From a virus: DNA of 64,000 bases. This document shows positions 1 to 64,000 of this stretch, piece by piece (position 1 is the stretch's first letter; every line of letters begins with the position of its first letter). The position numbers and the translations under genes are program-made. Below the pieces are notes generated by a model, which did not search any database, was not told the DNA's origin, and was given only the letters and a program-made list of their open reading frames with translations. The stretch is taken from IMG/VR virus record IMGVR_UViG_3300035070_003918, positions 1 to 64,000 of that record. The stretch is one strand, 5' to 3'.

Positions 1-88
1 TCGTCTCCGCGAGCACGCGCGCAGCCTCGGGGCGCGTGAGCCCGCGCCGCTCGCGCATCCGTCGCAGCTCCGCGCCGGTGGGGGTCAT
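1..88 (-). CDS. Partial Xre/Cro-type HTH regulator (N-terminus only)
   Basis: The ATG lies at 86-88 and overlaps the stop of the upstream gene (ATGA). Only 29 codons are inside the window before the left edge. The visible residues (GAELRRMRERRGLTRPEAAR) match the first two helices of a Cro/C1-type helix-turn-helix. It is the third gene of a small leftward set that starts at 617, so it may regulate that set through the palindrome at 666-686. The C-terminal half is outside the window. Confidence 0.6.
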   Translation of the reverse strand, partial: MTPTGAELRRMRERRGLTRPEAARVLAET

Positions 89-363
89 GCTCGCGTACCG
101 TCGGCCGACTGGCGCACGCGCGTCTCATCGTCTGTCGCGCGCCGCACACGTACAGCCCCGATCCAGTGAGTGTATGGCCCCATTCTCTCCCTGTCTGGCA
201 CCTCGACGAGGGCCGACCGCAGCACACAGAAGGCTGGCAGCTGATCTGCCCAGCCAACCCGGATTGGCCCGCGATACACGGGGGCCACCGAAACCACGTA
301 GACGACGCCGCGTCGGTCGCGGCGCGACCGGAAGCGATGCACCGTGATAGCGTGCGCGCTCAC
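85..363 (-). CDS. Hypothetical 92-aa protein
   Basis: The start ATG overlaps the stop of the 360-617 gene (ATGA) and its own stop overlaps the start of the next gene, so it is translationally coupled on both sides. The protein is Arg/Val-rich with a predicted beta-strand centre (VVYVVSVAPVY) and no motif I recognise. Coupling is the main evidence that it is real. Confidence 0.55.
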   Translation of the reverse strand: MSAHAITVHRFRSRRDRRGVVYVVSVAPVYRGPIRVGWADQLPAFCVLRSALVEVPDRERMGPYTHWIGAVRVRRATDDETRVRQSADGTRA

Positions 364-617
364 GACGCCACCTCGACAGTGCGAAGGCTCTCGACGGCGC
401 AGGCCGTGCGGACGCCGCTCGCCCAGGCTACCGTGGCGATGTCGCCATCGATCGCGATGACGCGGCCAGTGTCCGAGTCCTCATCCGTCAGGCCGACCGT
501 CTCGACGCGGTCGCCGACGCTGACCACCGGCGTGCACTCGACGCCGCGGGCGACAGCGTCGACCCGGCGGGCGCGGATGGTGGCGATCTGGGAGTCGGTG
601 GCGAAGGTCGTGCTCAT
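360..617 (-). CDS. Small SH3/KOW-like barrel protein, 85 aa
   Basis: The ATG at 617 is preceded by a good ribosome binding site (AAGGAG, 8 nt upstream); the longer open frame upstream overlaps cysH and is ignored. The C-terminal half (VGDRVETVG, GRVIAIDGDIATVAW) has the alternating strand pattern of a small SH3- or KOW-like beta-barrel. It is the first gene after a 122-bp gap holding a promoter and a palindrome, so it starts a separately controlled leftward unit. Function unknown. Confidence 0.6.
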   Translation of the reverse strand: MSTTFATDSQIATIRARRVDAVARGVECTPVVSVGDRVETVGLTDEDSDTGRVIAIDGDIATVAWASGVRTACAVESLRTVEVAS

Positions 618-664
618 GGTCTCTCTCCTTGTTCGTCGCGGCGTGCCTGCCGTCGACTGAAACC

Positions 665-693
665 AGTATGCGTCCAATCCGCATACAGCGCAA
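665..693 (-). promoter_or_regulatory. Candidate leftward promoter upstream of the 360-617 gene
   Basis: On the minus strand, TTGCGC (688-693), a 17-bp spacer and CATACT (665-670) resemble a sigma-70 promoter. The match is 3 of 6 at -35 and 4 of 6 at -10. Transcription would start near 658 and leave a leader of about 40 nt before the SD and ATG at 617. A perfect inverted repeat fills the spacer and -10. The gap 618-739 has no gene. Confidence 0.35.
666..686. promoter_or_regulatory. Palindromic operator candidate GTATGCG-N7-CGCATAC
   Basis: A perfect 7-bp inverted repeat with a 7-bp spacer, centred at 676 and overlapping the -10 and spacer of the candidate promoter. The size and symmetry fit a dimeric HTH protein; the partial Xre-type protein at the left edge is a possible ligand. 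Confidence 0.5.
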
Positions 694-739
694 GAGGTCT
701 TTTTGAGGGGAGCGAAAGAAAGTTGGAAGCTCTCGTAAT

Positions 740-1459
740 CTAACGCGAAAGGGCAGCGATCTCGTCCCTGTAGTAGCGCTGCTCCCACTCCGCGCGACCG
801 TGCCCGTCGCCCGGCCTGGCCCCTCTCGCTCCACCGATCGGACCCACGCGGATGTGCTCGGGGTCTAGTAGACCGCCCATCGTGCACGCGTACGCCGGAT
901 GGATCGGCAGATCGTGAGACACGAGGTAAGCGAACACGTCCACCCCAAGCCAGTGCCCGATCGGCGCGCACGTTCTAGCGGTCGACCCGCTACGCACACG
1001 TCGAGCACGAGCCGCGCTCTCTGCCCCGCGCACCCCGCTCATGTACCTGTCACCGTAGCGCTGCGCAGCAATGGCGGCGCCGGCAATGAGCGTCCCGTGA
1101 GCCTTGCCCGGCACGTCTCCGCGCACGATCTCGATCTCGTCGTACACCGCGCGGAACCGAGCAAGGAACGCATCACGTACGAGTGGACAATCCGGGTTGA
1201 AGTCTGGCTCGACGCGCACCCACACGAGCGGCACTCGAGGCACGAGCGTAGCCACGAGGTGCGCGACGCACACGCTATCCTTGCCCCACGACACGCTCGC
1301 GTAGCACGACCCTGAGCCAGTGAAGCTCAGCACCTCGTCACGAGCCTTTGCGACCCGCTTGCGGTGCACCGCCGTTGTGGCCCATGCGCGTGCTCTGTCG
1401 AGTGTCGACTGCCACGCGACCATATCGCGCGCCGTCGGTCTGCGGCTCGGTATCAGCAT
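740..1459 (-). CDS. cysH-like: CysH-like PP-loop protein associated with type IV-B CRISPR-Cas
   Basis: A 239-aa member of the PAPS reductase/adenine nucleotide alpha-hydrolase superfamily. The PP-loop is SWGKDS (residues 57-62; the usual form is SGGKDS). The C-terminal half carries the family signature APIGHWLGVDVFAYL followed by LPIHPAY, which in true CysH enzymes sits around the nucleotide pocket. The catalytic ECGLH tail of sulfate-assimilation CysH is absent, so sulfite production is unlikely. A cysH-like gene is the known accessory of subtype IV-B loci, and here it is co-directional with csf1-cas11-csf2-csf3 two genes downstream of csf3. PAPS-reductase-family proteins also occur alone in phages, so the link is by context. 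Its start overlaps the end of the preceding gene by 7 bases. Confidence 0.82.
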   Translation of the reverse strand: MLIPSRRPTARDMVAWQSTLDRARAWATTAVHRKRVAKARDEVLSFTGSGSCYASVSWGKDSVCVAHLVATLVPRVPLVWVRVEPDFNPDCPLVRDAFLARFRAVYDEIEIVRGDVPGKAHGTLIAGAAIAAQRYGDRYMSGVRGAESAARARRVRSGSTARTCAPIGHWLGVDVFAYLVSHDLPIHPAYACTMGGLLDPEHIRVGPIGGARGARPGDGHGRAEWEQRYYRDEIAALSR

Positions 1460-1731
1460 CGATCGAACGTCGACAGTACAGTCACGAGCGCCGGCAACGA
1501 GCCCTCAGAGCCAACGCTCACAACGAATCGTGCGCGCCTTGGCTGCGCCCCACGCCATAGCTGCGCCCCGGTGTCGAGCGCCTTGACGAAGTGCGCGCTC
1601 TCGCACTCCGCGATCAAGTGGTCGAGCGCAACGAGCGCCGCCGAACGACGGTCGAAGTGCTCGCGCCATCGCTGCAAGGCGTGGGGCGTGACGAACCAAC
1701 GGCCTCGCGCTCCTTCTTTCGGCGCCACCAC
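1453..1731 (-). CDS. Small conserved protein, paralogue of the gene at 32212-32550
   Basis: About 92 aa from tandem GTG codons at 1731/1728; the longer open frame to 2109 is low-complexity and overlaps another gene, so I prefer the short start. The pattern (V/I)T-x-HA-x2-R-x2-EH, then an Ala/Glu-rich helix, then G-x-WR and a C-terminal LVTVL matches the protein encoded at 32212-32550. Both occur in one genome, so they are probably duplicated copies of one family. It lies between csf3 and cysH. Function unknown. Confidence 0.55.
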   Translation of the reverse strand: MVAPKEGARGRWFVTPHALQRWREHFDRRSAALVALDHLIAECESAHFVKALDTGAQLWRGAQPRRARFVVSVGSEGSLPALVTVLSTFDRC

Positions 1732-2141
1732 TCCCGACTCTTCCGTCTGCGCCCGCACCGAGGATGCATCGTAGGCACCTTGCCCATCCGATGCGACGGC
1801 AACACCGGTGCCCCGCACTCGAGGCACGCTCGGCCGCGCGCACGCTTCGCCCTTCGCTCGTCCGCAGCTACGAGGCACCTTGCTCGGTGCTCCGCGTACA
1901 GCACGGGATCCGCCCTGCGCTCGGCTGCTCTCCGTCGAGCCCGAGCCAGCACATGCTCGTGCCCGACGTCGCCGCGTCCAACGGTCTTCGCCCGCTCCTT
2001 GTTCCACCACCATTGAAGGATCCACGCGACCTCCCGGATCATGTACTCGTGTTGAGCATCGTCGAACAGCTCGACGATCTCTTGCTGCCTTGCCTCGTCC
2101 CTCGTCCACGGCCTCAGCACATCGTCAATGGGACGAAGCAC
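1614..2141 (-). CDS. Zinc-ribbon basic protein downstream of csf3, 175 aa
   Basis: The ATG at 2141 overlaps the csf3 end by 28 bp; a GTG at 2120 is an alternative. The N-terminal part is helical (QQEIVELFDDAQHEYMIREV), the middle is strongly basic, and CLECG with a later C gives a partial zinc ribbon near residues 106-129. The last ~40 residues overlap the next gene and look like readthrough of its other frame. Not a known cas family to my eye, but it sits inside the csf-cysH cluster and may be an accessory. Confidence 0.5.
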   Translation of the reverse strand: MLRPIDDVLRPWTRDEARQQEIVELFDDAQHEYMIREVAWILQWWWNKERAKTVGRGDVGHEHVLARARRRAAERRADPVLYAEHRARCLVAADERRAKRARGRACLECGAPVLPSHRMGKVPTMHPRCGRRRKSREWWRRKKEREAVGSSRPTPCSDGASTSTVVRRRSLRSTT

Positions 2142-2773
2142 GGCTGCTCCTCATGCCTGCGCCAGTACGGGTAGGTGATGCACGACATCCCGCGGTCCGC
2201 ATCCGCTGAGACGCCGCTCACGTCATCGGGCAGGGGACGCAGAGGCATCCCATCGCGCAGCACCGGGAACCCCAGCCACGGCGCCACCTCTGCCACCTCC
2301 CATTGCCTCACCGCGCCGAGCCCCACCGCGCGCTTCTTGCCGACGTACGAGACGAGCCCAAGCAGCGACTCGACCTCGGCTCGTTCCCCAACGCACCACC
2401 ACGTCACGACGTCGTCGACCGCGTGGAACGTGGCCAGCGGGATCCGGTAGCTCTTCGTCAGCCCTGCCGTGATGTTGATCCGCCGCAACTTCGGCCCGGC
2501 CATGACCTGAGCCTCCGTCGTCGGGAAGCGACGATTGAGCCACCGCAACTCGGTCTCATCGATCGCGCAGTGCCCGGCGCTCGCGAGGTGGAACCGCCCA
2601 CACTCCGACCGCGCAACAGGGATCTCGATGGGCACTACCTCGCGCCGCGTGAGCGCCGGTTGCACCCCGTCGCGCATGGCCACGGCGTACGCGAGCAGGG
2701 CGTCCAGCATCACCGGCCGGTCCGGCATACACAGCGCCCCTCGGATATGCGCGCGCACCTCGAGCGGTCTCAT
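2114..2773 (-). CDS. csf3: Csf3, type IV Cas5-like effector subunit
   Basis: 219 aa; the ATG overlaps the csf2 stop as ATGA (2770-2773). The N-terminus (RAHIRGALCM, then VMLDALLAYAV at 21-31) is the type IV Cas5 signature of a first RAMP strand followed by LDALLAYA. A glycine-rich loop GKKRAVGLG at 145-153 is the C-terminal RAMP loop, as in Csf3 proteins. In type IV complexes Csf3 is the Cas5-like subunit that caps the 5' handle of the guide. It is fourth in the order csf1-cas11-csf2-csf3 with overlapping start/stop codons, so the subunits are made together. The HHH or His/Lys signatures of a Cas6 endonuclease are not seen. Confidence 0.8.
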   Translation of the reverse strand: MRPLEVRAHIRGALCMPDRPVMLDALLAYAVAMRDGVQPALTRREVVPIEIPVARSECGRFHLASAGHCAIDETELRWLNRRFPTTEAQVMAGPKLRRINITAGLTKSYRIPLATFHAVDDVVTWWCVGERAEVESLLGLVSYVGKKRAVGLGAVRQWEVAEVAPWLGFPVLRDGMPLRPLPDDVSGVSADADRGMSCITYPYWRRHEEQPCFVPLTMC

Positions 2774-3795
2774 GCGTCGACCGACTTTAGGAAGTCCACG
2801 ATGCGGCTCCTTCGGGCCTCCACGTGGCTCCTGAAGAGAGCCCCCATGCTCGGAGCGAGCGCCGTCGGGTCGGCGTCCGTCACCGCCTCTCGAGGCCGCG
2901 CAAGCTCGAGCCCCCACCCCTTCACGGCACGCATCCGACCGTGCCCCGTGCCACGCTTGCCTCCGACCACTGCGTTGCCGAGGAACGCGGCGCACGACAC
3001 GTGCAGCGTGTCGATCTCGAGCGGTGTGTAGCAGTTCGCCTGCACCGCCCAGAAGAAGAGCGACCCCTGCGCCACGCGCTCGAAACGGCGCGGCATCATG
3101 CTCGACTTCTCCTTGTCCTTCTCCACGTGCTCGGCTGCGACCGACGCGCGCTCGTGCGCAGCGAGGCGATTCGTGGCCTTCACCTGCTCTCCGTCCGTGA
3201 GTAGCTTTCGCTTCTCGGGGCTCATGGTCGGATCCATCCTGACGCGCTGCTCCTCTTCGATGTGCTCTCTCGACCCGGCCAGCGCGCCATAGCGATCCTC
3301 AGACCATGCCCGCGCACGCTCGGTGATGAAGCCTTGCGTCTCCTGACAGATGAGCGTGGCATCCTCCACCGAGAGGCGCCCTGGCACGATTCGGTTCGTC
3401 GCGCAGCCTCCCAGCAGCGCCATGCTGGGCACGAGCTCGCAAAGCTCGCGGTACGCATCCAGGTTGACCGTGCCCGCCCCGTCGCCGCCGGACACCGCGC
3501 CCCCCGCGAACAGCAGGCGCAACGCAGCCTCCGAAAGCTGCGGGTTATCGACCATTCCGAGCGCATCCAAGAGCGCGTAGGCCGACGCCTCGCGCATCCC
3601 GTGGCGCATTGTGTCCGCTGTCACGATCGGCACGAAGGCCCACCCGTCGCGCTGACGGATCTTCCGCCGCATCGAGATCGACTCGTTGCCGATGTTCTCC
3701 GAGTGGTGCGCGATCGGGGTGTCGGCCTCGAGCACGAACTCGTATCGGATCCTCGTCAGCGTCTGCTTGCTCTCCGTCGTCGTTCCGTCACCCAT
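2770..3795 (-). CDS. csf2: Csf2, type IV Cas7-like backbone protein
   Basis: 341 aa. N-terminal RAMP strand (RIRYEFVLEADTPIAHH), then ENIGNESISMRRKI and FVPIVTADTMRHGMREASAY, the Cas7/Csf2-type P-x-(I/V)-x3-x-(L/M)-R-x2-(M/L)R segment that starts the core helix. A glycine-rich loop GGKRGTGHGR (278-287) closes the RAMP fold. Csf2 polymerises along the guide RNA and forms the backbone of type IV complexes. The middle region (150-235) is a long charged helical insertion. The ATG overlaps the end of cas11 by 8 nt and the gene ends in an ATGA overlap with csf3. Confidence 0.85.
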   Translation of the reverse strand: MGDGTTTESKQTLTRIRYEFVLEADTPIAHHSENIGNESISMRRKIRQRDGWAFVPIVTADTMRHGMREASAYALLDALGMVDNPQLSEAALRLLFAGGAVSGGDGAGTVNLDAYRELCELVPSMALLGGCATNRIVPGRLSVEDATLICQETQGFITERARAWSEDRYGALAGSREHIEEEQRVRMDPTMSPEKRKLLTDGEQVKATNRLAAHERASVAAEHVEKDKEKSSMMPRRFERVAQGSLFFWAVQANCYTPLEIDTLHVSCAAFLGNAVVGGKRGTGHGRMRAVKGWGLELARPREAVTDADPTALAPSMGALFRSHVEARRSRIVDFLKSVDA

Positions 3796-4165
3796 GGGCC
3801 GCCTCCTGTCGTGCGTCTCTTCGGTCCTCTGCGATCTTTCGCGCCATCGCGAGCAGCAACGTCAGGTCACGCTCCACGACGTCGAGGCACACGCGCTGCC
3901 CCGTCTCTCGCGCCTCGTGGCTCAGCGCCAACAGCGCCGAAGAGGCCGAGCTGCTCAACGATGGGAGTTGCAGCCCTCGGCACAACATCGTCACCCACTC
4001 GTCCGCTGTCGATGCTCTCCGCGCTGCGCTCAGGCTCCGGTTCTGCAACTGGTCCCAGTGCTTCAACGGGCTTGCCCCGTTCCTCAGGTACGCCGCTCGG
4101 ATCTCGAGCAACATCTCCACCAGGACCGTCCTCAGTCGCTCTCTTTGCTCTTCGCTTGCCGCCAC
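3788..4165 (-). CDS. cas11: Cas11-like small subunit of type IV-B complex
   Basis: 125 aa, all-helical composition (EEQRERLRTVLVEMLLEIRA, then DEWVTMLCRGLQL and LALSHEARETGQRVC), the size and profile expected for the type IV-B small subunit, which packs along the Csf2 filament. It starts inside csf1 in a different frame and overlaps the csf1 tail by about 300 nt. Called Cas11 from position between csf1 and csf2, length and helicity; sequence similarity among Cas11 proteins is too low to be decisive. Confidence 0.68.
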   Translation of the reverse strand: MAASEEQRERLRTVLVEMLLEIRAAYLRNGASPLKHWDQLQNRSLSAARRASTADEWVTMLCRGLQLPSLSSSASSALLALSHEARETGQRVCLDVVERDLTLLLAMARKIAEDRRDARQEAAHG

Positions 4166-5063
4166 TCGCCGCCTCCTTCTTGGTCTTCTTCGCGTCCTTC
4201 TCGGCCGTCATGCGAGCGGCCACCTGCTCCTCGTTGCGCTGCGACAGCCACAACGCGAGCGCGAACCAATCCCCACCGCGTAGCCGTCCGTGGCGTGACT
4301 CGAACGCCTCGATCTGCGCGCGGCACATGCCCCACGCCCTCGGCGTGTAGTCGCCGCGCTCGATCTCGTCCTTCGTCGCGCCAGCGGTAAGCAGCGCCGA
4401 CAGGTCGTCGACGATGGCCCACCCGGCAGCGCTCGGCAGCGTCAAGTTGCGCTCCTCGAATCGCACGCGCCCGCGAGTCGTCCCCGCTGGGTTCACGGTC
4501 GCGTACGGGAGCACGTGCTTCTGTCCGCTGTCAGCGATGGCCGCAAACCACGGCCCTCGCTTCGGTTCGCGCAAGAAGGCCAGGATGAGCGGCTTCTCAC
4601 CCTTGCTCGCCACCACATGCCCGCGACCGTCGTACAGGTGAGAGAAGTTCGACCATCGCGGCCCCTCTTTCTTCCCCGGTGCAGGCGGCTTCCCGGGGAC
4701 CGGCGAGTAGCGGGCGCGGACGAAGGCGCAGCACACGCACGCGTGCGCAGACTCGGGCGATCGGAACGATGTCTGATCGGTCATCGTCGGTCCGATGAAC
4801 TCACCGAGCGGCACCCCTCGCGTCGACTCCCCACCGCAGATCGCGCACGGCTCTCGGTCGTGGTCGACCGCGCGCTCGTCATCGACTCCGTCAAGGCGAG
4901 AGCACACCTCCTGTACCGCCGACTTCACGCTGCCCTCCTCGGGTCGATCTGCGGGTACGGCAGCCCCTCCGGCATGTGCCTCCGCAGCCGCCGATCGAGC
5001 GCCCGCGGTCGCGAGAGGCAGTGAGCCAAGAATAGCGGCGATGCGGTCGATCGGGCGGGTCAC
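3867..5063 (-). CDS. csf1: Csf1, type IV large-subunit (Cas8-like) zinc-finger protein
   Basis: 398 aa from a GTG that overlaps the helicase stop (GTGA, 5060-5063). A second GTG at 4928 has a stronger SD (GAGGAGG) and gives 353 aa; either could be used. Two CxxC pairs, C73/C76 (CAICGG) and C109/C112, flank a G-P-x-MTDQTSFRSPESAH segment typical of Csf1 (a zinc finger with a conserved F-T-D/S-x-H stretch). Csf1 is the type IV large subunit. After residue ~270 the protein becomes Lys/Pro-rich and overlaps cas11 in another frame; this tail contains QLGLF (371-375), like a sliding-clamp-binding motif. No HD or nuclease motif is visible. Confidence 0.8.
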   Translation of the reverse strand: MTRPIDRIAAILGSLPLATAGARSAAAEAHAGGAAVPADRPEEGSVKSAVQEVCSRLDGVDDERAVDHDREPCAICGGESTRGVPLGEFIGPTMTDQTSFRSPESAHACVCCAFVRARYSPVPGKPPAPGKKEGPRWSNFSHLYDGRGHVVASKGEKPLILAFLREPKRGPWFAAIADSGQKHVLPYATVNPAGTTRGRVRFEERNLTLPSAAGWAIVDDLSALLTAGATKDEIERGDYTPRAWGMCRAQIEAFESRHGRLRGGDWFALALWLSQRNEEQVAARMTAEKDAKKTKKEAASGGKRRAKRATEDGPGGDVARDPSGVPEERGKPVEALGPVAEPEPERSAESIDSGRVGDDVVPRAATPIVEQLGLFGAVGAEPRGARDGAARVPRRRGA

Positions 5064-6775
5064 GCGGCCCTCCTCGCAAGCTGCTCGAGGTACGCCTCGG
5101 CCAGCTTCAGCACGTGATCTGGCGCGGTCGTGAGCTGCTCGAGCAGTGGCGCATCGGGATCGCGCACACGCTCGACCTGGCCGCGCTTCAGGCCGAGGAC
5201 GTCGGCGATGATCGGGTCCGAGCCCGAGTCCGACACCAGCATGTAGAGCATCACCGGCTCCTTCTGCCCGTCGCGGTGGAGCCGGCCCCCGCATTGCTCC
5301 ATCGCTCCAGGACTCCAGTCGAGCTCGCCGAAGACGCCCGTGCGGCAGACGTGCTGGAGGCCGTCGAGGCCCGCTCCGGCACGCAGCGACACGACGAGGA
5401 CCTTGGCCTTGCCCTCCGTGAAGGCGGCAACCGAGCTGGCCTTCTGCGTCGAGCTCTCGGCGCCGGTGTAGAAGACCACGCCTAGGTCCTCCAGGGAGGA
5501 CGCCCAGATCCGGTAGACCTCCTTGTGCCAGCCGAAGAGGACGACGGGTTCTCCGCTCTCCACCAGCATGCGTACGAACCGGGCGACGAAGGGGGCCTTC
5601 GCGATGCCAGTTGCCTGCCGCAGGCGGTAGTCGAGTTCCTCGCTCGCCTTCATCTTCGCGAAGCCACCGGTGCCGCTGGTCGACAGGATGAGCCGCGCAA
5701 GCTCGGCAGCCGACTGCTCCACACGCTTCAGCTCGTCGAGGTCCGCGTCGACGTGGTGCATGACCACGCTCGCGGCCGGCAGCTCACGACCGACATCCGA
5801 TCGCGTGCGGCGGAGCATGAGCCCGCTCTCTCGCAGGTAGGTGCCGAAAGCGCGCGGGTCTTTGATCTTCGCCTTCCGCTCGTCGAAGGACGAGGTGCAC
5901 CATTCCGTCCTGAACTCTTCCTTCTCGCCGAGCTCGGTCGGCGCGAGCACGCTGAGGACCGACCAGAACTCGATCCCGTAGTTGTAGATGGGCGTCGCGG
6001 TGAGCCCGAGCCGGTACTCGGCCTGCTCGGCGATCGATTTGGCCGCGGCGTACTTCTCCGAGACGCTCCTCCCGGTACCGACCCGCAGCTCCTGAGCCTC
6101 GTCGAACACGACGCTCCGCACGCGTCCGGCGAGGACGTCCGACCACCCGGCGAGCTTGTGGTAGTTCGAGATGATCACGTCGGGGAACCCGTCGAAGAGC
6201 GCTCCCTGCCCTGGCTTGTCGATCGTCAGCGGGTACGGCTTGGCGCCCTTCAGGACGTGGACGTGGAGCCCGGGCGCGAAGCGGGCGAGTTCGCGCTTCC
6301 ACTGCTCTGGCAGGTGGGTCAGCGTGACGACCAGCGCCGGCCGTGTCTCTGGCTCGACGAGTCCGCAGATCGCCGACGCGGTCTTCCCTACGCCCAGGTC
6401 GTCGGCCAGGAGGAGCGAGCGCCGGCGAAGCCACATCTCGGCGGCGATCTTCTGGTACTCCCGGGCGGGCACCGCGAGCTCGAAGGCTCGGGGCGCCGAG
6501 CTGCCCGCCATCAGCGCGGCCACTTCGCGCGCGACGTGCTGGTGGTGCTTGGAGCGCGCGACGAGGTGGTCCCGGTCCGAGAACTCGAGCGGGAAGCGCT
6601 GGGAGAACCAATCGAGCTCCCGGCACACCTCAGGCGTATCCCTGAGGTGCAGCTCCTTCGTCTTGCCCTTCGCGAGACGCCCGAAGACGCGCTTCATCCG
6701 CATCAGGACGTGCGGCGGCGCCGTCACGACCCACTGCCCGCCGACGAGGCGCGCCTCACCCATGGCGGCGCTCAA
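5060..6775 (-). CDS. SNF2-family DNA helicase/translocase
   Basis: 571 aa from TTG (TTGA overlap with the upstream stop) or 567 aa from ATG at 6763. Superfamily 2 motifs appear in order: I DDLGVGKT (~125-132), II DEAQE, III GLTATPI, V SLRAGAGLDG and VI QCGGRLHRDGQ, the last typical of the SNF2/Rad54 group. Such proteins translocate on dsDNA; in phages they occur near replication and recombination genes. Here the gene directly precedes and is coupled to csf1. Subtype IV-A uses the DinG helicase and IV-B usually has none, so this one may either be a phage replication protein or serve the effector. Confidence 0.85.
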   Translation of the reverse strand: MSAAMGEARLVGGQWVVTAPPHVLMRMKRVFGRLAKGKTKELHLRDTPEVCRELDWFSQRFPLEFSDRDHLVARSKHHQHVAREVAALMAGSSAPRAFELAVPAREYQKIAAEMWLRRRSLLLADDLGVGKTASAICGLVEPETRPALVVTLTHLPEQWKRELARFAPGLHVHVLKGAKPYPLTIDKPGQGALFDGFPDVIISNYHKLAGWSDVLAGRVRSVVFDEAQELRVGTGRSVSEKYAAAKSIAEQAEYRLGLTATPIYNYGIEFWSVLSVLAPTELGEKEEFRTEWCTSSFDERKAKIKDPRAFGTYLRESGLMLRRTRSDVGRELPAASVVMHHVDADLDELKRVEQSAAELARLILSTSGTGGFAKMKASEELDYRLRQATGIAKAPFVARFVRMLVESGEPVVLFGWHKEVYRIWASSLEDLGVVFYTGAESSTQKASSVAAFTEGKAKVLVVSLRAGAGLDGLQHVCRTGVFGELDWSPGAMEQCGGRLHRDGQKEPVMLYMLVSDSGSDPIIADVLGLKRGQVERVRDPDAPLLEQLTTAPDHVLKLAEAYLEQLARRAA

Positions 6776-7281
6776 GCGAACCTCTGCACGTGAACGACGC
6801 GCACGGGCTTCCCGGCGAGGTCATCGGGAGCACGCAGGCGCAGACTCGTCGAGACGAGGACGACCCCGTCCACGCGCTCGACGCAGGCATAGCGATGGAG
6901 CTGTCGCAGCACATCGGCTGGCGAGCCCTGGATCTTGAGCTCCACCGCGACCCCGCGGTCGTCTTCGGTGGGGACGAAGAAGTCGCAGCGGCCGGCGGAC
7001 CCGAGCTTCACCTCGCGGGTGGCCTGCACCTCCGACGCCTCGAGCGCGAGTGCCACTCCGGCCTGGAGGTCGGCCTCGGTGGCCCATCCGAATCGAAAGC
7101 GGCCTAGCGCAGCGGCGACCTGCGCCATGGTCTCGAGCGTGGCAATGAGCGCGGCGTCCCTGGCGTTCGCGACCTCGGCGATGGTAGCAACGCCTCCGTC
7201 GTGGTCGACCGACTGCACGATCACCGGCCCACGATAGCTACGACCACGAATGAACCACGGTCCCGGCGTGTGCCCGCTCAT
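6772..7281 (-). CDS. HTPGPW-domain protein fused to PD-(D/E)XK nuclease-like domain
   Basis: 169 aa; the ATG overlaps the upstream stop (ATGA). The N-terminus starts MSGHTPGPWFI, a common phage N-terminal module of unknown role. The C-terminal half has D-F-F ... V-E-L-K-I spaced as the D and ExK of a PD-(D/E)XK nuclease, followed by a helix with QLHRYA that packs on such cores. It may be a small nuclease working with the coupled SNF2 helicase. Activity is inferred from the motif only. Confidence 0.6.
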   Translation of the reverse strand: MSGHTPGPWFIRGRSYRGPVIVQSVDHDGGVATIAEVANARDAALIATLETMAQVAAALGRFRFGWATEADLQAGVALALEASEVQATREVKLGSAGRCDFFVPTEDDRGVAVELKIQGSPADVLRQLHRYACVERVDGVVLVSTSLRLRAPDDLAGKPVRVVHVQRFA

Positions 7282-8324
7282 CGCTCCGCCCTTCGTGACA
7301 CGAGGGTCCAGCCGTCGAAGAGGGGCTCTCCTTGGCCATTCAGAGCCAGGAAGTGCTCCCCGGTGCCATCGATGGCCCACACGCGGCTGTTGCTCTCGAA
7401 GATGCGCTTCACGGTCCAATCCTTGCCGTAGTTGCTCCACACATCCCCGACCCGCACCACGCGATCATCCGCCGGCTTCTCCTCGGTCTTCGCGGCCGGC
7501 TTCTCGGCCTTCGAGCCGCGCAGCAACGCGCCGTCGCGATTGAGCCGGCGCAGCTCGCGCCGCTGGCGGGTGACCTTGGCGCGGAGGTTCTCGGCCTCTG
7601 CTTGCGTGATGAGCAGCGCCACCTCGTTAATGGCTCTGGACACCTCTACCGACTTCGCCGCCCGCATCTCACGACGCCCGGCCTCCTCGCTCCACGCGTC
7701 GCGCTCGGCTCGGATGCGCTCGAGCTCGGCCTCGGCGTCCCGGCATCGCGCACGCCAAACCGCGGCGTCGTACTTGGTCTGCCCGGCCTCGATGAGGTGA
7801 GGCTCTGCGCGCACCCGGTCGAGCTCGCCGACGACGCGGCGCAACTCGGCGCGCAGTGCCTCGCTCAGGCGCTCCGCATCCTCCGCACGGCTGGCCAGGC
7901 GCTCCACGAACTCGCCGAATGACTCCTCATCCCTGGCGCCGAACCGCTTGCGCAGTTCCAGAACACCTTCCTGCTCCGCGGCTGCAATGGACTGTAGCTC
8001 GACGACGTGAGCCTCCGCTTGCTCCGCCCGCTTCCTCATGGCTTCGGCGTCCTTGATCAGATCGTTGGCCGATCGGCTCGCGTTGCGCGCGTCGTTGTGC
8101 ACCCGGTCGCGCAACTCGTCTCGCTCCCGCTCCGCCTTCTCCGCGCGTTCCTTCATCCCGATGTAGTCGTCGAGCTCGACAGCCGGCGCACCGAGACCAA
8201 TGCGCGCCGCGCGGTAGGCTGCGCCGCCGAGCTTGATCACGCTCTCCAGGTAGTCGACGCGGGCACGAAGCTCATGGCACTCGACGATCAGTCGGTCTCG
8301 GCTCGCCTTTGCTTGATCCTGCAT
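7278..8324 (-). CDS. Long coiled-coil protein, 348 aa
   Basis: The ATG at 8324 has a GAGGAG ribosome binding site. Residues ~5-250 are heptad-rich coiled coil (many E/R/A/L). The C-terminal 60 residues (VVRVGDVWSNYGKDWTVKRIF, then LALNGQGEPLFDGW) form a separate small beta domain often seen as a stand-alone phage protein. The segment ERDAWSEEAGRR recurs in the 35101-35526 product. Function unknown. Confidence 0.65.
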   Translation of the reverse strand: MQDQAKASRDRLIVECHELRARVDYLESVIKLGGAAYRAARIGLGAPAVELDDYIGMKERAEKAERERDELRDRVHNDARNASRSANDLIKDAEAMRKRAEQAEAHVVELQSIAAAEQEGVLELRKRFGARDEESFGEFVERLASRAEDAERLSEALRAELRRVVGELDRVRAEPHLIEAGQTKYDAAVWRARCRDAEAELERIRAERDAWSEEAGRREMRAAKSVEVSRAINEVALLITQAEAENLRAKVTRQRRELRRLNRDGALLRGSKAEKPAAKTEEKPADDRVVRVGDVWSNYGKDWTVKRIFESNSRVWAIDGTGEHFLALNGQGEPLFDGWTLVSRRAER

Positions 8325-8334
8325 GGTCCTCTCC

Positions 8335-8628
8335 TCAGAACGGGCACACGTTGCACGGTTTGCCGCACGGTTGCTCGGGGTAGTCGGCGCCGCATTCGCC
8401 GCACGTTGGGATGCGTCTGATTCGGCCGTACTGGACCACAAGAAACGCTCCCCACGAGACCACCTTGCCCTTGCAGGCAAGCGCCACAAAGGCGTTCTCT
8501 GAGTTCCTCTCGGTGGCTACCCTCCGCGTGCCGACCTTGATCAGCATCACGAGCGCCGCCCGGTACGCACACCGATTGCGCAGCCGTTGCCGCCACCCGG
8601 GGCGCCTGCGTTGTCGGCGGGTTTTCAT
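8335..8628 (-). CDS. Basic zinc-binding protein, 97 aa
   Basis: The ATG overlaps the upstream stop (ATGA) and has GGAGG upstream. The N-terminus is very Arg-rich (KTRRQRRRPGWRQRLRNR), suggesting nucleic-acid contact. The C-terminus holds six cysteines (CGECG, C, C, CNVC) that could bind one or two zinc ions. Function unknown. Confidence 0.6.
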   Translation of the reverse strand: MKTRRQRRRPGWRQRLRNRCAYRAALVMLIKVGTRRVATERNSENAFVALACKGKVVSWGAFLVVQYGRIRRIPTCGECGADYPEQPCGKPCNVCPF

Positions 8629-9440
8629 CGCGGAACCTCCTGCACTTGAAGGTCGTATGGCCACTCGCTCGGGTCTGCTCCGGCACGGTCTCTCAGCTTT
8701 GGCCCCGGTCCGAAGCCGTCCGTCCAGGCCGACCCAACCTGCTTGTGGAACACCGGGACGCCTGCCTCGCGGCACTGCCGGATGATGTTGGCGCCCCAGT
8801 TCACGTTGTACGGACGCGCCTTCGGCCCGCTCTCGCCGCCGACGATCACCCAGTTGATGCCGTCGGTGTGCTCGTCGGCATTGCGGTTCAGGCGCGAAAT
8901 CGAGTTGATGTCGAGCGCCTCCAACAACGGCTCACACGACAGGAACCGGACGCGCGCTGGGATGAGCCTGAGCCACCTCGAGCGCTGCTCGAGCATCTCC
9001 ATGTTCTCCGCCGTCGTGCCCGCCCAGACGTGACTCGGCCAGCGGTTGCGCCACGACAGCGGGACGAGCCTGTGCATGTTCTCCGGCCTCTTGGTCAGCA
9101 GCAGCCAGTCGAGCTCGGGCGTCGCCTCGATGATCGAGAAGAGCCGAGCGCGCGGCGCCTCCAGGTCGGGCCTGTCCTCGAAGACATCAGCCAGCGACGA
9201 GCAGAAGACGCGCCGCCGCTCACCGGCCGCGCGCGCCGCCCTGGCCCACTTCAGCGGCTCACGCCAGTACGACTCGGACCGCATCAGCCGAGGCGCGTCG
9301 GCTCCCCAGTGTTTGCCGCCGTGGAAGCGCTCGTTTCGCGTCTCGGCGTAGCAGTGCTTGCAGCCGGCGCTGACCTTGGCGCAGCCTTCCCATGCTGAGA
9401 ACGTGTGGTGCGTCCAGGCGATCCCCGTGACCTCACCCAC
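8625..9440 (-). CDS. Phage Gp37/Gp68 family protein (DUF5131)
   Basis: 271 aa, GTG start with GGAGG. The N-terminus reads IAWTHHTFSAWEGCAKVSAGC then KHCYAE, the hallmark of the Gp37/Gp68 (DUF5131) family; the Cys-rich start resembles radical-SAM clusters. RRRVFCSSLADVFED, WLLLTKRPENM, HVWAGTTAEN and GGESGPKARP are further family motifs. The biochemical role is not established. Common in phages and prophages of many hosts. Confidence 0.88.
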   Translation of the reverse strand: MGEVTGIAWTHHTFSAWEGCAKVSAGCKHCYAETRNERFHGGKHWGADAPRLMRSESYWREPLKWARAARAAGERRRVFCSSLADVFEDRPDLEAPRARLFSIIEATPELDWLLLTKRPENMHRLVPLSWRNRWPSHVWAGTTAENMEMLEQRSRWLRLIPARVRFLSCEPLLEALDINSISRLNRNADEHTDGINWVIVGGESGPKARPYNVNWGANIIRQCREAGVPVFHKQVGSAWTDGFGPGPKLRDRAGADPSEWPYDLQVQEVPR

Positions 9441-9624
9441 GGCACACCTCCACGATCGCAGCGCGCATCCGCGCGTCCTCGGCGCTGGTGACGATGGGGG
9501 CCTGGTCGAGCTCGAGCCGCCCGCCTACCGCGCGGAGCTTCGCGCCGCAGTAGGCGCAGCGCCTCGGACTCGGGGTCAGCAGGAGGATGTGGACAGCGCA
9601 GCAGGGGCATGGCTGGGTCTTCAT
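9433..9624 (-). CDS. Small zinc-ribbon protein, 63 aa
   Basis: The ATG overlaps the upstream stop (ATGA). CPCCAVH and CAYCGAK supply two CxxC knuckles spaced about 15 residues, enough for a zinc ribbon. It overlaps the start of the DUF5131 gene by 8 bp. Function unknown. Confidence 0.6.
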   Translation of the reverse strand: MKTQPCPCCAVHILLLTPSPRRCAYCGAKLRAVGGRLELDQAPIVTSAEDARMRAAIVEVCRG

Positions 9625-10253
9625 GCCTCACCTCGACGGGCGTCATCGGCGGGCGCTGACGAGACGGGGCGGATGCCGACCATCCCGGTGTAGTCGAGGA
9701 ACAGCGCCCGGATGCGCTCCTCTGATCCGTGCGCGACCTTGAGCATGCGAGGGTCGGCTGGCTCCACGTGCGGCTTCCACCCGACCGGCATCGTCCGCAG
9801 GTCCAGCATCTCCCGCGCGCAGACGGCCTGGTCGATCTCGTGCACCTCGGGGAGACCATCGAAGCCGATCGGCAGACCAAACCGGAGCGCGATGGCAATC
9901 GCGAAACGGGCCTCGAGTCGATCGAACATCCCGTGGCTGGCGCCCTCCCTGACAGCGGCCTTCACCGGCCAGATGAGGTCGCCGACGTACGCCTCTGCCG
10001 CGTCGTGCATGAGGCAGGCGCGCTGGATCTCGATCGACATCCCGCGCTGCTCGGCCTCCAGCATGCAGGCGATCGAGTGGGAGGCCACCGACCAGCGCTG
10101 TCGGATGTGACCGGCGTACCGGCACTGCATCGATAGCGCGTGCGCGATGTCGCCCAGGTCGATGTCCTCGGGGCGCGGGTCGACGACGCTCACGACGCGC
10201 CCGGACACGGTCGTCATCGAGAGGCTGGCGCGGAGGTCTTTCTCGGTGGTCAT
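9621..10253 (-). CDS. HD-domain nucleotide phosphohydrolase (YfbR-like)
   Basis: 210 aa. SVASHS (H), LMHDAAEAYVGD (HD) and a later D (EIDQAV) are the metal ligands of HD hydrolases of the YfbR/HDDC2 type, which dephosphorylate nucleoside monophosphates. IDLGDIAHALSMQCRYAGH and QRWSVASHS are typical of phage homologues. Probable role: adjusting the nucleotide pool during replication, together with the dUTPase in the right arm. Coupled by ATGA on both sides. Confidence 0.82.
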   Translation of the reverse strand: MTTEKDLRASLSMTTVSGRVVSVVDPRPEDIDLGDIAHALSMQCRYAGHIRQRWSVASHSIACMLEAEQRGMSIEIQRACLMHDAAEAYVGDLIWPVKAAVREGASHGMFDRLEARFAIAIALRFGLPIGFDGLPEVHEIDQAVCAREMLDLRTMPVGWKPHVEPADPRMLKVAHGSEERIRALFLDYTGMVGIRPVSSAPADDARRGEA

Positions 10254-10465
10254 GACTCCCTCACGAGATCCACGATCGCGCAGCACGCCGCGCACTCTGG
10301 CGATCCGATACCGGCGCACATCCCGCACTCTGGGCAGTCATCGAGCGTGGCTGCGGCGAGCATCGCGAGCTCTCGCGCCGTGACGTTGCCGATGATGCGC
10401 ACCTTGCCGTCCCACGCGATTGCGCTCTTGAATACGTCGGCCGCGATCTCTTCTCGGCTTCTCAT
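10250..10465 (-). CDS. Cysteine-rich small protein, 71 aa
   Basis: ATG at 10465 in an ATGA overlap; the longer upstream frame is a shadow. An N-terminal helix is followed by CPECGMC and CAACC, a cysteine cluster that probably binds metal. Function unknown. Confidence 0.5.
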   Translation of the reverse strand: MRSREEIAADVFKSAIAWDGKVRIIGNVTARELAMLAAATLDDCPECGMCAGIGSPECAACCAIVDLVRES

Positions 10466-10836
10466 GCGAATCCGTCTCCCTCGTCCGTCACAACCCAATG
10501 GCCAGGCGCCTTGCGCTCCCACGTGCACCGCGAGAACGGGCCCGCGAGTGACGCCTCGATCTTCCCGACCACGGGCGCCCCGCTGCGCGCCCTGTGCTCC
10601 AGGTAGCGCTCGACGCGGGCGAGCGTGAGGTAGCTACGCCCAGCGATGCGCCACGAGGTCGCGGCGCGCCGGTCGCGCGCGGGTCGCTGCCTGATCCTCG
10701 CCATGATGGCCGGCGCGCGCGAAGCCCCAGGGTCGCGCGGCTCGCCGTCGAGCAGCAGTGCGCCGTCCACGAGGACGTGCGCCACCCCGAAGCCGACACC
10801 CACGATCGCATCGAGCGGAACGCCGTCGCCGATCAT
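10462..10836 (-). CDS. Hypothetical 124-aa protein
   Basis: Coupled by ATGA on both sides. The N-terminal third predicts strands (VGFGVAHVLVDGALLLDGE), the middle is basic, and the C-terminus ends in a short beta segment (GHWVVTDEGDGF). No recognised family. Confidence 0.5.
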   Translation of the reverse strand: MIGDGVPLDAIVGVGFGVAHVLVDGALLLDGEPRDPGASRAPAIMARIRQRPARDRRAATSWRIAGRSYLTLARVERYLEHRARSGAPVVGKIEASLAGPFSRCTWERKAPGHWVVTDEGDGFA

Positions 10837-11075
10837 CGCGGCACCTCGCCAGCAAGGATCGCGTCAGCGAGCGCAGATAGGTACCCGCGCTGCTCGCCGG
10901 GAACGACCGGCGAAGTTCGGAGCCAGTCCGCGATCCTCTTTCGCTCAGACGCCTCGATCTCCACGCGGTACTGGTCACCGAGGGCGTTGCACGCCGCGCA
11001 CAGCTCCGCCGGCATCAGCGTCAGCCGCGCGGAGAGCACCACGGCCGGAGCGTCGCACTTCTCGCAGCGGGTCAC
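10833..11075 (-). CDS. Zinc-finger protein, 80 aa
   Basis: GTG start overlapping the upstream stop. MTRCEKCDAP and LCAACN form two CxxC pairs ~21 residues apart, followed by a helical tail (ERKRIADWLR). A similar IADWxRxR segment occurs in the 11072-11410 product (AIADWIRKRR), so the two may share a small domain. Confidence 0.6.
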   Translation of the reverse strand: MTRCEKCDAPAVVLSARLTLMPAELCAACNALGDQYRVEIEASERKRIADWLRTSPVVPGEQRGYLSALADAILAGEVPR

Positions 11076-11410
11076 TTCTTCCTCCAGTCGCCGCGCTCGA
11101 TGGCCTCGGCGAGAGTCTCGGACGTCTCTACGCGCCCACGTCTGCGCTTTCGGATCCAGTCCGCGATGGCCTTCGACGTGCGCGCGTCTCGACTGTCCTC
11201 GCGGTCGCGAACATCGCTGTAGACGACATCGCCAGCTCCCTCGTCCTCGATAACCTCGATGTCGTCGACATCTCCGATCGAAAGGCTGCGAGCGCAGTGG
11301 TGACAGATCGACGCGTGCAGCTCGCCCTCGTCGATTGCCTCCTCGGGCGTGTCGGCCTCGACGACCTGTGACACCGACGCGCCAACGTGGCCGATTACGA
11401 GATACTTCAC
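11072..11410 (-). CDS. Hypothetical 112-aa protein
   Basis: GTG start preceded by GAGGGG and overlapping the upstream stop (GTGA). The N-terminus resembles small phage proteins that begin KYLVIG and continue VVEADTPEEAIDEGEL, a pattern of modified-residue or DpnD/PcfM-like small domains. The C-terminus carries the IADWIRKRRRG helix. Function unknown. Confidence 0.6.
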   Translation of the reverse strand: MKYLVIGHVGASVSQVVEADTPEEAIDEGELHASICHHCARSLSIGDVDDIEVIEDEGAGDVVYSDVRDREDSRDARTSKAIADWIRKRRRGRVETSETLAEAIERGDWRKK

Positions 11411-12234
11411 TGGCCCCTCACTTTCGCCACGGCAGCGCGCATCTGCATGAGCGCGGTGAGCGCGAACGGCTTCAGCGGGTGCCCATCGAGGGATGCGTTC
11501 ATCGCCTCGCACGCCGCCAGCAGCTCCGGCGCCGCAGCGATGAGGGCGCGGTCGCCTGGCGCGATCGACTCGGCGACGCAACGTCCGAGGTAGCCCACCT
11601 CGACGTGCTTGCGGCTCGCATCGTCGTCGCCAGCGTCGGCGTAGACATAGCCCTCGGTGTCGTTCACGCGCCACGGGCCAGGCGACGGTTCTGCCGTCGA
11701 CACCGTCGACGCCACCAGCACGGCGAGGCCTGTGCGCTCGGCCGCCTCGTCGGTGTCGATGTCGATGCGCCAATCCGCGGTCGACTCGAGCCCGGTGCAG
11801 ATGAGCCCAGCCGCTTCGAGCGCGCGCAGGTCATCATCAAGCTGGCCCTGCTCGTCATCCTCCAGCTCCAGGATGGTCGCCAGTTCATCCGTCGACCGGC
11901 AGAGCGGCGAGTCGCCGAGCAGCTGAGTCAGGATGTCGACGCGCCGCTCCACCGTCGACGTCGGGTCGCGCGGCCGCCCGGTCTGCCGGTGGTCACGCTC
12001 TTCGAGCGCCGCGATGACGAAGGAGACCGTGAAGTCGCGGTGGTCGCGGAGCCACCGCAGGACGCGCTGCAGCTCGACCTCCTCGCCGGCGGTGAACCGG
12101 GCCGACGCCGTGAGGATGGCCGCCGCGGTCTTGTCGGGCGGGCTCAAGACGCCACCTCGACCTTCCCGTCGGCAACGACGATCCGCGCGTCCGCCAGCTC
12201 CGTCTGCGGATGTCGTCAGGTCTTCGGTCTTCAC
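11407..12234 (-). CDS. Hypothetical 275-aa protein with winged-helix-like part
   Basis: Start taken as the GTG at 12234 because it overlaps the upstream stop and has GGAGAAGGCAGC before it, the same context as recT. The segment from ~70 to 165 (VLRWLRDHRDFTVSF ... DDLRALEAAGLI) looks like a winged helix. A middle PSPGPWRVNDTEGYVYA and ALIAAAPELLAACE match the phage HTPGPW-type module. Function unknown. Confidence 0.55.
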   Translation of the reverse strand: MKTEDLTTSADGAGGRADRRCRREGRGGVLSPPDKTAAAILTASARFTAGEEVELQRVLRWLRDHRDFTVSFVIAALEERDHRQTGRPRDPTSTVERRVDILTQLLGDSPLCRSTDELATILELEDDEQGQLDDDLRALEAAGLICTGLESTADWRIDIDTDEAAERTGLAVLVASTVSTAEPSPGPWRVNDTEGYVYADAGDDDASRKHVEVGYLGRCVAESIAPGDRALIAAAPELLAACEAMNASLDGHPLKPFALTALMQMRAAVAKVRGQ

Positions 12235-12830
12235 GCTGCCTTCTCCCATCGCCCCATGTCCAGGAGCGCGTAGTACACGCTGGCACAGGCCCTCGCGTCG
12301 CTCAGTGCGTCATGCGCTCCGGCCATCTTCTGGCCATAGAAGTGCTCGTACGCTTCCTCGAGCTTCGGCGGCTTGTGCTTGTCTCCGAACCCGCACTCCA
12401 CCATTCGCGCGGTGGGTGGCAACTTGACCACCGAAGTGGCCTCTGTCATCGGGCAGCGAACCTCTTTCGGCGCCGCCCACGGCGTCTTCGCCCGATAGAA
12501 CTCGCACTCGAGCGCCAGCATGTCGAAGTCCGCGTTGTAGGCCACCACCACGTCGGCCACGCGGCTAAGGCGAATGAAGAGCCCGACGACCGCGGTGGGC
12601 GGCACCCCAACAGAGAGCGCAACCTCCGTCGTGATGCCGTGGACCTTGGCCGCACCATCGGGGATGACCACGCCCGGATTGACCACGAGCGACACCGAAG
12701 ACACATCGCGTCGCTCCGAGTCGTGCAGCACCATCCCAACCTGGACGATGCGCGGCTGCTCTTGAGCGCTCGCCGGTCGCTCGCGGCGAACCAGTCCAGT
12801 CGTCTCTGTGTCGACGAAGAGGGTTCTCAC
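12231..12830 (-). CDS. DnaQ-like DEDDh 3'-5' exonuclease
   Basis: 199 aa from a GTG that overlaps the upstream stop. Exo I FVDTETTG, Exo II AYNADFDMLAL and Exo III AHDALSDARA give the four acidic residues plus the DEDDh histidine. Family members trim single-stranded DNA 3' ends or proofread. In a cluster with RecT and a YqaJ exonuclease it likely acts in recombination or replication. Confidence 0.85.
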   Translation of the reverse strand: MRTLFVDTETTGLVRRERPASAQEQPRIVQVGMVLHDSERRDVSSVSLVVNPGVVIPDGAAKVHGITTEVALSVGVPPTAVVGLFIRLSRVADVVVAYNADFDMLALECEFYRAKTPWAAPKEVRCPMTEATSVVKLPPTARMVECGFGDKHKPPKLEEAYEHFYGQKMAGAHDALSDARACASVYYALLDMGRWEKAA

Positions 12831-13417
12831 GGCCTCCACCACCGCTCCTCGGCGCGAACAAACTGGATGTCGTCGTCCGACGGCGTTCCGACGTCGTAGC
12901 CGAAGTCGTCGCCGGTCACGCTTCCGCTGGCACCACCACCGCCAGCCGTCGGCATGTGTCCGAGCGGGGTCCACCCATTGCGCTTTCGCTCCGCCCATCC
13001 GCGAGCTCGCGCCGCGTCGAGCCTCCCGTACTTCGCGAACCTCCTCCCGTCGTCGGTCCCCTTCTCCTCGTCCTTGTCGGCCATCCAGTCCTTCAGGTCG
13101 GCCAGGACCTCGAGATACTCCGGCGGGCACTCGCTCATGCGACACCCGGCGAAGCTCTCGCCCGTCCACCGCTTCGGGTCCTTCTTGACCGTCGGATCCC
13201 CGTACTGGCTGTCGAGGTCCCGCTCGCTCGCCACCTCGCCTCCGCCGCCGCGCTGGTTGCCACCAGGAGAGGCTTTCGCGCCTCCTGTGGTGCCATTGCC
13301 GCCAGAGACGCTACGCCCCGCACAGAGGGCCATCAGCATGCCCTCCATGCGCGACACCCTCTCGTCGATGCTCTTGAGGGTCTTGAGCACCTCCGCGTTG
13401 TACGAGTCCGGGCTCAC
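12827..13417 (-). CDS. Phage protein next to recT, 196 aa
   Basis: GTG at 13417 overlaps the recT stop (GTGA). N-terminal short coiled coil (LKTLKSIDERVSRMEGML), then a Gly-rich linker, then a conserved-looking block with GDPTVKKDPKRWTGESFAG, SECPPEYLEVLADLKDWMA and AARARGWAERKRNGW. Its position directly after recT, and the acidic DDDIQF near the C-terminus, suggest an ssDNA-handling helper, but no OB-fold motif is evident. Confidence 0.6.
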   Translation of the reverse strand: MSPDSYNAEVLKTLKSIDERVSRMEGMLMALCAGRSVSGGNGTTGGAKASPGGNQRGGGGEVASERDLDSQYGDPTVKKDPKRWTGESFAGCRMSECPPEYLEVLADLKDWMADKDEEKGTDDGRRFAKYGRLDAARARGWAERKRNGWTPLGHMPTAGGGGASGSVTGDDFGYDVGTPSDDDIQFVRAEERWWRP

Positions 13418-14286
13418 GACGCCGCCCCGTCCACCTTCGTCGCGAGGCGGTCCTTCATGGCTTCCGTACGCGTCGCCGGCGCGACGGGTTGGGCTTGCCC
13501 GCTCGTGTCCTCGACGACGTCGCCGACCACGTCGATCACGTCGGAGAAGTCCGGGGTCCCAGACTCTGCGGCGGCCTGGAGCTGCAACGCCTGCGCGAAG
13601 CGCTCCTCGCTGCACGGCAGGTACTTCCCGTGCCTCCTTACCACCGTCTTGCGTGCCATCTCCGCGTAGTCCGTCCTCCAGGGCCCGTCGTCCTTCGCCT
13701 TCGACCTGTCGCGGATCGCGTTGATCTCGCCGATCGACATCCACTCGAACGTTGTCGCCCCCGTCTTGAGCTTCGCCACCGAGTACACCCCGATCATCTC
13801 CCCGCGGTCCGCCTCCAGACTCGGCGAGTGGTCGATCCTCGGGTCCGTCCCCATGTGGATCTCGAAGGCGTCGCGCGAGTACACCACGCGGCTCTCGATG
13901 CTCTGCACCTCGCCCGACTGCACCGCGAGACGGATGAGACCGCGATACCCAGGGATGAGCTGGCACGTCCCCTTGAACGGCACCAAGTACGACAGCCCGA
14001 GCGGCGTGTTCGGCGGCAGCCCCAGCGCGCACGCTTGCGCCACCGACATCACGATCGACCCGGGGTCACACGCGATCAACTCCGGCGTCTTCGACACCGC
14101 GGCCATCACCGACCGCAGCATCACGTCCGGCTTGATGTGGCTCGGCAGCAGCGCGGCCCATGAGGGCCTCGCCTTCACGAGCAGGGCCTCGATGTTCTTC
14201 CTCTTGTCCGCCGCGCTCATCACGAGCGCCGTGTTGCGGTTGCCGTTGGTTCCGTTCGCCCGCTGCTGATTCTGATCGTTGCTCAC
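13414..14286 (-). CDS. recT: RecT-family single-strand annealing protein
   Basis: 290 aa from GTG with GAAGGAGAAGG upstream and a GTGA overlap. The RecT core is clear: LRSVMAAVSKTPELIACDPGS, SVAQACALGLPPNTPLGLSYLVPF, CQLIPGYRGLIRLA, and WRTDYAEMARKTVVRRHGKYLP. RecT anneals complementary ssDNA produced by a partner exonuclease, here the YqaJ-type gene immediately upstream. Together they form a phage homologous recombination module. Confidence 0.95.
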   Translation of the reverse strand: MSNDQNQQRANGTNGNRNTALVMSAADKRKNIEALLVKARPSWAALLPSHIKPDVMLRSVMAAVSKTPELIACDPGSIVMSVAQACALGLPPNTPLGLSYLVPFKGTCQLIPGYRGLIRLAVQSGEVQSIESRVVYSRDAFEIHMGTDPRIDHSPSLEADRGEMIGVYSVAKLKTGATTFEWMSIGEINAIRDRSKAKDDGPWRTDYAEMARKTVVRRHGKYLPCSEERFAQALQLQAAAESGTPDFSDVIDVVGDVVEDTSGQAQPVAPATRTEAMKDRLATKVDGAAS

Positions 14287-15152
14287 GCTGCCTTCTCCTT
14301 CCGAGGCGTCACGCGAAGCACGCGCGCCCCGGTCTTGTTTGCCTTCCACGTCGCCTTGCCCCACTCACCCTCGATGCCCTCGGCGTCGCCGATCAGCTCG
14401 CAGAGTTTGTTGCTGGCCAGGCCCTTCTCTCGCTCCCAGTTGTCGATCGCCTTGTCGGCCTCGAACCGACGCAGTGCCCACTCGGTGGCCTCCGCCGGCG
14501 CGGGCTTGAGCGGCGTCCGGTTGAAGCCGTACACCTCGCGCAACACTCGTCGCGCCGAGTCCGTGTGATCGATCGGCGGCGCCTCCTGCCTCTCCACCAG
14601 ACCCCAGAACGCCTCCGCGAGCTTCACCAGGTTCGCGTACAGCTCCGGCTCGAATCGCAACTCGTAGATGCGCTTCGGTCCTCCGTCGAGGAAGCACACC
14701 GCCACGTCGCACCGCTCCTCCTCGCACACGCCCATCTGCCACTGGCACTGGAGCATCACGTACGGCGGCACACCGTCCGCCTCGAGCTCGGACCAGTGAT
14801 GCTTCACACGCCACCCGACGGCCTTGATCTCCACGAGCCGAGCGTCAGCGTCCGGAGCGATCACGGTGTAGTCGGGGGACGCCACCGCGATCGGGCTCGT
14901 CTTCGCTCTCACGGTGCGCCCGTGCTTCCTCACCTGCCGCCCGGTGACCTCGCCGTACCATTGCGCGATTGGAGCCTCGAGCATGTTGCCAAGCCACACC
15001 GCGTCCTCGTTCACGCTCTCGTCCGATAGCCCGAGCTTCTTCAGCCACACGTCATGTGGCGTCCGGTAAGGGTGCTCGCCGACCACCGCAGCGATCTCCG
15101 AGCTTCCGATCCCCATCGATCGGATCGTGTGCTGGCGCGCCGTCAGAGACAC
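14283..15152 (-). CDS. YqaJ/lambda-type exonuclease
   Basis: 289 aa from GTG at 15152 (10-bp overlap with the upstream gene). IGSSEIAAVVGEHPYRTPHDVWLKK, GNMLEAPIAQWY, SPDYTVI, and the catalytic D ... LVEIKAV (ExK) with MLQCQWQM are the motifs of YqaJ viral recombinases. It is a 5'-3' dsDNA exonuclease that loads RecT, encoded next to it. The C-terminal ~90 residues are a helical extension. Confidence 0.93.
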   Translation of the reverse strand: MSLTARQHTIRSMGIGSSEIAAVVGEHPYRTPHDVWLKKLGLSDESVNEDAVWLGNMLEAPIAQWYGEVTGRQVRKHGRTVRAKTSPIAVASPDYTVIAPDADARLVEIKAVGWRVKHHWSELEADGVPPYVMLQCQWQMGVCEEERCDVAVCFLDGGPKRIYELRFEPELYANLVKLAEAFWGLVERQEAPPIDHTDSARRVLREVYGFNRTPLKPAPAEATEWALRRFEADKAIDNWEREKGLASNKLCELIGDAEGIEGEWGKATWKANKTGARVLRVTPRKEKAA

Positions 15153-15574
15153 GGGAACGCCTCGCTCCCGTACCCGTACACGGCCATCGTCTCGAGCGGC
15201 CGCGGTCGCCACGCGCTGGCCTCGTGAGCCATCGCGACCAGATCGGACGCAGCATCCTCCGACGTCCGATCGACACCGAGCGCGGTCATCGCCTCACCGA
15301 TCAAGTCGCGCTGCCGCTGCACGGTGGCTCTCGTGTTCGTGAGCGCCTCGCGCAGTGCCTGGATCTCGACCTCGGTGCTCATGGCCACGTCGAGCAGCAT
15401 CGAGACGAGCTGCTCGTGCCGCTCCAGGTCCTCGATGAGCCGCGCTGCCACTTCGGCCGGCGTACCCTCGGGGGCGCACACACTGATACCGAGCGCCGCG
15501 CACGTGGCATCGCGCTCGGCGACCAGGTCGCGGAGGAAGATGGTCGTCTCCTCGGCCACGGTGGGGGCGGCCAT
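15143..15574 (-). CDS. Helical protein, 143 aa
   Basis: ATG at 15574 with GGGGAGGG upstream; it shares one base with the end of the previous gene. Mostly alpha-helical with coiled-coil stretches (ARLIEDLERHEQLVSML, ALREALTNTRATVQRQRD). No recognised family. It precedes the exonuclease and may be part of the recombination unit. Confidence 0.5.
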   Translation of the reverse strand: MAAPTVAEETTIFLRDLVAERDATCAALGISVCAPEGTPAEVAARLIEDLERHEQLVSMLLDVAMSTEVEIQALREALTNTRATVQRQRDLIGEAMTALGVDRTSEDAASDLVAMAHEASAWRPRPLETMAVYGYGSEAFPCL

Positions 15575-15819
15575 CACGCCCTCCCCACGAAGGCGCGCAC
15601 AGGGCGCCGCACGCCCCACGTGACGACCACGCGCCCGCGACGACACCGGGGCACCGCGCGACGCATGCGCTCGTGCACAGCCACCCGCGCGGCGTGCGAC
15701 AGGTGCCGCTCGTCCACCGCGCACAGCACGCCTCGCTGATAGAGGTCGAGCGCTTGCTCCACCGTCAGCGATTGCGGGTGCACCATCACACCATCAGCCG
15801 TCTCGTACAGGTTGATCAT
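15574..15819 (-). CDS. Hypothetical 81-aa protein
   Basis: ATG preceded by AGGAGGAACCC, one of the strongest SDs in the operon. The N-terminus predicts a small alpha/beta unit (INLYETADGVMVHP), the C-terminus is strongly Arg-rich. Function unknown. Confidence 0.5.
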   Translation of the reverse strand: MINLYETADGVMVHPQSLTVEQALDLYQRGVLCAVDERHLSHAARVAVHERMRRAVPRCRRGRVVVTWGVRRPVRAFVGRA

Positions 15820-15831
15820 GGGTTCCTCCTC

Positions 15832-16695
15832 TCACGCAATGGCGAGGTCGCTCTCGCCGGCCTCTGTCGGTCGCATCCGCGCACCGCCCGCGATCTCGTT
15901 GAAGCGCTTGAGCAGGTCGAGGCGCTTGAAGCGCAGATGGATCGAGCGGTTCTTGAAGCACCGGAACTCCACCAGCCACGTCTCGCCGACGCCCTGGCCG
16001 ATCGCGCACTTCTCGATCTCCGTCTGCAGCTCGCTCTGGTGGCTCTTCAACTCTCCGCGCCCGTCGAGCGCGCCGAAGACGTTCTCCAGAGCGATGAGCC
16101 GCTGGCTCATGCTCGAGCCCGACCAGCCGTAGCCGTAGGACACGTGGAAGCGCCCATTGAAGTGGCTCTCCACGGCACCGGGAAGCGCCACGCGCTCGGG
16201 GACCTCGAGCTCGCTGTTGCGCTTGTAGCGCTTGCCCTCGCAGGACCGCGGCCTCAGCCACGAAAACACCTCCTGGACCGACTCACGGAACATGTTGGGC
16301 AACCCGCGCCGCACCTGCCGCGCGTACGAGAACACGGCCTCGTGGGTGATCTCCGGCACGTCGTCGCCCTTCAGGCTCTTCTGGAGCTTCTCCCACGCCT
16401 CCACGCTCATGAGGCGGCGGATCTCGAGCCGAGCGATGATGTGGTGCCACATGGCCCGGCGCACATCGAGGATCGCGACCTCGGCCGCGTCCGTGTCGAT
16501 GGTGTGGTGACCGCCGTAGCGCGAGGCGCGCAACGTCGTCCGCTCTCCGGCCCTACCGTCCAGGTGGCACGCCGTGTCGACTGTCCTGGTCGCCTGCTCA
16601 AGCAGCGCGAAGCCGGCGATGATGTCGGCCCTCGCGCTCTCGTAGGCGCTCACGAGGGCGTCGACGCTGGCGTGGGTGACGATCGCGTTGCTCAC
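15832..16695 (-). CDS. DUF4942-type phage protein
   Basis: 287 aa. DVRRAMWHHIIARLEIRRLMS, PEITHEAVFSYARQV and RESVQEVFSWLRP match the DUF4942 pattern (a family often linked to a methyltransferase domain, absent here). The last part (VEFRCFKNRSIHLRFKRLDLLKRFN) is also typical. Role unknown; common in early regions of phages. Confidence 0.75.
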   Translation of the reverse strand: MSNAIVTHASVDALVSAYESARADIIAGFALLEQATRTVDTACHLDGRAGERTTLRASRYGGHHTIDTDAAEVAILDVRRAMWHHIIARLEIRRLMSVEAWEKLQKSLKGDDVPEITHEAVFSYARQVRRGLPNMFRESVQEVFSWLRPRSCEGKRYKRNSELEVPERVALPGAVESHFNGRFHVSYGYGWSGSSMSQRLIALENVFGALDGRGELKSHQSELQTEIEKCAIGQGVGETWLVEFRCFKNRSIHLRFKRLDLLKRFNEIAGGARMRPTEAGESDLAIA

Positions 16696-17195
16696 GCCTC
16701 ACCTCCGAACCCCATCAAGTCACCGAGCACCGACCGCGGCGGCTCTTGCTCCGCCACGAACTCCTCCACCTGAGCGGCGTACCGCGACCGATCGAGGTAC
16801 ACCGGGCAGGACCGCGACCGCACGAGCGACAGCCGCGCCAGGTCTTCCCACGTCGGCCGCGTGCGCCCCCTCGTGGCCTCGAGCAGCGCGCGAGACGGCA
16901 CAGCCAGCCGCGAGCTCACGATGGCGCGCTGATAGCGCTTGTCCTCATTGAGCGCGTACATGATGCCTCCGGCCAGGTGCGTGACGGTCGTGCGGATCGT
17001 CAGCTCCCCGGCCCGCACGAGCCGAGCGATCGTGTCTTCGGCGACGGAGTAGGGGTGCTCGTCGCGGCTCGCTGCCGCCAGCGCCGAGGCGACCGCGAGA
17101 CCGACCGTGACGCACTCGCGCCACGTGGCGAGCCCACCACGCCGCAGCGTCCACCCGATGACGGCCGCGCGGTGACGCAGGGTGGTGGTCTTCAT
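16692..17195 (-). CDS. Hypothetical 167-aa protein
   Basis: ATG at 17195 overlaps the upstream stop. Helical N-terminus, Arg-rich overall, and a predicted HTH-like VAEDTIARLVRAGELTIRTTV. The upstream extension of the open frame covers two other genes and is a shadow. Function unknown. Confidence 0.5.
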   Translation of the reverse strand: MKTTTLRHRAAVIGWTLRRGGLATWRECVTVGLAVASALAAASRDEHPYSVAEDTIARLVRAGELTIRTTVTHLAGGIMYALNEDKRYQRAIVSSRLAVPSRALLEATRGRTRPTWEDLARLSLVRSRSCPVYLDRSRYAAQVEEFVAEQEPPRSVLGDLMGFGGEA

Positions 17196-17551
17196 GGCAT
17201 CACCTCCAGCGCGTAGCGGAACGACTCGACGATCTCTTGGCTCGTCTTGGGGCTCGCGTGCTGCACCGGGACGGCGTGCGTCACCGCGTCGATCACGCGG
17301 CCGATTGCGGTGTCGACGGCGTCGTCCCAGTCGCGGCAGTTGTCCTCGAGTTGCTCCTCGGCGTACCCGCAGTCGTTCTTGCGCACTCGCTCGGCGTACG
17401 CCTCCAGCATCGGCAGCGTCAGCGTGTCCTCGTCGGGGAGCAGGCTGTCGTGCATCGCGTCGAGCAGGTATCTCTCGACCCAGTCGGCGAAGGGTCCGGT
17501 GGACCCGTACGAGCGCCAGTCGAGGAGGATCGTGTCCTGGTAGTCGATCAT
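17192..17551 (-). CDS. Acidic hypothetical protein, 119 aa
   Basis: ATG coupled to the upstream stop. Acidic and helical, with LLPDEDTLTLPMLEAYAE similar in wording to WADEDTLFVADFCRDYL in the first gene of the operon (17835-18218), so the two may be distant paralogues. No known domain. Confidence 0.5.
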   Translation of the reverse strand: MIDYQDTILLDWRSYGSTGPFADWVERYLLDAMHDSLLPDEDTLTLPMLEAYAERVRKNDCGYAEEQLEDNCRDWDDAVDTAIGRVIDAVTHAVPVQHASPKTSQEIVESFRYALEVMP

Positions 17552-17838
17552 CGCGCACCCCCAACAGCCACGCTCGCGACGAGCACGGCCGGCAGCACCG
17601 CGGCCTGACACGAGGCGCAGACGTGACGGCCAAAGCCGTGAGAGCACGTTCGGCACACCGAGCGCGCGTCGTCGCCCGCGGCCAACGCCTCGTCGATCGA
17701 GTCGTATGGCCCACCGACGTGCGACGGGTGCGCCTTCGCCCATCGCACAGACTCGGCCGCGCGAGGCGACGAGAAGATCGCCGTCCTGTTGTCGACCGCG
17801 ACCCAGTACCAGAATCGATCGGGCTTGCTCATGATCAC
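17548..17838 (-). CDS. Zinc-ribbon protein, 96 aa
   Basis: ATGA overlap with the upstream gene; a second in-frame ATG is at 17832. FWYWVAVDNRTAIFSSPRAA looks like a small beta domain; CRTCSHGFGRHVCASC is a clear pair of CxxC zinc knuckles. A hydrophobic C-terminus (AVLPAVLVASVAVG) could be a membrane segment. Confidence 0.55.
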   Translation of the reverse strand: MIMSKPDRFWYWVAVDNRTAIFSSPRAAESVRWAKAHPSHVGGPYDSIDEALAAGDDARSVCRTCSHGFGRHVCASCQAAVLPAVLVASVAVGGAR

Positions 17839-18218
17839 TCCGCCGCGACGGGCAGCGCCGTCGCCTCAAGGGCCTCACGCGAGAGCACGAACGCCGGCCG
17901 CTCATGCATCCGGCCGCGACCGCCGCACTCCTCGCAGGCATCGCAGCGCGAGCGCGGCGCGTAGCGGTTGCCGAGCTGGAGCTCGACCACGCCCTGGCCC
18001 CAGCACTCGGGGCACTCGCTCACCGTCTCGTAGGCCTCGCCGAGCGCCCGCACGATGCGTGCGACACCGGCGGTGTCCACGTCGCTCAGCGAACAGTCGA
18101 GGTAGTCGCGGCAGAAGTCCGCGACGAAGAGCGTGTCTTCGTCCGCCCACAGCTCCTCGCGGACGTAGTCGTTCGCGAGGGTCTGAAGCGCTGCAGGGAG
18201 TGCCGTCGTCGTGCTCAC
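17835..18218 (-). CDS. First gene of the leftward operon, zinc-binding protein
   Basis: About 127 aa from a GTG at 18218. The longer frame starting at 18263 begins upstream of the promoter and can be excluded. The -10 box ends at 18226, so the transcript would begin at or next to the GTG and have almost no leader. Acidic N-terminal half, then CPECWGQG and CDACEECGGRGR, like the zinc-binding repeats of DnaJ central domains. It may be an early regulator. Confidence 0.6.
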   Translation of the reverse strand: MSTTTALPAALQTLANDYVREELWADEDTLFVADFCRDYLDCSLSDVDTAGVARIVRALGEAYETVSECPECWGQGVVELQLGNRYAPRSRCDACEECGGRGRMHERPAFVLSREALEATALPVAAE

Positions 18219-18225
18219 GAGAGAC

Positions 18226-18254
18226 AAGGTAGCGCTAGCGCTAGCGCTAGTCAA
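18226..18254 (-). promoter_or_regulatory. Leftward early promoter (PL)
   Basis: On the minus strand TTGACT (18249-18254), a 17-bp spacer, and TACCTT (18226-18231): 5 of 6 at -35 and near consensus spacing. The whole spacer is filled by tandem TAGCGC repeats. It would drive the ~18-kb leftward operon down to the recombination genes and the type IV cluster. Confidence 0.7.
18230..18250. repeat. Operator: TAGCGC x3 tandem palindrome at PL
   Basis: Three perfect tandem TAGCGC units plus TAG (21 bp), each junction forming the palindrome TAGCGCTA. The array lies exactly between -35 and -10 of PL. A two-unit version lies in the rightward promoter at 20546-20560. It is the obvious binding site for a shared repressor. 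Confidence 0.75.
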
Positions 18255-18333
18255 CTTGCCCACGGACGATTTTCTGACCTGAGGCTTTTTGTCCTCATCC
18301 CCCTTACGTCACGTGCCGGTGCAGAATGCGGGC

Positions 18334-18927
18334 ATGGACCTCACGGGGGTGGGACTGGAGATGCTTCGCTTGGCCGGCGCGCCGCCATCGGTGGCACCCA
18401 ACGCCGCGCGCTTAGCCGCCGCGCTCGTCGGCCCCGACTGCCTGCGTCTCGTCGGTCATCTGCCCGACGGTGGAGACGTGGACGGAGACAGGATCGCGAT
18501 CTCCCGCGACAGCGCAGAGCGGATGAATTTCGCCGTGGCTCGGATGCTGGCTCGTCGCGAGCTTCGGCGCCGCGGAGCGTGGGACGATCAGTCGGAGCGG
18601 AGACTCGGGGCCTTCCTCGTCGCTCCAACCCCAGTTGTCGAGGCGGTGCTGTCTGTCGAGGGCGCAGACGTGCCCGAGCTCGCCTCCACGTGCGTCATCA
18701 CGCAGACGTGCGCGGCGATGCGCTTCGTCGAGGTCGGGGCTCTCGACGGCGCCGTCATCACCCCGCACCGCGTCTACCGGCCCGGGCGCCTGCTCCGCTG
18801 GGTCTCCGACGACCAGGCCCGTGCCATCGCGCGCTCGCGCCGGCAGCCGTCGGTGCGACGCGTCGCGATCACCGACGAGCCGGGCCGCGTGGCGCTCTTC
18901 AGCGCGTCTGTGCGACCGCCGACATGA
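18334..18927 (+). CDS. ImmA/IrrE-like protein with degenerate metal site
   Basis: 197 aa from ATG at 18334. The layout follows COG2856 (ImmA/IrrE): RIAISRDSAERMNFAVARMLARREL in the place of the usual RxxFTLAHELGH, then ERRLGAFLVAPTPVVEAVL, a short helix, CVITQTCAAMRFVEV and a C-terminal strand (VALFSAS). The HExxH is replaced by ARREL, so zinc protease activity should be lost. ImmA proteins cleave or sense phage repressors; here it lies alone on the + strand in the immunity region, opposite the repressor operon. Its 3' end overlaps the converging gene by 29 bp. Confidence 0.6.
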   Translation: MDLTGVGLEMLRLAGAPPSVAPNAARLAAALVGPDCLRLVGHLPDGGDVDGDRIAISRDSAERMNFAVARMLARRELRRRGAWDDQSERRLGAFLVAPTPVVEAVLSVEGADVPELASTCVITQTCAAMRFVEVGALDGAVITPHRVYRPGRLLRWVSDDQARAIARSRRQPSVRRVAITDEPGRVALFSASVRPPT

Positions 18928-19309
18928 TCGCCGCCGCCGCCGCGTCCGCCCACGCCTTGGCGCCCGGATTGCCGAGCACCACCTCACCACCGACGGTCGT
19001 CGCGACGACCTGGTGAACGCGACCGAACAACGACCCGAGCAGCACGAGCAGCGTGCACACGCCGACGAGCGACGCCATCCCGCCCACCATCATCACAGGC
19101 TCGGATCGCGCCACCATCGCCTCGTTTGCCACGCAGCTGCCGCCACCGGTCATGAGAAGCGCGAACAGCCAGGTGCCGACGCCGTACCGCATCTTCTCCA
19201 CGACCCGCACCCCGGTCACCGACGACAGCATCAGCGAAGCGCCATCGATCATGATCAGCGACGGGGTAATCGTGACGCGCTCTGCCTTGAAGAGAACCTC
19301 CTCAGTCAC
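18899..19309 (-). CDS. Membrane protein, 136 aa (lysogenic cargo)
   Basis: GTG at 19309 overlaps the lipoprotein stop (GTGA). Residues 1-45 form a small beta domain (FKAERVTITPSLIMIDGAS), then two hydrophobic helices (TWLFALLMTGG, MMVGGMASLVGVCTLLVLLGSL), and a C-terminal strand-helix (EVVLGNPGAKAWADAAAAAI). The pattern resembles DUF6232-type membrane proteins. Third gene of the repressor operon, so it should be made in lysogens. Confidence 0.6.
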   Translation of the reverse strand: MTEEVLFKAERVTITPSLIMIDGASLMLSSVTGVRVVEKMRYGVGTWLFALLMTGGGSCVANEAMVARSEPVMMVGGMASLVGVCTLLVLLGSLFGRVHQVVATTVGGEVVLGNPGAKAWADAAAAAIMSAVAQTR

Positions 19310-19920
19310 GGCTCGATCTCGACCGTGGCAGCGACGAACGAGCTCGCCGGGATCTCCGCCCCACCGATGATGGCGTTGGCCGTCGGCCCGATGTCGATGC
19401 AATCCGCCCCCGCCTTCGTGTACGTGGTGCCCGCGTACGGGCCCGCGACCGGGAACACGCGCACCGAGTCCCAACACGAGCCCGTCTGGGTCAGCAAGTG
19501 CGTTGGCAGCCCGCACGTGCCGTTGCTCGTGCCCACCGGGATCGTGCACGCCGCGTCGGCCCAGATCGTCGCGAACGCGTAGTTGACCGGCAGGCATCGC
19601 TGCTGGCCGTCGGACGCGCCACGCCACGCGCAGTCGATCCCGAGCTGCGAGTCGTAAAGCCCAGACGGAGTACGCGACCCGTCCGCGCCCACGAGCGTCT
19701 TGGCCTTGATCCGCTCCCCGCTCTCGAAGCCGCCGCCCGGGGTGCTCCCGCCGGTCGAGCTCGATCCGCCAGCATCCCCGCCGCCGGTCGCGCCCTCTCC
19801 GCCGTTCCCGCCCATCGAGTTCGCGGTGCTCGCCCCGGTTCCTCCGCTCGGGTCGGGCCCGATCTCGTCCGAGCAACCTGCCAGCACCACCACCAACCCC
19901 ACCATCGCCCAGCTCTTCAT
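19306..19920 (-). CDS. Secreted lipoprotein of Myxococcota type (lysogenic cargo)
   Basis: 204 aa with a signal peptide and lipobox (VVLAGC, Cys16), then a long Gly/Ser/Thr linker (~20-65) and a domain with paired cysteines: DCAWR, GQQRCLP, DAACTIPVG, NGTCGLP, GSCWDS, ADCIDIG. This linker plus DCxW...RCLP domain is common in lipoproteins of myxobacteria and their relatives. Co-transcribed with the repressor, so probably a lysogenic conversion gene exposed on the host outer membrane. Not a virion component. Confidence 0.75.
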   Translation of the reverse strand: MKSWAMVGLVVVLAGCSDEIGPDPSGGTGASTANSMGGNGGEGATGGGDAGGSSSTGGSTPGGGFESGERIKAKTLVGADGSRTPSGLYDSQLGIDCAWRGASDGQQRCLPVNYAFATIWADAACTIPVGTSNGTCGLPTHLLTQTGSCWDSVRVFPVAGPYAGTTYTKAGADCIDIGPTANAIIGGAEIPASSFVAATVEIEP

Positions 19921-20486
19921 CGCGCCCCTCGCCTCTTTCCTGGCTTCTTCGCAGCCGCACGCGCGGCCTTTGCCTCATCGATCACGCTCTCGATTGTCCT
20001 GGTGTCTCCGACCGGCTCCGGCTCCGTCGATGGCGGAGACCCCTGAGGAAGACCGATCAAGATCCGAAGCGCAAAGCTGGCAGCGTCGAAGAGGATCTCC
20101 TTGCTGATGCTCGTCGCTCCGACCGCGTCCAGCGCCCTCACGCCGGCCTCAAGCACGTGCTCAGGGAACCCGCGAGCCACCGCAGCGCGCGCGGCCTCGA
20201 AGCCGTCGAGCCGAGCCACGCGGGTGGTGGCGATCAACTCTCCGTCGAAGATCGCGGCCGGATCGTAGCCGCCGAGCGCTGCCAGTCGCACCACGCACCT
20301 CGGGCCAACCCCGTGCCGTCCGTTGACGAACTTCCCGAAGTTGGTCTCGTGCACCTCGCCGAGCTCGGCCGCGAGCGAGCGCTTCGTGCGCCCGTCCACG
20401 AGCAGACCAAGAGCCACCGTGCGCGCGGCGTCCACCACCTTGGCCGGAAGCTTGGTCTTCGGTTCCGAAGCCATCTCGCGAGACAT
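19917..20486 (-). CDS. Xre-family phage repressor candidate
   Basis: 189 aa from ATG 20486 (ATG 20474 also possible); the end overlaps the lipoprotein start as ATGA. An HTH is visible at ~35-62 (KRSLAAELGEVHETNFGKFVNG), followed by RHGVGPRCVVRLAALGGYDPAAIF. The C-terminal region is helical and Lys/Arg-rich at the end (KKPGKRRG). Divergent from the Cro-like gene with an 85-bp operator region between them, the usual cI/cro layout. No LexA-like Ser/Lys autoprotease motif is visible, so induction probably uses another route. Confidence 0.65.
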   Translation of the reverse strand: MSREMASEPKTKLPAKVVDAARTVALGLLVDGRTKRSLAAELGEVHETNFGKFVNGRHGVGPRCVVRLAALGGYDPAAIFDGELIATTRVARLDGFEAARAAVARGFPEHVLEAGVRALDAVGATSISKEILFDAASFALRILIGLPQGSPPSTEPEPVGDTRTIESVIDEAKAARAAAKKPGKRRGAR

Positions 20487-20513
20487 CCTACACCCCGTCT
20501 ACGTCGCTCCAGC

Positions 20514-20533
20514 GCGGGACAGCGGTGTCCCGC
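20514..20533. promoter_or_regulatory. Palindrome GCGGGACA-N4-TGTCCCGC between repressor and cro
   Basis: Perfect 8-bp inverted repeat with a 4-bp spacer, 28 bp upstream of the repressor start and just before the -35 of the rightward promoter. Its GGGACA/TGTCCC half-sites recur at 20566-20579. Probable operator for the repressor or Cro. Confidence 0.55.
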
Positions 20534-20535
20534 AC

Positions 20536-20563
20536 TTGACGCGACTAGCGCTAGCGCTAGTAT
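20536..20563 (+). promoter_or_regulatory. Rightward early promoter (PR)
   Basis: TTGACG (20536-20541), 16-bp spacer, TAGTAT (20558-20563). The spacer and -10 contain the tandem TAGCGC operator, as in PL. The start point would fall near 20570, beside the ATG at 20572. Confidence 0.6.
20546..20560. repeat. Operator: TAGCGC x2 tandem palindrome at PR
   Basis: Two tandem TAGCGC units plus TAG, identical in sequence to the three-unit array at PL and in the same place between -35 and -10. The shared site implies coordinated control of both early operons. Confidence 0.75.
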
Positions 20564-20565
20564 GG

Positions 20566-20579
20566 TGTCCCATGGGACA
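20566..20579. promoter_or_regulatory. Palindrome TGTCCC-AT-GGGACA over the transcript start
   Basis: Perfect 6-bp inverted repeat around the first ATG of the cro transcript. It is built from the same half-sites as 20514-20533 but in the opposite spacing order. A protein bound here would block initiation or translation. Confidence 0.5.
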
Positions 20580-20598
20580 GGTCACGAAGGGAGCGGCC

Positions 20599-20808
20599 AT
20601 GCTCGGCGCATGGCTGCTCAAGAATGAGCGCACCAACCGCTGGCTCGCCGAAGAACTCGGGGTCGCCGAGTCGCAGGTCGGCAGGTGGCTGAGCGGCATG
20701 TGGAGGCCGCGTCAAGAGACGCTGCTGGCCATCGAGTCGATCACCGGGATCCCGGCGTCCGCGTGGCTCGACGAGCGTAAGCCTCTCAGGACGAGACGGG
20801 CCGCGTGA
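20599..20808 (+). CDS. Cro-like small HTH protein
   Basis: 69 aa from ATG 20599, which has AAGGGAG 7 nt upstream; an in-frame ATG at 20572, on the transcript start, would give 78 aa by leaderless initiation. NRWLAEELGVAESQVGRWLSGM is a textbook Xre/Cro HTH, followed by RPRQETLLAIESITGIPASAW. First gene of the rightward operon and divergent from the repressor, hence Cro-like. Confidence 0.75.
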   Translation: MLGAWLLKNERTNRWLAEELGVAESQVGRWLSGMWRPRQETLLAIESITGIPASAWLDERKPLRTRRAA

Positions 20809-21245
20809 GCGTCACCATCGACAGCGTCGCCCGTGGCCACGGTGGTCTCAGCATCACCTGCCACACGTCGCTCACGAGCCCGCGAGCGGACACGTGCGGT
20901 CCAGACGATGCGCTGTCCAAGCGCAGCTTCCCGGGTGTCGTGCAGGAGGTGGCGCGCGCTCTCTCGCTGGGAGTGGCGCTCTCGTCGCGCTCTCACTCGG
21001 TCGGCAGGTACCACGAGGCCACCTACTCGGGGCCTCCTCGCTGGGCGTGTATCGACCGCACCGGCGCTGTCGTTCCCTGGCTCGAGGTCGAGGAACACTG
21101 CACGAGCCTCTACTCGCGCGAGCGCGTCGAGCGGCAGGACTGGTCGACCTTCGGCGCCGCTATGGCCTTCGTCTGCGCTGTCGGTCGTGAGACCGCCCTG
21201 CGCGCTGTGGCTCGGCTGCACATCTCCTCTCTCGTCGCGAGGTGA
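20805..21245 (+). CDS. Hypothetical 146-aa protein
   Basis: GTG overlapping the cro stop. SFPGVVQEVARALSLGVALSS and the ending GRETALRAVARLHISSLV predict helices; no recognised motif. Likely an early protein. Confidence 0.5.
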   Translation: MSVTIDSVARGHGGLSITCHTSLTSPRADTCGPDDALSKRSFPGVVQEVARALSLGVALSSRSHSVGRYHEATYSGPPRWACIDRTGAVVPWLEVEEHCTSLYSRERVERQDWSTFGAAMAFVCAVGRETALRAVARLHISSLVAR

Positions 21246-21248
21246 CCC

Positions 21249-21548
21249 ATGGACCGCCCCGGCATCAGCAAGTGCAGCCCGAAGCGCGCTCAGGCGCATC
21301 AGAATCTCACGGAGTGGCTCGGGGAGTGGTGCGCCGAGAACGGCGTGTCCGTCCGCGAACTCGCTGGGGCGCTGGGCCTGACCTCGTCCGTCGCCGCCAA
21401 GAAGCTCTCTGGTGAGGCCTCGGTGGCGGGTATCGATCTTGTCCTGCTCTACCAATGGGCGGAGCGTCGCGGGGACAAGTTCATTCTCTCGTTTCGGGAT
21501 GACGTGTGCCGCGGTGTTCGCGGCGATGACCTTCTTGCTCATGGGTGA
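21249..21548 (+). CDS. HTH regulator, 99 aa
   Basis: ATG at 21249, 3 nt after the previous stop, with weak SD. NLTEWLGEWCAENGVSVRELAGALGL and SSVAAKKLSGEASVAGIDLVLL give an Xre-like HTH. Probably an early-acting DNA-binding protein, possibly cII-like by position after cro. Confidence 0.6.
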   Translation: MDRPGISKCSPKRAQAHQNLTEWLGEWCAENGVSVRELAGALGLTSSVAAKKLSGEASVAGIDLVLLYQWAERRGDKFILSFRDDVCRGVRGDDLLAHG

Positions 21549-21771
21549 CAGCATGCGAATGGGGCGGACTCAGATCGATACGGGCTCAGCGGTTCAGCGA
21601 TCAGTTCAGAGATCAGCACAGCGATCAGTTCAGCGAACACACAAGATCGCCGCGCAATTCGACCTGAACACCGGCGCTCGCGGGTGGACCATGGTCGCCG
21701 ACTGCGACGTCCACCCCGACCGGCCGATCGGTCGGTGCCCCACGGGCCTTGGGTACGAGGTGCGCTCGTGA
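21541..21771 (+). CDS. Hypothetical 76-aa protein with VQRS repeats
   Basis: ATG at 21541 overlaps the end of the previous gene; ATGs at 21553 and 21559 are alternatives. An N-terminal VQRS-VQRS-AQRS-VQRT repeat encoded by 12-bp tandem DNA repeats is followed by TARGWTMVADCDVHPDRPIG-like sequence. Function unknown. Confidence 0.5.
   Translation: MGDSMRMGRTQIDTGSAVQRSVQRSAQRSVQRTHKIAAQFDLNTGARGWTMVADCDVHPDRPIGRCPTGLGYEVRS
21592..21639 (+). repeat. Four tandem 12-bp repeats (GTTCAGCGATCA)
   Basis: Four units with 0, 1, 2 and 1 mismatches to GTTCAGCGATCA. They are in frame, each encoding VQRS or a variant, so copy number can change without breaking the frame. Confidence 0.8.
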
Positions 21772-21926
21772 TGCACCTGACGCTGTACCACGTGGCTCGA
21801 GCCAAGCCGGCGAGCCGAAGGCGTCTCGCGCGTGCGCTCGGCCTCCGCGCGAACGCAACGATCGCGCAGATCGTCCAGGCCGCCAATGCGCACATCGCGC
21901 CGACGCGCGGGGGCGGGTGGTCGTGA
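21768..21926 (+). CDS. Small basic protein, 52-53 aa
   Basis: GTG at 21768 (GTGA overlap) or ATG at 21771. MHLTLYHVARAKPASRRRLARALGL then ATIAQIVQAANAHI gives two helices and a basic surface. Function unknown. Confidence 0.5.
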   Translation: MMHLTLYHVARAKPASRRRLARALGLRANATIAQIVQAANAHIAPTRGGGWS

Positions 21927-22084
21927 CCGCCTGCCTCTACTTCGGCGCGCTCATGGTCGGCGCCATTCTCGCGCACCACGGGTCACCTTGGTTGGCCTTC
22001 GCGCTCGGGTGCGTCGTGCTCGTGACTCACGTGCTCTGTCGGTTGATCGATGTGCTGGATCCGGTGGAGGTCGACGATGAGTGA
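21923..22084 (+). CDS. Small membrane protein, 53 aa
   Basis: GTG with GTGA overlap. Two hydrophobic stretches (ACLYFGALMVGAILA, WLAFALGCVVLVTHVL) predict two membrane helices and an acidic tail. Function unknown. Confidence 0.55.
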   Translation: MTACLYFGALMVGAILAHHGSPWLAFALGCVVLVTHVLCRLIDVLDPVEVDDE

Positions 22085-22514
22085 GGACAACGAGGACGGG
22101 GCGGACGTCGGCCAGCTCGAAGGGCTTCTGCCGATGGCGCCTATCAGCATCGCTCGGCTTGCTGAGTCGGTGGGCTCCGCTCCAGAGTCGAAGAACTTCC
22201 GGCGTGGCGTCTGGCAGGCCATCGAAGCCTACCGATCGCGAACCGGCATTCACCTCGTGCAGCGCGACGGGATGATCGAGGCGGTCACTCCCGAGGAGCA
22301 ACTACGCGAGGCGAAGCGTCGGTTCGAGACGGCGCGCATCAGGATGCGACGCGGAGCCGAAATCGCTAGCGGGTCAGCGACCCGCGATCCATCAATGGTC
22401 GCGAAGGCAGAGCGCCTTCTGGACCGCGAAGCGACGCGAGAGCCGACGTTGGCCAATGAGGCGCGTGAACTGCGCGCGGCCAACCTTCGCAAGCTCTTGC
22501 TCGGAAAGACTTAG
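22077..22514 (+). CDS. Helical protein, 145 aa
   Basis: ATG at 22077 overlaps the previous stop. LRSE-like helices: EEQLREAKRRFETARIRMRRG and LANEARELRAANLRKLLLGK are strongly amphipathic. The N-terminal part (QAIEAYRSRTGIHLVQRDGMIEAV) may be a wing-type fold. No recognised family. Confidence 0.5.
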   Translation: MSEDNEDGADVGQLEGLLPMAPISIARLAESVGSAPESKNFRRGVWQAIEAYRSRTGIHLVQRDGMIEAVTPEEQLREAKRRFETARIRMRRGAEIASGSATRDPSMVAKAERLLDREATREPTLANEARELRAANLRKLLLGKT

Positions 22515-22577
22515 GCAGGTCATTGGCGTGGCACTTCGCGGCAGGGACGTGCTCGGCACGGATGGGCGTGGACCGGT

Positions 22578-22606
22578 TTGGCTTGGCGAGGCATGGACCC
22601 TTCAAT
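22578..22606 (+). promoter_or_regulatory. Possible internal promoter before the 22624 gene
   Basis: TTGGCT, 17-bp spacer, TTCAAT (4 of 6 each) in a 109-bp gap without a gene (22515-22623). It would start a transcript about 11 nt before the ATG at 22624, which has GGGAGAG as SD. Confidence 0.3.
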
Positions 22607-22623
22607 GGGCACTGGGAGAGACC

Positions 22624-23226
22624 ATGAAGATCATGAAGTTCAGGGTACGAATCGACAGCGAGCGACCCATCATCATCCAGAGCGATCGGCTGGTCGATCC
22701 ACTCGACCCGATGAGCATCGAGAAGAGGCGGCTAGCCAAGCACAAGGACAAGGCGAGCGAGGCCTTCCAGGCAGACATTGGCAGGATCGAGTGGTTCGGC
22801 GCGCTCTACCTGGACGACGACTGCAAGCCGAGGCTCGCGATCCCGTGCGACAACATCTTGCGCGCGATGCGCGACGCCGCTGCGCGAGAGAAGCTCGGTG
22901 AGACGGTGAAGCGCGAGGTCACCATCGATCCTCCGCTGATCGACTTCCTGGACCACGGTGGCCCAAAGGATCTCGAGGCGATGTATGCCGACCCGAGGTT
23001 CGTTCTGCGCAAGTCGGTCGCTCAGCAGAAGGCGCGCGTGATGCGCGTACGCCCGCGTCTGCCCGTGTGGGCGCTCGAGTTCACCATGACCGTCGGTGGC
23101 GCACAGACGCTGACCGCGGACGACGTGAAGCGGATCCTGACGAACGCCGGCATGGTTGGGATCGGCACGTGGCGACCTCGCTATGGTCACTTCAAGGTGA
23201 CCAAGTTTGAGAAGGCCAAGGACTAG
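22624..23226 (+). CDS. Conserved phage protein with RAMP/Cas7-like outline, 200 aa
   Basis: The N-terminus FRVRIDSERPIIIQSDRLVDPLD is followed by IEWFGALYLDDDCKPRLAIP, then CDNILRAMRDAAAREK, and a C-terminal GIGTWRPRYGHFKVTKFE. I recognise this as a widespread phage family of unknown function (usual form: TPLLMHNxRLADPLD ... GDWRPRYGRF). The order strand / P-x-x-x-(L)-R-x-A / glycine-rich basic loop resembles RAMP proteins, including Csf2 of this same genome. That similarity is an inference. Confidence 0.6.
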   Translation: MKIMKFRVRIDSERPIIIQSDRLVDPLDPMSIEKRRLAKHKDKASEAFQADIGRIEWFGALYLDDDCKPRLAIPCDNILRAMRDAAAREKLGETVKREVTIDPPLIDFLDHGGPKDLEAMYADPRFVLRKSVAQQKARVMRVRPRLPVWALEFTMTVGGAQTLTADDVKRILTNAGMVGIGTWRPRYGHFKVTKFEKAKD

Positions 23227-23239
23227 AAGTTTCGGCTCT

Positions 23240-23322
23240 GGGCTCGGCCGGGCGCGGCACGGCACGGCAGGGCGGGGCACGGAGCGGCCCGGCGGGGAGA
23301 GGCACAGCAAGGCAAGGCAAGG
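23240..23322. repeat. Low-complexity GGCAC/GGCAAGG repeat in intergenic gap
   Basis: The 123-bp gap 23227-23349 is mostly short purine-rich repeats (GGCACGGCACGGCAGGGC, then GGCAAGGCAAGG). No gene or clear terminator. Biased strand composition could favour R-loops or serve as a recombination or packaging hot spot; no direct evidence. Confidence 0.5.
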
Positions 23323-23349
23323 TCCCTTTCTACAGGGAAGGTTTCGCGA

Positions 23350-23505
23350 ATGACTGACTTCGGCTGGTCTCTCCCATCGGTCCGCGAGCGGGCGCGCGAG
23401 TGCCAGCGGGTCGAGGTCATCAATGGGTCGCCGGTGCTGCTCGTCTTCGCGCTGCTCATCGGGGCGGCGCTGGGGTGCGTGTGTGGGGTTTGGATCAAAG
23501 GGTGA
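23350..23505 (+). CDS. Small membrane protein, 51 aa
   Basis: ATG at 23350 with GGGAAGG 8 nt upstream. Soluble charged N-terminus, then a single membrane helix (VLLVFALLIGAALGCVCGVW). Below the usual ORF-length cut-off. Function unknown. Confidence 0.55.
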   Translation: MTDFGWSLPSVRERARECQRVEVINGSPVLLVFALLIGAALGCVCGVWIKG

Positions 23506-23513
23506 GGTGAAGG

Positions 23514-23747
23514 ATGAGGCCGTACTTCCGAAAGTTGCCGCCGATCGTCGAGGTCCCGAAGGAGGCCCACGACGGGTACCACGTCGTCGTGAGCGGGAAG
23601 GTTGTGGCGTCGTCGTGGTGTCATGACTGCCACGCCGGGACCTGCGACTGCCTGCTGACGATGGCGGCTCGAGCTCGACACCTCGGGGTCGGCGCCACCG
23701 TCCAGGGTCCGCTCGGGCGCGACCTCATCAAGCGGAGCGCCGCGTGA
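23514..23747 (+). CDS. Cys/His-rich small protein, 77 aa
   Basis: ATG with GAGGTGAAGG upstream. Beta-rich N-terminus (YHVVVSGKVVASSW) followed by CHDCHAGTCDC, a likely zinc site, and a helix. Function unknown. Confidence 0.55.
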   Translation: MRPYFRKLPPIVEVPKEAHDGYHVVVSGKVVASSWCHDCHAGTCDCLLTMAARARHLGVGATVQGPLGRDLIKRSAA

Positions 23748-24139
23748 GCCCCACGGACGTTCTTCGGGCGGCTGCTGCGGCGATCCGAGCGCTGCCCGAC
23801 CGTGACCTGCTCGAGCTCGCGCTGCGGGCGGATGGGCCGACGGAGCCGACGCCGTCGCAACCGGCCGTGGCGTCGGCCCCTCCCACGGCCGCGCTCCGGC
23901 GGGAGGTCGCGACGAGCACCAAGCGCCCTACGCGGGCGGGCACGAGCAACCAGGAGTTCGTTGCACGCGCCCTCAGCGTCCTGCTGTCGAAGGCGGAGCC
24001 GGTGAGCTACGGAGCGGTGTCCAAGGCATCGGGCCTGTCCCAGCCTTCGACCCACCGCGCGCTCCAGACGCTCGTCGCGCTCGGCAAGGCGACGATGCGA
24101 AAGCAGGGTCACCGCTCGCTGTACGAGGCCAGGCGATGA
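23744..24139 (+). CDS. Winged-helix DNA-binding protein, 131 aa
   Basis: GTG with GTGA overlap. Pro/Ala-rich N-terminal half, then a clear winged helix (residues ~68-130): ARALSVLLSKAEPVSYGAVSK, SGLSQPSTHRALQTLVALGKA, and a wing HRSLYEARR. MarR/IclR-like local regulator. Confidence 0.65.
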   Translation: MSPTDVLRAAAAAIRALPDRDLLELALRADGPTEPTPSQPAVASAPPTAALRREVATSTKRPTRAGTSNQEFVARALSVLLSKAEPVSYGAVSKASGLSQPSTHRALQTLVALGKATMRKQGHRSLYEARR

Positions 24140-24486
24140 AGCTGCAGGTCTCGTCGCCGGCCAGGACTCAGCCCATTCCGCCGACGCGCACGCTGCCGGT
24201 CATTCCGCACGACGTGGTGCCGACCATGCGCCCGCCGCTCGAGGTGACCAAGGTCTCTCGGCTGACCGACCGCTTCGTCTGCACCCGCTACGGCGGCCCC
24301 TGCGTCATCACGGCCGAGACGTGCATCAAGCGCCAGCGCGCCGTGCTCGCGCTGGACGACGACCGGACTTCGACCGGTGGGTCCAAGACCTTCGGCTATG
24401 GCGGCAGCCCCACGGCCTCCGCCCAGTTCTACAACTGCAAGAAGTGCGACGACGGAAACCGCGTCGCGAGCAAGGTGAACTCGTGA
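24136..24486 (+). CDS. Hypothetical 116-aa protein
   Basis: ATG overlaps the previous stop. Pro-rich N-terminus; four cysteines (CTR, CVI, CIKRQ, CKKC) in the C-terminal half could bind metal. Function unknown. Confidence 0.5.
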   Translation: MKLQVSSPARTQPIPPTRTLPVIPHDVVPTMRPPLEVTKVSRLTDRFVCTRYGGPCVITAETCIKRQRAVLALDDDRTSTGGSKTFGYGGSPTASAQFYNCKKCDDGNRVASKVNS

Positions 24487-24755
24487 GCGCAACCAACTAC
24501 TTCAAGACGTATTCGCCGTTCGGTCCGACCCACGGCGTCTTCCCCTTTGTCGACGGCGACTCGTCGTCGATCGAGACGGCGTGGTCCGCGGTCCTCGAGT
24601 GCAAGGGCCTGGCAGACCAGATGCGCTCGGGTCGTCGCGACGAGGACACCAGCTCCGACCGCGAGAAGCACGTCGTCCTCAGCCGGGTCGTGTCGTGCTG
24701 GACGAAGCCGAAGCTGTCGGGCCCGTGGTCTAACGTCGCGGCGGTGGCGTCATGA
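24483..24755 (+). CDS. Hypothetical 90-aa protein
   Basis: GTG overlapping the previous stop. Contains FPFVDGDSSSIETAWSAVLECKGL; no known motif. Coupling on both sides supports it. Confidence 0.45.
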   Translation: MSATNYFKTYSPFGPTHGVFPFVDGDSSSIETAWSAVLECKGLADQMRSGRRDEDTSSDREKHVVLSRVVSCWTKPKLSGPWSNVAAVAS

Positions 24756-25114
24756 TGCCGCCGCTCGACCGGGTCTGGGACGACGCCGACATGGCTCAGG
24801 CGATCCATCACGTCGCGCGCGAAGGATGGCGCGGCCCATCCTCGGCGCTGCTGTCTCGCATCACGGGGTGGTCCGAGGAGGACGCTGCGCTCGAGCTCGA
24901 GCAGGAGGACCCCACCGAGAGGGTGTGCGCGTTCCTCTCGCTACTCGCGGTCCACTGCCACCCGGACGCGCCGCTGATGCGCGTGACGCCCAAGCTCATC
25001 GCCGAGCTGACGGGGTGGCACCACGTCCGCGTCGAGCGCGCGCTCGTGGAGGCCGTGAGCCGAGGGCGCCGCGCGCTGTTTAGGATGGTGCCTGCCGAGG
25101 GGAGGCCCGCGTGA
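24752..25114 (+). CDS. HTH-like 120-aa protein
   Basis: ATG overlapping the previous stop. Two tandem helical repeats that look like HTH units: ALLSRITGWSEEDAALELE and KLIAELTGWHHVRVERALVEA. Each has the (I)TGW turn, so the protein may be an internally duplicated winged helix. Confidence 0.5.
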   Translation: MMPPLDRVWDDADMAQAIHHVAREGWRGPSSALLSRITGWSEEDAALELEQEDPTERVCAFLSLLAVHCHPDAPLMRVTPKLIAELTGWHHVRVERALVEAVSRGRRALFRMVPAEGRPA

Positions 25115-25698
25115 GCGCCGCATTCGACCTGGTCGCGTCGGCGCCAACGCCGCAGCGCGTGGAGCGCGCAGAGCTCGACTACTACCCAACGCCTGCGTGG
25201 TGCGTGGATGCGATCAAGCCGTTCCTATGTCCCGGGCGCTCAGTGCTCGACCCGGCCTGCGGGCAGGGGGAGTTGCTGATTCACTTCGGGGTGTCCGGCG
25301 AGACATCGCTGCTCGGCATTGAGCTGGACGGTTTGCGAGCCCTCGCGGCTGAGCGCATCGCCACCCAGCGCGTCATCGAAGCAGACGCCCTCGCCGTTGA
25401 CTGGCCCAAGGTCGACCTCGTGATCTGCAACCCGCCCTTCTCGCTCTCGCTCGAGTTCGTCGAGAAGTCTCTCCAGCAGCAGCTGCCTCACACGACGCAC
25501 GCCTTCCTGCTGCGGCTGTCGTTCCTCGAGTCGCGCGAGCGACGCGCGCTTCACAAGCTGCATCCGAGCGACGTCTACGTCCTCTCCGAGCGGCCGAAGT
25601 TCAGGCCCAACCGTCACGGCAAGATGGCCACCGACTCGATCACATGCGCGTGGTTCGTGTGGGGTCCTGGGCGCGGCGGAAGGTGGAGCGTCCTGTGA
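25111..25698 (+). CDS. N6-adenine DNA methyltransferase, phage type
   Basis: 195 aa. YYPTPAWCVDAIKPFL, motif I VLDPACGQGELL and motif IV ICNPPFS (an NPPF catalytic loop) with a later KMATDSITCAWFVW strand. The lack of a target-recognition domain and the small size are usual for phage orphan methylases that protect DNA or mark it for regulation. Coupled by GTGA on both sides. Confidence 0.85.
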   Translation: MSAAFDLVASAPTPQRVERAELDYYPTPAWCVDAIKPFLCPGRSVLDPACGQGELLIHFGVSGETSLLGIELDGLRALAAERIATQRVIEADALAVDWPKVDLVICNPPFSLSLEFVEKSLQQQLPHTTHAFLLRLSFLESRERRALHKLHPSDVYVLSERPKFRPNRHGKMATDSITCAWFVWGPGRGGRWSVL

Positions 25699-25883
25699 GC
25701 GCGTCTCTCGCTACCTGGCTTTACATCGCAGCTGGCTCCGTTGTGGCGCTGTGCTGGCTGCGCCACGTGCGCGCTATCGGTCTGGTGCTCGTCACGGTCG
25801 CGGTGGGAGCCCTCTGGCCTCTGTTCGCGGTGGCTGTTGCGCTCCACATGCTCGTCGAGATCGCGAAGGACCGGGTCCGATGA
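25695..25883 (+). CDS. Small membrane protein, 62 aa
   Basis: GTG overlapping the methylase stop. Two hydrophobic helices (LATWLYIAAGSVVALCWL, IGLVLVTVAVGALWPLFAVA). Function unknown. Confidence 0.5.
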   Translation: MSASLATWLYIAAGSVVALCWLRHVRAIGLVLVTVAVGALWPLFAVAVALHMLVEIAKDRVR

Positions 25884-26098
25884 GCAACCCCATCGAACAG
25901 GCCACGCTCGCGCTCTACGCGGCGGACGACGGTACGAAGTCCGTGTTCGGCAGGTGCAACAACGAGCACTGCAGCACCATCGCGCAGGAGTGCCATCCGT
26001 GGGCGTGCTGTCACGCAATGGCCGACGCGACCCGCCGACAGCGTGCGGCGGAGAACGGCTTGCTGGCCGCCGTACGTGACGCGAGGCCGCGGTCATGA
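25880..26098 (+). CDS. Cys/His-rich protein, 72 aa
   Basis: ATG overlapping the previous stop. CNNEHCSTIAQECHPWACCH supplies a cluster of Cys and His; metal binding is probable. Function unknown. Confidence 0.5.
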   Translation: MSNPIEQATLALYAADDGTKSVFGRCNNEHCSTIAQECHPWACCHAMADATRRQRAAENGLLAAVRDARPRS

Positions 26099-26277
26099 CG
26101 CCCTTCGGCTATCCCGTGCTCCCGTTCCTGGTCGGCGAGGTGAGGGTTGCTCAGGCCAAGCAGAGCAGGGCAAGGTGGCAATCCGACTTCAACTTGGCCG
26201 AGTTCACCGCAGCGGAGCTAGAGTTCCTGGCCAGGATCTGCCACCTGTTCAACTTCATCGAGCAGGGTATCAAGTGA
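26095..26277 (+). CDS. Hypothetical 60-aa protein
   Basis: ATG overlapping the previous stop. Helical C-terminus (TAAELEFLARICHLFNFIEQG). Function unknown. Confidence 0.45.
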   Translation: MTPFGYPVLPFLVGEVRVAQAKQSRARWQSDFNLAEFTAAELEFLARICHLFNFIEQGIK

Positions 26278-26549
26278 GCGTCGCCAAGCTCCACCCGATG
26301 GGCGACACGTCGGTCACCGAGGAGTTCCGCTGTCGCGTCTACGCCGACGTGGAGACGGAGCACGCGCGCTTCGAGCGTCTGCGCTCTGAGGCGCTCGCCG
26401 CCGCTCAGTCGCCCGACGGCCTCATCGAGGCACCGGCCTACGACAAGGCGATCGAGGCCCTCATCTATGAGGGCCTTCTCAACCCGGTGCCAGAGCGCGT
26501 ACCAGCCGAAGGCGGCGGGTACATGCACCGGTGGAGGGTGAGGCCGTGA
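26274..26549 (+). CDS. Hypothetical 91-aa protein
   Basis: GTG overlapping the previous stop and GTGA coupling to the resolvase. Acidic and helical, no recognised motif. Confidence 0.45.
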   Translation: MSVAKLHPMGDTSVTEEFRCRVYADVETEHARFERLRSEALAAAQSPDGLIEAPAYDKAIEALIYEGLLNPVPERVPAEGGGYMHRWRVRP

Positions 26550-27076
26550 TCTCGATCGGTATCGACTGCGGCTCGGACAAGACCGGGTTCGCGTGCATCG
26601 AGATGACCCATCACGGGCCGGTCCTCACCGCCGGCGCGCACGAGCCGATCGAGTGGCTCAGAGGAAGGAGCCCCACAGCCCTCTACGCCATCGAGCAGAT
26701 CCAGGGCTACGCCTTCAACCCGGCCCGCGTGAAGCACCTGGTCGAGACCGCACGCAACGAGGGACGCGCGCTCGAGATGCTCCACAACCGCGACGTCGTG
26801 GTCTTCACCGCCCGCGAGGCTCGCGGTGAGTTCTGCCGCACGCCGCGGGCGAGCGACAACCAAGTGCGCATCGTCGTCGAGGCGCTGGTCACCATCGTGC
26901 CCAAACTGAAGGCGACGACCCGTGTGCACGTCTACGACGCCGCGCTGGTGGCGCTGCTGGCCCTCCGACGACGTGGGCACGCGCTCAAGCTGCCCAACGA
27001 CGCCGAGGTGCGGCTGCTCAGCTTGCAGGCGCTGGAGAACGAGAAGCGCGCGGCGAAGAAGAGGGCTGTCGCGTGA
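26546..27076 (+). CDS. RuvC-like Holliday junction resolvase
   Basis: 176 aa from GTG 26546. RNase H fold acidic residues: D in ISIGIDCGSDKTG, E in LYAIEQIQGY, and D in RVHVYDAALVALLAL, with ASDNQVRIVVEAL as the usual connecting helix. It would cut branched phage DNA before packaging. Followed by a coupled helicase. Confidence 0.75.
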   Translation: MISIGIDCGSDKTGFACIEMTHHGPVLTAGAHEPIEWLRGRSPTALYAIEQIQGYAFNPARVKHLVETARNEGRALEMLHNRDVVVFTAREARGEFCRTPRASDNQVRIVVEALVTIVPKLKATTRVHVYDAALVALLALRRRGHALKLPNDAEVRLLSLQALENEKRAAKKRAVA

Positions 27077-28626
27077 CAGATGTGGCGGAGCCGATTGGGC
27101 GAGAAGGAGAGACGTCTATGGAGTTGAGGAAGCATCAGCGTGAGGCCGTGGCGGTCGCTCGCGACATCGTCGCCGGAACCTTCGCGCGCAAGGTCGTCAC
27201 CGCGAAGGTGACCCCCGGCGGCGGGAAGACTCTCATGGCGGCGCTGTTCGCGCGCGAACTCTTCGACGCCGGTGCCATCGACCTCGTGATCTTCGTGACG
27301 CCGCGTGACTCTCTGCGCACCCAGGTCCGCAACGAGTTCTGCAACCTGAAGCTGGGGCTGAGGCACTACCTCGTGGAGCGCGGAGGGGACAAGAAGCAGC
27401 AACAGTCGCTGTTTGGAGAAGGCTCGACCTTCGGCGGCTTCGTGATCACCTACCACGAGATCGCGACCGCGCAGGCGACCGTGCTGAAGTGGATGAAGGG
27501 CAAGAGGGTCTTGATCATCCTCGACGAGTGCCACCACATCACCGCGAGGCCGTCGGAAGAGTCAGGGGACGGCGCTGATTGGCACGAGAAGTCGCAGTTG
27601 CTCGTGGACGCTGCCGCAAGGGTGCTCGCCATGTCGGGCACCATGGCGCGCGACAAGTCTACCGAGCCGATATCGTTCATTCAGTACTCCAATGACGGGC
27701 TTCCGGCCCTGGACATCGCCTACAACCGCTATGACGCGCTGGTCGATGAGGCGATCGTTCGAGTGGAGTTCAAGCGCATCGACGCGAAGGCGAACTACCA
27801 GAGCGACGACAAGGTCGTCTCAATCGAGCTGAGCAAGGCTGGCAAGCTCCACGCGAAGCGTGCGCTGTCCTCCGTCGTGGACATCGAGTCAACCTACACC
27901 GGCGAGGTAGTCGAGGGCGCTGTCGACGAGTGGCTCGCGTACCGGCGCGAGGTGAATGGGCACAGCAAGATGATCGTCATCGCTGCCACGCAGAACGCTG
28001 CGCGAGGGATCCGCACGCTGATGCAGGCGCACCTTCGCGGAGCCTTCGAGGTGGCGCTCGCGATCTCCGACGAAGGGCAGAAGGCGAAGAAGGCGATCCG
28101 CCGCTTTCGCGGCGACCCGGCTATTACGATCCTGGTCACGGTCGGGATGGCCTATGAGGGGCTCGACGTCCCAAACGTCACCCATATCGTGTGCCTCACG
28201 AGAACGCGTTCGCGCCCGTGGCTCGAGCAGGCCTTCGCGCGAGCCACCCGGTTCGACCGCTCATGCGGTCTCACGTGGTCGGAGCAGGCCGCTACCATTT
28301 TCGTCCCGGACGATGGGGAGATGCGCAGCATCATCACCGCGATCCAGGACGAGCAGGCCTCGGCCGTGCACGAGAAGGGCATTGGTCCAGGCTTCCCGCC
28401 TCGTCGGGTGCGCTCCTCGTTCGAGACTCTCGGTGCCGAGAAGACGGACGTGTCGATCACCGGAGATAGGCACTACACGAAGGAGGAGAGCCTGTTGATG
28501 GAGCGTCTTGTGCGCGAGTACGAAGGCACGCGCTTCTGGTCTCCTGAGGCGAAGCTCAAGCTGGTGGTTGGGATGGGCTGGATTGGGCGGGCGAAGGTCG
28601 TCGGTCGAACGGGCTCCCATGGTTGA
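27073..28626 (+). CDS. DEAD/DEAH (SF2) helicase
   Basis: 517 aa from GTG (GTGA overlap) or 502 from ATG at 27118, which has GGAGAG. Motif I TPGGGKT, motif II DECHH, motif III MSGTMA, motif V YEGLDVP and motif VI QAFARATRFDR, similar to UvsW/Type III restriction-like helicases. Contains QQSLF (~115), resembling a clamp-binding motif. Likely works on branched DNA with the RuvC-like enzyme. Confidence 0.85.
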   Translation: MTDVAEPIGREGETSMELRKHQREAVAVARDIVAGTFARKVVTAKVTPGGGKTLMAALFARELFDAGAIDLVIFVTPRDSLRTQVRNEFCNLKLGLRHYLVERGGDKKQQQSLFGEGSTFGGFVITYHEIATAQATVLKWMKGKRVLIILDECHHITARPSEESGDGADWHEKSQLLVDAAARVLAMSGTMARDKSTEPISFIQYSNDGLPALDIAYNRYDALVDEAIVRVEFKRIDAKANYQSDDKVVSIELSKAGKLHAKRALSSVVDIESTYTGEVVEGAVDEWLAYRREVNGHSKMIVIAATQNAARGIRTLMQAHLRGAFEVALAISDEGQKAKKAIRRFRGDPAITILVTVGMAYEGLDVPNVTHIVCLTRTRSRPWLEQAFARATRFDRSCGLTWSEQAATIFVPDDGEMRSIITAIQDEQASAVHEKGIGPGFPPRRVRSSFETLGAEKTDVSITGDRHYTKEESLLMERLVREYEGTRFWSPEAKLKLVVGMGWIGRAKVVGRTGSHG

Positions 28627-29401
28627 CCTGCAGGTCGTCGGCATCGGCTCGAAGTTCGCCGAGGTCGGCACGGTGGCCTGGGCTGAGCGCGTCCGCCTCG
28701 AGCTCATGGGCTGCGTGAAGGACATCCCGTCCCACGTGGACCGCATTCGGCGCTACCTCGACATCTTCCAGTCCCATCGCGCTTGGACCTTGCTGCGGGA
28801 CCGCAACGGCTCGCCGTTCGACACCTTCGAGGTCTTCTGCTCGACACCGCAACCATTCGGCCTTGGCATGTCGTGGCAGGCCCTCCGCCCGTACGTCGAG
28901 GCACGCGTCGGCAAGCGCGCCGTGGACCTCGCGACGGTGGCGCCGGCGAAGGTGCCGGATCCGCCTCCGCCTGGACCGGGGCGGGGGAAGAAAAAGGACC
29001 GTCCGCCAAGCGGACGTAGCTTTTCAGAGCGCCCGTCCCACACGGCGGACGCCCAGCTCCGCGCCATCGCGGAGCGCGCGCCGGAGCCGGCGAGGGAGCT
29101 CTACAAGCAGGGCCTGCTCGGTCAGAAGGAGGCCGCGAAGCTCGGCCCGAAGAACCCGAAGCCGGAGGACGCGGCGCGAGTCACCGCGATCGCGCAGGAG
29201 CTGGCGAGCGAGGCTCGGGCGCTGGACGCCTCCACGGAGGCGCTGCGCAAGCAGGCTCAGCGCGCGCTCAACCTGAAGGCGCGACAGCTGCTCGGCGTGC
29301 AGTCGGACCGCGTGACGGACCTGCTGCGCGCCATCGAGCGGCTCGCAGATGACGACCGCGCGCGGCTCGTGGCGACGATGAAGGAGCGGGGGTGGGCATG
29401 A
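28619..29401 (+). CDS. Hypothetical 260-aa protein upstream of the initiator
   Basis: ATG at 28619, overlapping the helicase end. N-terminal ordered domain to ~110 (VDRIRRYLDIFQSHRAWTLL), Pro/Lys-rich linker (PPPPGPGRGKKKDRPP), then a helical C-terminus (VTAIAQELASEARALDASTE). ParB-like or replication accessory role is possible given its place, but no motif decides it. Confidence 0.55.
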   Translation: MVDLQVVGIGSKFAEVGTVAWAERVRLELMGCVKDIPSHVDRIRRYLDIFQSHRAWTLLRDRNGSPFDTFEVFCSTPQPFGLGMSWQALRPYVEARVGKRAVDLATVAPAKVPDPPPPGPGRGKKKDRPPSGRSFSERPSHTADAQLRAIAERAPEPARELYKQGLLGQKEAAKLGPKNPKPEDAARVTAIAQELASEARALDASTEALRKQAQRALNLKARQLLGVQSDRVTDLLRAIERLADDDRARLVATMKERGWA

Positions 29402-29451
29402 CCGTCGTTACGAGGGCGCTGCGGGTTCGAGACGAGGAGAAGGTGGCGTGA
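29398..29451 (+). CDS. 17-codon mini-ORF between coupled genes
   Basis: ATG in an ATGA overlap with the previous stop and ending in a GTGA overlap with the next start (peptide MTVVTRALRVRDEEKVA). It exactly fills the gap and lets ribosomes pass from gene to gene; the peptide itself may have no role. Confidence 0.4.
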   Translation: MTVVTRALRVRDEEKVA

Positions 29452-30371
29452 GCTGGACGAGCCTCGACGACAAATGGGACGTCGGATCCAAGCTGCTGCG
29501 CGCGGCGGAGATCCTCAAGAGCGACGCGGCGCACGCCATGTGGGTGCGCGGCATCACGCACTGCAACCGCGAGAACACCGACGGGCGCATCTACGGGGCC
29601 GTCCTCCGCTCGAAGACGTACCACCGCAAGCCGCAGGCCGTCGTCGACGCCCTGGTCAAGGTCGGGGCCCTCCTCCACCTCGGCGGCGACGAGTACGCGT
29701 TCCACGACTTCCTCGAGTGGAACGACTCGAAGGAGGAGGTCGAAGCAAAGCGGAAGCGGAAGCAGGAAAGCGGGCGTAGAGGCGGTCAGCAGAGCGGGCT
29801 GTCCAGGACCAAGCAAACCGGAAGCAAGACCGAAGCAGGTGCTTCGGATTATGGAAGCAAAAACGAAGCAGGTGCTTCGCGCTTGCTTGGGTCTAGCTTC
29901 GCGTTTGGTTCGCCGGGTGCGAACACCTCTCCTCTCCATACCTCTCCATCAGAGATCTCTCCTGAAACGGGATCCCTGCCGCCGCCCTCTGAGAGATCGC
30001 GCGCGCCCGAGGCGGCGGCGGCGGCGGCGCCGAATCCGGCGGTGGCCCAGGTTCTCGATGCGCTGAGCCGAGAAAAGCCGCTTCGCGGCGTAGCGACCAC
30101 GGCTTTTGCGCAGGATTTGGCCCGATTCTGCAACGAACACGGGTTCACCGGACCCCGAACGCTGGAGGCCACGCTGACGTCGATCGGCGAGGCATCGGCG
30201 AAGGTGAGTCAGGCTGAGAACATCGGAGAACCATTGGGCAATCGGCAGATCGCCGCGCTGGTCCACGGGTGCGTTCGGACGGGTCCTCGGGGCTCGACCG
30301 GCGCCACTGCGGGCAGGCACCGGCAACCCGGGCTTGGGCACTACGAACAGACGAACGCGGAGGACGTATGA
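29448..30371 (+). CDS. Phage replication initiator (lambda O-like)
   Basis: 307 aa from GTG. Residues 1-95 form a winged-helix domain (KLLRAAEILKSDAAHAMWV, AVVDALVKVGALLHLGG, YAFHDFLEWNDSKEEVEAKR), the usual N-terminus of phage replisome organisers. The middle is low complexity and carries GSKTEAGAS / GSKNEAGAS repeats encoded by iteron-like DNA. A C-terminal helical domain (AQDLARFCNEHG, LEATLTSIGEASAKV) would recruit the loader. A DnaC-like ATPase lies two genes on, giving the O-P order of lambda. Confidence 0.75.
   Translation: MSWTSLDDKWDVGSKLLRAAEILKSDAAHAMWVRGITHCNRENTDGRIYGAVLRSKTYHRKPQAVVDALVKVGALLHLGGDEYAFHDFLEWNDSKEEVEAKRKRKQESGRRGGQQSGLSRTKQTGSKTEAGASDYGSKNEAGASRLLGSSFAFGSPGANTSPLHTSPSEISPETGSLPPPSERSRAPEAAAAAAPNPAVAQVLDALSREKPLRGVATTAFAQDLARFCNEHGFTGPRTLEATLTSIGEASAKVSQAENIGEPLGNRQIAALVHGCVRTGPRGSTGATAGRHRQPGLGHYEQTNAEDV
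29741..29892. other. Candidate replication origin with palindromic iterons inside the initiator gene
   Basis: Two 27-bp direct repeats (29820-29846 and 29853-29879, two mismatches, 33-bp period), each ending in the perfect 16-bp palindrome CGAAGCAGGTGCTTCG. Further GAAGC units lie at 29741-29765 and 29810-29820, and an inverted TTGCTT at 29884-29889. Clustered iterons within the initiator's own gene match the lambda ori arrangement. Confidence 0.55.
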
Positions 30372-30505
30372 CCGACGGACGACAGCAGGAACCCATCGCC
30401 AGCCCGCACAGGATTGGCTCAGGCGCGCTTTTGGTACCCGACACGGGGGTCGGGTCGTCCGTGGTTACGTCGACGCGTCCTGGGGCAAATGCGGAGGTCG
30501 CATGA
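30368..30505 (+). CDS. Hypothetical 45-aa protein
   Basis: ATGA overlap with the initiator stop and ATGA overlap with the next start, so it bridges the two genes. No motif; Gly/Ser/Pro-rich. Confidence 0.4.
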   Translation: MTDGRQQEPIASPHRIGSGALLVPDTGVGSSVVTSTRPGANAEVA

Positions 30506-31245
30506 CCGGGCCCAAGTACAGCGAATCCGTGGTCGACCTGGCGACGGTGATCGAGAGGGCTCAGCGAGCCGCCGGCGCGGTGGCGTCGAGCCTGGACGAG
30601 TCGGCGAGGGCCGAGGGCGAGCGGTCCACGGCGGCACGCGATGAGGCGAGGCAGCAGGCGGCGTCGGCACGCCGCGCGGCTCAGCGGGAGGCGTCGCTCG
30701 AGACGATCCCTGTCCGGCTTCGGTGGGCTCGGCTCGGCGGCCAGTGGCCCGAGGCGGTCGACGCGAAGGCCGTCTCCGCGCTCGAGGTCATGGGCGCAGG
30801 CCAGGGGCGAGGGGCGAACCCGCTCCTGACGCTGCACGGGCCTCCTGGGTCCGGCAAGACCTCCGCCGCGGTGGCGGTGATGCGGTCCAGGCTCGAGGCG
30901 GCCAAGCTGCCCCTGGGTCTGTTCGTGACGGCGAGCGACCTCGTCACGGCGACGAAGGCGACCCCGCTAGGGCAGGCGGTCGAGCTCGTGGAGCGAGCCA
31001 AGACGATCCCGGCCCTGGTGCTGGACGACGTGGGCCAGGAGCCGAGCGGGGAGTGGAACCGGGTCGTGGTCGAGGTTCTCCACGAGCGGCACGCCCAGCA
31101 GCGCTGGACCGTGGTCACGACCTACTACGACGTCAGCGCGGGCTCGAAGGACATCACCACGATGGAGGCCCGGTACGGCGGAGGGCTTGTCCGTCGCGTG
31201 GCCGAGTGCCGTCACGTGGCCTTCCGGGTGAGGGGGAAGCGATGA
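30502..31245 (+). CDS. DnaC-like helicase loader ATPase
   Basis: 247 aa. Coiled N-terminus (~10-65), Walker A GPPGSGKT (113-120), Walker B ALVLDDVG (171-178), sensor-like WTVVTTYYD and arginine-finger region VRRVAECRHVAFRV: an AAA+ loader of the DnaC/IstB type. It would deliver the host DnaB helicase to the origin recognised by the upstream initiator. Confidence 0.85.
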   Translation: MTGPKYSESVVDLATVIERAQRAAGAVASSLDESARAEGERSTAARDEARQQAASARRAAQREASLETIPVRLRWARLGGQWPEAVDAKAVSALEVMGAGQGRGANPLLTLHGPPGSGKTSAAVAVMRSRLEAAKLPLGLFVTASDLVTATKATPLGQAVELVERAKTIPALVLDDVGQEPSGEWNRVVVEVLHERHAQQRWTVVTTYYDVSAGSKDITTMEARYGGGLVRRVAECRHVAFRVRGKR

Positions 31246-31544
31246 TCGGCCCCGACGGACTGGACGACTACGAGGGCGACTTCGACGCCGAGGCCGACCG
31301 CGTCGAGCAGGCCGCGACGCGGGCACTCACGAGCGCCGTCGCGCCCGAGCAGCCCCGCCGCGACATGCCGAGGCCGTGGTGGTGCGCGCACTGCCACTCC
31401 GAGGCGCTGACCGAGAGCGACCGGCTCTTCGGGGTCTGCAGCGGGTGCGCCGAGCGGGACCGGAGAGCGAGGGAGCGCGCCAAGTCGAACGCGGAGCTCG
31501 GCCTCGGCGCGCCCCCGCCGCGCAGCGGACGGAGGGCGGCGTGA
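31242..31544 (+). CDS. Zinc-ribbon protein, 100 aa
   Basis: ATG overlapping the previous stop. Acidic N-terminus; WWCAHCHSE and GVCSGCAER form a CxxC-x16-CxxC ribbon, then a basic helix. Function unknown. Confidence 0.55.
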   Translation: MIGPDGLDDYEGDFDAEADRVEQAATRALTSAVAPEQPRRDMPRPWWCAHCHSEALTESDRLFGVCSGCAERDRRARERAKSNAELGLGAPPPRSGRRAA

Positions 31545-31831
31545 CCCGGCTCCGCCAGCGCCTCGCGTCCTGGCTGCTCGACCTCGCGGTCCGGGTGGAG
31601 CCGGTCGTGCCTGCCGCGCCGAACTCGCCACCGCGAGTCCCTGTGCTCACCGGCCTGCAGCCGTCCCCAGCGCCAGGTGACCCCTACGCGCGCCAGGCCG
31701 GCGCTGACCTGCGCCGGCTCGCGTCCTCCGTCGAGGACGGACACGTCGTCGGCTTTCGGGTGGTGTGGCACGGGGCGCCTCACCCGCCCGAGGTGTGGTT
31801 CTACGTCCCCAATGCGATCGGAGAGGCATGA
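31541..31831 (+). CDS. Hypothetical 96-aa protein
   Basis: GTG overlapping the previous stop. Hydrophobic helix (LASWLLDLAVRVEPVV) and a beta C-terminus (VVGFRVVWHG, PEVWFYVPNA). Function unknown. Confidence 0.45.
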   Translation: MTRLRQRLASWLLDLAVRVEPVVPAAPNSPPRVPVLTGLQPSPAPGDPYARQAGADLRRLASSVEDGHVVGFRVVWHGAPHPPEVWFYVPNAIGEA

Positions 31832-32046
31832 TGAGCGGTCAGATCTCAACCCCCGGGCAGCGCAACCTGCGCCCCATGTGCCGGTTCTGTCGGTCCGAGC
31901 GGGTCACCCGCAACGGTCGCACCTTCGAGCGCTCGGGGCTCGCCGCGGTGTCCGTCGTCTGCGAGAGCTGCAAGCGCGAATGGGTGTCGACCGCTCAGGC
32001 CGTCGTGGCGGCGCTGGCCCCCGAGACCCTCAAGGTTGGAGCGTGA
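31828..32046 (+). CDS. Zinc-ribbon protein, 72 aa
   Basis: ATG overlapping the previous stop. CRFCRSERVTRNG and VVCESCKREW form a classical CxxC...CxxC ribbon around a beta hairpin. Function unknown. Confidence 0.6.
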   Translation: MMSGQISTPGQRNLRPMCRFCRSERVTRNGRTFERSGLAAVSVVCESCKREWVSTAQAVVAALAPETLKVGA

Positions 32047-32219
32047 CGATGAAGGACCGTGAAGAGCTGAAGCGACTCGCGAGGATGGTGCTCGACGGGT
32101 CGGCGCGAATCGCTGACCTGCGGCGAATGGCGAAGATGGTGCTGGCCGGTGACAAGGTGGTTGTCCAGGCGTCCCCAGAGCATGCACGGGCCGCTGGACT
32201 GGAGCTCGACCGTGGCTAA
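32043..32219 (+). CDS. Small repeated-helix protein, 58 aa
   Basis: GTG overlapping the previous stop (ATG at 32049 also possible). LKRLARMVLDGSARIADLRRMAKMVLAGD contains two similar RxARMVL / RMAKMVL helices. Function unknown. Confidence 0.45.
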   Translation: MTMKDREELKRLARMVLDGSARIADLRRMAKMVLAGDKVVVQASPEHARAAGLELDRG

Positions 32220-32550
32220 GCTCGCCATCACCGACCACGCCATCTCGCGGTTCATCGAGCGGCACGCCCAGGGACTCACCTTCAGCGCGGCTCGCGAGCT
32301 CATCCAGGAGCGCGCCCAGCACGCCCAGCGGCTCGAGACCAGGACCGTCCTCGGCGACATGCAGTGGCGCATCACCGAGCCCGACTGCATCCTCGTCGTC
32401 AAGCGCGACAGCGAGCGGAGCCGCGCCGCGGGTCGCAAGCACCGCAATCGACCTGGCACGCAGGGGGCCGGCGGGCTCGTCGTCGTCACCGTGCTGCCGA
32501 CCGTCGACCAGCAGTGGCTCGAGGACGAGACCGAGGAGGCTGCCGAGTGA
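32212..32550 (+). CDS. Conserved small phage protein, 112 aa
   Basis: GTG at 32212. LAITDHAISRFIERHA, a helix with ARELIQERAQHA, GDMQWRI and a C-terminal VVVTVLPTVD match the 1453-1731 product in order and spacing. The T-x-HA-x-x-R-x-x-E-R/H start is a recurring phage motif of unknown role. Confidence 0.6.
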   Translation: MAKLAITDHAISRFIERHAQGLTFSAARELIQERAQHAQRLETRTVLGDMQWRITEPDCILVVKRDSERSRAAGRKHRNRPGTQGAGGLVVVTVLPTVDQQWLEDETEEAAE

Positions 32551-33374
32551 GCAGGCGGCGAAGAAGGCAGGAGCAGGCGAGGGAGCGAGCGAAGCGAGAC
32601 GAGACGAGGTCTCGGGAGACCGCGCCCACGCGAGAGGCTCAGAGCACCGGAGATCCGCAATGGTGTCAAGATGGTATGGGAGGATCCACGGGCAAGCGCG
32701 AGGGAATCGCCGATCCATCGCTCGATGATCAGCGCGCGCGCGTGCGCGTCTGCGCCAAGCTGGTCGTGACAGATCCGACGGTCCGGTCGCAGCGGTGGCG
32801 GTGCCTGACGATGCTGCACGAGGCGGGGCTGTGGAGGACCGGAGAGACGGCGTACGACCTGGGGGAGTACTGGGGGCTGAAGGGGTCGACGGTCGAGAGC
32901 GACTACTCGTCCGTGGTGTGCGCGCTGGAGGCGATGGGCGACCCCGAGAAGGCGCAGGTGCTGTTCTGGCAGGCCCTGCACAGTTCGCTCGTGAGGGCCG
33001 AGCGCATCATTGAGCGAGCGGAGACGACGCTCGATGGTTACGAGTCTACGGGACTGAGCCCGGAGCAGTGGATGGCCGTGTCGAACGCGTTCGCGCGATT
33101 CAACGAGATGCACGACAAGGTCATCGAGCGACTGGGGAAGGCGAGCGGCGTGCTTCAGTCGGCGGGCGCGACGAACGTCGAAGTGAAGGTCCTGGGTGGG
33201 AGTGTGGATGTGGCGCCGAAGCAGATGCGAGAGGCCGTGGTCATCTTGCTGGACGAGATCCATGCCGCATCGCCAGAGGTAGCGGCGAAGGTGCTGGGGA
33301 GGCTGCAGGAGCGCGGGCTCATCCCGTCGACGGTGGACATCGAGGCGCCGGCGCTGCCGGCAGGAGGCGGGTGA
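32547..33374 (+). CDS. Helical DNA-binding-type protein, possible small terminase
   Basis: 275 aa from GTG. Strongly basic first 60 residues, then an HTH-like region (AYDLGEYWGLKGSTVESDYSSVV), long helices (LVRAERIIERAETTL, MHDKVIERLGKASGVL) and a short C-terminal strand-helix. Shape is like phage small terminase subunits, but it lies 3 kb before terL. Confidence 0.45.
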   Translation: MSRRRRRQEQARERAKRDETRSRETAPTREAQSTGDPQWCQDGMGGSTGKREGIADPSLDDQRARVRVCAKLVVTDPTVRSQRWRCLTMLHEAGLWRTGETAYDLGEYWGLKGSTVESDYSSVVCALEAMGDPEKAQVLFWQALHSSLVRAERIIERAETTLDGYESTGLSPEQWMAVSNAFARFNEMHDKVIERLGKASGVLQSAGATNVEVKVLGGSVDVAPKQMREAVVILLDEIHAASPEVAAKVLGRLQERGLIPSTVDIEAPALPAGGG

Positions 33375-33592
33375 TGGGTATGGTCAGCAAGCCAGGGGTC
33401 CGGTTCGACCGGGCGGCGTCGAGCCTTCGTGTGTGGGGCGTCTACGCGAATGGCGGAGCGGTCGACTTCGTCGTCGACCAGGAGAAGGCCCAGCGGCGCG
33501 CTGCAGAGGTGGCCCAGACGCTCGGGGTCGACGTCGAGCTGGTCGAGTTCGCGCCGACCGCTCAGCGTCTGGTGTTGCGGAGGTCGGCGTGA
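33371..33592 (+). CDS. Hypothetical 73-aa protein
   Basis: GTG overlapping the previous stop (ATG at 33374). Beta-alpha pattern: SLRVWGVYANGGAVDFVVD, a helix (AQRRAAEVAQTLG), VELVEFAPTAQRLVL. Function unknown. Confidence 0.5.
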   Translation: MMGMVSKPGVRFDRAASSLRVWGVYANGGAVDFVVDQEKAQRRAAEVAQTLGVDVELVEFAPTAQRLVLRRSA

Positions 33593-34059
33593 GCGCGCTA
33601 CCGCTCGACATCCGCATCCGCCGACTCGACCCGCGCGCGAAGCTGCCAACGTACGGCAGCGAGCAGGCTGCTGGCCTGGACCTCTACGCGCTCGAAGACG
33701 TCGCGCTGACGCCGGGGCGCGTGCACCGTGTGCGAACCGGCATCGCCATCGAGATCCCGCCCGGCTTCGAGGGGCAGGTCCGGGGCCGCTCGGGGCGAAC
33801 GGAGAGCGGCGTGTTCGTCGAGCTCGGCACGATCGACAGCGACTACCGCGGCGAGGTGGGAGTGCTGATGCACGCGTTTTTGATCGAAAGGTGGGACGAG
33901 TTCTACGGTTGCGCGTCCTTCATGTTGCAGGATTTCAAGGCCGGCGACCGCATCGCGCAGCTCGTGATCGCGCCCGTGCCCAGGTGGCGCGTGGTCGAGG
34001 TCGAGTCGCTCAGCGAGACTGCGCGCGGGGGCGGTGGCTTTGGGAGCACGGGGCGATGA
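33589..34059 (+). CDS. dut: dUTPase
   Basis: 156 aa from GTG (GTGA overlap). All five motifs: 1 AAGLDLYA, 2 GRSGRTESG (variant of PRSGLA), 3 GTIDSDYRGEVGV, 4 GDRIAQLV, 5 RGGGGFGSTG. The stretch between motifs 3 and 4 is about ten residues longer than usual (LIERWDEFYGCASFM). It hydrolyses dUTP to dUMP, keeping uracil out of phage DNA. Confidence 0.93.
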   Translation: MSALPLDIRIRRLDPRAKLPTYGSEQAAGLDLYALEDVALTPGRVHRVRTGIAIEIPPGFEGQVRGRSGRTESGVFVELGTIDSDYRGEVGVLMHAFLIERWDEFYGCASFMLQDFKAGDRIAQLVIAPVPRWRVVEVESLSETARGGGGFGSTGR

Positions 34060-34295
34060 GGGCTTCTCAACCGGGGTGGCAGTGCGCGTCGATGCATGAC
34101 CCGGCCGGACGCCGAGGCATCTGGTTCCGCCGCGAGTCGCCGGGCGCCGTCGAGGTGTGCGCCGGCCGCGAGGGCGACGACGCCTACGTGCGGATCGCTG
34201 TCGGCGACACCGTGAGCAGCGAGCAGGTGACAGCGGTTCTTGGTTGCCTGGCCGTTGGAGCGTGGATGCTGGAGGAGCAGGAGGAGGGGCGATGA
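34056..34295 (+). CDS. Hypothetical 79-aa protein
   Basis: ATG overlapping the dUTPase stop. Beta-rich (GIWFRRESPGAVEVCAG, AYVRIAVGD) with a final helix. Function unknown. Confidence 0.5.
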   Translation: MRASQPGWQCASMHDPAGRRGIWFRRESPGAVEVCAGREGDDAYVRIAVGDTVSSEQVTAVLGCLAVGAWMLEEQEEGR

Positions 34296-34465
34296 GAGAC
34301 GAGGAGTGCTACCACGAGCGGGTCCGCAGGTTCGTCGACTTCTCCCGTGGGTTGGTGTTCGCCATCACATTCGCGCTCGCAATTGGTGGCGCCTGGAACC
34401 GTGACGCGTTCATGGTCGGGTGGGCGCTGGTTCTCTACATGCTACTCATGAGGAAGATGCAATGA
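34292..34465 (+). CDS. Small membrane protein, 57 aa
   Basis: ATG overlapping the previous stop. Two hydrophobic helices (LVFAITFALAIGGAW, FMVGWALVLYMLLM). Function unknown. Confidence 0.5.
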   Translation: MRDEECYHERVRRFVDFSRGLVFAITFALAIGGAWNRDAFMVGWALVLYMLLMRKMQ

Positions 34466-34656
34466 ACGGTCCTACGCAGAAGGCAACGGGAGGGTTTACG
34501 GTCGTCGGCTGCCTGTTCATGGTGATGTGGCTGCTCTGCGTCGTCGGCGCGGTCATCGGAGCCTGGTACAACAGCGCGAGCGCGGTCGAGGACATGGGCC
34601 TGTCGCGGCACGAGTTCGACTTCTACCGCGTCGAGAAGGTCGAGGCGCCGAAGTGA
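34462..34656 (+). CDS. Small membrane protein, 64 aa
   Basis: ATG overlapping the previous stop. One long hydrophobic helix (FTVVGCLFMVMWLLCVVGAV) and a charged C-terminal tail. Function unknown. Confidence 0.5.
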   Translation: MNGPTQKATGGFTVVGCLFMVMWLLCVVGAVIGAWYNSASAVEDMGLSRHEFDFYRVEKVEAPK

Positions 34657-34850
34657 ACCGCGAAGACCGACCACGGATGCTCGGCCGCCGCTGGCGCGAC
34701 GAGACCGGCGACCTGTGGGAGTGCACCGGTGTGCTCCTGACCCCAGGTGATATGTGGTTCGAGTTCGTTCGTAGGTCGGCGCCCATGAGGCCCAACCGCA
34801 TCGCTCACATGGCACAGCCGCTGGCCGGCTGGGTAGAGGTCACCTCATGA
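34653..34850 (+). CDS. Hypothetical 65-aa protein
   Basis: GTG overlapping the previous stop. Beta pattern RRWRDETGDLWECTGVLL, MWFEFVRR resembles small phage SH3-like domains. Function unknown. Confidence 0.5.
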   Translation: MNREDRPRMLGRRWRDETGDLWECTGVLLTPGDMWFEFVRRSAPMRPNRIAHMAQPLAGWVEVTS

Positions 34851-35104
34851 TCCGCGTCACGATCGACATCGTCCCGGGCGGCGACGAGGCTGAGAAGAAC
34901 ACCGTGCGCGTCATCGAGATCGGCAACGTGACGAGGCAGGAGGACATGGGCGACCCGGTGCACACGTACGTGGCTCGAGAGGTGTCCGCGATCTGGATGC
35001 GCCGAGAGCTGACGAAGCCGCACCGGTTCACGCACAACCGCAACGACGGCCTGGAAGCGTGCGTAAGGCGCGCGCTCGTGGCGCTGTATGGGGGTGACAA
35101 GTGA
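34847..35104 (+). CDS. Hypothetical 85-aa protein
   Basis: ATG overlapping the previous stop. Alternating strand pattern (RVTIDIVPGGDEAEKNTVRVI) then a helix (GLEACVRRALVALYG). Function unknown. Confidence 0.5.
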   Translation: MIRVTIDIVPGGDEAEKNTVRVIEIGNVTRQEDMGDPVHTYVAREVSAIWMRRELTKPHRFTHNRNDGLEACVRRALVALYGGDK

Positions 35105-35526
35105 CGATGGCCCGATGCGATTGGTGCGATCAGACGGCGAAGCACATCGGGCTAAGCTTCGGTGGCATCCACGTATGCGTGGACTGCTGCGCTTGTGGCG
35201 TCACCATCGAAAAGACTATGAGCCGGGTCGGCCTATGCCGCGACTGCGGCTACCCGGCAGGGTACACGCGTCGCCTTGAGGACGAGCTTAGGGCCGCGCA
35301 ACTTGAACTGGCGGAGCTTCGCCGGTCGGCGTTGGCGTCGATCGACAGAATCAGGCTCCACGACGCATCGTGGGATGCCGACCATGTGCGCCTCCGCGAC
35401 GAGCGAGACGCGTGGTCCGAAGAGGCCGGGCGCCGCGGGCTTGCGTTGGCCACGGTTGAAGCTAGGTACGCAGCGCTGCTCGAGGTGTGCGCCGAGTTCG
35501 CGCGTGGGAATCGGGAGGGGACGTGA
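35101..35526 (+). CDS. Double zinc-finger and coiled-coil protein, 141 aa
   Basis: GTG overlapping the previous stop. CDWCDQT, VCVDCCACG and LCRDCG give 3-4 Cys pairs for two zinc sites; from residue 55 a coiled coil follows. The segment ERDAWSEEAGRR is identical to one in the 7278-8324 product. Confidence 0.6.
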   Translation: MTMARCDWCDQTAKHIGLSFGGIHVCVDCCACGVTIEKTMSRVGLCRDCGYPAGYTRRLEDELRAAQLELAELRRSALASIDRIRLHDASWDADHVRLRDERDAWSEEAGRRGLALATVEARYAALLEVCAEFARGNREGT

Positions 35527-35769
35527 TGAGTACCGAAGACGACTACGCGATCTGGTGGACGACGCAGGCCGAGGTCGACGCGGTCCGGGAGCACTTCGAC
35601 CGCGAGGAACTTGTGCTGACTGGATTGTGGCCGGAGTACCTTCAGCGCGAGTTCGAGTCGCGCGTCGGGCGACGAGGCCGCGGGCATCGTCATCCGACGC
35701 GCCGACATCCGCACGCTGGCCCACCTGCCAGGCATCGTCACGGACTTCGACCTCGTGAGGGTGGCGTGA
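35523..35769 (+). pseudogene. Small gene with apparent +1 frameshift
   Basis: The frame opens at GTG/ATG (35523/35526) with a well-formed start (EDDYAIWWTTQAEVDAVREHF) and loses plausibility after residue ~50. A good continuation (DEAAGIVIRRADIRTLAHLPG, ending LVRVA) is present one base further along and ends in a GTGA overlap with the next gene. Skipping one G at the GGG near 35675 joins the two. Either a mutation or assembly error, or a programmed shift. Confidence 0.5.
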
Positions 35770-35996
35770 GCGACGACGCGAAGGCCTCGGATTTCGACGA
35801 CGTGATCGACGAACTGCGCCAGAGGGGAGGGCCGCCACCGGTCGCTGTGGTGACCGCCGAGGACTGGCGCAAGATGCTCGTCCGTTTCGGCTGGCCCGAG
35901 GAGACCAAGGTCAGGCTCGAGAATGGGCGCGTGATGGTGACTCGACCCGAGCGCGAGAAGCCGTTCTTCATCATCCAGCGGGAGCCAGAAGAATGA
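35766..35996 (+). CDS. Hypothetical 76-aa protein
   Basis: GTG at 35766 in a GTGA overlap. VVTAEDWRKMLVRFGWPEET and KVRLENGRVMVTRPEREKPFFII look like a compact alpha/beta domain. Function unknown. Confidence 0.5.
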   Translation: MSDDAKASDFDDVIDELRQRGGPPPVAVVTAEDWRKMLVRFGWPEETKVRLENGRVMVTRPEREKPFFIIQREPEE

Positions 35997-36052
35997 GCAA
36001 GACCGAGTCGGTCCTGACGCTGCTCCGTGCTGAGCTGCTGGGTGGTGGATGA
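35993..36052 (+). CDS. 19-codon mini-ORF between coupled genes
   Basis: Starts in an ATGA overlap and ends in an ATGA overlap with the next gene (peptide MSKTESVLTLLRAELLGGG). Second bridging mini-ORF in this operon; see also 29398-29451. Confidence 0.4.
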   Translation: MSKTESVLTLLRAELLGGG

Positions 36053-36543
36053 GCGTGCACGAGGACATCCGAGGCCAGCGGTTCGGGCGGCTGATCCCGC
36101 GAGAGGTGATTGGCAGCTGCAGAAAAGGAGTGGTGTGGCTCTGCTCGTGCGACTGCGGAGGCAGCTCTCGGCGCATACTCAACGGGCTTCGCCAGCAAGT
36201 ATTGCGAGGGGGCTCTCCTGCGTGTGCAGCGTGCGTAGCGCAGGATCGATCGCTTCGGAGGGCAGCGCATGACCGCAGTCGTCGAGACGCGTTGCTTCGG
36301 CAATGGCTCGCCACGGGGACGCTTTATGTTGTCGTCGACCTTGACGATCGGCCGGATCCTGGTGGGTTCGATGGTGACGGCCTCACCGTCCATGGTCCAG
36401 ACCTGATGACGTACGCCGAGATTGGCGCCCAGCTTGGCATCAGCAAGGGACGCGCTCAGCAGATCGCAGAACGCGCGCTCCAGAAGCTTCGTAATCGTCT
36501 CCCGACGAGACTTAAATTCGCGCGACAGGACTACGTCGGATGA
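36049..36543 (+). CDS. Zinc domain fused to sigma-region-4-like HTH
   Basis: 164 aa. The N-terminus GQRFGRLIPREVIG, WLCSCDCGG and ACAAC follows a common phage zinc module (GxRFGRLTV ... CxCDCG ... SCGC). The C-terminus MTYAEIGAQLGISKGRAQQIAERALQKLR is a sigma-70 region-4 HTH. Placed immediately before the large terminase (ATGA-type overlap), it is a candidate regulator of late transcription. Confidence 0.55.
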   Translation: MSVHEDIRGQRFGRLIPREVIGSCRKGVVWLCSCDCGGSSRRILNGLRQQVLRGGSPACAACVAQDRSLRRAAHDRSRRDALLRQWLATGTLYVVVDLDDRPDPGGFDGDGLTVHGPDLMTYAEIGAQLGISKGRAQQIAERALQKLRNRLPTRLKFARQDYVG

Positions 36544-38204
36544 CCCGAACCAACCCGCTCTTCCTGGCGCTACTCGAGGCCCACAAGAAGCGGGAGGCGG
36601 CGCTCGCGTCGTCGTCGATCTGGCAGACCATCACGGCGGAGGAGTTCGTCGAGGACCCTGAGTTCTGCGACGTTCCGATCTCTCCAGCGCAGCGCGCGCT
36701 CGTTCGCGCAGCTGATGGTCGCGAGGTGGGCCACCTTAGCCTGCGCGACATGGCCTACCACCTCGGCGTGGACGGCGTCTTCGCCCCGCCGCGCCGGCCC
36801 CGCATCGTAGCCGTCCGCTCGGGTCGGCGCTCCGGCAAGTCGCTCCTCGCGAGCGCCGTGAGCCTCGTCCTCGGAGCGATGCGCTGCAAGATGCGGCGCG
36901 AGCCAAAGCACGGCGAGCGCCCGGAGCGCGACGGTCTCGTGGGCGTCAGGAAGGGCGAGCTCGTCCGCGGCGTCATCGTGACACCGAGGCTCCAGCAGGG
37001 CATCGGGACCTTCCAGCTGCTCTCGGCGATGGTGCAGGCGTCGCCCAAGCTGTCGAAGCATCTCGTGGGAGACCCGGCGGCCGAGAGCTTCAAGCTGCGA
37101 CGCGACGACGGGCAGGAGGTCCAGATCCGAGTGCTCGCGGCGGCGCCCCGCGGAGTGAACCTCCGCGGCGGCTGGTTCGTGGGCGCGGTGTTCGACGAGG
37201 CGGACTTCTTCGGCGAGGAGGACGCGAGCGTCCGGCTGGACGACCAGATCAAGGCGCTGCAGCCGGCGCTGCTGTCGGACGGTCAGATGTGGCTGACGTC
37301 GTCCCCGTGGGACGAGTCAGGCGACTTCGCCCGGCGCCACTCCGACGCATGGGGGAACCCGGGCGAGGCGGTGTCGTTCCACTCGAGCTCGACGCGGATG
37401 AACCCGACGCTCGACGCGGAGGCCATCGAAGAGGACCGCAAGAAGGACCCGGACTTCGTCTCGCGCGAGTACGACGCCGTTCCGATGGTGAGCGGCGGGG
37501 ACCAGTTCTTCCCCGAGGCCGCCATCGTCGCGGCCTGCACGCGCGACGTGCTGCAGCTCGAGCCGAACGGGGCGCCGCATTGGGCAGGGTCCGATCCTGG
37601 TCTGCGGAAGAACTCGGCGGTCATCGCGCTCGCGCGGCACAGCTCCGGCAAGGCCGAGCTGGCGTTCTACGAGGAGTTGATCCCACCGCGGAAGTCGAAG
37701 CAGCAGGCGCAGGCCGACATCAAGCTCGGCATCCCTCCCGGGCTCGCGCCGAGCCAGGTCTTCACGTCGTTCGCCAGGACGGCGCTCGCCTACAAGGCCG
37801 AGTGCATCAAGGGTGACCAGTGGTACGAGGACAGCGCGATCGAGCACATGGGGAGCGTGAAGAGCGCGACGGGCGACTCGGTCTACTACTCGACGGTCCA
37901 CGACAACCAGACGTCGACGGCCCTGTTCTTCACCGAGTTCCGCGGGCTGCTCAATGAGGGTAATGCCATCCTGCCGCGCGACCCGCAGCTGATGCAGCAG
38001 ATGCGGGACACGAAGGTTCGGAGAGGACCTAATGGGCCGATCATCGTGCTACCGAGGACGGGAGCGGCGCACGGCGACCTCCTCAAGTCGGTGGTGCTCG
38101 CCATGGTGCAGGTGCCGCTGGAGCTAGACCTGTCAAAGGACGATGACGACAACGACTGGGACACCGGCGACTCGCGATGGGGCGGGGCTGCGCGAGGCTT
38201 CTGA
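36540..38204 (+). CDS. terL: Terminase large subunit
   Basis: 554 aa. Walker A SGRRSGKS (94-101), Walker B GAVFDEADFF (~220), coupling-motif LTSSPWDESG, and the nuclease half with AGSDPGLRKNSAVIALA (first Asp) and a C-terminal GAAHGDLLKSVVLAM (last Asp). It cuts and pumps DNA into the prohead through the portal. The acidic C-terminal tail (DDDDNDWD) may contact the portal. Confidence 0.93.
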   Translation: MTRTNPLFLALLEAHKKREAALASSSIWQTITAEEFVEDPEFCDVPISPAQRALVRAADGREVGHLSLRDMAYHLGVDGVFAPPRRPRIVAVRSGRRSGKSLLASAVSLVLGAMRCKMRREPKHGERPERDGLVGVRKGELVRGVIVTPRLQQGIGTFQLLSAMVQASPKLSKHLVGDPAAESFKLRRDDGQEVQIRVLAAAPRGVNLRGGWFVGAVFDEADFFGEEDASVRLDDQIKALQPALLSDGQMWLTSSPWDESGDFARRHSDAWGNPGEAVSFHSSSTRMNPTLDAEAIEEDRKKDPDFVSREYDAVPMVSGGDQFFPEAAIVAACTRDVLQLEPNGAPHWAGSDPGLRKNSAVIALARHSSGKAELAFYEELIPPRKSKQQAQADIKLGIPPGLAPSQVFTSFARTALAYKAECIKGDQWYEDSAIEHMGSVKSATGDSVYYSTVHDNQTSTALFFTEFRGLLNEGNAILPRDPQLMQQMRDTKVRRGPNGPIIVLPRTGAAHGDLLKSVVLAMVQVPLELDLSKDDDDNDWDTGDSRWGGAARGF

Positions 38205-38217
38205 GGGACAAGCGAGC

Positions 38218-38235
38218 GACCGGGCAGACCCGGTC
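38218..38235 (+). promoter_or_regulatory. Hairpin GACCGGG-CAGA-CCCGGTC before an SD
   Basis: Perfect 7-bp stem with a tetraloop directly followed by the SD AAGGAGG of the 38248 gene, in the 43-bp gap after terL. No U-tract, so more likely a translation or RNA-stability element than a terminator. Confidence 0.4.
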
Positions 38236-38247
38236 AAGGAGGGTGGA

Positions 38248-39180
38248 GTGGAGCATCAGGACAAGCCGCATTGGACGAAGGCGCCGCCGCAGGACGAGCG
38301 GCTCTACCGGTACTTCACCGGCAACGACCTCCAGCCTGGAAGCATGCACGGTGCTTTCCAGCACATGTCCGAGACGAGCTTCGCGAGGGGCGTGCCGGAC
38401 CCGGACGCCCGGATGGTCAACAGCGGAGCGGTGGGCTTCGCTCAGCGCGACGACCTCGAGCTCATCGAACGGGGGAACGTCGACGGGCGGAAGCGCGAGC
38501 GCGTGTCACGAGCGCAGGAGCACCGCGAGACGCGGGCGATGCTCGCTCAACTCCAGGCCCACCACGTGGTGGTGCTGCGGCTCGCGTACGGACCGACAGA
38601 CGCCATTCCTGCGCTGAAGCTCGGGGCGAACCCGCAGGCTCGGGCGAAGCTCGACGGCGAGGAGGTGGAGTACGACCGCAGCGGGGCCAGGAAGGCGTAC
38701 GCGAAGCGCGAGCGACTCGGAGCTTGGCGGCAGGTGCTGCCGTCGACGCCGGCGGCGAAGAGCGGCTACGCGAAGTGGTTCGAGCATGCCCAGGCTGTGG
38801 TCGCTGAGCGGGCGTCCGGCGCAACGAGCGACCACGAGCCCGGCCTCGAAGCCTTCGACCTCGAGCGCGAGCTGCAGGGCGCGCGCCGCGACGAGGAGGC
38901 GTCGCCACTGGTGAGCGCCGCACGCCGTGCCGCGTCCCGGCGTGTGCGCGAGCTCGAGCGGCAGCTGGAGACGGTGCTGGTGATGCGTCCGCAGCCGGCG
39001 TCCGTCGAGGTGACGCTGGAGGCGTGGCTGGTGAACCACGCGACCGAGAAGGAGCTGAGCGCGGCGAGGGTCGAGGCGAATAACATGGTGCGCGAGGCCT
39101 GGAACCTCTGGGCGGACGTGAGGGGGCGACGAGCGAAGCGGCTGCCGCGGACGTTCGTGTACGAGCGAGGTGACCTGTGA
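38248..39180 (+). CDS. Hypothetical 310-aa protein downstream of terminase
   Basis: GTG with AAGGAGG 5 nt upstream. Charged and helical; two regions with heptads (ERVSRAQEHRETRAMLAQL, RVRELERQLETVL). LRLAYGPTDAIPALKLGA and ARKAYAKRERLG stand out but I recognise no family. Might be a packaging accessory. Confidence 0.5.
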   Translation: MEHQDKPHWTKAPPQDERLYRYFTGNDLQPGSMHGAFQHMSETSFARGVPDPDARMVNSGAVGFAQRDDLELIERGNVDGRKRERVSRAQEHRETRAMLAQLQAHHVVVLRLAYGPTDAIPALKLGANPQARAKLDGEEVEYDRSGARKAYAKRERLGAWRQVLPSTPAAKSGYAKWFEHAQAVVAERASGATSDHEPGLEAFDLERELQGARRDEEASPLVSAARRAASRRVRELERQLETVLVMRPQPASVEVTLEAWLVNHATEKELSAARVEANNMVREAWNLWADVRGRRAKRLPRTFVYERGDL

Positions 39181-39458
39181 GCGAGATCAAGACGGCGGAC
39201 CTGGCGATCATCGCGCGCGCGGTGGCGGACGCAGCATTCGAGTTGGCAGAGCGGGAGCGCAGGGCGCAGAGCGAGCGCATCTACGGCATGAAGACGATCG
39301 CGGCCGAGTGCGGCGTAAGCCACGACGTACTCACCCGATGGGTCAACACCCACGGCTTCCCGCTCGACAAGGACCCGCGCGGGTACAGCGTGCGCCGGTG
39401 GAACATGGAGCGGTGGTTCGAGGCTCGCCGTCGAGCGGTCGAGTCGCTCAAGCGGTAG
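39177..39458 (+). CDS. HTH protein, possible small terminase (Nu1-like) or regulator
   Basis: 93 aa from GTG. After a helical N-terminus, GMKTIAAECGVSHDVLTRWVNTHG and YSVRRWNMERWFEARR form a MerR/Nu1-type winged helix. Position right after terL and before the late promoter region fits either role. Confidence 0.55.
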   Translation: MSEIKTADLAIIARAVADAAFELAERERRAQSERIYGMKTIAAECGVSHDVLTRWVNTHGFPLDKDPRGYSVRRWNMERWFEARRRAVESLKR

Positions 39459-39895
39459 CAGTACGCCAACAGGTGCGTACGCAATCGTATGCGCCGAGCG
39501 CGTGCCGCGCGTTTTGGTAGCCAATAGTCAACGGATCGATCGTGCCCTATCGGATTGCATAGGGCCGCTACGCCTGCGATCCTGTCATAGTCACGAGTCG
39601 CCCGCGCGAGAGTGCGAAGTTCGACCCGCGACACGAGAGCGACGCCGTCCCCACCTCCCGGTGTTGCTCTCCGCCTCGGTCCGCTCGCAGGCGCAAAACG
39701 GCTGAGCGGATTTGCCACGCGGTCCAGCGACCACACCGCCCAGCGCGGTCTCCGGGGGCAGCACCCGGGCAAGGCTCCAGCGCCCAACCGGCCAGCGCCT
39801 ACACGCACCCCTCCTTGTTTTGCGATGGCGTTCGTGCGGTGGCCACTCGGGCGCGAAGTTTCACCCATTGGCCGAGGTCGGCCAGGAGCAACAGC
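39459..39895 (+). other. 437-bp non-coding junction between early and late genes
   Basis: No convincing gene; open frames here lack SD and coding character. It holds an imperfect palindrome (GCGTACG-caat-CGTATGC around 39475-39492) with the 7-mer GTATGCG also found in the 666-686 operator, and a TTGG-tag-CCAA hairpin near 39515. A late promoter is expected but no strong sigma-70 box is visible. The SD CAGGAG lies just before the next ATG. Confidence 0.5.
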
Positions 39896-40552
39896 ATGAA
39901 GCTCAACTACGGCGACTTCGCGGCCCAGCAGGTCAGCGAGCGGATCGGCACCCCGGTCGACACCCTGACCACGCTCAAGGGGATCCCTGCCGACCGACGC
40001 GTCGCCGGCCAGGTCTTCCTCGTCCTCGCGGACAACTCGCTCTGGAGGTTCCACAGCTCCAGCACGCTCACCGGGGATGACGTCCTCGTGGCGACGCCGA
40101 GCGCTGGTTCCGGGCGGTTCCTCCGAGTGCCAGGTGCCGGCAAGTTCGAGCTCGCGTTCACGTTCGCCACAGCCGACGCGGCGGTCCTGCTCACGATGCA
40201 GGCCGGACAGGAGCTGGCGGTCGAGCGCGTGCTGTGGCGCATCGCCGCGGACATGACCGGCGGCGCGGCCAGCGCGATCGGCGTCTCGTCCAACAAGACC
40301 ACGCCGACGAACTGGAGCACCAAGGGCGACGTTCTCGGCGGCGCCACAGGCGACGTCGCCGCGACGCTGGTGGCATCGGGCGGGCTGCTCGCTGGCACCA
40401 TCGGCGCGGACATGGACACGCTCACCAAGACGCGCGGCCTGGTCCTCAAGGCGACCGACACGCTGAAGTTCGACCGCATCACGTCGGCGTTCACTGCCGG
40501 CAACGGCTCGGTCGTCGTCGTCGGCACGCTCATGCGGAACGACGGGGCCTGA
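39896..40552 (+). CDS. Structural protein, 218 aa
   Basis: ATG with CAGGAG. GQVFLVLADNSLWRFHSSSTL and SGRFLRVPG are motifs seen in phage head or tail decoration proteins; the rest is a Gly/Thr-rich beta domain (AGTIGADMDTLTKTRGLVL). First late gene. Confidence 0.6.
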   Translation: MKLNYGDFAAQQVSERIGTPVDTLTTLKGIPADRRVAGQVFLVLADNSLWRFHSSSTLTGDDVLVATPSAGSGRFLRVPGAGKFELAFTFATADAAVLLTMQAGQELAVERVLWRIAADMTGGAASAIGVSSNKTTPTNWSTKGDVLGGATGDVAATLVASGGLLAGTIGADMDTLTKTRGLVLKATDTLKFDRITSAFTAGNGSVVVVGTLMRNDGA

Positions 40553-40558
40553 TAGGAC

Positions 40559-41026
40559 ATGGCGCGCAAGACCGGCGGCCTCTTCACGGGACTCGCGGCG
40601 GCTGCCGCGCGAACCATCAGCGGAGCGATCGCTGCCGACAGCGCCACCCTCACCGACGCGAACTTCCCGGCGGCGTCCGGCTTCTCGTGCCAGGGCTACG
40701 ACACGATCCTGGTCGGCGCTGAGATCGCCGGCGGCGCCAGCCCCACGGCGACCATCGAGCTGCTCTTCCGAGACGAAGAGGCGGCCGACGGGTCGCGCTG
40801 GAAGCGTCTACTCCTCGGCGCGCGCGACGGCATCACGGCGATCGGCGCGGTGGCTTCGGAGACGACGGGCGCCCTCGGCGCCAACAGCGACTTCGTCGAG
40901 CTGCGTTGTTACGGCGCATCGCTCGTGACCCCGCGCGTGACGGCGGTCACCAACTCCGCCGGTACGACCTCGCTCAAGATCCTCGTCCTCCCCGGTCGGC
41001 AGCGCATGCGTCGCGACCACTCCTGA
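40559..41026 (+). CDS. Structural protein, 155 aa
   Basis: Beta-rich (YDTILVGAEIAGG, PTATIELLFRDEE) with repeated Ala/Thr; ends in a basic tail (LPGRQRMRRDH). Between the decoration protein and the portal; probably a virion component. Confidence 0.5.
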   Translation: MARKTGGLFTGLAAAAARTISGAIAADSATLTDANFPAASGFSCQGYDTILVGAEIAGGASPTATIELLFRDEEAADGSRWKRLLLGARDGITAIGAVASETTGALGANSDFVELRCYGASLVTPRVTAVTNSAGTTSLKILVLPGRQRMRRDHS

Positions 41027-41041
41027 CCGAAGGACCCGAAC

Positions 41042-42421
41042 ATGTCGATCTGGTCTCGCCTCGGCGGGCTCTTCAAGCGAGCGCCGTCGGTCGGGGTCTC
41101 ATCGGGCGCCTCGGTCCTACCCGACCTGTCGCTGTGGCAGCAGGTCCAGCGCATCGGCGGCAGCGTCACGCCGGCCGACGTCAGCTTCATCATCCGCGCC
41201 GCCGACAGCGGCGACATGACCCGCCTCATCGATCTCGCGAACGAGATGAGGCAGAAGGACGGGCACCTTCAGTCGGTGCTCCAGACGCGCGAGACCGCGC
41301 TCTGCGGTCTCAACTGGGAGCTGGTCTTCCCGGGGCAGGACCCGAAGTCGACGCGCGGCAAGCGCCAGCGACGCTTCGTCGAGAAGGTCCTTCGAACGCA
41401 CCCGGACTTCCGCCGCCTCATCGCTCACCTCACCGGCAGTGCCTACTACGGCTACGCGGTCGCGGAGACCGTGTGGGCGGTGCAGGGTGGGCGGCAGGTC
41501 CCAGCACGCTTCGTGTGCCACGGGGCCCGGCGCTTCGGCTTCCGCGACAAGGACGGCAAGCTCATCTGGCGCGACGACGGCGTCAACTACATCGGCGTGG
41601 ACTTCCTCGCGAAGTACCCCGACAAGTTTATCGTCTCGCAGCCTCGCATCAACGGCGACGTGCCGTGTCGCGAGGGCCTCGTGCGCGTGCTCATGTGGCT
41701 CGCGCTCTTCCGTAACTGGTCGCTCTCGGACTGGTTGAAGCTCGCCGAGCTCGTCTACAAGCCGTGGCGGCTCGGCCGGTACAAGAAGCGCGGGGACAAC
41801 CCGGCCTCGAAAGAGGACGTGGCGAACCTCAAGGCGATCCTCTCGGGGATGACGTCGAGCGGCACTGCGGTCCACCCGGACACGGTCGAGGTCGAGCTCA
41901 AGTTCCCCGAGGTCAACGGCACGGCCCAGGGACAGGGCGGCGCGCACGCGTCGCTGTTCGACACCTGCGGGCGCGAGATGAGCAAGGCCGTGCTCGGCCA
42001 GACGCTCACGACCGAGCAGGGCTCCGTCGGCTCCCAGGCGCTCGGCAACGTCCACAACCAGATCCGCAAGGACATCCTGGAGTCGGACGCCGTGCACCTC
42101 GCTGAGGTCATCACGCGCGACGTGATCGAGCCGATGATTCGGCTCAACTTCGGGCCGACCGCGCCGGTGCCGCGCTTCCAGTTCGTGACCGAGGGCGCCA
42201 CCGACCTGGTGATGCTGGCGACCGCGCTCGAGAAGCTCGCCCCGATCATGCGCATCCCGGCCGAGTGGGCGCGGGACAAGCTGGGCATCCCGGTCCCGGA
42301 CGAGGACGATGAGATCCTCGGCTCCTACGACGTCGACCTGGAGGACCTCGAAGACGAGGCCGAGAACGACGACGAGGCGGACGATGAGCCCGAAGACGAC
42401 GACGCCGCGGACGCGGCCTGA
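41042..42421 (+). CDS. Portal protein, Mu gp29-like (DUF935)
   Basis: 459 aa. LIDLANEMRQKDGHLQSVLQTRETALCGLNWEL is the typical DUF935 start; LTGSAYYGYAVAETVW, FVCHGARRFGFRDKDG, YKPWRLGRYKK and LGQTLTTEQGSVGSQALGNVH follow in the expected order. Dodecameric portal for DNA passage. Ends in a very acidic tail (DEADDEPEDDDA). Confidence 0.92.
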   Translation: MSIWSRLGGLFKRAPSVGVSSGASVLPDLSLWQQVQRIGGSVTPADVSFIIRAADSGDMTRLIDLANEMRQKDGHLQSVLQTRETALCGLNWELVFPGQDPKSTRGKRQRRFVEKVLRTHPDFRRLIAHLTGSAYYGYAVAETVWAVQGGRQVPARFVCHGARRFGFRDKDGKLIWRDDGVNYIGVDFLAKYPDKFIVSQPRINGDVPCREGLVRVLMWLALFRNWSLSDWLKLAELVYKPWRLGRYKKRGDNPASKEDVANLKAILSGMTSSGTAVHPDTVEVELKFPEVNGTAQGQGGAHASLFDTCGREMSKAVLGQTLTTEQGSVGSQALGNVHNQIRKDILESDAVHLAEVITRDVIEPMIRLNFGPTAPVPRFQFVTEGATDLVMLATALEKLAPIMRIPAEWARDKLGIPVPDEDDEILGSYDVDLEDLEDEAENDDEADDEPEDDDAADAA

Positions 42422-42427
42422 GGCAAC

Positions 42428-43546
42428 ATGGCCGACCAGTACTCCTACCGATTCGTCGCCCGCGACGACGGAACCGTTCAAGCCGCCCTCGACCCGCGCA
42501 CGAAGGACGCGAGCGATCTGCATGTGCGCGAGCTTCGGCTGCGTGCTGTGCGCGAGGCAGCCCGAGAGGTCGACTTCGTAGCCTCCACGGAGGCGATCGA
42601 CTCGTACGGCGAGATCGTCAAGCAGAACTGGGACCTCGCCCGGTTCAAGTCCAACCCGGTGATCCTGTGGTCCCACAACGCGCGGGACCTCCCGATCGGT
42701 CACGCGACCAAGGTCGGTGTGGTTCGCAACCAGCTCGAGGTGACGATCAAGTTCGCCACCGAGAAGGCGAACCCTCAGGCCGAGCTCGTGTGGCAGTCGG
42801 TGCTCGAGCAGACGCTGCGCGCGGTGAGCGTGGGGTTCTACCCGCGGGAGATCCGGTGCGAGCGCATCGACGGCGTGGACGTCGTCATCCTGGACGACAA
42901 CGAGCTGAGGGAGATCTCGGTCGTCACCATCCCGGCGAACCATGAGGCTCTGGCGAAGGCCAAGAGCGCAGCGCTGGCGAAGTTCAAGCAGGCGACGAAG
43001 AGCGCCGAGGCAGAAGACCACACGCTTGCCCGCGAAGAGCGCGGCGGCGACAGCGCCGGCACGGCCGGCAGGGAGTCCGACATGGACGAGAAGCAGAAGG
43101 CCGCGCTCGAGCTGAAGGTCGCGGAGCACGAGAAGGCGATCAAGGACCTCGAGACCAAGGCCGCTGCCGAGGCCGCTCGCGCCGACAAGGCGGAGGCGGA
43201 GTGCAAGGCCCTGTCGGCTCAGACCGAGCGGCTCGCGCAGGAGCGCGACGCACTGGCGAAGAGCGCGGCGGACCTGGACGAGAAGCTCATCGAGATCGAG
43301 GTCGGCGCGCTCGTCGGCAAGAAGATCTCCGCGGCGGAGAAGGCGGACTTCGTCGAGCTGCGCAAGTCGAACAAGGCGCTCTTCGAGCGCATGGTCGCGC
43401 AGCGGACGGACGTCTCGTACCTCGGCGCGCAAGTGATCTCATCGGACGGCAACGGCGAAGCGCCGGCCGCCGTGGACAGCGGCGAGGCTTCCCAGAGCGA
43501 CTGGGAGCGCGTCGAGAAGCTGGCGAAGTCCAGCAACGCGGCCTGA
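42428..43546 (+). CDS. Prohead protease fused to scaffold
   Basis: 372 aa. HK97-type protease domain to ~185: VDFVASTEAIDSYGEIV, catalytic His in ILWSHNARDLPIG, catalytic Ser in LRAVSVGFYP, and EISVVTIPANHEA. From ~215 a long coiled coil acts as scaffold and an in-frame internal start (43082) could yield it alone. The protease matures the capsid after assembly. Confidence 0.88.
   Translation: MADQYSYRFVARDDGTVQAALDPRTKDASDLHVRELRLRAVREAAREVDFVASTEAIDSYGEIVKQNWDLARFKSNPVILWSHNARDLPIGHATKVGVVRNQLEVTIKFATEKANPQAELVWQSVLEQTLRAVSVGFYPREIRCERIDGVDVVILDDNELREISVVTIPANHEALAKAKSAALAKFKQATKSAEAEDHTLAREERGGDSAGTAGRESDMDEKQKAALELKVAEHEKAIKDLETKAAAEAARADKAEAECKALSAQTERLAQERDALAKSAADLDEKLIEIEVGALVGKKISAAEKADFVELRKSNKALFERMVAQRTDVSYLGAQVISSDGNGEAPAAVDSGEASQSDWERVEKLAKSSNAA
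43082..43546 (+). CDS. Nested scaffold protein (internal start)
   Basis: ATG (M219 of the protease) with GGGAG 7 nt upstream, immediately before the coiled coil (KQKAALELKVAEHEKAIKDL). Gives 154 aa. Same logic as lambda Nu3 within gene C. Expression is inferred. Confidence 0.45.
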   Translation: MDEKQKAALELKVAEHEKAIKDLETKAAAEAARADKAEAECKALSAQTERLAQERDALAKSAADLDEKLIEIEVGALVGKKISAAEKADFVELRKSNKALFERMVAQRTDVSYLGAQVISSDGNGEAPAAVDSGEASQSDWERVEKLAKSSNAA

Positions 43547-43598
43547 GCAGGCTCGCGCCCCACCACCCCAACGATTCCAAGAAGACCAGGAGCAAGCC

Positions 43599-44009
43599 AT
43601 GGCCGCTCGCGCGCTGCGTGATCTCGAGAAGTGCACCATCATCACCCGCACCGTCGTCGCCGCCGGCGCCGCGACCAAGGGCCGCATGGCCAAGTGGTCG
43701 GCGACCGCGCAGGAGGTCGACAACGCCGGCGCCAACGAGAAGGGCTTCGGCATCTTCCTCGAGACGAAGGCGGCCGGCGCCCAGGTCCAGATCGCTCTGC
43801 TCCAGGGCTCGGGAGTGATCCCGGTGCTGGTCGGCACGGGCGGGGCGACCGAGGGCGAGTTCGCTGTCGGCGCGGCCGACGGCCTCACCAACCAGACCCT
43901 CGGTGGTGGCACCACGGTCAAGTACATCGCCGGAACCTTCATGCAGACCGGCGTGGCTGGCGACTACGTGGGCCTGATGCCCGGGAAGTTCGCGGCCGGC
44001 GCGGCCTGA
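43599..44009 (+). CDS. Capsid decoration-like protein, 136 aa
   Basis: Ala/Gly/Thr-rich beta protein between scaffold and capsid, like lambda gpD or DUF2190 proteins (GAGTKGRMAKW-like start, QIALLQGSGVIPVLVGTGG). Probably stabilises the head. Confidence 0.6.
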   Translation: MAARALRDLEKCTIITRTVVAAGAATKGRMAKWSATAQEVDNAGANEKGFGIFLETKAAGAQVQIALLQGSGVIPVLVGTGGATEGEFAVGAADGLTNQTLGGGTTVKYIAGTFMQTGVAGDYVGLMPGKFAAGAA

Positions 44010-44089
44010 GGTCGCGCGAACCACAGACTCCATCGCCCTGACGGCGTCTCATCGGCGCGCTGGGCCAGAAGAAAAGGACCCCCCCCATC

Positions 44090-45208
44090 ATGTCCGACGG
44101 AACCGTCGTGGGCGCTGTCGCGCTCGAAGAGATCGTCTCCACCCAGCGCACGGCCCGTGGTCGTGCATACGACAGCACGCGCGCGGCGCTGCGACAGCTC
44201 ATCCAGACGGACAAGGACTTCCGCAATAAGCGGAACGCCGAGGTCGCGCGGATCAAGGCGGTCGGCCCGAGCGACGTGCACTCCAACACGTTCCTCTCGA
44301 ACCTGTCGATCCAGTACGCCAACGACATGTACATCGGCGAGCGCGTGGCGCCCGTCGTGGCCGTGCCGTTCAAGTCTGACGACTACTTCAAGTACTCGAA
44401 GCGCGACCGGCTCGCGATCCCCGACGACATGATCGGCTCGCGCTCGGACGCGAACGAGGTCGACGAGAACCGTGAGACCGCGTCCTACTCCTGCAAGGAC
44501 CGGGCGCTGAAGGGCTTCGTCTCGGCGGACACGATCGAGAACCAGGACAGCGCCTTCGACGAGATGATGGATCTCGTCGAGTCGGTGAACGACGGCCTCG
44601 GCCTCGCTCGCGAGAAGCGGGTCGCCACGCTCATCACCACGGCGGCCAACTACGACTCGAACAACACCGCGACCCTCGCCGGCGCGGACCAGTTCGACTC
44701 CGCGGGCGGCGGTGACCCGGTCAAGAAGATCCAGGAGGCGAAGCGCGCCTGCTGGGGTGGCCGCGGCCCCTCCAAGCTGGTGCTCGTCTCGGGCGTCGGC
44801 GTCTACAACTGCCTCGCGCGCCACCAGGCGGTGCGGGACATGTTCAAGTACACCTCGCTCCAGGGCTCGAGCGGGCTCGCGACGCCTTCGATGATCGCCT
44901 CGATCTTCGGGCTCGACGAGTACCTGGTCGGCGGCGCGCGCGAGGACACGGCGAACAGCGGTCAGACCGCGAGCTACTCGGACGTGTGGGGCAAGCACCT
45001 CGCGATCGTCCGCGTCGCTCTGCGGCCGAGCAAGCGCAACGCGAGCTTCAGCTACACGTTCCGCATGCAGGGCCACCCGCTCACCACGCAGTGGTTCGAC
45101 CCGACCAAGGGTCTCGGCGGCGGGTACTTCGCGAAGGTCGGCTGCTCCGAGACGCACGACGTGGTCGCGAACGACACCGGCTTCCTCTACCGCAGCGCGA
45201 TCTCCTGA
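44090..45208 (+). CDS. Major capsid protein
   Basis: 372 aa, first of the high-level late genes with GAAAAGGA upstream. FLSNLSIQYANDMYIGERVAPVV, GFVSADTIENQDSAFDEMMDLVE and LVGGAREDTANSGQTASYSDVWG are typical of HK97-fold capsids of this myovirus group. A run of eight C lies just before the start. Confidence 0.88.
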   Translation: MSDGTVVGAVALEEIVSTQRTARGRAYDSTRAALRQLIQTDKDFRNKRNAEVARIKAVGPSDVHSNTFLSNLSIQYANDMYIGERVAPVVAVPFKSDDYFKYSKRDRLAIPDDMIGSRSDANEVDENRETASYSCKDRALKGFVSADTIENQDSAFDEMMDLVESVNDGLGLAREKRVATLITTAANYDSNNTATLAGADQFDSAGGGDPVKKIQEAKRACWGGRGPSKLVLVSGVGVYNCLARHQAVRDMFKYTSLQGSSGLATPSMIASIFGLDEYLVGGAREDTANSGQTASYSDVWGKHLAIVRVALRPSKRNASFSYTFRMQGHPLTTQWFDPTKGLGGGYFAKVGCSETHDVVANDTGFLYRSAIS

Positions 45209-45216
45209 GCCTGGTC

Positions 45217-45471
45217 ATGGCGAAGGAGAACCCCAAGGCACCGGCGCAGGCTCCCCAGGCGGAGGCGAAGGTCTCCGCTGAGGGTGAGTCCGCGCCGAGC
45301 GCCGGCAAGGCACCGGCGGCTCCGAAGCCCGCGGCACGCTTCCGCGTGTGGGCTCACGGCGCGCTCCACTGCGACGGCGTGGTCTTCGCCCCTGGCGAGG
45401 AGCTGCCGCTCACGGAGGCGCAGGTCGAAACGCTCGCGCTCGGCCAGGTCGCCGTCCGCATCGAGGACTGA
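45217..45471 (+). CDS. Head-tail connector region protein, 84 aa
   Basis: Pro/Ala/Lys-rich N-terminal half and a small beta C-terminus (RFRVWAHGALHCDGVVF, PGEELPLTEAQVETL). Mu gp35-like position and shape (FluMu-type small domain). Confidence 0.55.
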   Translation: MAKENPKAPAQAPQAEAKVSAEGESAPSAGKAPAAPKPAARFRVWAHGALHCDGVVFAPGEELPLTEAQVETLALGQVAVRIED

Positions 45472-45473
45472 GC

Positions 45474-45932
45474 ATGGCCCTCCCGTACTGGACGATCTCG
45501 GACCTCGAGAGCCGCCTGGGTGCGGAGGTCGTGCTCCAGGTCTTCGACGACGACAACGACGGGGTGCCCGACGCGGCGGCCGTCAACCAGCTCTCCGCCG
45601 ACTCGGACAGCTTCGTGGAGGGCTACCTCCGCGGCGTGTACGAGCTCGCGACGGTGCGCGACACGCCGCCGAACCAGGTCAAGCGCCTGTCGCTCGACTA
45701 CGCGGTGGCGCAGTGCGCGAAGCGCCGGCCCGAGTACGTGCGCCGAGACTTCGGCCCGCTCGAGGCTGCCGTGAGGCAGGAGCTGTCGGAGATCCGGTCC
45801 GGGAAGATCCGTCTCGACGTCATCGGCGCGCCGGAGCCTGGGGCGAACCAGGGCGGCGAGGTCTGGGACGGCGGCGACGACTACACCGAGGACACGGTCA
45901 AGTTCTTCTCCGGCGGGATGGGTGACTTCTGA
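45474..45932 (+). CDS. Mu gp36-like connector (DUF1320)
   Basis: 152 aa. PYWTISDLESRLGAEVVLQVFDDD and the repeated helix pattern of DUF1320 (VNQLSADSDSFVEGYLRG, LSLDYAVAQCAKRRPEYV) are clear. Head completion protein. Confidence 0.85.
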   Translation: MALPYWTISDLESRLGAEVVLQVFDDDNDGVPDAAAVNQLSADSDSFVEGYLRGVYELATVRDTPPNQVKRLSLDYAVAQCAKRRPEYVRRDFGPLEAAVRQELSEIRSGKIRLDVIGAPEPGANQGGEVWDGGDDYTEDTVKFFSGGMGDF

Positions 45933-46351
45933 TGCGCGTCGACGGCTTCACGGTCGGCAAGCACAACGGGCACCCCTGTCCCCCGCGCCTGTTGGCGCTG
46001 GCCGCGCTTTCGCGGCAGCTGGCCCCTCCGCATCCGTCCGAGGACGACGCATCGTCTGATGGCCCCGTGACGCTGCCGGGGCACGTCGTGACCGGGGCGC
46101 TCGGCAGGGGCCGCATGCTCGGGTGCGTGGCGCTCATGGTCGACGCCGAGCGAGAGATGATCCGCGAGCGGTCGGCGACCGCCAAGCGGTGCCTGGCCCT
46201 GCGCCCTGCCTCGGTGACCTACGAGGAGTGGAGCGCGGAGCTGGCCAAGCTGCTCATGAGCGGTGACCCGCTCGAGCAGATCGAAGAGACGATGGCCGCG
46301 ATGGCGGCCGAAAGGGACGCGGCATGTTCGACGTCCAGTTCCTCGGAGTAG
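45932..46351 (+). CDS. Hypothetical structural-region protein, 139 aa
   Basis: ATG overlaps the previous stop by one base; its end overlaps the next gene by 28 bp. Helical C-terminus (DPLEQIEETMAAMAAERDA). Function unknown. Confidence 0.5.
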   Translation: MRVDGFTVGKHNGHPCPPRLLALAALSRQLAPPHPSEDDASSDGPVTLPGHVVTGALGRGRMLGCVALMVDAEREMIRERSATAKRCLALRPASVTYEEWSAELAKLLMSGDPLEQIEETMAAMAAERDAACSTSSSSE

Positions 46352-46785
46352 AAGAGCTACTGGCCCAGTGGTCCAGCGAGCAGGCGCGCATCTCCGCCGG
46401 CATGGCCGTGGCGGTCTTCGACGCCGCGCGAGAGGGAGCTGCGCAGGCGAGAGCCTCGGCGCCCCGCCGCACCGGCACGATGATCGACCACACGGACGGC
46501 CAGCTGCTGTCGCAGTCGGCGACGACGGCGCGCGGCGAGATCCGCGTGGGTGTGGACTACGCCTCCTTCGTGAGCGACGGCACGTCGCCGCACATCATCG
46601 AGGCAAAGCGAGCCAAGACCCTGGCCTTCGAACAGGACGGCGTCATGCGGTTCCCGCGGCGAGTCCGGCACCCGGGCACGAAGGCGAACCGGTACCTCGA
46701 CGGCGCGGTGGACGTGGCAGATCAGACGCTGCGCTCCGGCGTGACCGCCGTGCTGGACGGCGTCGCGGCTCGCATGCGGGGGTGA
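46324..46785 (+). CDS. HK97 gp10-like / Mu virion morphogenesis protein
   Basis: 153 aa. FDAAREGAAQARASAPRRTGTMID, VGVDYASFVSDGTSPHIIEAK and RKHPGTKANRYLDGAV-type sequence match gp10-like head-tail joining proteins. Confidence 0.8.
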   Translation: MFDVQFLGVEELLAQWSSEQARISAGMAVAVFDAAREGAAQARASAPRRTGTMIDHTDGQLLSQSATTARGEIRVGVDYASFVSDGTSPHIIEAKRAKTLAFEQDGVMRFPRRVRHPGTKANRYLDGAVDVADQTLRSGVTAVLDGVAARMRG

Positions 46786-46788
46786 CCT

Positions 46789-47940
46789 ATGGCTGACCAG
46801 TTCGGCGCGCTGACGCTGCCGCTGGCGGCCACCATGGACGAGCCGATCGGTGACCCGGTGCTCGGGTACATCGGGGCGTTCATGGCCGCGATCATCAACG
46901 ACGTCTGCGCCGACGCGTGGGCCACCCTCAAGCCGCGGCCATCGAGCCACGCGCTGCCGGTGCTGACGGTCGTCTCGAACCAGCCCCAGAAGGGGCGGTT
47001 CAACAGCAACAAACTCCCGGCGCTCTTCCTGTGGCGCCAGCGCGGCACCTACGAGGACCGCTCGCTCGACTGGGTCGAAGAGGCCGGGACGATCCGAGCT
47101 CTGTGGGTGTTCCCGCCCGACCCGCAGGAGAAGAGTGCGCCACGGTTCGCCTTCGCTTCGGCGGTGGCCAAGGCCGTGGCGCTTCGGCTCGCCCGCGGTC
47201 GTGACCCGGCGTGGCAGCTGTCCACCGACGATGATGGCGAAGCGCTCGACGTCGACGTAGACGTCGACTCGATCGCGCTGTCGAAGACGACCGAGGTCAT
47301 CGGCACCACCTACTCGGGGAGCGACCTCGACGGCGTCATCGGCGGCGCCGAGATGGACCCTCGACTCGAGCCGACGATCACCACGGCGGTGGTCTCTGCC
47401 GACCCCGACGACCCCGGCATCCCTGACGCCGGCGACGATGGTCCCGGCGGCACCGAGGTCTACAACATCGACGAGCCGATCGTCTGGACCTTCGTCGACT
47501 GGAACGGTCTCACGCGGACGCGCAGTATGCGCCTCACGCTCGCCAACGGCGGGGAGACGATCGCGCTCGGCGAAGACGTCGCCGAGGTCGTGTCGGTCTA
47601 CATGCCGGCGCAGCTCTCCACGCTCGGCACCTTCACCTTCGGCACGGCGGCCCGCGAAGGACGCGGCACCATCGTGGCTGGGGTGGGCGAGCTTCTCTGT
47701 CCGCCGCGTCTGCGCGAGTGGACGCCCGAGCCCATCGAGATCGTGGTCTACGACGCCGAGGGGCGCGTGGCCGACCGGCTGCAATACGACGCGGTCGGGA
47801 TGACGATCGAGATCCGCGAGCGCGGGCACACGGACTACTCGGTGAACCCGTTCGGCGGCGCCGTCGGCGCTGACGTTGGGATCTACCGCTCAGACTTCCT
47901 CGCATCGGATGCGGGCTTCAGCGACGCCGGCAGCGAGTGA
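46789..47940 (+). CDS. Tail terminator-like protein with extra C-terminal domain
   Basis: 383 aa. Residues 1-200 look like a tail terminator (DPVLGYIGAFMAAIIND, TVVSNQPQKGRFNSNKLPALFLWRQ). After an acidic linker (PDDPGIPDAGDDGPGG), a second domain with YNIDEPIVW, LANGGETIALG, VVSVYMPAQLSTLGTFTFG repeats a domain in the 62231-62803 product. Confidence 0.6.
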   Translation: MADQFGALTLPLAATMDEPIGDPVLGYIGAFMAAIINDVCADAWATLKPRPSSHALPVLTVVSNQPQKGRFNSNKLPALFLWRQRGTYEDRSLDWVEEAGTIRALWVFPPDPQEKSAPRFAFASAVAKAVALRLARGRDPAWQLSTDDDGEALDVDVDVDSIALSKTTEVIGTTYSGSDLDGVIGGAEMDPRLEPTITTAVVSADPDDPGIPDAGDDGPGGTEVYNIDEPIVWTFVDWNGLTRTRSMRLTLANGGETIALGEDVAEVVSVYMPAQLSTLGTFTFGTAAREGRGTIVAGVGELLCPPRLREWTPEPIEIVVYDAEGRVADRLQYDAVGMTIEIRERGHTDYSVNPFGGAVGADVGIYRSDFLASDAGFSDAGSE

Positions 47941-47976
47941 CTCGCCTGTCCGTGACGTCTGCCAGGTGACGATCGC

Positions 47977-48753
47977 ATGAGCAAGGCTTCCAAGCAGGGC
48001 CCGACCCTTCGGGTCTTCCCGAACCCCTACGCCCACCTCGACCACAACGGTCTGCTCGCCGGCATCTGCCCGCAGGGCGAAGAGGTCAGGGACGGCGCGA
48101 CGCTGCCCATCCGGGCCACCGTCGGCTCGAGCTACAAGGTCGTCGACTACGACCCCGGCGAGCCGAGCCCGATCCCTGGTGGTCAGCCGCTCCGCTACTC
48201 GCGGACGAAGATCGAGTGGCAGCACGCGGCTCAGCCGATGGCCGTGCCGTTCTCCGGCGCGCTCGCCGAGTTCTACATCCAGCGCCTTCGGTGCCAGGAG
48301 ATCTTCGAGGTCGTCTCCGACGGTCGAGTGAAGGTCCACCAGCCGACCGGAGCTCCCGTCGAGATGGACCTGATCGACGCGCTCGTCGCCGCCCGCAACC
48401 GAGCGATCGTCGGGCACTTCTCCGCCTACCTACGCGAGCCGCCCACCGAGAAGTGGGCCGCGCAGTTCGAGCCGGACGCCGAGGTCGCGAAGGTCGGCAA
48501 GGCCGAGCTCGACGTGTCGATCGCGAAGATCAGGCAGCGCGTGAATGAGGCCCAGGAGGCCCGCGCTGCGAAGGCCGCCGGCAAGACCATCGCCGCGGCG
48601 GAGAGCCCCAAGGCAACCCCGTTCCCTCTGCGCCCGGCAGTCGTGCACGGAGACAGCGGCGGGCAGTTCGAGCCGAGCGCGCCCGTCGCGATCGGTGGCG
48701 AAGGCGCTCCCAAGACCACCAAGACCACGACCGCCAAGCCGGCGAAGGAGTGA
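47977..48753 (+). CDS. Tail protein preceding the sheath, 258 aa
   Basis: N-terminal RVFPNPYAHLDHNG and a globular region to ~160 with AYLREPPTEKWA, then an Ala/Lys-rich helical C-terminus. In Mu-like clusters a similar gene precedes the sheath; role unknown. Confidence 0.5.
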   Translation: MSKASKQGPTLRVFPNPYAHLDHNGLLAGICPQGEEVRDGATLPIRATVGSSYKVVDYDPGEPSPIPGGQPLRYSRTKIEWQHAAQPMAVPFSGALAEFYIQRLRCQEIFEVVSDGRVKVHQPTGAPVEMDLIDALVAARNRAIVGHFSAYLREPPTEKWAAQFEPDAEVAKVGKAELDVSIAKIRQRVNEAQEARAAKAAGKTIAAAESPKATPFPLRPAVVHGDSGGQFEPSAPVAIGGEGAPKTTKTTTAKPAKE

Positions 48754-48761
48754 GGTAGACC

Positions 48762-50285
48762 ATGGCGAGCATCGTCATCGACGGATACGCCGACAGCGAC
48801 AAGGTCCCGCAGTTCGTCGGTGAGACGAAGTTCGGCGCCGGTCCGATCAACATCCGCACGATCCCGCTCGTCCTCCTGCTCGTGGGCCTCGAGTCCACCG
48901 CGGGCGGGACGATCACCCCCGACGTCGATGTCCTCGACTGCCTCTCCAAGGAGGAGGCGGACACGTACTCCGGCGCCGGCGGCGAGCTCGCTTCGATGGT
49001 GTACGGCGCGATGGACCAGGGTCTCTCGGGCGTGCGCCTGATGATCGCCGCTCCGACCGCCGCCGGCGGCGCCGCTGCTGCGACGGCGACGATCACCATC
49101 ACGGGCACCGCGACCAGCGCCGGGACCTACCGGTACTACGTCGGCGGCGAGCTCGTGGAGGTCACCGTCCCGAGCACCGCGACCACGCCCACCAACGTGG
49201 CCGACGCGATCGTCGCCCGCTTCGCCCAGTTCCCGCGGCTCGTCGCCTCGGCGGCGAACGTGGCCGGCGTCATCACGCTGACGTGCCGCACCCCTACGGT
49301 GCGCGGCAACCAGCTCATCCTCCACCAGGACGTGTCGGATCGGCAGGCGGGCATCACCTCGGCGATCACCGGCGGCGCGAGCGTCACCGGCGGCGGTGTG
49401 AAGTTCACGGGCGGCGCGGGCGTCGAGACGCTCACCACGCTCGCCGCGCTGCTCTACCCAGCCCGCTACCACCGGATGGCGCTGGCGCAGAACGATGCGA
49501 CCTCGCTCGGCGTGTGGGAGACCAACGTCGACAACAAGGCGGGTCCGCTCGAGGGGCGCATGGAGCACGTCGTGATCGCGAGCAACGACGCGATCGGGAC
49601 GGCGACCTCGCTCGCGTCCTCGACCCTCAACAACCACCGCTTCCAGCTCTGCTGGATGCTCAACGCCGAGACGTGGACCTCGCGCATTGCGGCGTGCATG
49701 GCGGCGAAGCGTGCGTCCACCGAACAGAGCCAGCCGAACAGCGGCTACGACGACGTCGTCCTCAAGGGCGTCGCGCCGGCGCGCGCCCGCGGCGACTGGC
49801 CCTCGCGCACCACGCAACAGACGGCGCTCGACTCGGGCGTAACCCCGCTCAAGACGACCGAGGACGGGACTGTCGCGGTGGTCCGCGCGATCACCACGCG
49901 GTGTCTCGACGGCGCGTCGCCGGACTACCGCACGCTCGACACCGCCGAGGCGGTCGTGCCGGACTACGTGCGGGACCGACTGCGTCTCGTGTGGGAGACG
50001 GAGTTCAAGCCGGCGAACCCGTGGGTGCAGCCCGACCCCGGAGACGGCGAGGCGCCGGTCGAAGAGGGCGTCGCCACTCCGTTCACCTGGAACAAGCGGG
50101 TCAAGCTCGAGCTGCAGACCATGCAGAGCGAGAAGATCCTCACCCAGGTCGAGCTCGCTGCGAACGAGCCCGTCTCCGAGTTCAACACCGCCGCCAAGCG
50201 GATCATGAGCGCCGTCACGGTGGTGCCGCTCCCGATCCAGCACGCGATCGGGGTCAGCGTCAGGCAGTCGCAAGTCTCGGCCTGA
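48762..50285 (+). CDS. Contractile tail sheath protein (Mu gpL-like)
   Basis: 507 aa. DKVPQFVGETKFGAGPINI and RTIPLVLLLVGLESTAGG at the start, a Gly/Thr-rich inserted domain at ~110-220, RYHRMALAQNDATSLG and the conserved C-terminal subunit-interlocking strand (PLPIQHAIGVSVRQSQ). It forms the contractile sheath around the tube. Confidence 0.9.
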   Translation: MASIVIDGYADSDKVPQFVGETKFGAGPINIRTIPLVLLLVGLESTAGGTITPDVDVLDCLSKEEADTYSGAGGELASMVYGAMDQGLSGVRLMIAAPTAAGGAAAATATITITGTATSAGTYRYYVGGELVEVTVPSTATTPTNVADAIVARFAQFPRLVASAANVAGVITLTCRTPTVRGNQLILHQDVSDRQAGITSAITGGASVTGGGVKFTGGAGVETLTTLAALLYPARYHRMALAQNDATSLGVWETNVDNKAGPLEGRMEHVVIASNDAIGTATSLASSTLNNHRFQLCWMLNAETWTSRIAACMAAKRASTEQSQPNSGYDDVVLKGVAPARARGDWPSRTTQQTALDSGVTPLKTTEDGTVAVVRAITTRCLDGASPDYRTLDTAEAVVPDYVRDRLRLVWETEFKPANPWVQPDPGDGEAPVEEGVATPFTWNKRVKLELQTMQSEKILTQVELAANEPVSEFNTAAKRIMSAVTVVPLPIQHAIGVSVRQSQVSA

Positions 50286-50305
50286 GCTGAGCGCGCAGCA
50301 GTCGT

Positions 50306-50331
50306 AATGGGCGCGCTCGACGCGCGCCATT
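50306..50331 (+). terminator. GC-rich hairpin between sheath and tube genes
   Basis: AATGG(G)CGCGC / GCGCGCCATT, 10 base pairs with one bulge and a 5-nt loop, in the 91-bp gap after the sheath gene. No U-tract, so perhaps a processing or partial attenuation element that lowers tube relative to sheath expression. Confidence 0.35.
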
Positions 50332-50376
50332 CCTAGGCCCTGTACCCATTGCGGACGGCGCCGAAAGGACACCTCC

Positions 50377-50751
50377 ATGGCCAAGATCAAGCGCGCCGAG
50401 ATTTACATCAAGGGCAAGAAGGTCGGCGTCGCCGGCAACAACTCCCTGTCCTTCAACAACAACACGGAGCGCCAGCACGGCACCGACGGCATCGTCGGCG
50501 GCACGGACGGTAACCCGGAGTACGACCTCGAGTTCGACCACGTCGTGACCGAGAACTGGGACGGGGCGCAGCAGTACATTCTCGACGCCATCGACAACCA
50601 GGAGGAGGTCGTCATGGTCTACCGCATGGGGTCGAAGGTGAAGCAGGGCCCGTACAAGTGCCAGTCGGGCCGGTTCTCGTCCGAGCCGCAGCGCGGCACG
50701 ATGACGGGCAACACGCGCTGGATCAACGTCGGCGTGGTCAAGACCGCGTGA
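50377..50751 (+). CDS. Tail tube protein
   Basis: 124 aa, well-formed SD (AAAGGAC). KRAEIYIKGKKVGVAGNNSLSFNNN, ERQHGTDGIVGGT and YDLEFDHVVTENWD are typical of contractile tail tubes (Mu gpM-like). Located directly after the sheath. Confidence 0.88.
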   Translation: MAKIKRAEIYIKGKKVGVAGNNSLSFNNNTERQHGTDGIVGGTDGNPEYDLEFDHVVTENWDGAQQYILDAIDNQEEVVMVYRMGSKVKQGPYKCQSGRFSSEPQRGTMTGNTRWINVGVVKTA

Positions 50752-51323
50752 AGTGGGCATCGCTCACCAGGGGTCGGCTCGCGCGCAAGCGCGGCGTGGA
50801 GCTGACCCCGCTCGACGCCGACAAGCCTCTGCTCATCGACTTCCGCATCCTCGACGGCAACGACCACGGTCGGATCCTCGAGTACGCCGCCCAGTTCGCG
50901 CTGTCGCGGCACGTGCAGGCCAAGGACGGAGAGGGCGCCTACGAGTTCGGCAAGGACGTGATGACGGTGCTCCTGGCGGTCACGGACCCCGAGAGCAGCG
51001 ACGAGAAGCCGGAGCAGTTCTTCGGGTCGGTCGCCGAGGTGTTCCAGGCGCTCGACCACGATCGCATCGTGACGCTCGCTCGGCAGCAGCGCTTCTTCCA
51101 GGACACCACGTCGCCGTTCCCGTTCGCGCTGACGAACGAGGAGTTCTCCGCGAAGGTCATCGAGATCGCGACCGCCGAAGAGGGCGACGATGACCCTTTC
51201 GAGAAATGGCCGCTGGCCATGCAACGGAGCTTCGTGCGTTCTTTGGCCAGCCGGTTCTTGCGCTCACTCGAGCTCAGCTCGACTACTTCTTTCGCCGCCG
51301 AGCCAGGTACCAAGCTCAGCTGA
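50748..51323 (+). CDS. Tail assembly chaperone, unshifted form
   Basis: 191 aa from GTG (GTGA overlap with tube). KPLLIDFRILDGNDHGRILEYAA and FALTNEEFSAKVIEIATAEEG fit tail chaperones between tube and tape measure. The 0-frame tail after F151 is poor in character compared with the -1 frame, which suggests frameshifting. Confidence 0.75.
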   Translation: MKWASLTRGRLARKRGVELTPLDADKPLLIDFRILDGNDHGRILEYAAQFALSRHVQAKDGEGAYEFGKDVMTVLLAVTDPESSDEKPEQFFGSVAEVFQALDHDRIVTLARQQRFFQDTTSPFPFALTNEEFSAKVIEIATAEEGDDDPFEKWPLAMQRSFVRSLASRFLRSLELSSTTSFAAEPGTKLS

Positions 51324-51358
51324 ACGAAGCGGCGCAGCGAGCGATCCAGCAACGCTGA
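50748..51358 (+). CDS. Tail assembly chaperone fusion made by -1 frameshift
   Basis: Ribosomes slipping back one base on CCCTTTC (51194-51200) continue as REMAAGHATELRAFFGQPVL and then LTRAQLDYFFRRRARYQAQ to a TGA at 51356-51358. This gives 203 aa. The -1 tail has much better coding character than the 0-frame tail. Equivalent to gpG/gpGT of lambda and gp41/42 of Mu. Confidence 0.72.
51194..51200 (+). promoter_or_regulatory. -1 frameshift slippery heptamer CCCTTTC
   Basis: Perfect X-XXY-YYZ pattern in register (C CCT TTC in frame 0). Downstream sequence is GC-rich and could fold, which is usual for frameshift stimulation. Confidence 0.72.
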
Positions 51359-51368
51359 AGCGAGGTCG

Positions 51369-52004
51369 ATGATGGCGGACCCGCGCGTGACCTCGCTTCG
51401 CCGCATGCTCGGCACCGCCGACGTACGCAGCGCCAAAGCCGACGCGGCGCCGCCCAAGACGGTTGCGACCCCGGCCGACGTGTTCTTCGTCCCTCCTTCG
51501 TCGTTCTCCGACGAGTGGGAGCGCAAGCCTTCGGAGCCCGTTGAGATGGGCATGAGGCTGGCGTCCGTGCAGACGATCGACGAGGCGATCCGAATGGCTT
51601 CCCGCGCCGCGTGGGAAGGTCACCCGGAGCCCGGCGAAGCGAAGGCGCGCGAGGAGCTGTTCACCCAAGAGGTCATGGTCAACGTGCTGTCCCGCACGCT
51701 GACGGACCCCCGCGATCGGAGCCTGCTCTACTTCGCGACTGCCCCCGAGGCGCAGTGTCGTTTGGCGCTGTCGTCCGGGGGTATTCGTGCGTTGTGGGAA
51801 CGGCTCGAGCGGCTCATGGTGGCGACGAGCCCGCTGTCTCCAGAGGTGACCGACGCCGAGGTGGAGATCCTTGGCAGGGTGGTCACGGGCGAACTGCTCA
51901 GGCGGCTGAGCAAGACCCACGAGGCGCGCGCGCGACGGATGCTCGGGGCGATCCTGATGGAGCTGATGCAGCTCCTGCCGGACGCATTCGACAAGCGGGC
52001 GTGA
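51369..52004 (+). CDS. Tail-region protein, 211 aa
   Basis: ATG with GCGAGG upstream. Mostly helical (TIDEAIRMASRAAWEG, RALWERLERLMVA, RVVTGELLRRLSKTHEARAR). Between the chaperone and tape measure; possibly a second chaperone component. Role unknown. Confidence 0.5.
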   Translation: MMADPRVTSLRRMLGTADVRSAKADAAPPKTVATPADVFFVPPSSFSDEWERKPSEPVEMGMRLASVQTIDEAIRMASRAAWEGHPEPGEAKAREELFTQEVMVNVLSRTLTDPRDRSLLYFATAPEAQCRLALSSGGIRALWERLERLMVATSPLSPEVTDAEVEILGRVVTGELLRRLSKTHEARARRMLGAILMELMQLLPDAFDKRA

Positions 52005-52011
52005 CCAACGA

Positions 52012-54495
52012 ATGTCCGAAGTAACGATCCTGATCCGAGCCGCGGCGGACCCTTCGCTGCGCAACGCGTTTCGCCCGCTCGAGGAGAGCGTGCGGCGCGC
52101 GCGGAGCATGGTCGCTCGCGAAGTGCAGGGCATGGAGCAGGACCGCTCCGGCTCCGTGCGTCGCGCGTCCTCTGCCGAGACCTCGGCGATCAACCAGCTG
52201 CGCCGCGATCGCGAACGCGCGAACCAGTCGATCCTGCAGGCCCAGCGCAAGCTCGCACAGGACGAGCTCCGGGTCTTCGACCAGGCGCTGGCGTCGAAGG
52301 AGCGCGCGCGCCAGGCGGACATCCGAGCGTCGGAGTCCGCGACGCGCGACGCCGTGCGGCGATCGAAGACCGAAGCCGACGCGAAGATCCGGGAGGACCA
52401 GCGCGTCCACCGCGCGCGGCTGCGCGAGTTCGACGATCGTCTTCGGTCCTCGTCTCGGGCGAGGGCCACTGAGGAGCGGGAGATCCTCCGAGATTCGAGG
52501 GCCAACGACCGGCAGTCGATGCGCGATGGTCGTCGTTCGGGCAACGAGCGCTTCCAGCGCATTCGCGAGGGAGCCTACGGCGTCCGACAGGATATGGGCG
52601 CCATTGGGCGCGCTGGCCTCGGCTTCTCTCGCGGCATGCTCGAGGGCGCCGGCGTCGACACGTCGATCGGCAGCGTCTACGGGCGGAGCGTCGAGCTCGA
52701 GCGCCGCGCCACCGACCTGTCGAACTCTGGGTACAACCAGAACGACCCGAGGAACAACCAGCGCCGGGACCCGGCAGAGCTCTCGAAGCTGATCAAGGAG
52801 TCGGCTGACTCCAACGCCTATGGCCGCGTAGAGACCGCTGCAGGTCTCCAGGCCTTCGTCGCCAAGACGGGCGACCTCCAGACCGGTCTGGACATCATGA
52901 AGGAGCTCGGCAAGGTCGCGAAGGCCACGGGTACCGACATGAACGACATGCTCGACGCTGCCGGCGACGTGTCCAACGGCCTCGGCGAGAACTTCGCTGG
53001 CAATCGCGGACAGACCATCATCAACACGATGAAGGGCTTTGCTGGGCAGGGGAAGGTCGGCGCGGTCGAGATCAAGGACCTCGCGACGCAGATGGCCAAG
53101 CTCAGCGCGGCGAGCGGAGCGTTCGAGGGCAAGCCCGAAGAGATCATGGCCACGATGGGTGGCCTCGCGCAGATGAGCCGCAAGCTGGGAGGTTCCGCCA
53201 CCGCGACGCAAGCAGCGACCAGCGTGTTGTCGATGGTCAACACGCTGAAGACGCCAGCGCGCATGAACCAGTTCAAGGAGTTCGGCGTCGACATCCTCAA
53301 CGAGAAGACGGGGATGCTCCGCAACCCGGAGGAGATCATCCTCGACTCCATCGAGAAGGCCGGGACGGACCCGGCGAACCTCAAGAAGATGTGGGCCAAC
53401 ACCGGCGGCGCGCGCGCGGTCGAAGGCTTCGCCACGACGTACCGTCGGGCGCGCGGCACGGTGTTGGACAAGGGCGGAAGCGACGACGAGGCGAACGCCG
53501 CTGGGCGCGCCGCTGTGAAGGAAGCCTTCGCGTCGTTCCGCAAGGCAGCGCTCAACGACGAGGAGATCAACGCCTCCTTCGCTGCCCGCATGGGCAACAC
53601 GGACTCCCGCGCTCAGCTCCAAAACAACCGGATGGAGGACGTCGCGCAGCGCATCGGCGACAAGCTCCTGCCCGCGCTCGAGAAGCTCGCCCCCCTGATC
53701 GAGAGGATCGTGGACGCCTTCGGTGGAATGGTCGCTTGGGCGGCCGAGAACCCGATGATGGCTGTCGTGGCTGCGCTCGTCGCGAGCGTCGGCAAGGCAG
53801 CGATCACCTCCGCGGTGAGCGAGGCGCTCAAGAACGCGATCATGCGGTCCACTGCAGGCGGTGCAGCTGGCGGAGTTCCAGGAGCACCAGGCGGCGGGGG
53901 TGGCGGCGGGCTTCTGCCGGCGCTGGCGCCTATGGCAGCAGTCATCGGAGCGGGCCTCGCGTTCGACCAATACTCCAAGCTCGAGGCCGAGGGCGGCATC
54001 GACGCCGTGACGGGCGGCGGCATCGAAAAGGAACTGGCACAAGGCTCCGAGCTCGACCGCCGGATCGCTGCAGTGAAGTCCGGCGACGTCGACTACCTCG
54101 AGCGGCTTCGCGAGACGAAGTACCTTCAAGCCGGCTTCAGCGGCAAGAAGCAGTTCGACGAGATGGGCGGAGCCGACATGATGGCGGCGATGGGGTTTGC
54201 GGACCCAGGCGCCGACATCACCGGCGATATCGAAGCGGCCAAGTCGTTCAACAAGGCTCGCGCGGTCAACGCGCAGCCCGAACTCGTGGCGAAGATGGGC
54301 GAGGCGATTGCGGTTCCCGCCGGCGCGGCCAAGCCGCAGGCGCTCACCAAGGACGACGTCGCGGGAGCGATGGACCAATCGCTGCGCGGCGCGCTCGCGA
54401 CCACCCTCAACGTGAACGTCACGAACATGCCGGCGGCCGGCGGTCCGTTCGTTGACCCGAGCGGCATCGATGACGGCGGGGTCGAGCTCGAATGA
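52012..54495 (+). CDS. Tape measure protein
   Basis: 827 aa. N-terminal coiled coil rich in Arg/Glu (~1-170), central conserved region with FVAKTGDLQTGLDIMKELGKVAKATGTDMND and MGGLAQMSRKLGGSATATQAA, and a C-terminal region with hydrophobic segments (AVVAALVASVGKAAITSAVSEAL, LLPALAPMAAVIGAGLAFD). It sets tail length and helps DNA entry. Confidence 0.9.
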   Translation: MSEVTILIRAAADPSLRNAFRPLEESVRRARSMVAREVQGMEQDRSGSVRRASSAETSAINQLRRDRERANQSILQAQRKLAQDELRVFDQALASKERARQADIRASESATRDAVRRSKTEADAKIREDQRVHRARLREFDDRLRSSSRARATEEREILRDSRANDRQSMRDGRRSGNERFQRIREGAYGVRQDMGAIGRAGLGFSRGMLEGAGVDTSIGSVYGRSVELERRATDLSNSGYNQNDPRNNQRRDPAELSKLIKESADSNAYGRVETAAGLQAFVAKTGDLQTGLDIMKELGKVAKATGTDMNDMLDAAGDVSNGLGENFAGNRGQTIINTMKGFAGQGKVGAVEIKDLATQMAKLSAASGAFEGKPEEIMATMGGLAQMSRKLGGSATATQAATSVLSMVNTLKTPARMNQFKEFGVDILNEKTGMLRNPEEIILDSIEKAGTDPANLKKMWANTGGARAVEGFATTYRRARGTVLDKGGSDDEANAAGRAAVKEAFASFRKAALNDEEINASFAARMGNTDSRAQLQNNRMEDVAQRIGDKLLPALEKLAPLIERIVDAFGGMVAWAAENPMMAVVAALVASVGKAAITSAVSEALKNAIMRSTAGGAAGGVPGAPGGGGGGGLLPALAPMAAVIGAGLAFDQYSKLEAEGGIDAVTGGGIEKELAQGSELDRRIAAVKSGDVDYLERLRETKYLQAGFSGKKQFDEMGGADMMAAMGFADPGADITGDIEAAKSFNKARAVNAQPELVAKMGEAIAVPAGAAKPQALTKDDVAGAMDQSLRGALATTLNVNVTNMPAAGGPFVDPSGIDDGGVELE

Positions 54496-54504
54496 GGATG
54501 GGTC

Positions 54505-55401
54505 ATGCCGGCGTTCGATGACCTCAAGAGCGCGGCCTTCGATGGCGTGTCTTTCTCCGTGTCGCGGTACTCGATCAAGGGTGGGCAGCGAGATCACGTG
54601 CACGAGTTCCCGCACGCGCCTGGTGGGCTCGCCGAGCTTCTCGGGCGCAAGCCCTACCTGATCGAGATGGAGGCGGACTTCTCGGAGAACGACCGCTTCC
54701 GGCCCAACGCGTGGTCGCAGACGCTGCCCGAGCTTCGCCAGAAGTTCGAGCGCGGCGTCCGTTCCGACCTCTACGTGCCGACGCTCGGCACCATCGAGCG
54801 CGCGTACTGCGTCGACTGGGACCAGACCTTCAACTCGCGACGGCGGGATGGCGAGATCACACGCTTCGTGTTCCGCGAGGACATGCAGCAGCTCGACCTG
54901 GCTCAAGAGCAGGTCACGATCCAGTATCAGAGCGTCAACGCTCAGATCGGGGACCTGTCCTTCCTCATCGATGAGGAGGAGCTCGACCCCGACTTCTTCT
55001 CGGCGGTGATGACGGCGGCCACCGACCTCGTGGCGGTCGTCGACTCGGCGGAGCTGCAGGGCAACCTGCTGGCCTCGAAGGCTGAGGGGCTCGCGGCAGC
55101 CTGCCGGATGGTCGACGAGACGGTGGCCGACATCAAAGAAGCACCGCACCACAAGGTGGCTCGAGCGGTGCGCGACCTCGGCGCCACGGCTGTGGCGATC
55201 CACCAGGACGTGCTCCGCAAGCTCGGACCGACGTTCCTGTTCACCGTGCCGTCCGTGATGAGCATCACCGACATCTCGCGCGCCATGTATGGCGACGCTG
55301 AGCACCAGATCGAGCTGCTCATGCTCAACGGTCTCGAGGACCCGTACACGGTCCTGCCGGGCACGGTGGTCAAGGGCTACTTCGGCGACCGGCTGGGCTG
55401 A
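54505..55401 (+). CDS. Mu gpN-like DNA circularisation / baseplate protein
   Basis: 298 aa. DDLKSAAFDGVSFSVSRYSIKGGQRD, HEFPHAPGGLAELLGRKPYLIEM and PTLGTIERAYCVDWDQTF match the DNA circulation (Mu N) family; the rest is helical and ends with FLFTVPSVMSITDISRAMYG, a LysM-like tail. Baseplate hub linker. Confidence 0.82.
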   Translation: MPAFDDLKSAAFDGVSFSVSRYSIKGGQRDHVHEFPHAPGGLAELLGRKPYLIEMEADFSENDRFRPNAWSQTLPELRQKFERGVRSDLYVPTLGTIERAYCVDWDQTFNSRRRDGEITRFVFREDMQQLDLAQEQVTIQYQSVNAQIGDLSFLIDEEELDPDFFSAVMTAATDLVAVVDSAELQGNLLASKAEGLAAACRMVDETVADIKEAPHHKVARAVRDLGATAVAIHQDVLRKLGPTFLFTVPSVMSITDISRAMYGDAEHQIELLMLNGLEDPYTVLPGTVVKGYFGDRLG

Positions 55402-56708
55402 TGGGAGACATCGGCAAGGACCACGACGTGGTCACGATCACCCTCGCTGGCGAGACGGTGCGGATCGTCGAGAGCTACGAGGTGAGCCAGTCGATCATCG
55501 CGCAGCCCTGCGCGTTCTCGATTCGGCTGGGCACCGGCGACCAGGTCAAGGAGCTGATCAAGAAGTACCCTGCCGGCACACCCTTCACGCTCGCGATCGA
55601 CGGCACGCTCCAGATCACCGGCACCACGGACGGCTACATCACCGAGGGCAGCACCGGCGGCACCGAGTTCACGCTCCGAGGTCGAGACCGGCTCAAGTCG
55701 CTCCTGGACGCCTACGTCGAGGAGGAGCGTTCGTGGGCCGACGCGACCTACGCGGAGTTGACGGCAGACATCCTCGCCGAGACGACGGCAGGAGACTTCA
55801 CGGTCTACAACTCCGACGCGGCGAACCGAAAGGCCATCAGCCGCGCGCCGCTCACGGAGACGAAGCTCGAGCGCGTTGCCGCGCTGCTCGCGAACGGAGA
55901 GCTCGGCGACCTCCTGGCCGCGGATGCGTTCGGCGGCGCACAGGGGACCGGCGAGGACCAGCAGGCAGCGGAGGCGATCAACACCGCGGGCTTCACCACG
56001 CTTGCCGCCGCATCGTTCGCAGGCGGCGCCCTCCAGGGAGCGGTGTTGGCCATCGGCAAGCCGAAGGAGAACCAGAAGACGATCCAGGCGAAGCTCGGCG
56101 AGCGTTGGTACGGAGGGATCCTCAAGCCGCAACTCGACCGCACCGGGCTCATGCTGTGGTGCGCCGGGGACGGCAACTTCGTCCTCTCCACTCCAGCGAC
56201 GGATGCGAAGCCGGTGGCCCGTCTGTACCGCAAGCGAGGCGGCCTGACGAACGTCAAGCGGGCGTCGCTGAAGAACGAGACGACCGGGCGCTACGCTCGG
56301 TGCGTGGTTCACTTCCGTCAGGGCGGTGGGGCCACCACGAGGGGGCGCGGGTACGGCGTATTCAACGACGAGGAGATGATCGCTCTCGGCTTCACGCAGG
56401 CCATGACGATCAAGGACCCGAAGTGCAAGAACCTCGCGCAGGCAGACTTTCTGGCGCGCAAGAAGATCGCCGAGAGCCGCAGGGCGGGGTGGTCCTACGA
56501 GGTCACGATCGCCGGGCACACGATGGTCGGGCTCGACGGTCAGCGCATCGTCCTCTCGCCCAACCTCGTGATCGAGGTCGACGATGACGAGAACGGGATC
56601 CGCGAGGAGCTGTGGGTCGAGCAAGCGTCGCACGCGCGGCGCGGCGCGACCGAGACGACCCTGCGGCTCATGCGCAAGGCCGACGCGGTCTTCGGCGAGG
56701 AGATCTGA
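55401..56708 (+). CDS. Mu gpP-like baseplate hub protein
   Basis: 435 aa. DVVTITLAGETVRIVESYEVSQSI, FTLRGRDRLKSLLDAYVEE, YADLTADILAE-type sequence and VRLYRKRGGLTNVKRAS follow the late-control-D/gpP hub fold. It overlaps the previous gene by one base. Confidence 0.85.
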   Translation: MGDIGKDHDVVTITLAGETVRIVESYEVSQSIIAQPCAFSIRLGTGDQVKELIKKYPAGTPFTLAIDGTLQITGTTDGYITEGSTGGTEFTLRGRDRLKSLLDAYVEEERSWADATYAELTADILAETTAGDFTVYNSDAANRKAISRAPLTETKLERVAALLANGELGDLLAADAFGGAQGTGEDQQAAEAINTAGFTTLAAASFAGGALQGAVLAIGKPKENQKTIQAKLGERWYGGILKPQLDRTGLMLWCAGDGNFVLSTPATDAKPVARLYRKRGGLTNVKRASLKNETTGRYARCVVHFRQGGGATTRGRGYGVFNDEEMIALGFTQAMTIKDPKCKNLAQADFLARKKIAESRRAGWSYEVTIAGHTMVGLDGQRIVLSPNLVIEVDDDENGIREELWVEQASHARRGATETTLRLMRKADAVFGEEI

Positions 56709-57475
56709 TGCGCTGGGAGTACGTCAAGGCGGTCTTCTCCGAGTTCGTCGACGGGGTGCTCCTCGTCGGTGCCGAGCTGCTGAGCGCAGCCGAGAAGAGC
56801 GCAGCAAGCGGGCGTGGCTTCGAGCCGATCCAGCCGCTTGGACTGCGAGCTCGACCGCAGGACCCTGACGTCGACTCCGAGAACAACCCCACCACGGGCG
56901 CCGGGCTCTTGCTCGCGTGGGACGGAGACGAAGGTCACGCGATGCCGGTCGGCGATCCGCGGGCGCTCGAGCAGATGCCGCAGGGGCAGAAGGGATCGGC
57001 GTACCTCTACGCCTGCACCGCGGAGCGCAAGCCTTCGTACATCGGGATCGAGGGCGATGGGTCGCACCAGTACCTGGCGCAGTACCCAGACGGGTCGGCG
57101 TCTCACGTCATCACGCTCGAGGTGCACAGCGACGGCAACGAGAACATCCAGATCCGGCACGGCAACGGCCACTCGGTGATGCTCCTGCCGGGCGGCAAGG
57201 TGGTGCTCTCGAACCGGAACGGCGACGTGTTTCTCGAGGTCAACGACGACGAGATCATCCAGAGCGGGCCCATCAAGGCGAACGGCGGCATGCTCGTGGG
57301 CGACGTCCTCTCGGGCCAGCAGGTGGCCCTGGTGACCGACCTGGACGCGCTCAAGACGGCGATCATTGCCACCATCGCCGGCCTCGTCTCTACGGCCCCG
57401 GGGTCGGCGGTATCGTCCACCGTGCCGCTCATCGCGAGCACACCTGGGAGTTCGAAGCTCAAGGCTTCCCCGTGA
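56708..57475 (+). CDS. Mu gp45-like baseplate spike protein
   Basis: 255 aa. The OB-type N-terminal domain with QPLGLRARPQDPDVD, GEGLLLAWDGDEGHA and SAYLYACTAERKPSYIGI, then a triple-strand beta-helix stretch (GNGHSVMLLPGGKVVLSNRNGDVFLEV, EIIQSGPIKANGGM). It is the membrane-puncturing spike. Confidence 0.85.
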   Translation: MRWEYVKAVFSEFVDGVLLVGAELLSAAEKSAASGRGFEPIQPLGLRARPQDPDVDSENNPTTGAGLLLAWDGDEGHAMPVGDPRALEQMPQGQKGSAYLYACTAERKPSYIGIEGDGSHQYLAQYPDGSASHVITLEVHSDGNENIQIRHGNGHSVMLLPGGKVVLSNRNGDVFLEVNDDEIIQSGPIKANGGMLVGDVLSGQQVALVTDLDALKTAIIATIAGLVSTAPGSAVSSTVPLIASTPGSSKLKASP

Positions 57476-57798
57476 GCTGCGGCATCACGGTGCCGTCGAT
57501 GACGGTGGCGCCCCCCGGGCTTCCTGCCGCGTCCTTGCCCGCGGCACCTACCATCCCCGCTCCCCGGGTCCCTGCGGGGCTCCCTGGCGTAAGCCTGGCG
57601 CCCCCAGCGATGACGGTCGGGGCTCCGACCCTACCGACCCCGACGCTGCCCACGCTGCCCACGGTGCCGACGCCTCGAGCCCCTGGTGGGTTGAGTCTCG
57701 ATCTGGCGCCTCCGCCGCTGTCGGTTGCTGGCCCGGCGCTGCCGGCAGCATCGCTGCCCACCGCCCCGGCGGTACCCATCCCGCGCTGCTCGTTCTGA
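57472..57798 (+). CDS. Proline-rich repeat protein, 108 aa
   Basis: GTG overlapping the spike stop (GTGA). Almost entirely Pro/Leu/Ala/Val/Thr with three imperfect repeats of roughly 35 residues: MTVAPPGLPAASLPAAP, IPAPRVPAGLPGVSLAPPAM, and so on, ending PIPRCSF. It should form an extended polyproline rod. Perhaps a PAAR-like cap or a spike-sheath connector by position; function unknown. Confidence 0.6.
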   Translation: MSCGITVPSMTVAPPGLPAASLPAAPTIPAPRVPAGLPGVSLAPPAMTVGAPTLPTPTLPTLPTVPTPRAPGGLSLDLAPPPLSVAGPALPAASLPTAPAVPIPRCSF

Positions 57799-57805
57799 GG
57801 TCACC

Positions 57806-58255
57806 ATGCCGCTCGGCGACGTTCCCTTCGGGTCGGACCCGCTCGGTGTGGCGGCGGAGCCGTACTCGCCAGAGGACAAGCCGACGACCCCGCGGGCGCC
57901 ATTCTTCGACGGCACCACCAGGGACTTCACCCTCGACGACGACGGGCGTTACGTCGACATCCACCCGACCGATGCGGCGGTCCAGTTCGCGCTGTTCGTC
58001 GAGTACGGCAAGGCCGTATCGGCGCTCGACACCGGGCACACGCTCCGCTCGCTTCCGTCTCCCATCGCGCCGGCCGTCATCCTCGACATCACCGACCGGG
58101 TGAGGCGCGCGCTCAAGTCGCTGCTCGACCGACGACTGATCCGCTTGGTGCGTGTCGAGCACCACGCCCCCAATCGCCACACGCTCTTCGTCGCCGTGAC
58201 GTACGTCAACGTGCAGACGGCGCGCGAGCAAGTCCTCCTCGTTCCGACCACGTGA
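57806..58255 (+). CDS. Mu gp46-like baseplate wedge protein
   Basis: 149 aa. FTLDDDGRYVDIHPTDAAVQFALF, VSALDTGHTLRSLP, and VRRALKSLLDRRLIRLVRVEHH match gp46 (gpW/gp25-like) wedge proteins. Confidence 0.8.
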   Translation: MPLGDVPFGSDPLGVAAEPYSPEDKPTTPRAPFFDGTTRDFTLDDDGRYVDIHPTDAAVQFALFVEYGKAVSALDTGHTLRSLPSPIAPAVILDITDRVRRALKSLLDRRLIRLVRVEHHAPNRHTLFVAVTYVNVQTAREQVLLVPTT

Positions 58256-58266
58256 GGCCCTAGCCC

Positions 58267-59757
58267 ATGCCGATCGACAAGTTCGAGGGGAAGCTCGTCA
58301 CCAAGACGCGGGACCAGATCCGCGACGAGTACCTCCGCGACTACAAGCTCCGCCAGCCGCTCGCGGACACCGCGCCGGGCTCGCTGCCCCACCTGCTCGG
58401 AACCAACACGGCAGACTCGATGCTGCCGATGTACGCGAACGTCCCCACCCTAGGGGATGCCACGACGTTCCTCAACGCCAAGGGCTCGTTGCTGGACCTG
58501 TGGGGCTCCATCATGGGGCGCGCGCGCCGCCCGGACGTGGGCGCGATCGGGTACGTCACGGTCAAGACCTCCTCGGGCGGCTCCAACGTGGTTGCCGGCG
58601 ACGTCATCAAGGAGACGAAGCGCAACCTCCGCTTCCGCGTCCTCGTCACCTCCGCCGTGTCCGATGGCGAGCAGGTCGGCATCGTCGGCATCGACACCGG
58701 ACCGGCCACCAACCTCGAGCCCGACACCGAGATGACGTGGCTCAGCCCGCGCGCTGGGATGGCTTCCACCGCGACCGTCTTCGAGAACGCCGACGGCTCC
58801 GGCCTCACCGGTGGAGCTCTCGCCGAGAGCGACGAGCAGTACCAGGCGGCGCTGCTCGAGCTCTCGCGCAACCCGCCGGCCATGGGCAACGAGAGCCAGG
58901 TCATCGCGGAGGTGCTCAAGATCCAGGGCATCGCGATCCAGGCCGTGTTCGTGTTCCCCGGGGTGAAGGGGCCAGGGACCAAGTCGATCGCGTTCACCAT
59001 GCGACCGAGCACGCCCGGGGGTTCTCGCCTGCCGAACAGCGCCCAGCTCGGCTACGTCGAGTCGGTCCTCAAGAGCGTGTACCCGTTTGACGACGGCTTC
59101 GCGATGGTCACCCTCGCCGAGCAGGGTGTGGACGTTGTGCTGCGCGCGACCTTCAAGGAGGCCGCGGCGTCCTTCGTCGACCAGTCTCCCTGGCCCGAGT
59201 ACGTCGCCGCTCCGATCGCGGTGACGAACGCGGTGGCGATCACCGCCACCGCGTTCCGCGTGACCACGGCCTCCTCGATCTCCGCCCCGACCGTGGGCAA
59301 GACGATCGCGCTCTACAACAGCACCTCGGCCACGTTCGTGGCCAAGCGCATCCTCACGGTCACCGCCGCCGGCGCGAACACCTGGGACCTCACCTTCGAG
59401 ACCACGGTGCCGACCAGCGACACCTCGTTCATCCCCGCCAACGGCGCGATCGTGAGCCCGTGGGCGGCCTCGATGCAGGACCTCGTCCTCCCCGTCCTCG
59501 ACTACTTCGACGCGCAGGGGCCCGGCGAGATGTTCGCCTCCTTCGCGGACCCCGGCCGCCGTCAGCGACGCTTCCCCGAGCCGGGGCCGGAGTCGTGGCC
59601 GTCGAAGGTGGAGAACCGGATGCTCGACCCGCTCTTCTCGCTGGTGAGCGACGTCGCGATCGCAGCGCCCACGGTGCCCTACTCGACGACGGTCGGTACC
59701 GCTCCGGCGCTCGCCTACCTCCACCGGCTCACCGATCTCGCGGTCTACCCGCAGTGA
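58267..59757 (+). CDS. Mu gp47-like baseplate J protein
   Basis: 496 aa. TRDQIRDEYLRDYKLRQP, ATTFLNAKGSLLDLWGSIMG and GSNVVAGDVIKETKRNLRF, with GNESQVIAEVLKIQGIAI and the C-terminal KSVYPFDDGFAMVTLAEQGVD, follow the baseplate J family (gp47/gpJ). Confidence 0.88.
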   Translation: MPIDKFEGKLVTKTRDQIRDEYLRDYKLRQPLADTAPGSLPHLLGTNTADSMLPMYANVPTLGDATTFLNAKGSLLDLWGSIMGRARRPDVGAIGYVTVKTSSGGSNVVAGDVIKETKRNLRFRVLVTSAVSDGEQVGIVGIDTGPATNLEPDTEMTWLSPRAGMASTATVFENADGSGLTGGALAESDEQYQAALLELSRNPPAMGNESQVIAEVLKIQGIAIQAVFVFPGVKGPGTKSIAFTMRPSTPGGSRLPNSAQLGYVESVLKSVYPFDDGFAMVTLAEQGVDVVLRATFKEAAASFVDQSPWPEYVAAPIAVTNAVAITATAFRVTTASSISAPTVGKTIALYNSTSATFVAKRILTVTAAGANTWDLTFETTVPTSDTSFIPANGAIVSPWAASMQDLVLPVLDYFDAQGPGEMFASFADPGRRQRRFPEPGPESWPSKVENRMLDPLFSLVSDVAIAAPTVPYSTTVGTAPALAYLHRLTDLAVYPQ

Positions 59758-59769
59758 TGAGGCACATCG

Positions 59770-60294
59770 ATGGCTGCTGAGACCACGTACACCTTCGACC
59801 GCCTCGACGCCGACGGCGGCGCCATGCGTCCGTCGCTTGAGAACATCGGCGGCGCCGACCTCGTCGACGACGAGACCTTCGGCGCGATCACGCGGGACGG
59901 GTCCGAGCCGTACTCCGACCAGCTCAACCAGCGCGCGCGCCAGATCGTGGGCTGCGCCAAGATGATCCCCTCGGTCAGCATGACGGTCGACTGGGTCGTG
60001 GGCGTGCCCACCATCGTGGCGCTCAAGGCCCCAGGCACCGCGATCGTGGTCGGCGACTTCGCGGTCGCTGTCGCCGGCGGCGGCACGGGCGACTTCACGA
60101 TCACCTGGACGACGACCAAGCTCCCGCCGGTGTCGATCGACCCCACGGTGACGCCCAACGCCCTGTCGAACACCACGGCGGTCGCCACGCAGACCGTGGG
60201 CTCACCGTCCGCCACGCAGACCCGCATCCGAGTCCAGACGTACACCGGCGGCGCGCTCGCCAACGTGCGCTGCACCGTCCACGTCGACCTGTGA
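59770..60294 (+). CDS. Baseplate or tail-tip protein, 174 aa
   Basis: YTFDRLDADGGAMRPSLENIGG and a beta-sandwich-like C-terminal half (GDFTITWTTTKLPPVSID, TRIRVQTYTGGALANVR). Between baseplate J and the next tail gene; role unknown. Confidence 0.55.
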   Translation: MAAETTYTFDRLDADGGAMRPSLENIGGADLVDDETFGAITRDGSEPYSDQLNQRARQIVGCAKMIPSVSMTVDWVVGVPTIVALKAPGTAIVVGDFAVAVAGGGTGDFTITWTTTKLPPVSIDPTVTPNALSNTTAVATQTVGSPSATQTRIRVQTYTGGALANVRCTVHVDL

Positions 60295-61277
60295 AGCTCT
60301 CGCCCTTCACCCCGCTCGGGCTCCTGAGGCTCAGCGCGGCTACCCCCACGGCAGAGCGGTTCTACCGCTCGATCATCGCGGGGTACGGCGGACAGTTCTC
60401 CACCGACGAGGGATCGCTCATCGACGCGGACGCCTTCGCGCGAGCTCGCGCCATGGCTCGCTGCGCTCGTGACGTGCGGCGCGCCGCGCTCCAGGGGATT
60501 CCGTCTCAGGCCGGCGCGCTGCTCCCGCTGAAGGAGACGGAGAAGGGGATCATCCCCGACCCCACCGCCACGATGCAGGAGCGCCGCGCCGAGCTGGCCG
60601 CGCGCTCTCTGGTGTCGGCTGGCTCGACGGTCGCCAACATGGAGACCGCATTGGCGGCGCTTCTCGGCGCTGACTTCCTGGCGCTCCATACCGTGGCAGT
60701 GGCCGACACCGTCATCGTTTCGCAAGCGGACGCCGGCGACGTGAACTTCCAGCGCCCCGACGTGGCCCGCAAGATCATCACGGTGGACGAGCCCATGTCG
60801 CTGCCTGGCGGCGGTGCCCAGTGGTTCCCGTACACGGTGCTCTCGTCCAGCCAGGGCGCGTTCTCGGGGCAACCCGAGGCACTCATCCCCGGCGACATGG
60901 TCTGCCTCCAGCCGCACATGCTCGGGCGCGCCGAGGTGGTCGAGGTGCTCGACGTCGACGAGATCCCGGACGGCAGCGGGAACAACATCCCGCACTTCGA
61001 GTGCGAGTACACGCTGAGCCACGACGACGGCTCGATCGGCTTCACGCACCCGCTGCCGATGGACGCGCGCACCAAGCGCCACAGCCTCGTGGTGGTCGAC
61101 GCCGCGGTGGCCCTCGACCCCGAGACCCGCAGGCAGATCAACGAGCTGATGAGGCGCATGGTGCGTGACTGCTCGACCTGGGACGTCGTCGCCGACGACG
61201 GCGCAGGCAACACCGCGCAGTTCACGATCGGCGTCGACTCGATCGGCATCTCGCACGCTACGCCCGTCGCCTACTGA
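60291..61277 (+). CDS. Tail protein I / gp48-like, 328 aa
   Basis: GTG overlapping the previous stop. FYRSIIAGYGGQFSTDEGSLIDADAFARARAMARCA is similar to tail-fibre-attachment proteins (DUF2313/gp48), with a C-terminal beta domain (HSLVVVDAAVALDPETRRQ). Probably joins baseplate and fibres. Confidence 0.6.
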   Translation: MKLSPFTPLGLLRLSAATPTAERFYRSIIAGYGGQFSTDEGSLIDADAFARARAMARCARDVRRAALQGIPSQAGALLPLKETEKGIIPDPTATMQERRAELAARSLVSAGSTVANMETALAALLGADFLALHTVAVADTVIVSQADAGDVNFQRPDVARKIITVDEPMSLPGGGAQWFPYTVLSSSQGAFSGQPEALIPGDMVCLQPHMLGRAEVVEVLDVDEIPDGSGNNIPHFECEYTLSHDDGSIGFTHPLPMDARTKRHSLVVVDAAVALDPETRRQINELMRRMVRDCSTWDVVADDGAGNTAQFTIGVDSIGISHATPVAY

Positions 61278-61292
61278 CGGGACTGAGGACGC

Positions 61293-62231
61293 ATGGCTCA
61301 CTTCGTTCTGACGCGCGCATCGCTCGCGGCATGGGGGGCCACGCCCGCAGTGTTGGCCGCCGAGTTCTGGTCGCTCGACAACCAGGTCTACAAGGCGATC
61401 AACGGCGACGACGGCGGCACGTGGGCGCCCTCGAGCGCCATCACGATCGGCGGGTCTGGCATCAGCGTCACCGGGCCGGCGGAGTTCTCCGACATCCAGA
61501 CGGCCGAGTTCAACGGGCCGGCGAACTTCAACGACAACATGACGCTGGACTCGGCGGCGACCTTCTCGCTGTCGGGAGCGTCCACGATCGAGCTCGGCTC
61601 TGGCACCCGCATCAACGTCAACAGCGGCGCGTTCATCGACATCGAGAGCGGCGCTGATCTCGACGTGAAGAGCGGCGGGGAGATCGACATCGAGAACGGC
61701 GGATCGATCGTCGTCACCTCCGGCGGCGTCGTCACCGTGCAGAGCGGCGGAGCCATCTCGATCGAGGGCCTCAGCGGCATCGTCCTTGGGGCGTCGAGCA
61801 GCATCAGCGCCGCGAGCGGGTCGAAGGTCACGGGCACGCTCTCGCAGGAGTGCAGACTGACGAAGACGGGAGCGGCGGCGCGCACCATCGAGCGACTGCA
61901 CGACGCGACCGCGGACGCCGCGGCCTTCTTCGACTGCTCCTACGACATCGAGTTCTACTCGCACACGATCGCCACCGGCGTCTCGCACACGCTCCGCATC
62001 ACCGGCGGCTCCCAGAACCCGGTGAGCGGCGACACGATCCGGTTCCACATCGACAAGACCGGAGCGGGAACGATCGCCTTCGTCAACGAGGGCATGGGCT
62101 CGAGCATCGCGATCGTGGGTTCAGGCACGGGTCACGTCCGGCTGACCTTCGTGTTCCGCTCCACCCACTGGAGGCTGCTCGACGCATGGGGCTCAAGCGG
62201 CACGAGCATCACGCCCGGCGGCCACGCCTGA
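61293..62231 (+). CDS. Tail fibre with beta-helix repeats
   Basis: 312 aa. N-terminal attachment segment (FWSLDNQVYKAINGDDGGTW), then a run of short repeats of the form INVNSGAFIDIESGADLDV / KSGGEIDIENGG / SIVVTSGGVVTV typical of a right-handed beta-helix, and a beta-rich C-terminal head (DTIRFHIDKTGAGTIAFV). Candidate receptor-binding or needle protein. Confidence 0.65.
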   Translation: MAHFVLTRASLAAWGATPAVLAAEFWSLDNQVYKAINGDDGGTWAPSSAITIGGSGISVTGPAEFSDIQTAEFNGPANFNDNMTLDSAATFSLSGASTIELGSGTRINVNSGAFIDIESGADLDVKSGGEIDIENGGSIVVTSGGVVTVQSGGAISIEGLSGIVLGASSSISAASGSKVTGTLSQECRLTKTGAAARTIERLHDATADAAAFFDCSYDIEFYSHTIATGVSHTLRITGGSQNPVSGDTIRFHIDKTGAGTIAFVNEGMGSSIAIVGSGTGHVRLTFVFRSTHWRLLDAWGSSGTSITPGGHA

Positions 62232-62803
62232 TGTCCTACCGCGACGTCGTCCAGGTCGTCTCCGGCTTCGCGCCGACAGACGAGATCAAGAAGCTCATCA
62301 GCACAGCGATCACCGCGCAGACCTACGAGGGCTCCGCGCTCAACGGCACGCACGCCAGGGCGTTCTTCCAGACCGTCGGGATCAAGGCCATCCGGCGCCG
62401 TCTGACGGTCACCACTTCGGCTGCAGCGCTGGCCTACAACATCACCGACCCGATCGTGTTCAGCGGCACCCGCGGGGACGTGAAGGCGACCGCCGGTGTC
62501 ATGCTGACGAACACCAACGGCGGCGAGACGGTGCAGACGACCGACTGGCTCGAGGAAGTGCGGCAGGTCTACGTGCCGGCCCAGTTGCTCGCGACCGGTC
62601 AGTTCGAGTTCGGGGTCGGCGACGTGGTCTTCGGCGAGGGCCAGGTGGCCCGCATCTATGCCGGCGCCGCAGGTACCTACAAGATCCAGACGGTCGGCGG
62701 GGACCGTGACCTCGTAATGGCGGTGGGCGAGTCCGCCGACCTGGCCATCGTGGGCGTGCAGCGAAGCAACGCCACGTTCCCGCTCACCATCTACCTCGCG
62801 TGA
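62231..62803 (+). CDS. Tail-associated protein, 190 aa
   Basis: ATG overlapping the previous stop. The C-terminal half (YNITDPIVFSG, NTNGGETVQTTDW, VRQVYVPAQLLATGQFEFG) shows the same domain as the C-terminal half of the 46789-47940 protein. Probably a virion component. Confidence 0.55.
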   Translation: MSYRDVVQVVSGFAPTDEIKKLISTAITAQTYEGSALNGTHARAFFQTVGIKAIRRRLTVTTSAAALAYNITDPIVFSGTRGDVKATAGVMLTNTNGGETVQTTDWLEEVRQVYVPAQLLATGQFEFGVGDVVFGEGQVARIYAGAAGTYKIQTVGGDRDLVMAVGESADLAIVGVQRSNATFPLTIYLA

Positions 62804-62816
62804 GGGCTCACCCACT

Positions 62817-64000
62817 ATGACGAGCGCGACCCTTCAGATCCGGGTCAACGGCGGAGCTCCGACCACCGGCGGCGTGGTCGGCTCTCTGGCCGATTCGATC
62901 CAGATGACCGCCGCCGACAAGAGCGGTTGGGGAAACCCTGCCACGCGGTGGGAGATCTTCGACTACCCGCCGGCCTTCACCGTGCCGGCGGGATGGTCGA
63001 CGGATGCCGACGGCGTCTTCTACTACGAGGGGTCCGCGGACCCGCCAGCGTGGGTCGCTGACGAGTGGGGCGACTACGCTCTCCGGCTGACGGCTGTCGG
63101 TCGGTACGTCGACGAGACCACGCGCTTCCGCATCGTGTCGACGAGCCTCGGGCTGAAGGACACTGCGCACCGAGAGGACACCCAGTTCAGCTCCGCGAGG
63201 CCGGGAGGCGTCGACGCGCTCAAGGCGAACTGGCGCACCATCGAGACCTCCCTCGGGACGCTCGGCACGCCGGACTACCTCGCCACCCCCGACACCGTCG
63301 CTCTCCGCGACGCCGACGGCGACTGCGAGTTCCGCTACGTCTACGCCGACCAGATCCTCGCGCAGGCGACGGCGAACATCCTCCTGGGGTGTGACGCCGC
63401 CGGCTACATCACCTTCTGGGAGTCGGTCACCGAGATCGCGCGCCTCTACGACAACGCCGCGGTGCGCACGCTCGCCTTCCAGGGCGCCGTGCCTGCCGAG
63501 GTGGTGAGCGGCGGCAACCTGCTCCTGTCGTCCGCCAGCGCGGCGTACATCGGGCTCCAGGAGGGCGCCACGGAGGTCTTTCGGGTGTCCGACGCCGCGG
63601 GCGCGTCGACGCTCAATGGGCGCGGCTCGAGCACCGTGATCAGCGCGAACGCTGGCAACCTGGACCTCACGTGCGCGAGCGGTTCGGCCATCCGCTGCTT
63701 CGAGGGCGGCACGCAGGTGGCCGAGTTCGCCGACGTCTCGAACGTCGGAACGCTCACCCTGACGGGCTCGAGCGGAGGCCGGCTCACCTCTGCGGCGGAC
63801 ACCACGATCAACTGCGGCAGCACGTACAAGGTGCTGCTGGCAGAGGCCGGCACCACGGTCGTCGAGGTCTACGACGCCACCAACGTCTCGACGATCGCGG
63901 GCAAGGGGTCGGGCGGGACCAACGTCGTTGCCAGCGCTGGCTATCTTAGGCTCGGGGCATCCGACGCCGTGGTCATCGATGGGTCAGAGGTCGACATCCG
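62817..64000 (+). CDS. Tail fibre / tail spike, 3' end beyond the window
   Basis: At least 394 aa, open to the right edge. Starts TSATLQIRVNGGAPTTGGVVG, then a domain with WEIFDYPPAFTVPAGW typical of phage tail-fibre precursors, then a long beta-rich repeat region (GNLLLSSASAAYIGLQEGATEVF, GSSGGRLTSAADTTINCGS). Likely trimeric. Confidence 0.7.
   Translation, partial: MTSATLQIRVNGGAPTTGGVVGSLADSIQMTAADKSGWGNPATRWEIFDYPPAFTVPAGWSTDADGVFYYEGSADPPAWVADEWGDYALRLTAVGRYVDETTRFRIVSTSLGLKDTAHREDTQFSSARPGGVDALKANWRTIETSLGTLGTPDYLATPDTVALRDADGDCEFRYVYADQILAQATANILLGCDAAGYITFWESVTEIARLYDNAAVRTLAFQGAVPAEVVSGGNLLLSSASAAYIGLQEGATEVFRVSDAAGASTLNGRGSSTVISANAGNLDLTCASGSAIRCFEGGTQVAEFADVSNVGTLTLTGSSGGRLTSAADTTINCGSTYKVLLAEAGTTVVEVYDATNVSTIAGKGSGGTNVVASAGYLRLGASDAVVIDGSEVDI

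Follow-up and report, generated by a model that had tools for sequence, protein, structure and literature searches.

We have identified identical operator-like sites in the two divergent early promoters, PL and PR, of a phage, placed as if for one protein to occlude both; in this respect an earlier, model-made reading of the letters alone (the sequence-only reading) was sustained. The sites are probably OL/OR-type operators of a lambda-like immunity region, read by one phage helix-turn-helix (HTH) dimer that would block RNA polymerase at both promoters, with the product of the divergent gene at 19917-20486 as the likeliest binder. Protein binding, the direction of its effect and the identity of the binder are what we infer from the DNA. 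The window, i.e. the whole stretch that was analysed, has 64,000 nt (GC 68%) and makes up most of a 65,461-bp IMG/VR record. Its features are listed in Table 1.

Table 1. Features of the putative immunity region and the early operons (window coordinates)
Feature	Position	Strand	Details
RecT-like annealing protein and RecE/YqaJ-like exonuclease, PL operon	13414-15212	-	PHROG matches
First PL gene, small protein with DnaJ-type zinc motif	17835-18218	-	GTG start 7 nt past -10
PL promoter (putative)	18226-18254	-	TTGACT (18254-18249), 17-nt spacer, TACCTT (18231-18226); third of 127,936 positions
PL operator array	18230-18249	.	TAGCGC x3 + TA, 20 bp; two overlapping TAGCGC-N2-GCGCTA dyads, 18230-18243 and 18236-18249
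DUF6232 protein	18899-19309	-	overlaps DUF7481 gene end to end
DUF7481 protein	19306-19920	-	lipoprotein-like N-terminus; overlaps repressor gene end to end
Candidate prophage repressor	19917-20486	-	189 aa; ATG 20486 or 20474; N-terminal Xre-like fold (predicted)
Second dyad, GCGGGACA-N4-TGTCCCGC	20514-20533	.	just 5' of PR -35; unique in window
PR promoter (putative)	20536-20563	+	TTGACG (20536-20541), 16-nt spacer, TAGTAT (20558-20563); best of 127,936 positions
PR operator	20546-20559	.	TAGCGC x2 + TA = TAGCGC-TA-GCGCTA, 14 bp
Candidate repressor promoter (PRM)	20559-20587	-	TCGTGA-17-CATACT; rank 117 of 127,936; weak, putative
Second dyad, TGTCCCATGGGACA	20566-20579	.	over cro start, inside spacer of candidate repressor promoter
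Cro-like HTH_3 protein, first PR gene	20572-20808	+	Pfam HTH_3, E 1.1e-5, above cut-off; PDB 3bs3, E 5.8e-7
GGY/NN guide-like arrays	22525-22599 and 23241-23325		flank Vipr gene; whole VIPR locus 22525-23325
Vipr-like protein	22624-23226		match to SUSP1 Vipr of PDB 36pp, E 8.6e-18
Replication initiator and IstB/DnaC-type ATPase	29448-31245	+	

The count given in the sequence-only reading, three TAGCGC units at PL and two at PR, was borne out, and the PR site was found to extend to an 18-bp perfect palindrome, ACTAGCGCTAGCGCTAGT (20544-20561). The sequence TAGCGCTA occurs five times in the window, always at the PL and PR arrays, against 0.18 occurrences expected. A genome-wide search, which the same reading had proposed as a check, revealed no site in the contig outside the two loci; even with one mismatch allowed, the 14-mer has no further copy in the whole 65,461-bp record. 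The two loci, ∼2.3 kb apart, have in common the exact 18-mer GACTAGCGCTAGCGCTAG, for which only 0.07 matches would be expected even at three mismatches. This 18-mer lies on opposite strands at PL and PR, i.e. in the same orientation relative to each transcription unit.

Promoters were sought with a sigma70 matrix at every position of both strands, the arrays being ignored. The matrix consisted of approximate textbook frequencies, corrected for base composition, and may not fit the sigma factor of the host; PL and PR are therefore described as putative. PR is the sole consensus match within the 17.5-21.8 kb region. When the arrays were inserted at random elsewhere, the score of PR was matched in 4 of 4000 trials and that of PL in 14 of 4000. 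Since the sites are unique, identical and situated at the first- and third-ranked promoters, which is unlikely to occur by chance, we read them as an operator shared by both transcription units.

Both arrays fill the spacer, as had been claimed, yet they are not confined 'exactly' between -35 and -10: each array ends in a TA that also opens the -10 element, and the first T of the PL array (read along the transcript) is the last base of the PL -35. The gap from the -10 element to the start codon is 7 nt at PL (GTG 18218) and 8 nt at PR (ATG 20572; an alternative start of the Cro-like gene, ATG 20599, has AAGGGAG upstream). Given such short gaps, the PL and PR messages may therefore be leaderless.

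The arrays could in principle be no more than a hexanucleotide microsatellite, possibly phase-variable, that lies in a promoter spacer and is bound by no protein. The copy number of the unit does differ (three versus two), and one unit more or less would disrupt the 16-17 nt spacing. We consider this reading highly improbable given two independent loci with an exact shared 18-mer, spacers kept at 16-17 nt by compensating flanks despite the differing array length, and copies in other phages that vary at the dyad centre and thus are not tandem repeats. Two more interpretations of the arrays were rejected. For a cruciform or hairpin, the DNA fold z-scores of two array fragments were only -1.1 and -1.7. 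Under a MerR-type reading, PR would have TATGGT after a 19-nt spacer; PL is not compatible with this scheme, and there was no MerR-family match among the scanned proteins.

The genes around the two promoters follow the lambda plan, in the order recombination, repressor operon, cro-like gene and replication. Leftward from PL lie genes for the zinc-motif protein, a DUF4942 protein, the RecE/YqaJ-like exonuclease and RecT; rightward from PR lie the Cro-like gene, small genes, a VIPR locus and genes for an SF2 helicase, the replication initiator and the IstB/DnaC-type ATPase. The DUF7481 and DUF6232 genes (18899-19920) stand behind the repressor gene, in the position of rexA/rexB in lambda; a role in lysogenic conversion or exclusion is possible. 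No match to tyrosine or serine recombinases (PF00589, PF00239) was found in the contig, which is cut at its right end. We thus speak of lysogeny as inferred. That the host belongs to Myxococcota is a guess made from the relatives of RecT. The phage also carries PAPS-reductase-like (740-1459) and N6-adenine methyltransferase-like (25111-25698) proteins.

The candidate repressor has no homologues among viral contigs, GTDB contigs, phages, plasmids, PDB sequences or 379 Myxococcota genomes. It has no Pfam match either, such as would mark a LexA-like C-terminal domain, and its full-length structural model (pLDDT 41.5) was discarded for its low quality. Its N-terminal 86 residues were modelled as a five-helix domain (single-sequence AlphaFold, pLDDT 73.8). 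Among the matches listed, this fold mostly resembles Xre-type proteins (ComR, HigA, C.AhdI, ClgR and lambda CI, at E-values of 0.06 or higher), which is suggestive of an Xre-like HTH fold in the model. BLASTP detected no sequence similarity between the candidate repressor and the Cro-like protein. The lambda-like gene order, the Cro-like HTH protein and the Xre-like fold of the repressor are further reasons for reading the sites as shared operators. Against this explanation stand the lack of recognizable relatives of the repressor, the weak E-value of its fold match, the presence of one dyad only at PR and the integrase not found in the contig.

In the switch we propose, one phage-encoded HTH dimer, most likely the divergent repressor, would bind TAGCGC-N2-GCGCTA, which is present once at PR and, in overlapping copies, twice at PL. 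Seated in the -35/-10 spacer, the dimer would block RNA polymerase at PL and PR, so that the recombination operon and the cro/replication operon would be silenced together. The Cro-like protein may bind the TAGCGC site, or else a second family of dyads, with TGTCCC half-sites, which flank PR and overlap the candidate repressor promoter.

Four TGTCCC half-sites, out of 17 in the window, fall within 64 bp at PR; their dyads are absent from PL. The candidate repressor promoter and PR overlap at their -10 elements, and each of these two divergent promoters may contain an operator of a different kind. (TGTCYC dyads were also looked for at each of the three start codons; they were no more frequent than expected by chance and were dismissed.) Judged by the DNA, the TGTCCC dyads would be an equally plausible target of the repressor. 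The two families could thus divide the labour, with TAGCGC dyads serving one regulator and TGTCCC dyads the other, e.g. Cro on TAGCGC and the repressor on TGTCCC. Such a division has in its favour the two dyad families at PR, the position of TGTCCCATGGGACA in the candidate repressor promoter and the precedent of phage PY54, in which Cro has one binding site, upstream of cI, CI binds different sequences and messages are leaderless (PMC4488713). We nevertheless regard it as rather unlikely: a repressor acting on TGTCCC only would leave PL free, as PL has the TAGCGC dyad only, and the candidate repressor promoter is weak.

The window phage resembles PY54 in having few operators, perhaps with different sites for each regulator, in messages that may be leaderless and in a repressor promoter close to the cro 5' end. 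It differs in that PY54 is a telomere phage and that here the identical site is also present at the second early promoter.

In phages lambda, P22 and 434 an immunity region has OL/OR operators in both early promoters, and the lambda-type logic has been known for decades. The likeness to lambda-type phages lies in the same operator within divergent early promoters that flank the repressor operon ∼2.3 kb apart; in a cro-like gene behind PR, with recombination to the left and replication to the right as read from gene content; and in the divergent HTH genes, of which the Cro-like one is clear while the repressor is recognized by its predicted N-terminal fold only. Unlike lambda, with three spaced operators at each promoter, the window phage has a single dyad at PR and an overlapping pair at PL. 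No further copies were found here, and three spaced operators are not universal in the group, as PY54 illustrates. The operator of the window phage lies in the spacer, extra unrelated dyads occur at PR only, the repressor is devoid of recognizable relatives, and no integrase gene was found in the truncated contig.

To compare the arrangement with that of other phages, we scanned 145 RecT-bearing phage loci for a word common to divergent top promoters. The window, with its 18 bp, exceeded all of them. Next came a prophage in a Nitrosomonas MAG (L204:1960-4515), whose two divergent promoters, 2.5 kb from each other, both carry the 16-bp palindrome ATTACCATTTGGTAAT in the spacer. As in the window, an Xre-like gene lies between the promoters and YqaJ/RecT genes are near, and we regard this prophage as a clear independent analogue; its operator sequence is unrelated, and each -35 is overlapped by a further, imperfect copy.

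The sequence-only reading had described the sites as tandem overlapping palindromes with no spacer. PL does hold two overlapping copies; still, the recognition unit is probably not a tandem hexamer but an inverted repeat of 14 bp, TAGCGC-N2-GCGCTA, whose two central bases vary. We prefer the inverted repeat because the PR site is a single 18-bp palindrome and because half-sites elsewhere are constant while the centres vary (AC, GT, AA, TC and CC, as against TA here); the TA centre, from which the tandem appearance arises, would be incidental. The sites had also been called unusual for Xre-type repressors; on the present reading this objection would fall away, as an inverted repeat would be an ordinary target of an Xre-fold dimer.

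Near-copies were collected through the 14-mer, which gave 99 IMG/VR stretches, mostly with chance contexts. Besides the selecting 14-mer, these stretches contain three exact dyads, versus 0-2 in Markov nulls; this count alone is weak, and the weight is carried by two phages, G384 and G385, and by the promoter context in a third, L062. G384 (58,974 bp; L295-L297) and G385 (26,867 bp; L298-L299) are related, with portal proteins 94% identical, and have 8 and 4 dyad sites (at most one mismatch), respectively, versus none in 20 shuffles of each. Most of these dyads are followed directly by a -10-like element and a start codon, and four are at syntenic places. The half-sites and the location in the -35 to -10 region are the same as in the window; in contrast to the window, the sites are dispersed and overlap the -35 of the promoter-like sequences (T[AT]GCGC). 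Several of them adjoin a second dyad, TGCCA-N6-TGGCA.

In L062 there are two dyads (7148 and 8231), with centres TA and CC/GG and identical promoter contexts, TTGAAA-15-TATACT. They have the same half-sites as the window phage, lie in the spacer as well and keep the same register to the -10 element. A small protein encoded beside one of them resembles ribbon-helix-helix proteins on visual inspection; having no Pfam match and no relative in the window, it was discarded as a common binder. A second dyad in L072 was not counted as a promoter site, being located inside coding sequence. Together with the Nitrosomonas analogue, the same dyad in the promoter contexts of L062 and G384/G385 is a further reason for the shared-operator reading.

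No regulator common to the window phage and the G384, G385 and L062 phages was detected. That the dyad nevertheless recurs in their promoters would fit a host-encoded regulator that reads TAGCGC-N2-GCGCTA and couples the early promoters to the state of the host. Such a regulator seems improbable to us, as the 17-mer around the dyad (at most one mismatch) occurs in just four of the 379 Myxococcota genomes, at places that are not promoter-like; the searched genomes, though, may not be those of the host. In one Myxococcota genome (G313, contig C624:2072-2108, L268) two CTAGCGCTAGCGCTAG palindromes 19 bp apart, unrelated to PL/PR, may be terminator hairpins where a gene ends. As for literature on TAGCGC operators, the searched text matched only in primers.

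The 'type IV module' that the sequence-only reading had put under lysogeny control is actually a VIPR system, as follows from the PDB 36pp match and the guide arrays. Vipr is the RAMP of VIPR systems, GGY/NN repeats typify their vrRNAs, and the guides follow a one-base-skip rule (PMC13142463). Both constituents, the Vipr protein and the GGY/NN tandem-repeat guide array, were found at the sequence level. The locus lies 2 kb downstream of PR, and read-through from PR into it is possible because no plus-strand terminator-like site lies between. Control of the VIPR locus from PR is therefore possible but uncertain, since the locus has its own promoter-like sequence (rank 4), which overlaps the upstream guide.

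The proximity of this locus raises the question of whether the phage directs its own VIPR guides at the arrays, whose 6-bp period would suit a one-base-skip code. We give this next to no credence: the two guides decoded by the rule matched no place in the window, PL and PR included, better than shuffled sequence.

Extending the proposed operator beyond this phage, one could suppose that TAGCGC-N2-GCGCTA is a recurrent operator in unrelated phages of GC-rich bacteria (the window phage, L062 and G384/G385), read by one unrecognised class of regulators, phage- or host-encoded, and that here this regulator gates both early operons together with an inter-phage weapon, VIPR. We put this forward as a speculation that is, on balance, unlikely to hold.

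The arrangement itself is the textbook OL/OR one, already known; what is new is the phage, together with its particular operator sequence. The analysis yields a defined operator sequence and a switch open to experimental test, in a phage that has no close relatives in the searched collections, and it places a VIPR locus downstream of a lytic promoter. One dyad recurring in promoters of unrelated phages may lead to a regulator specificity not yet described.
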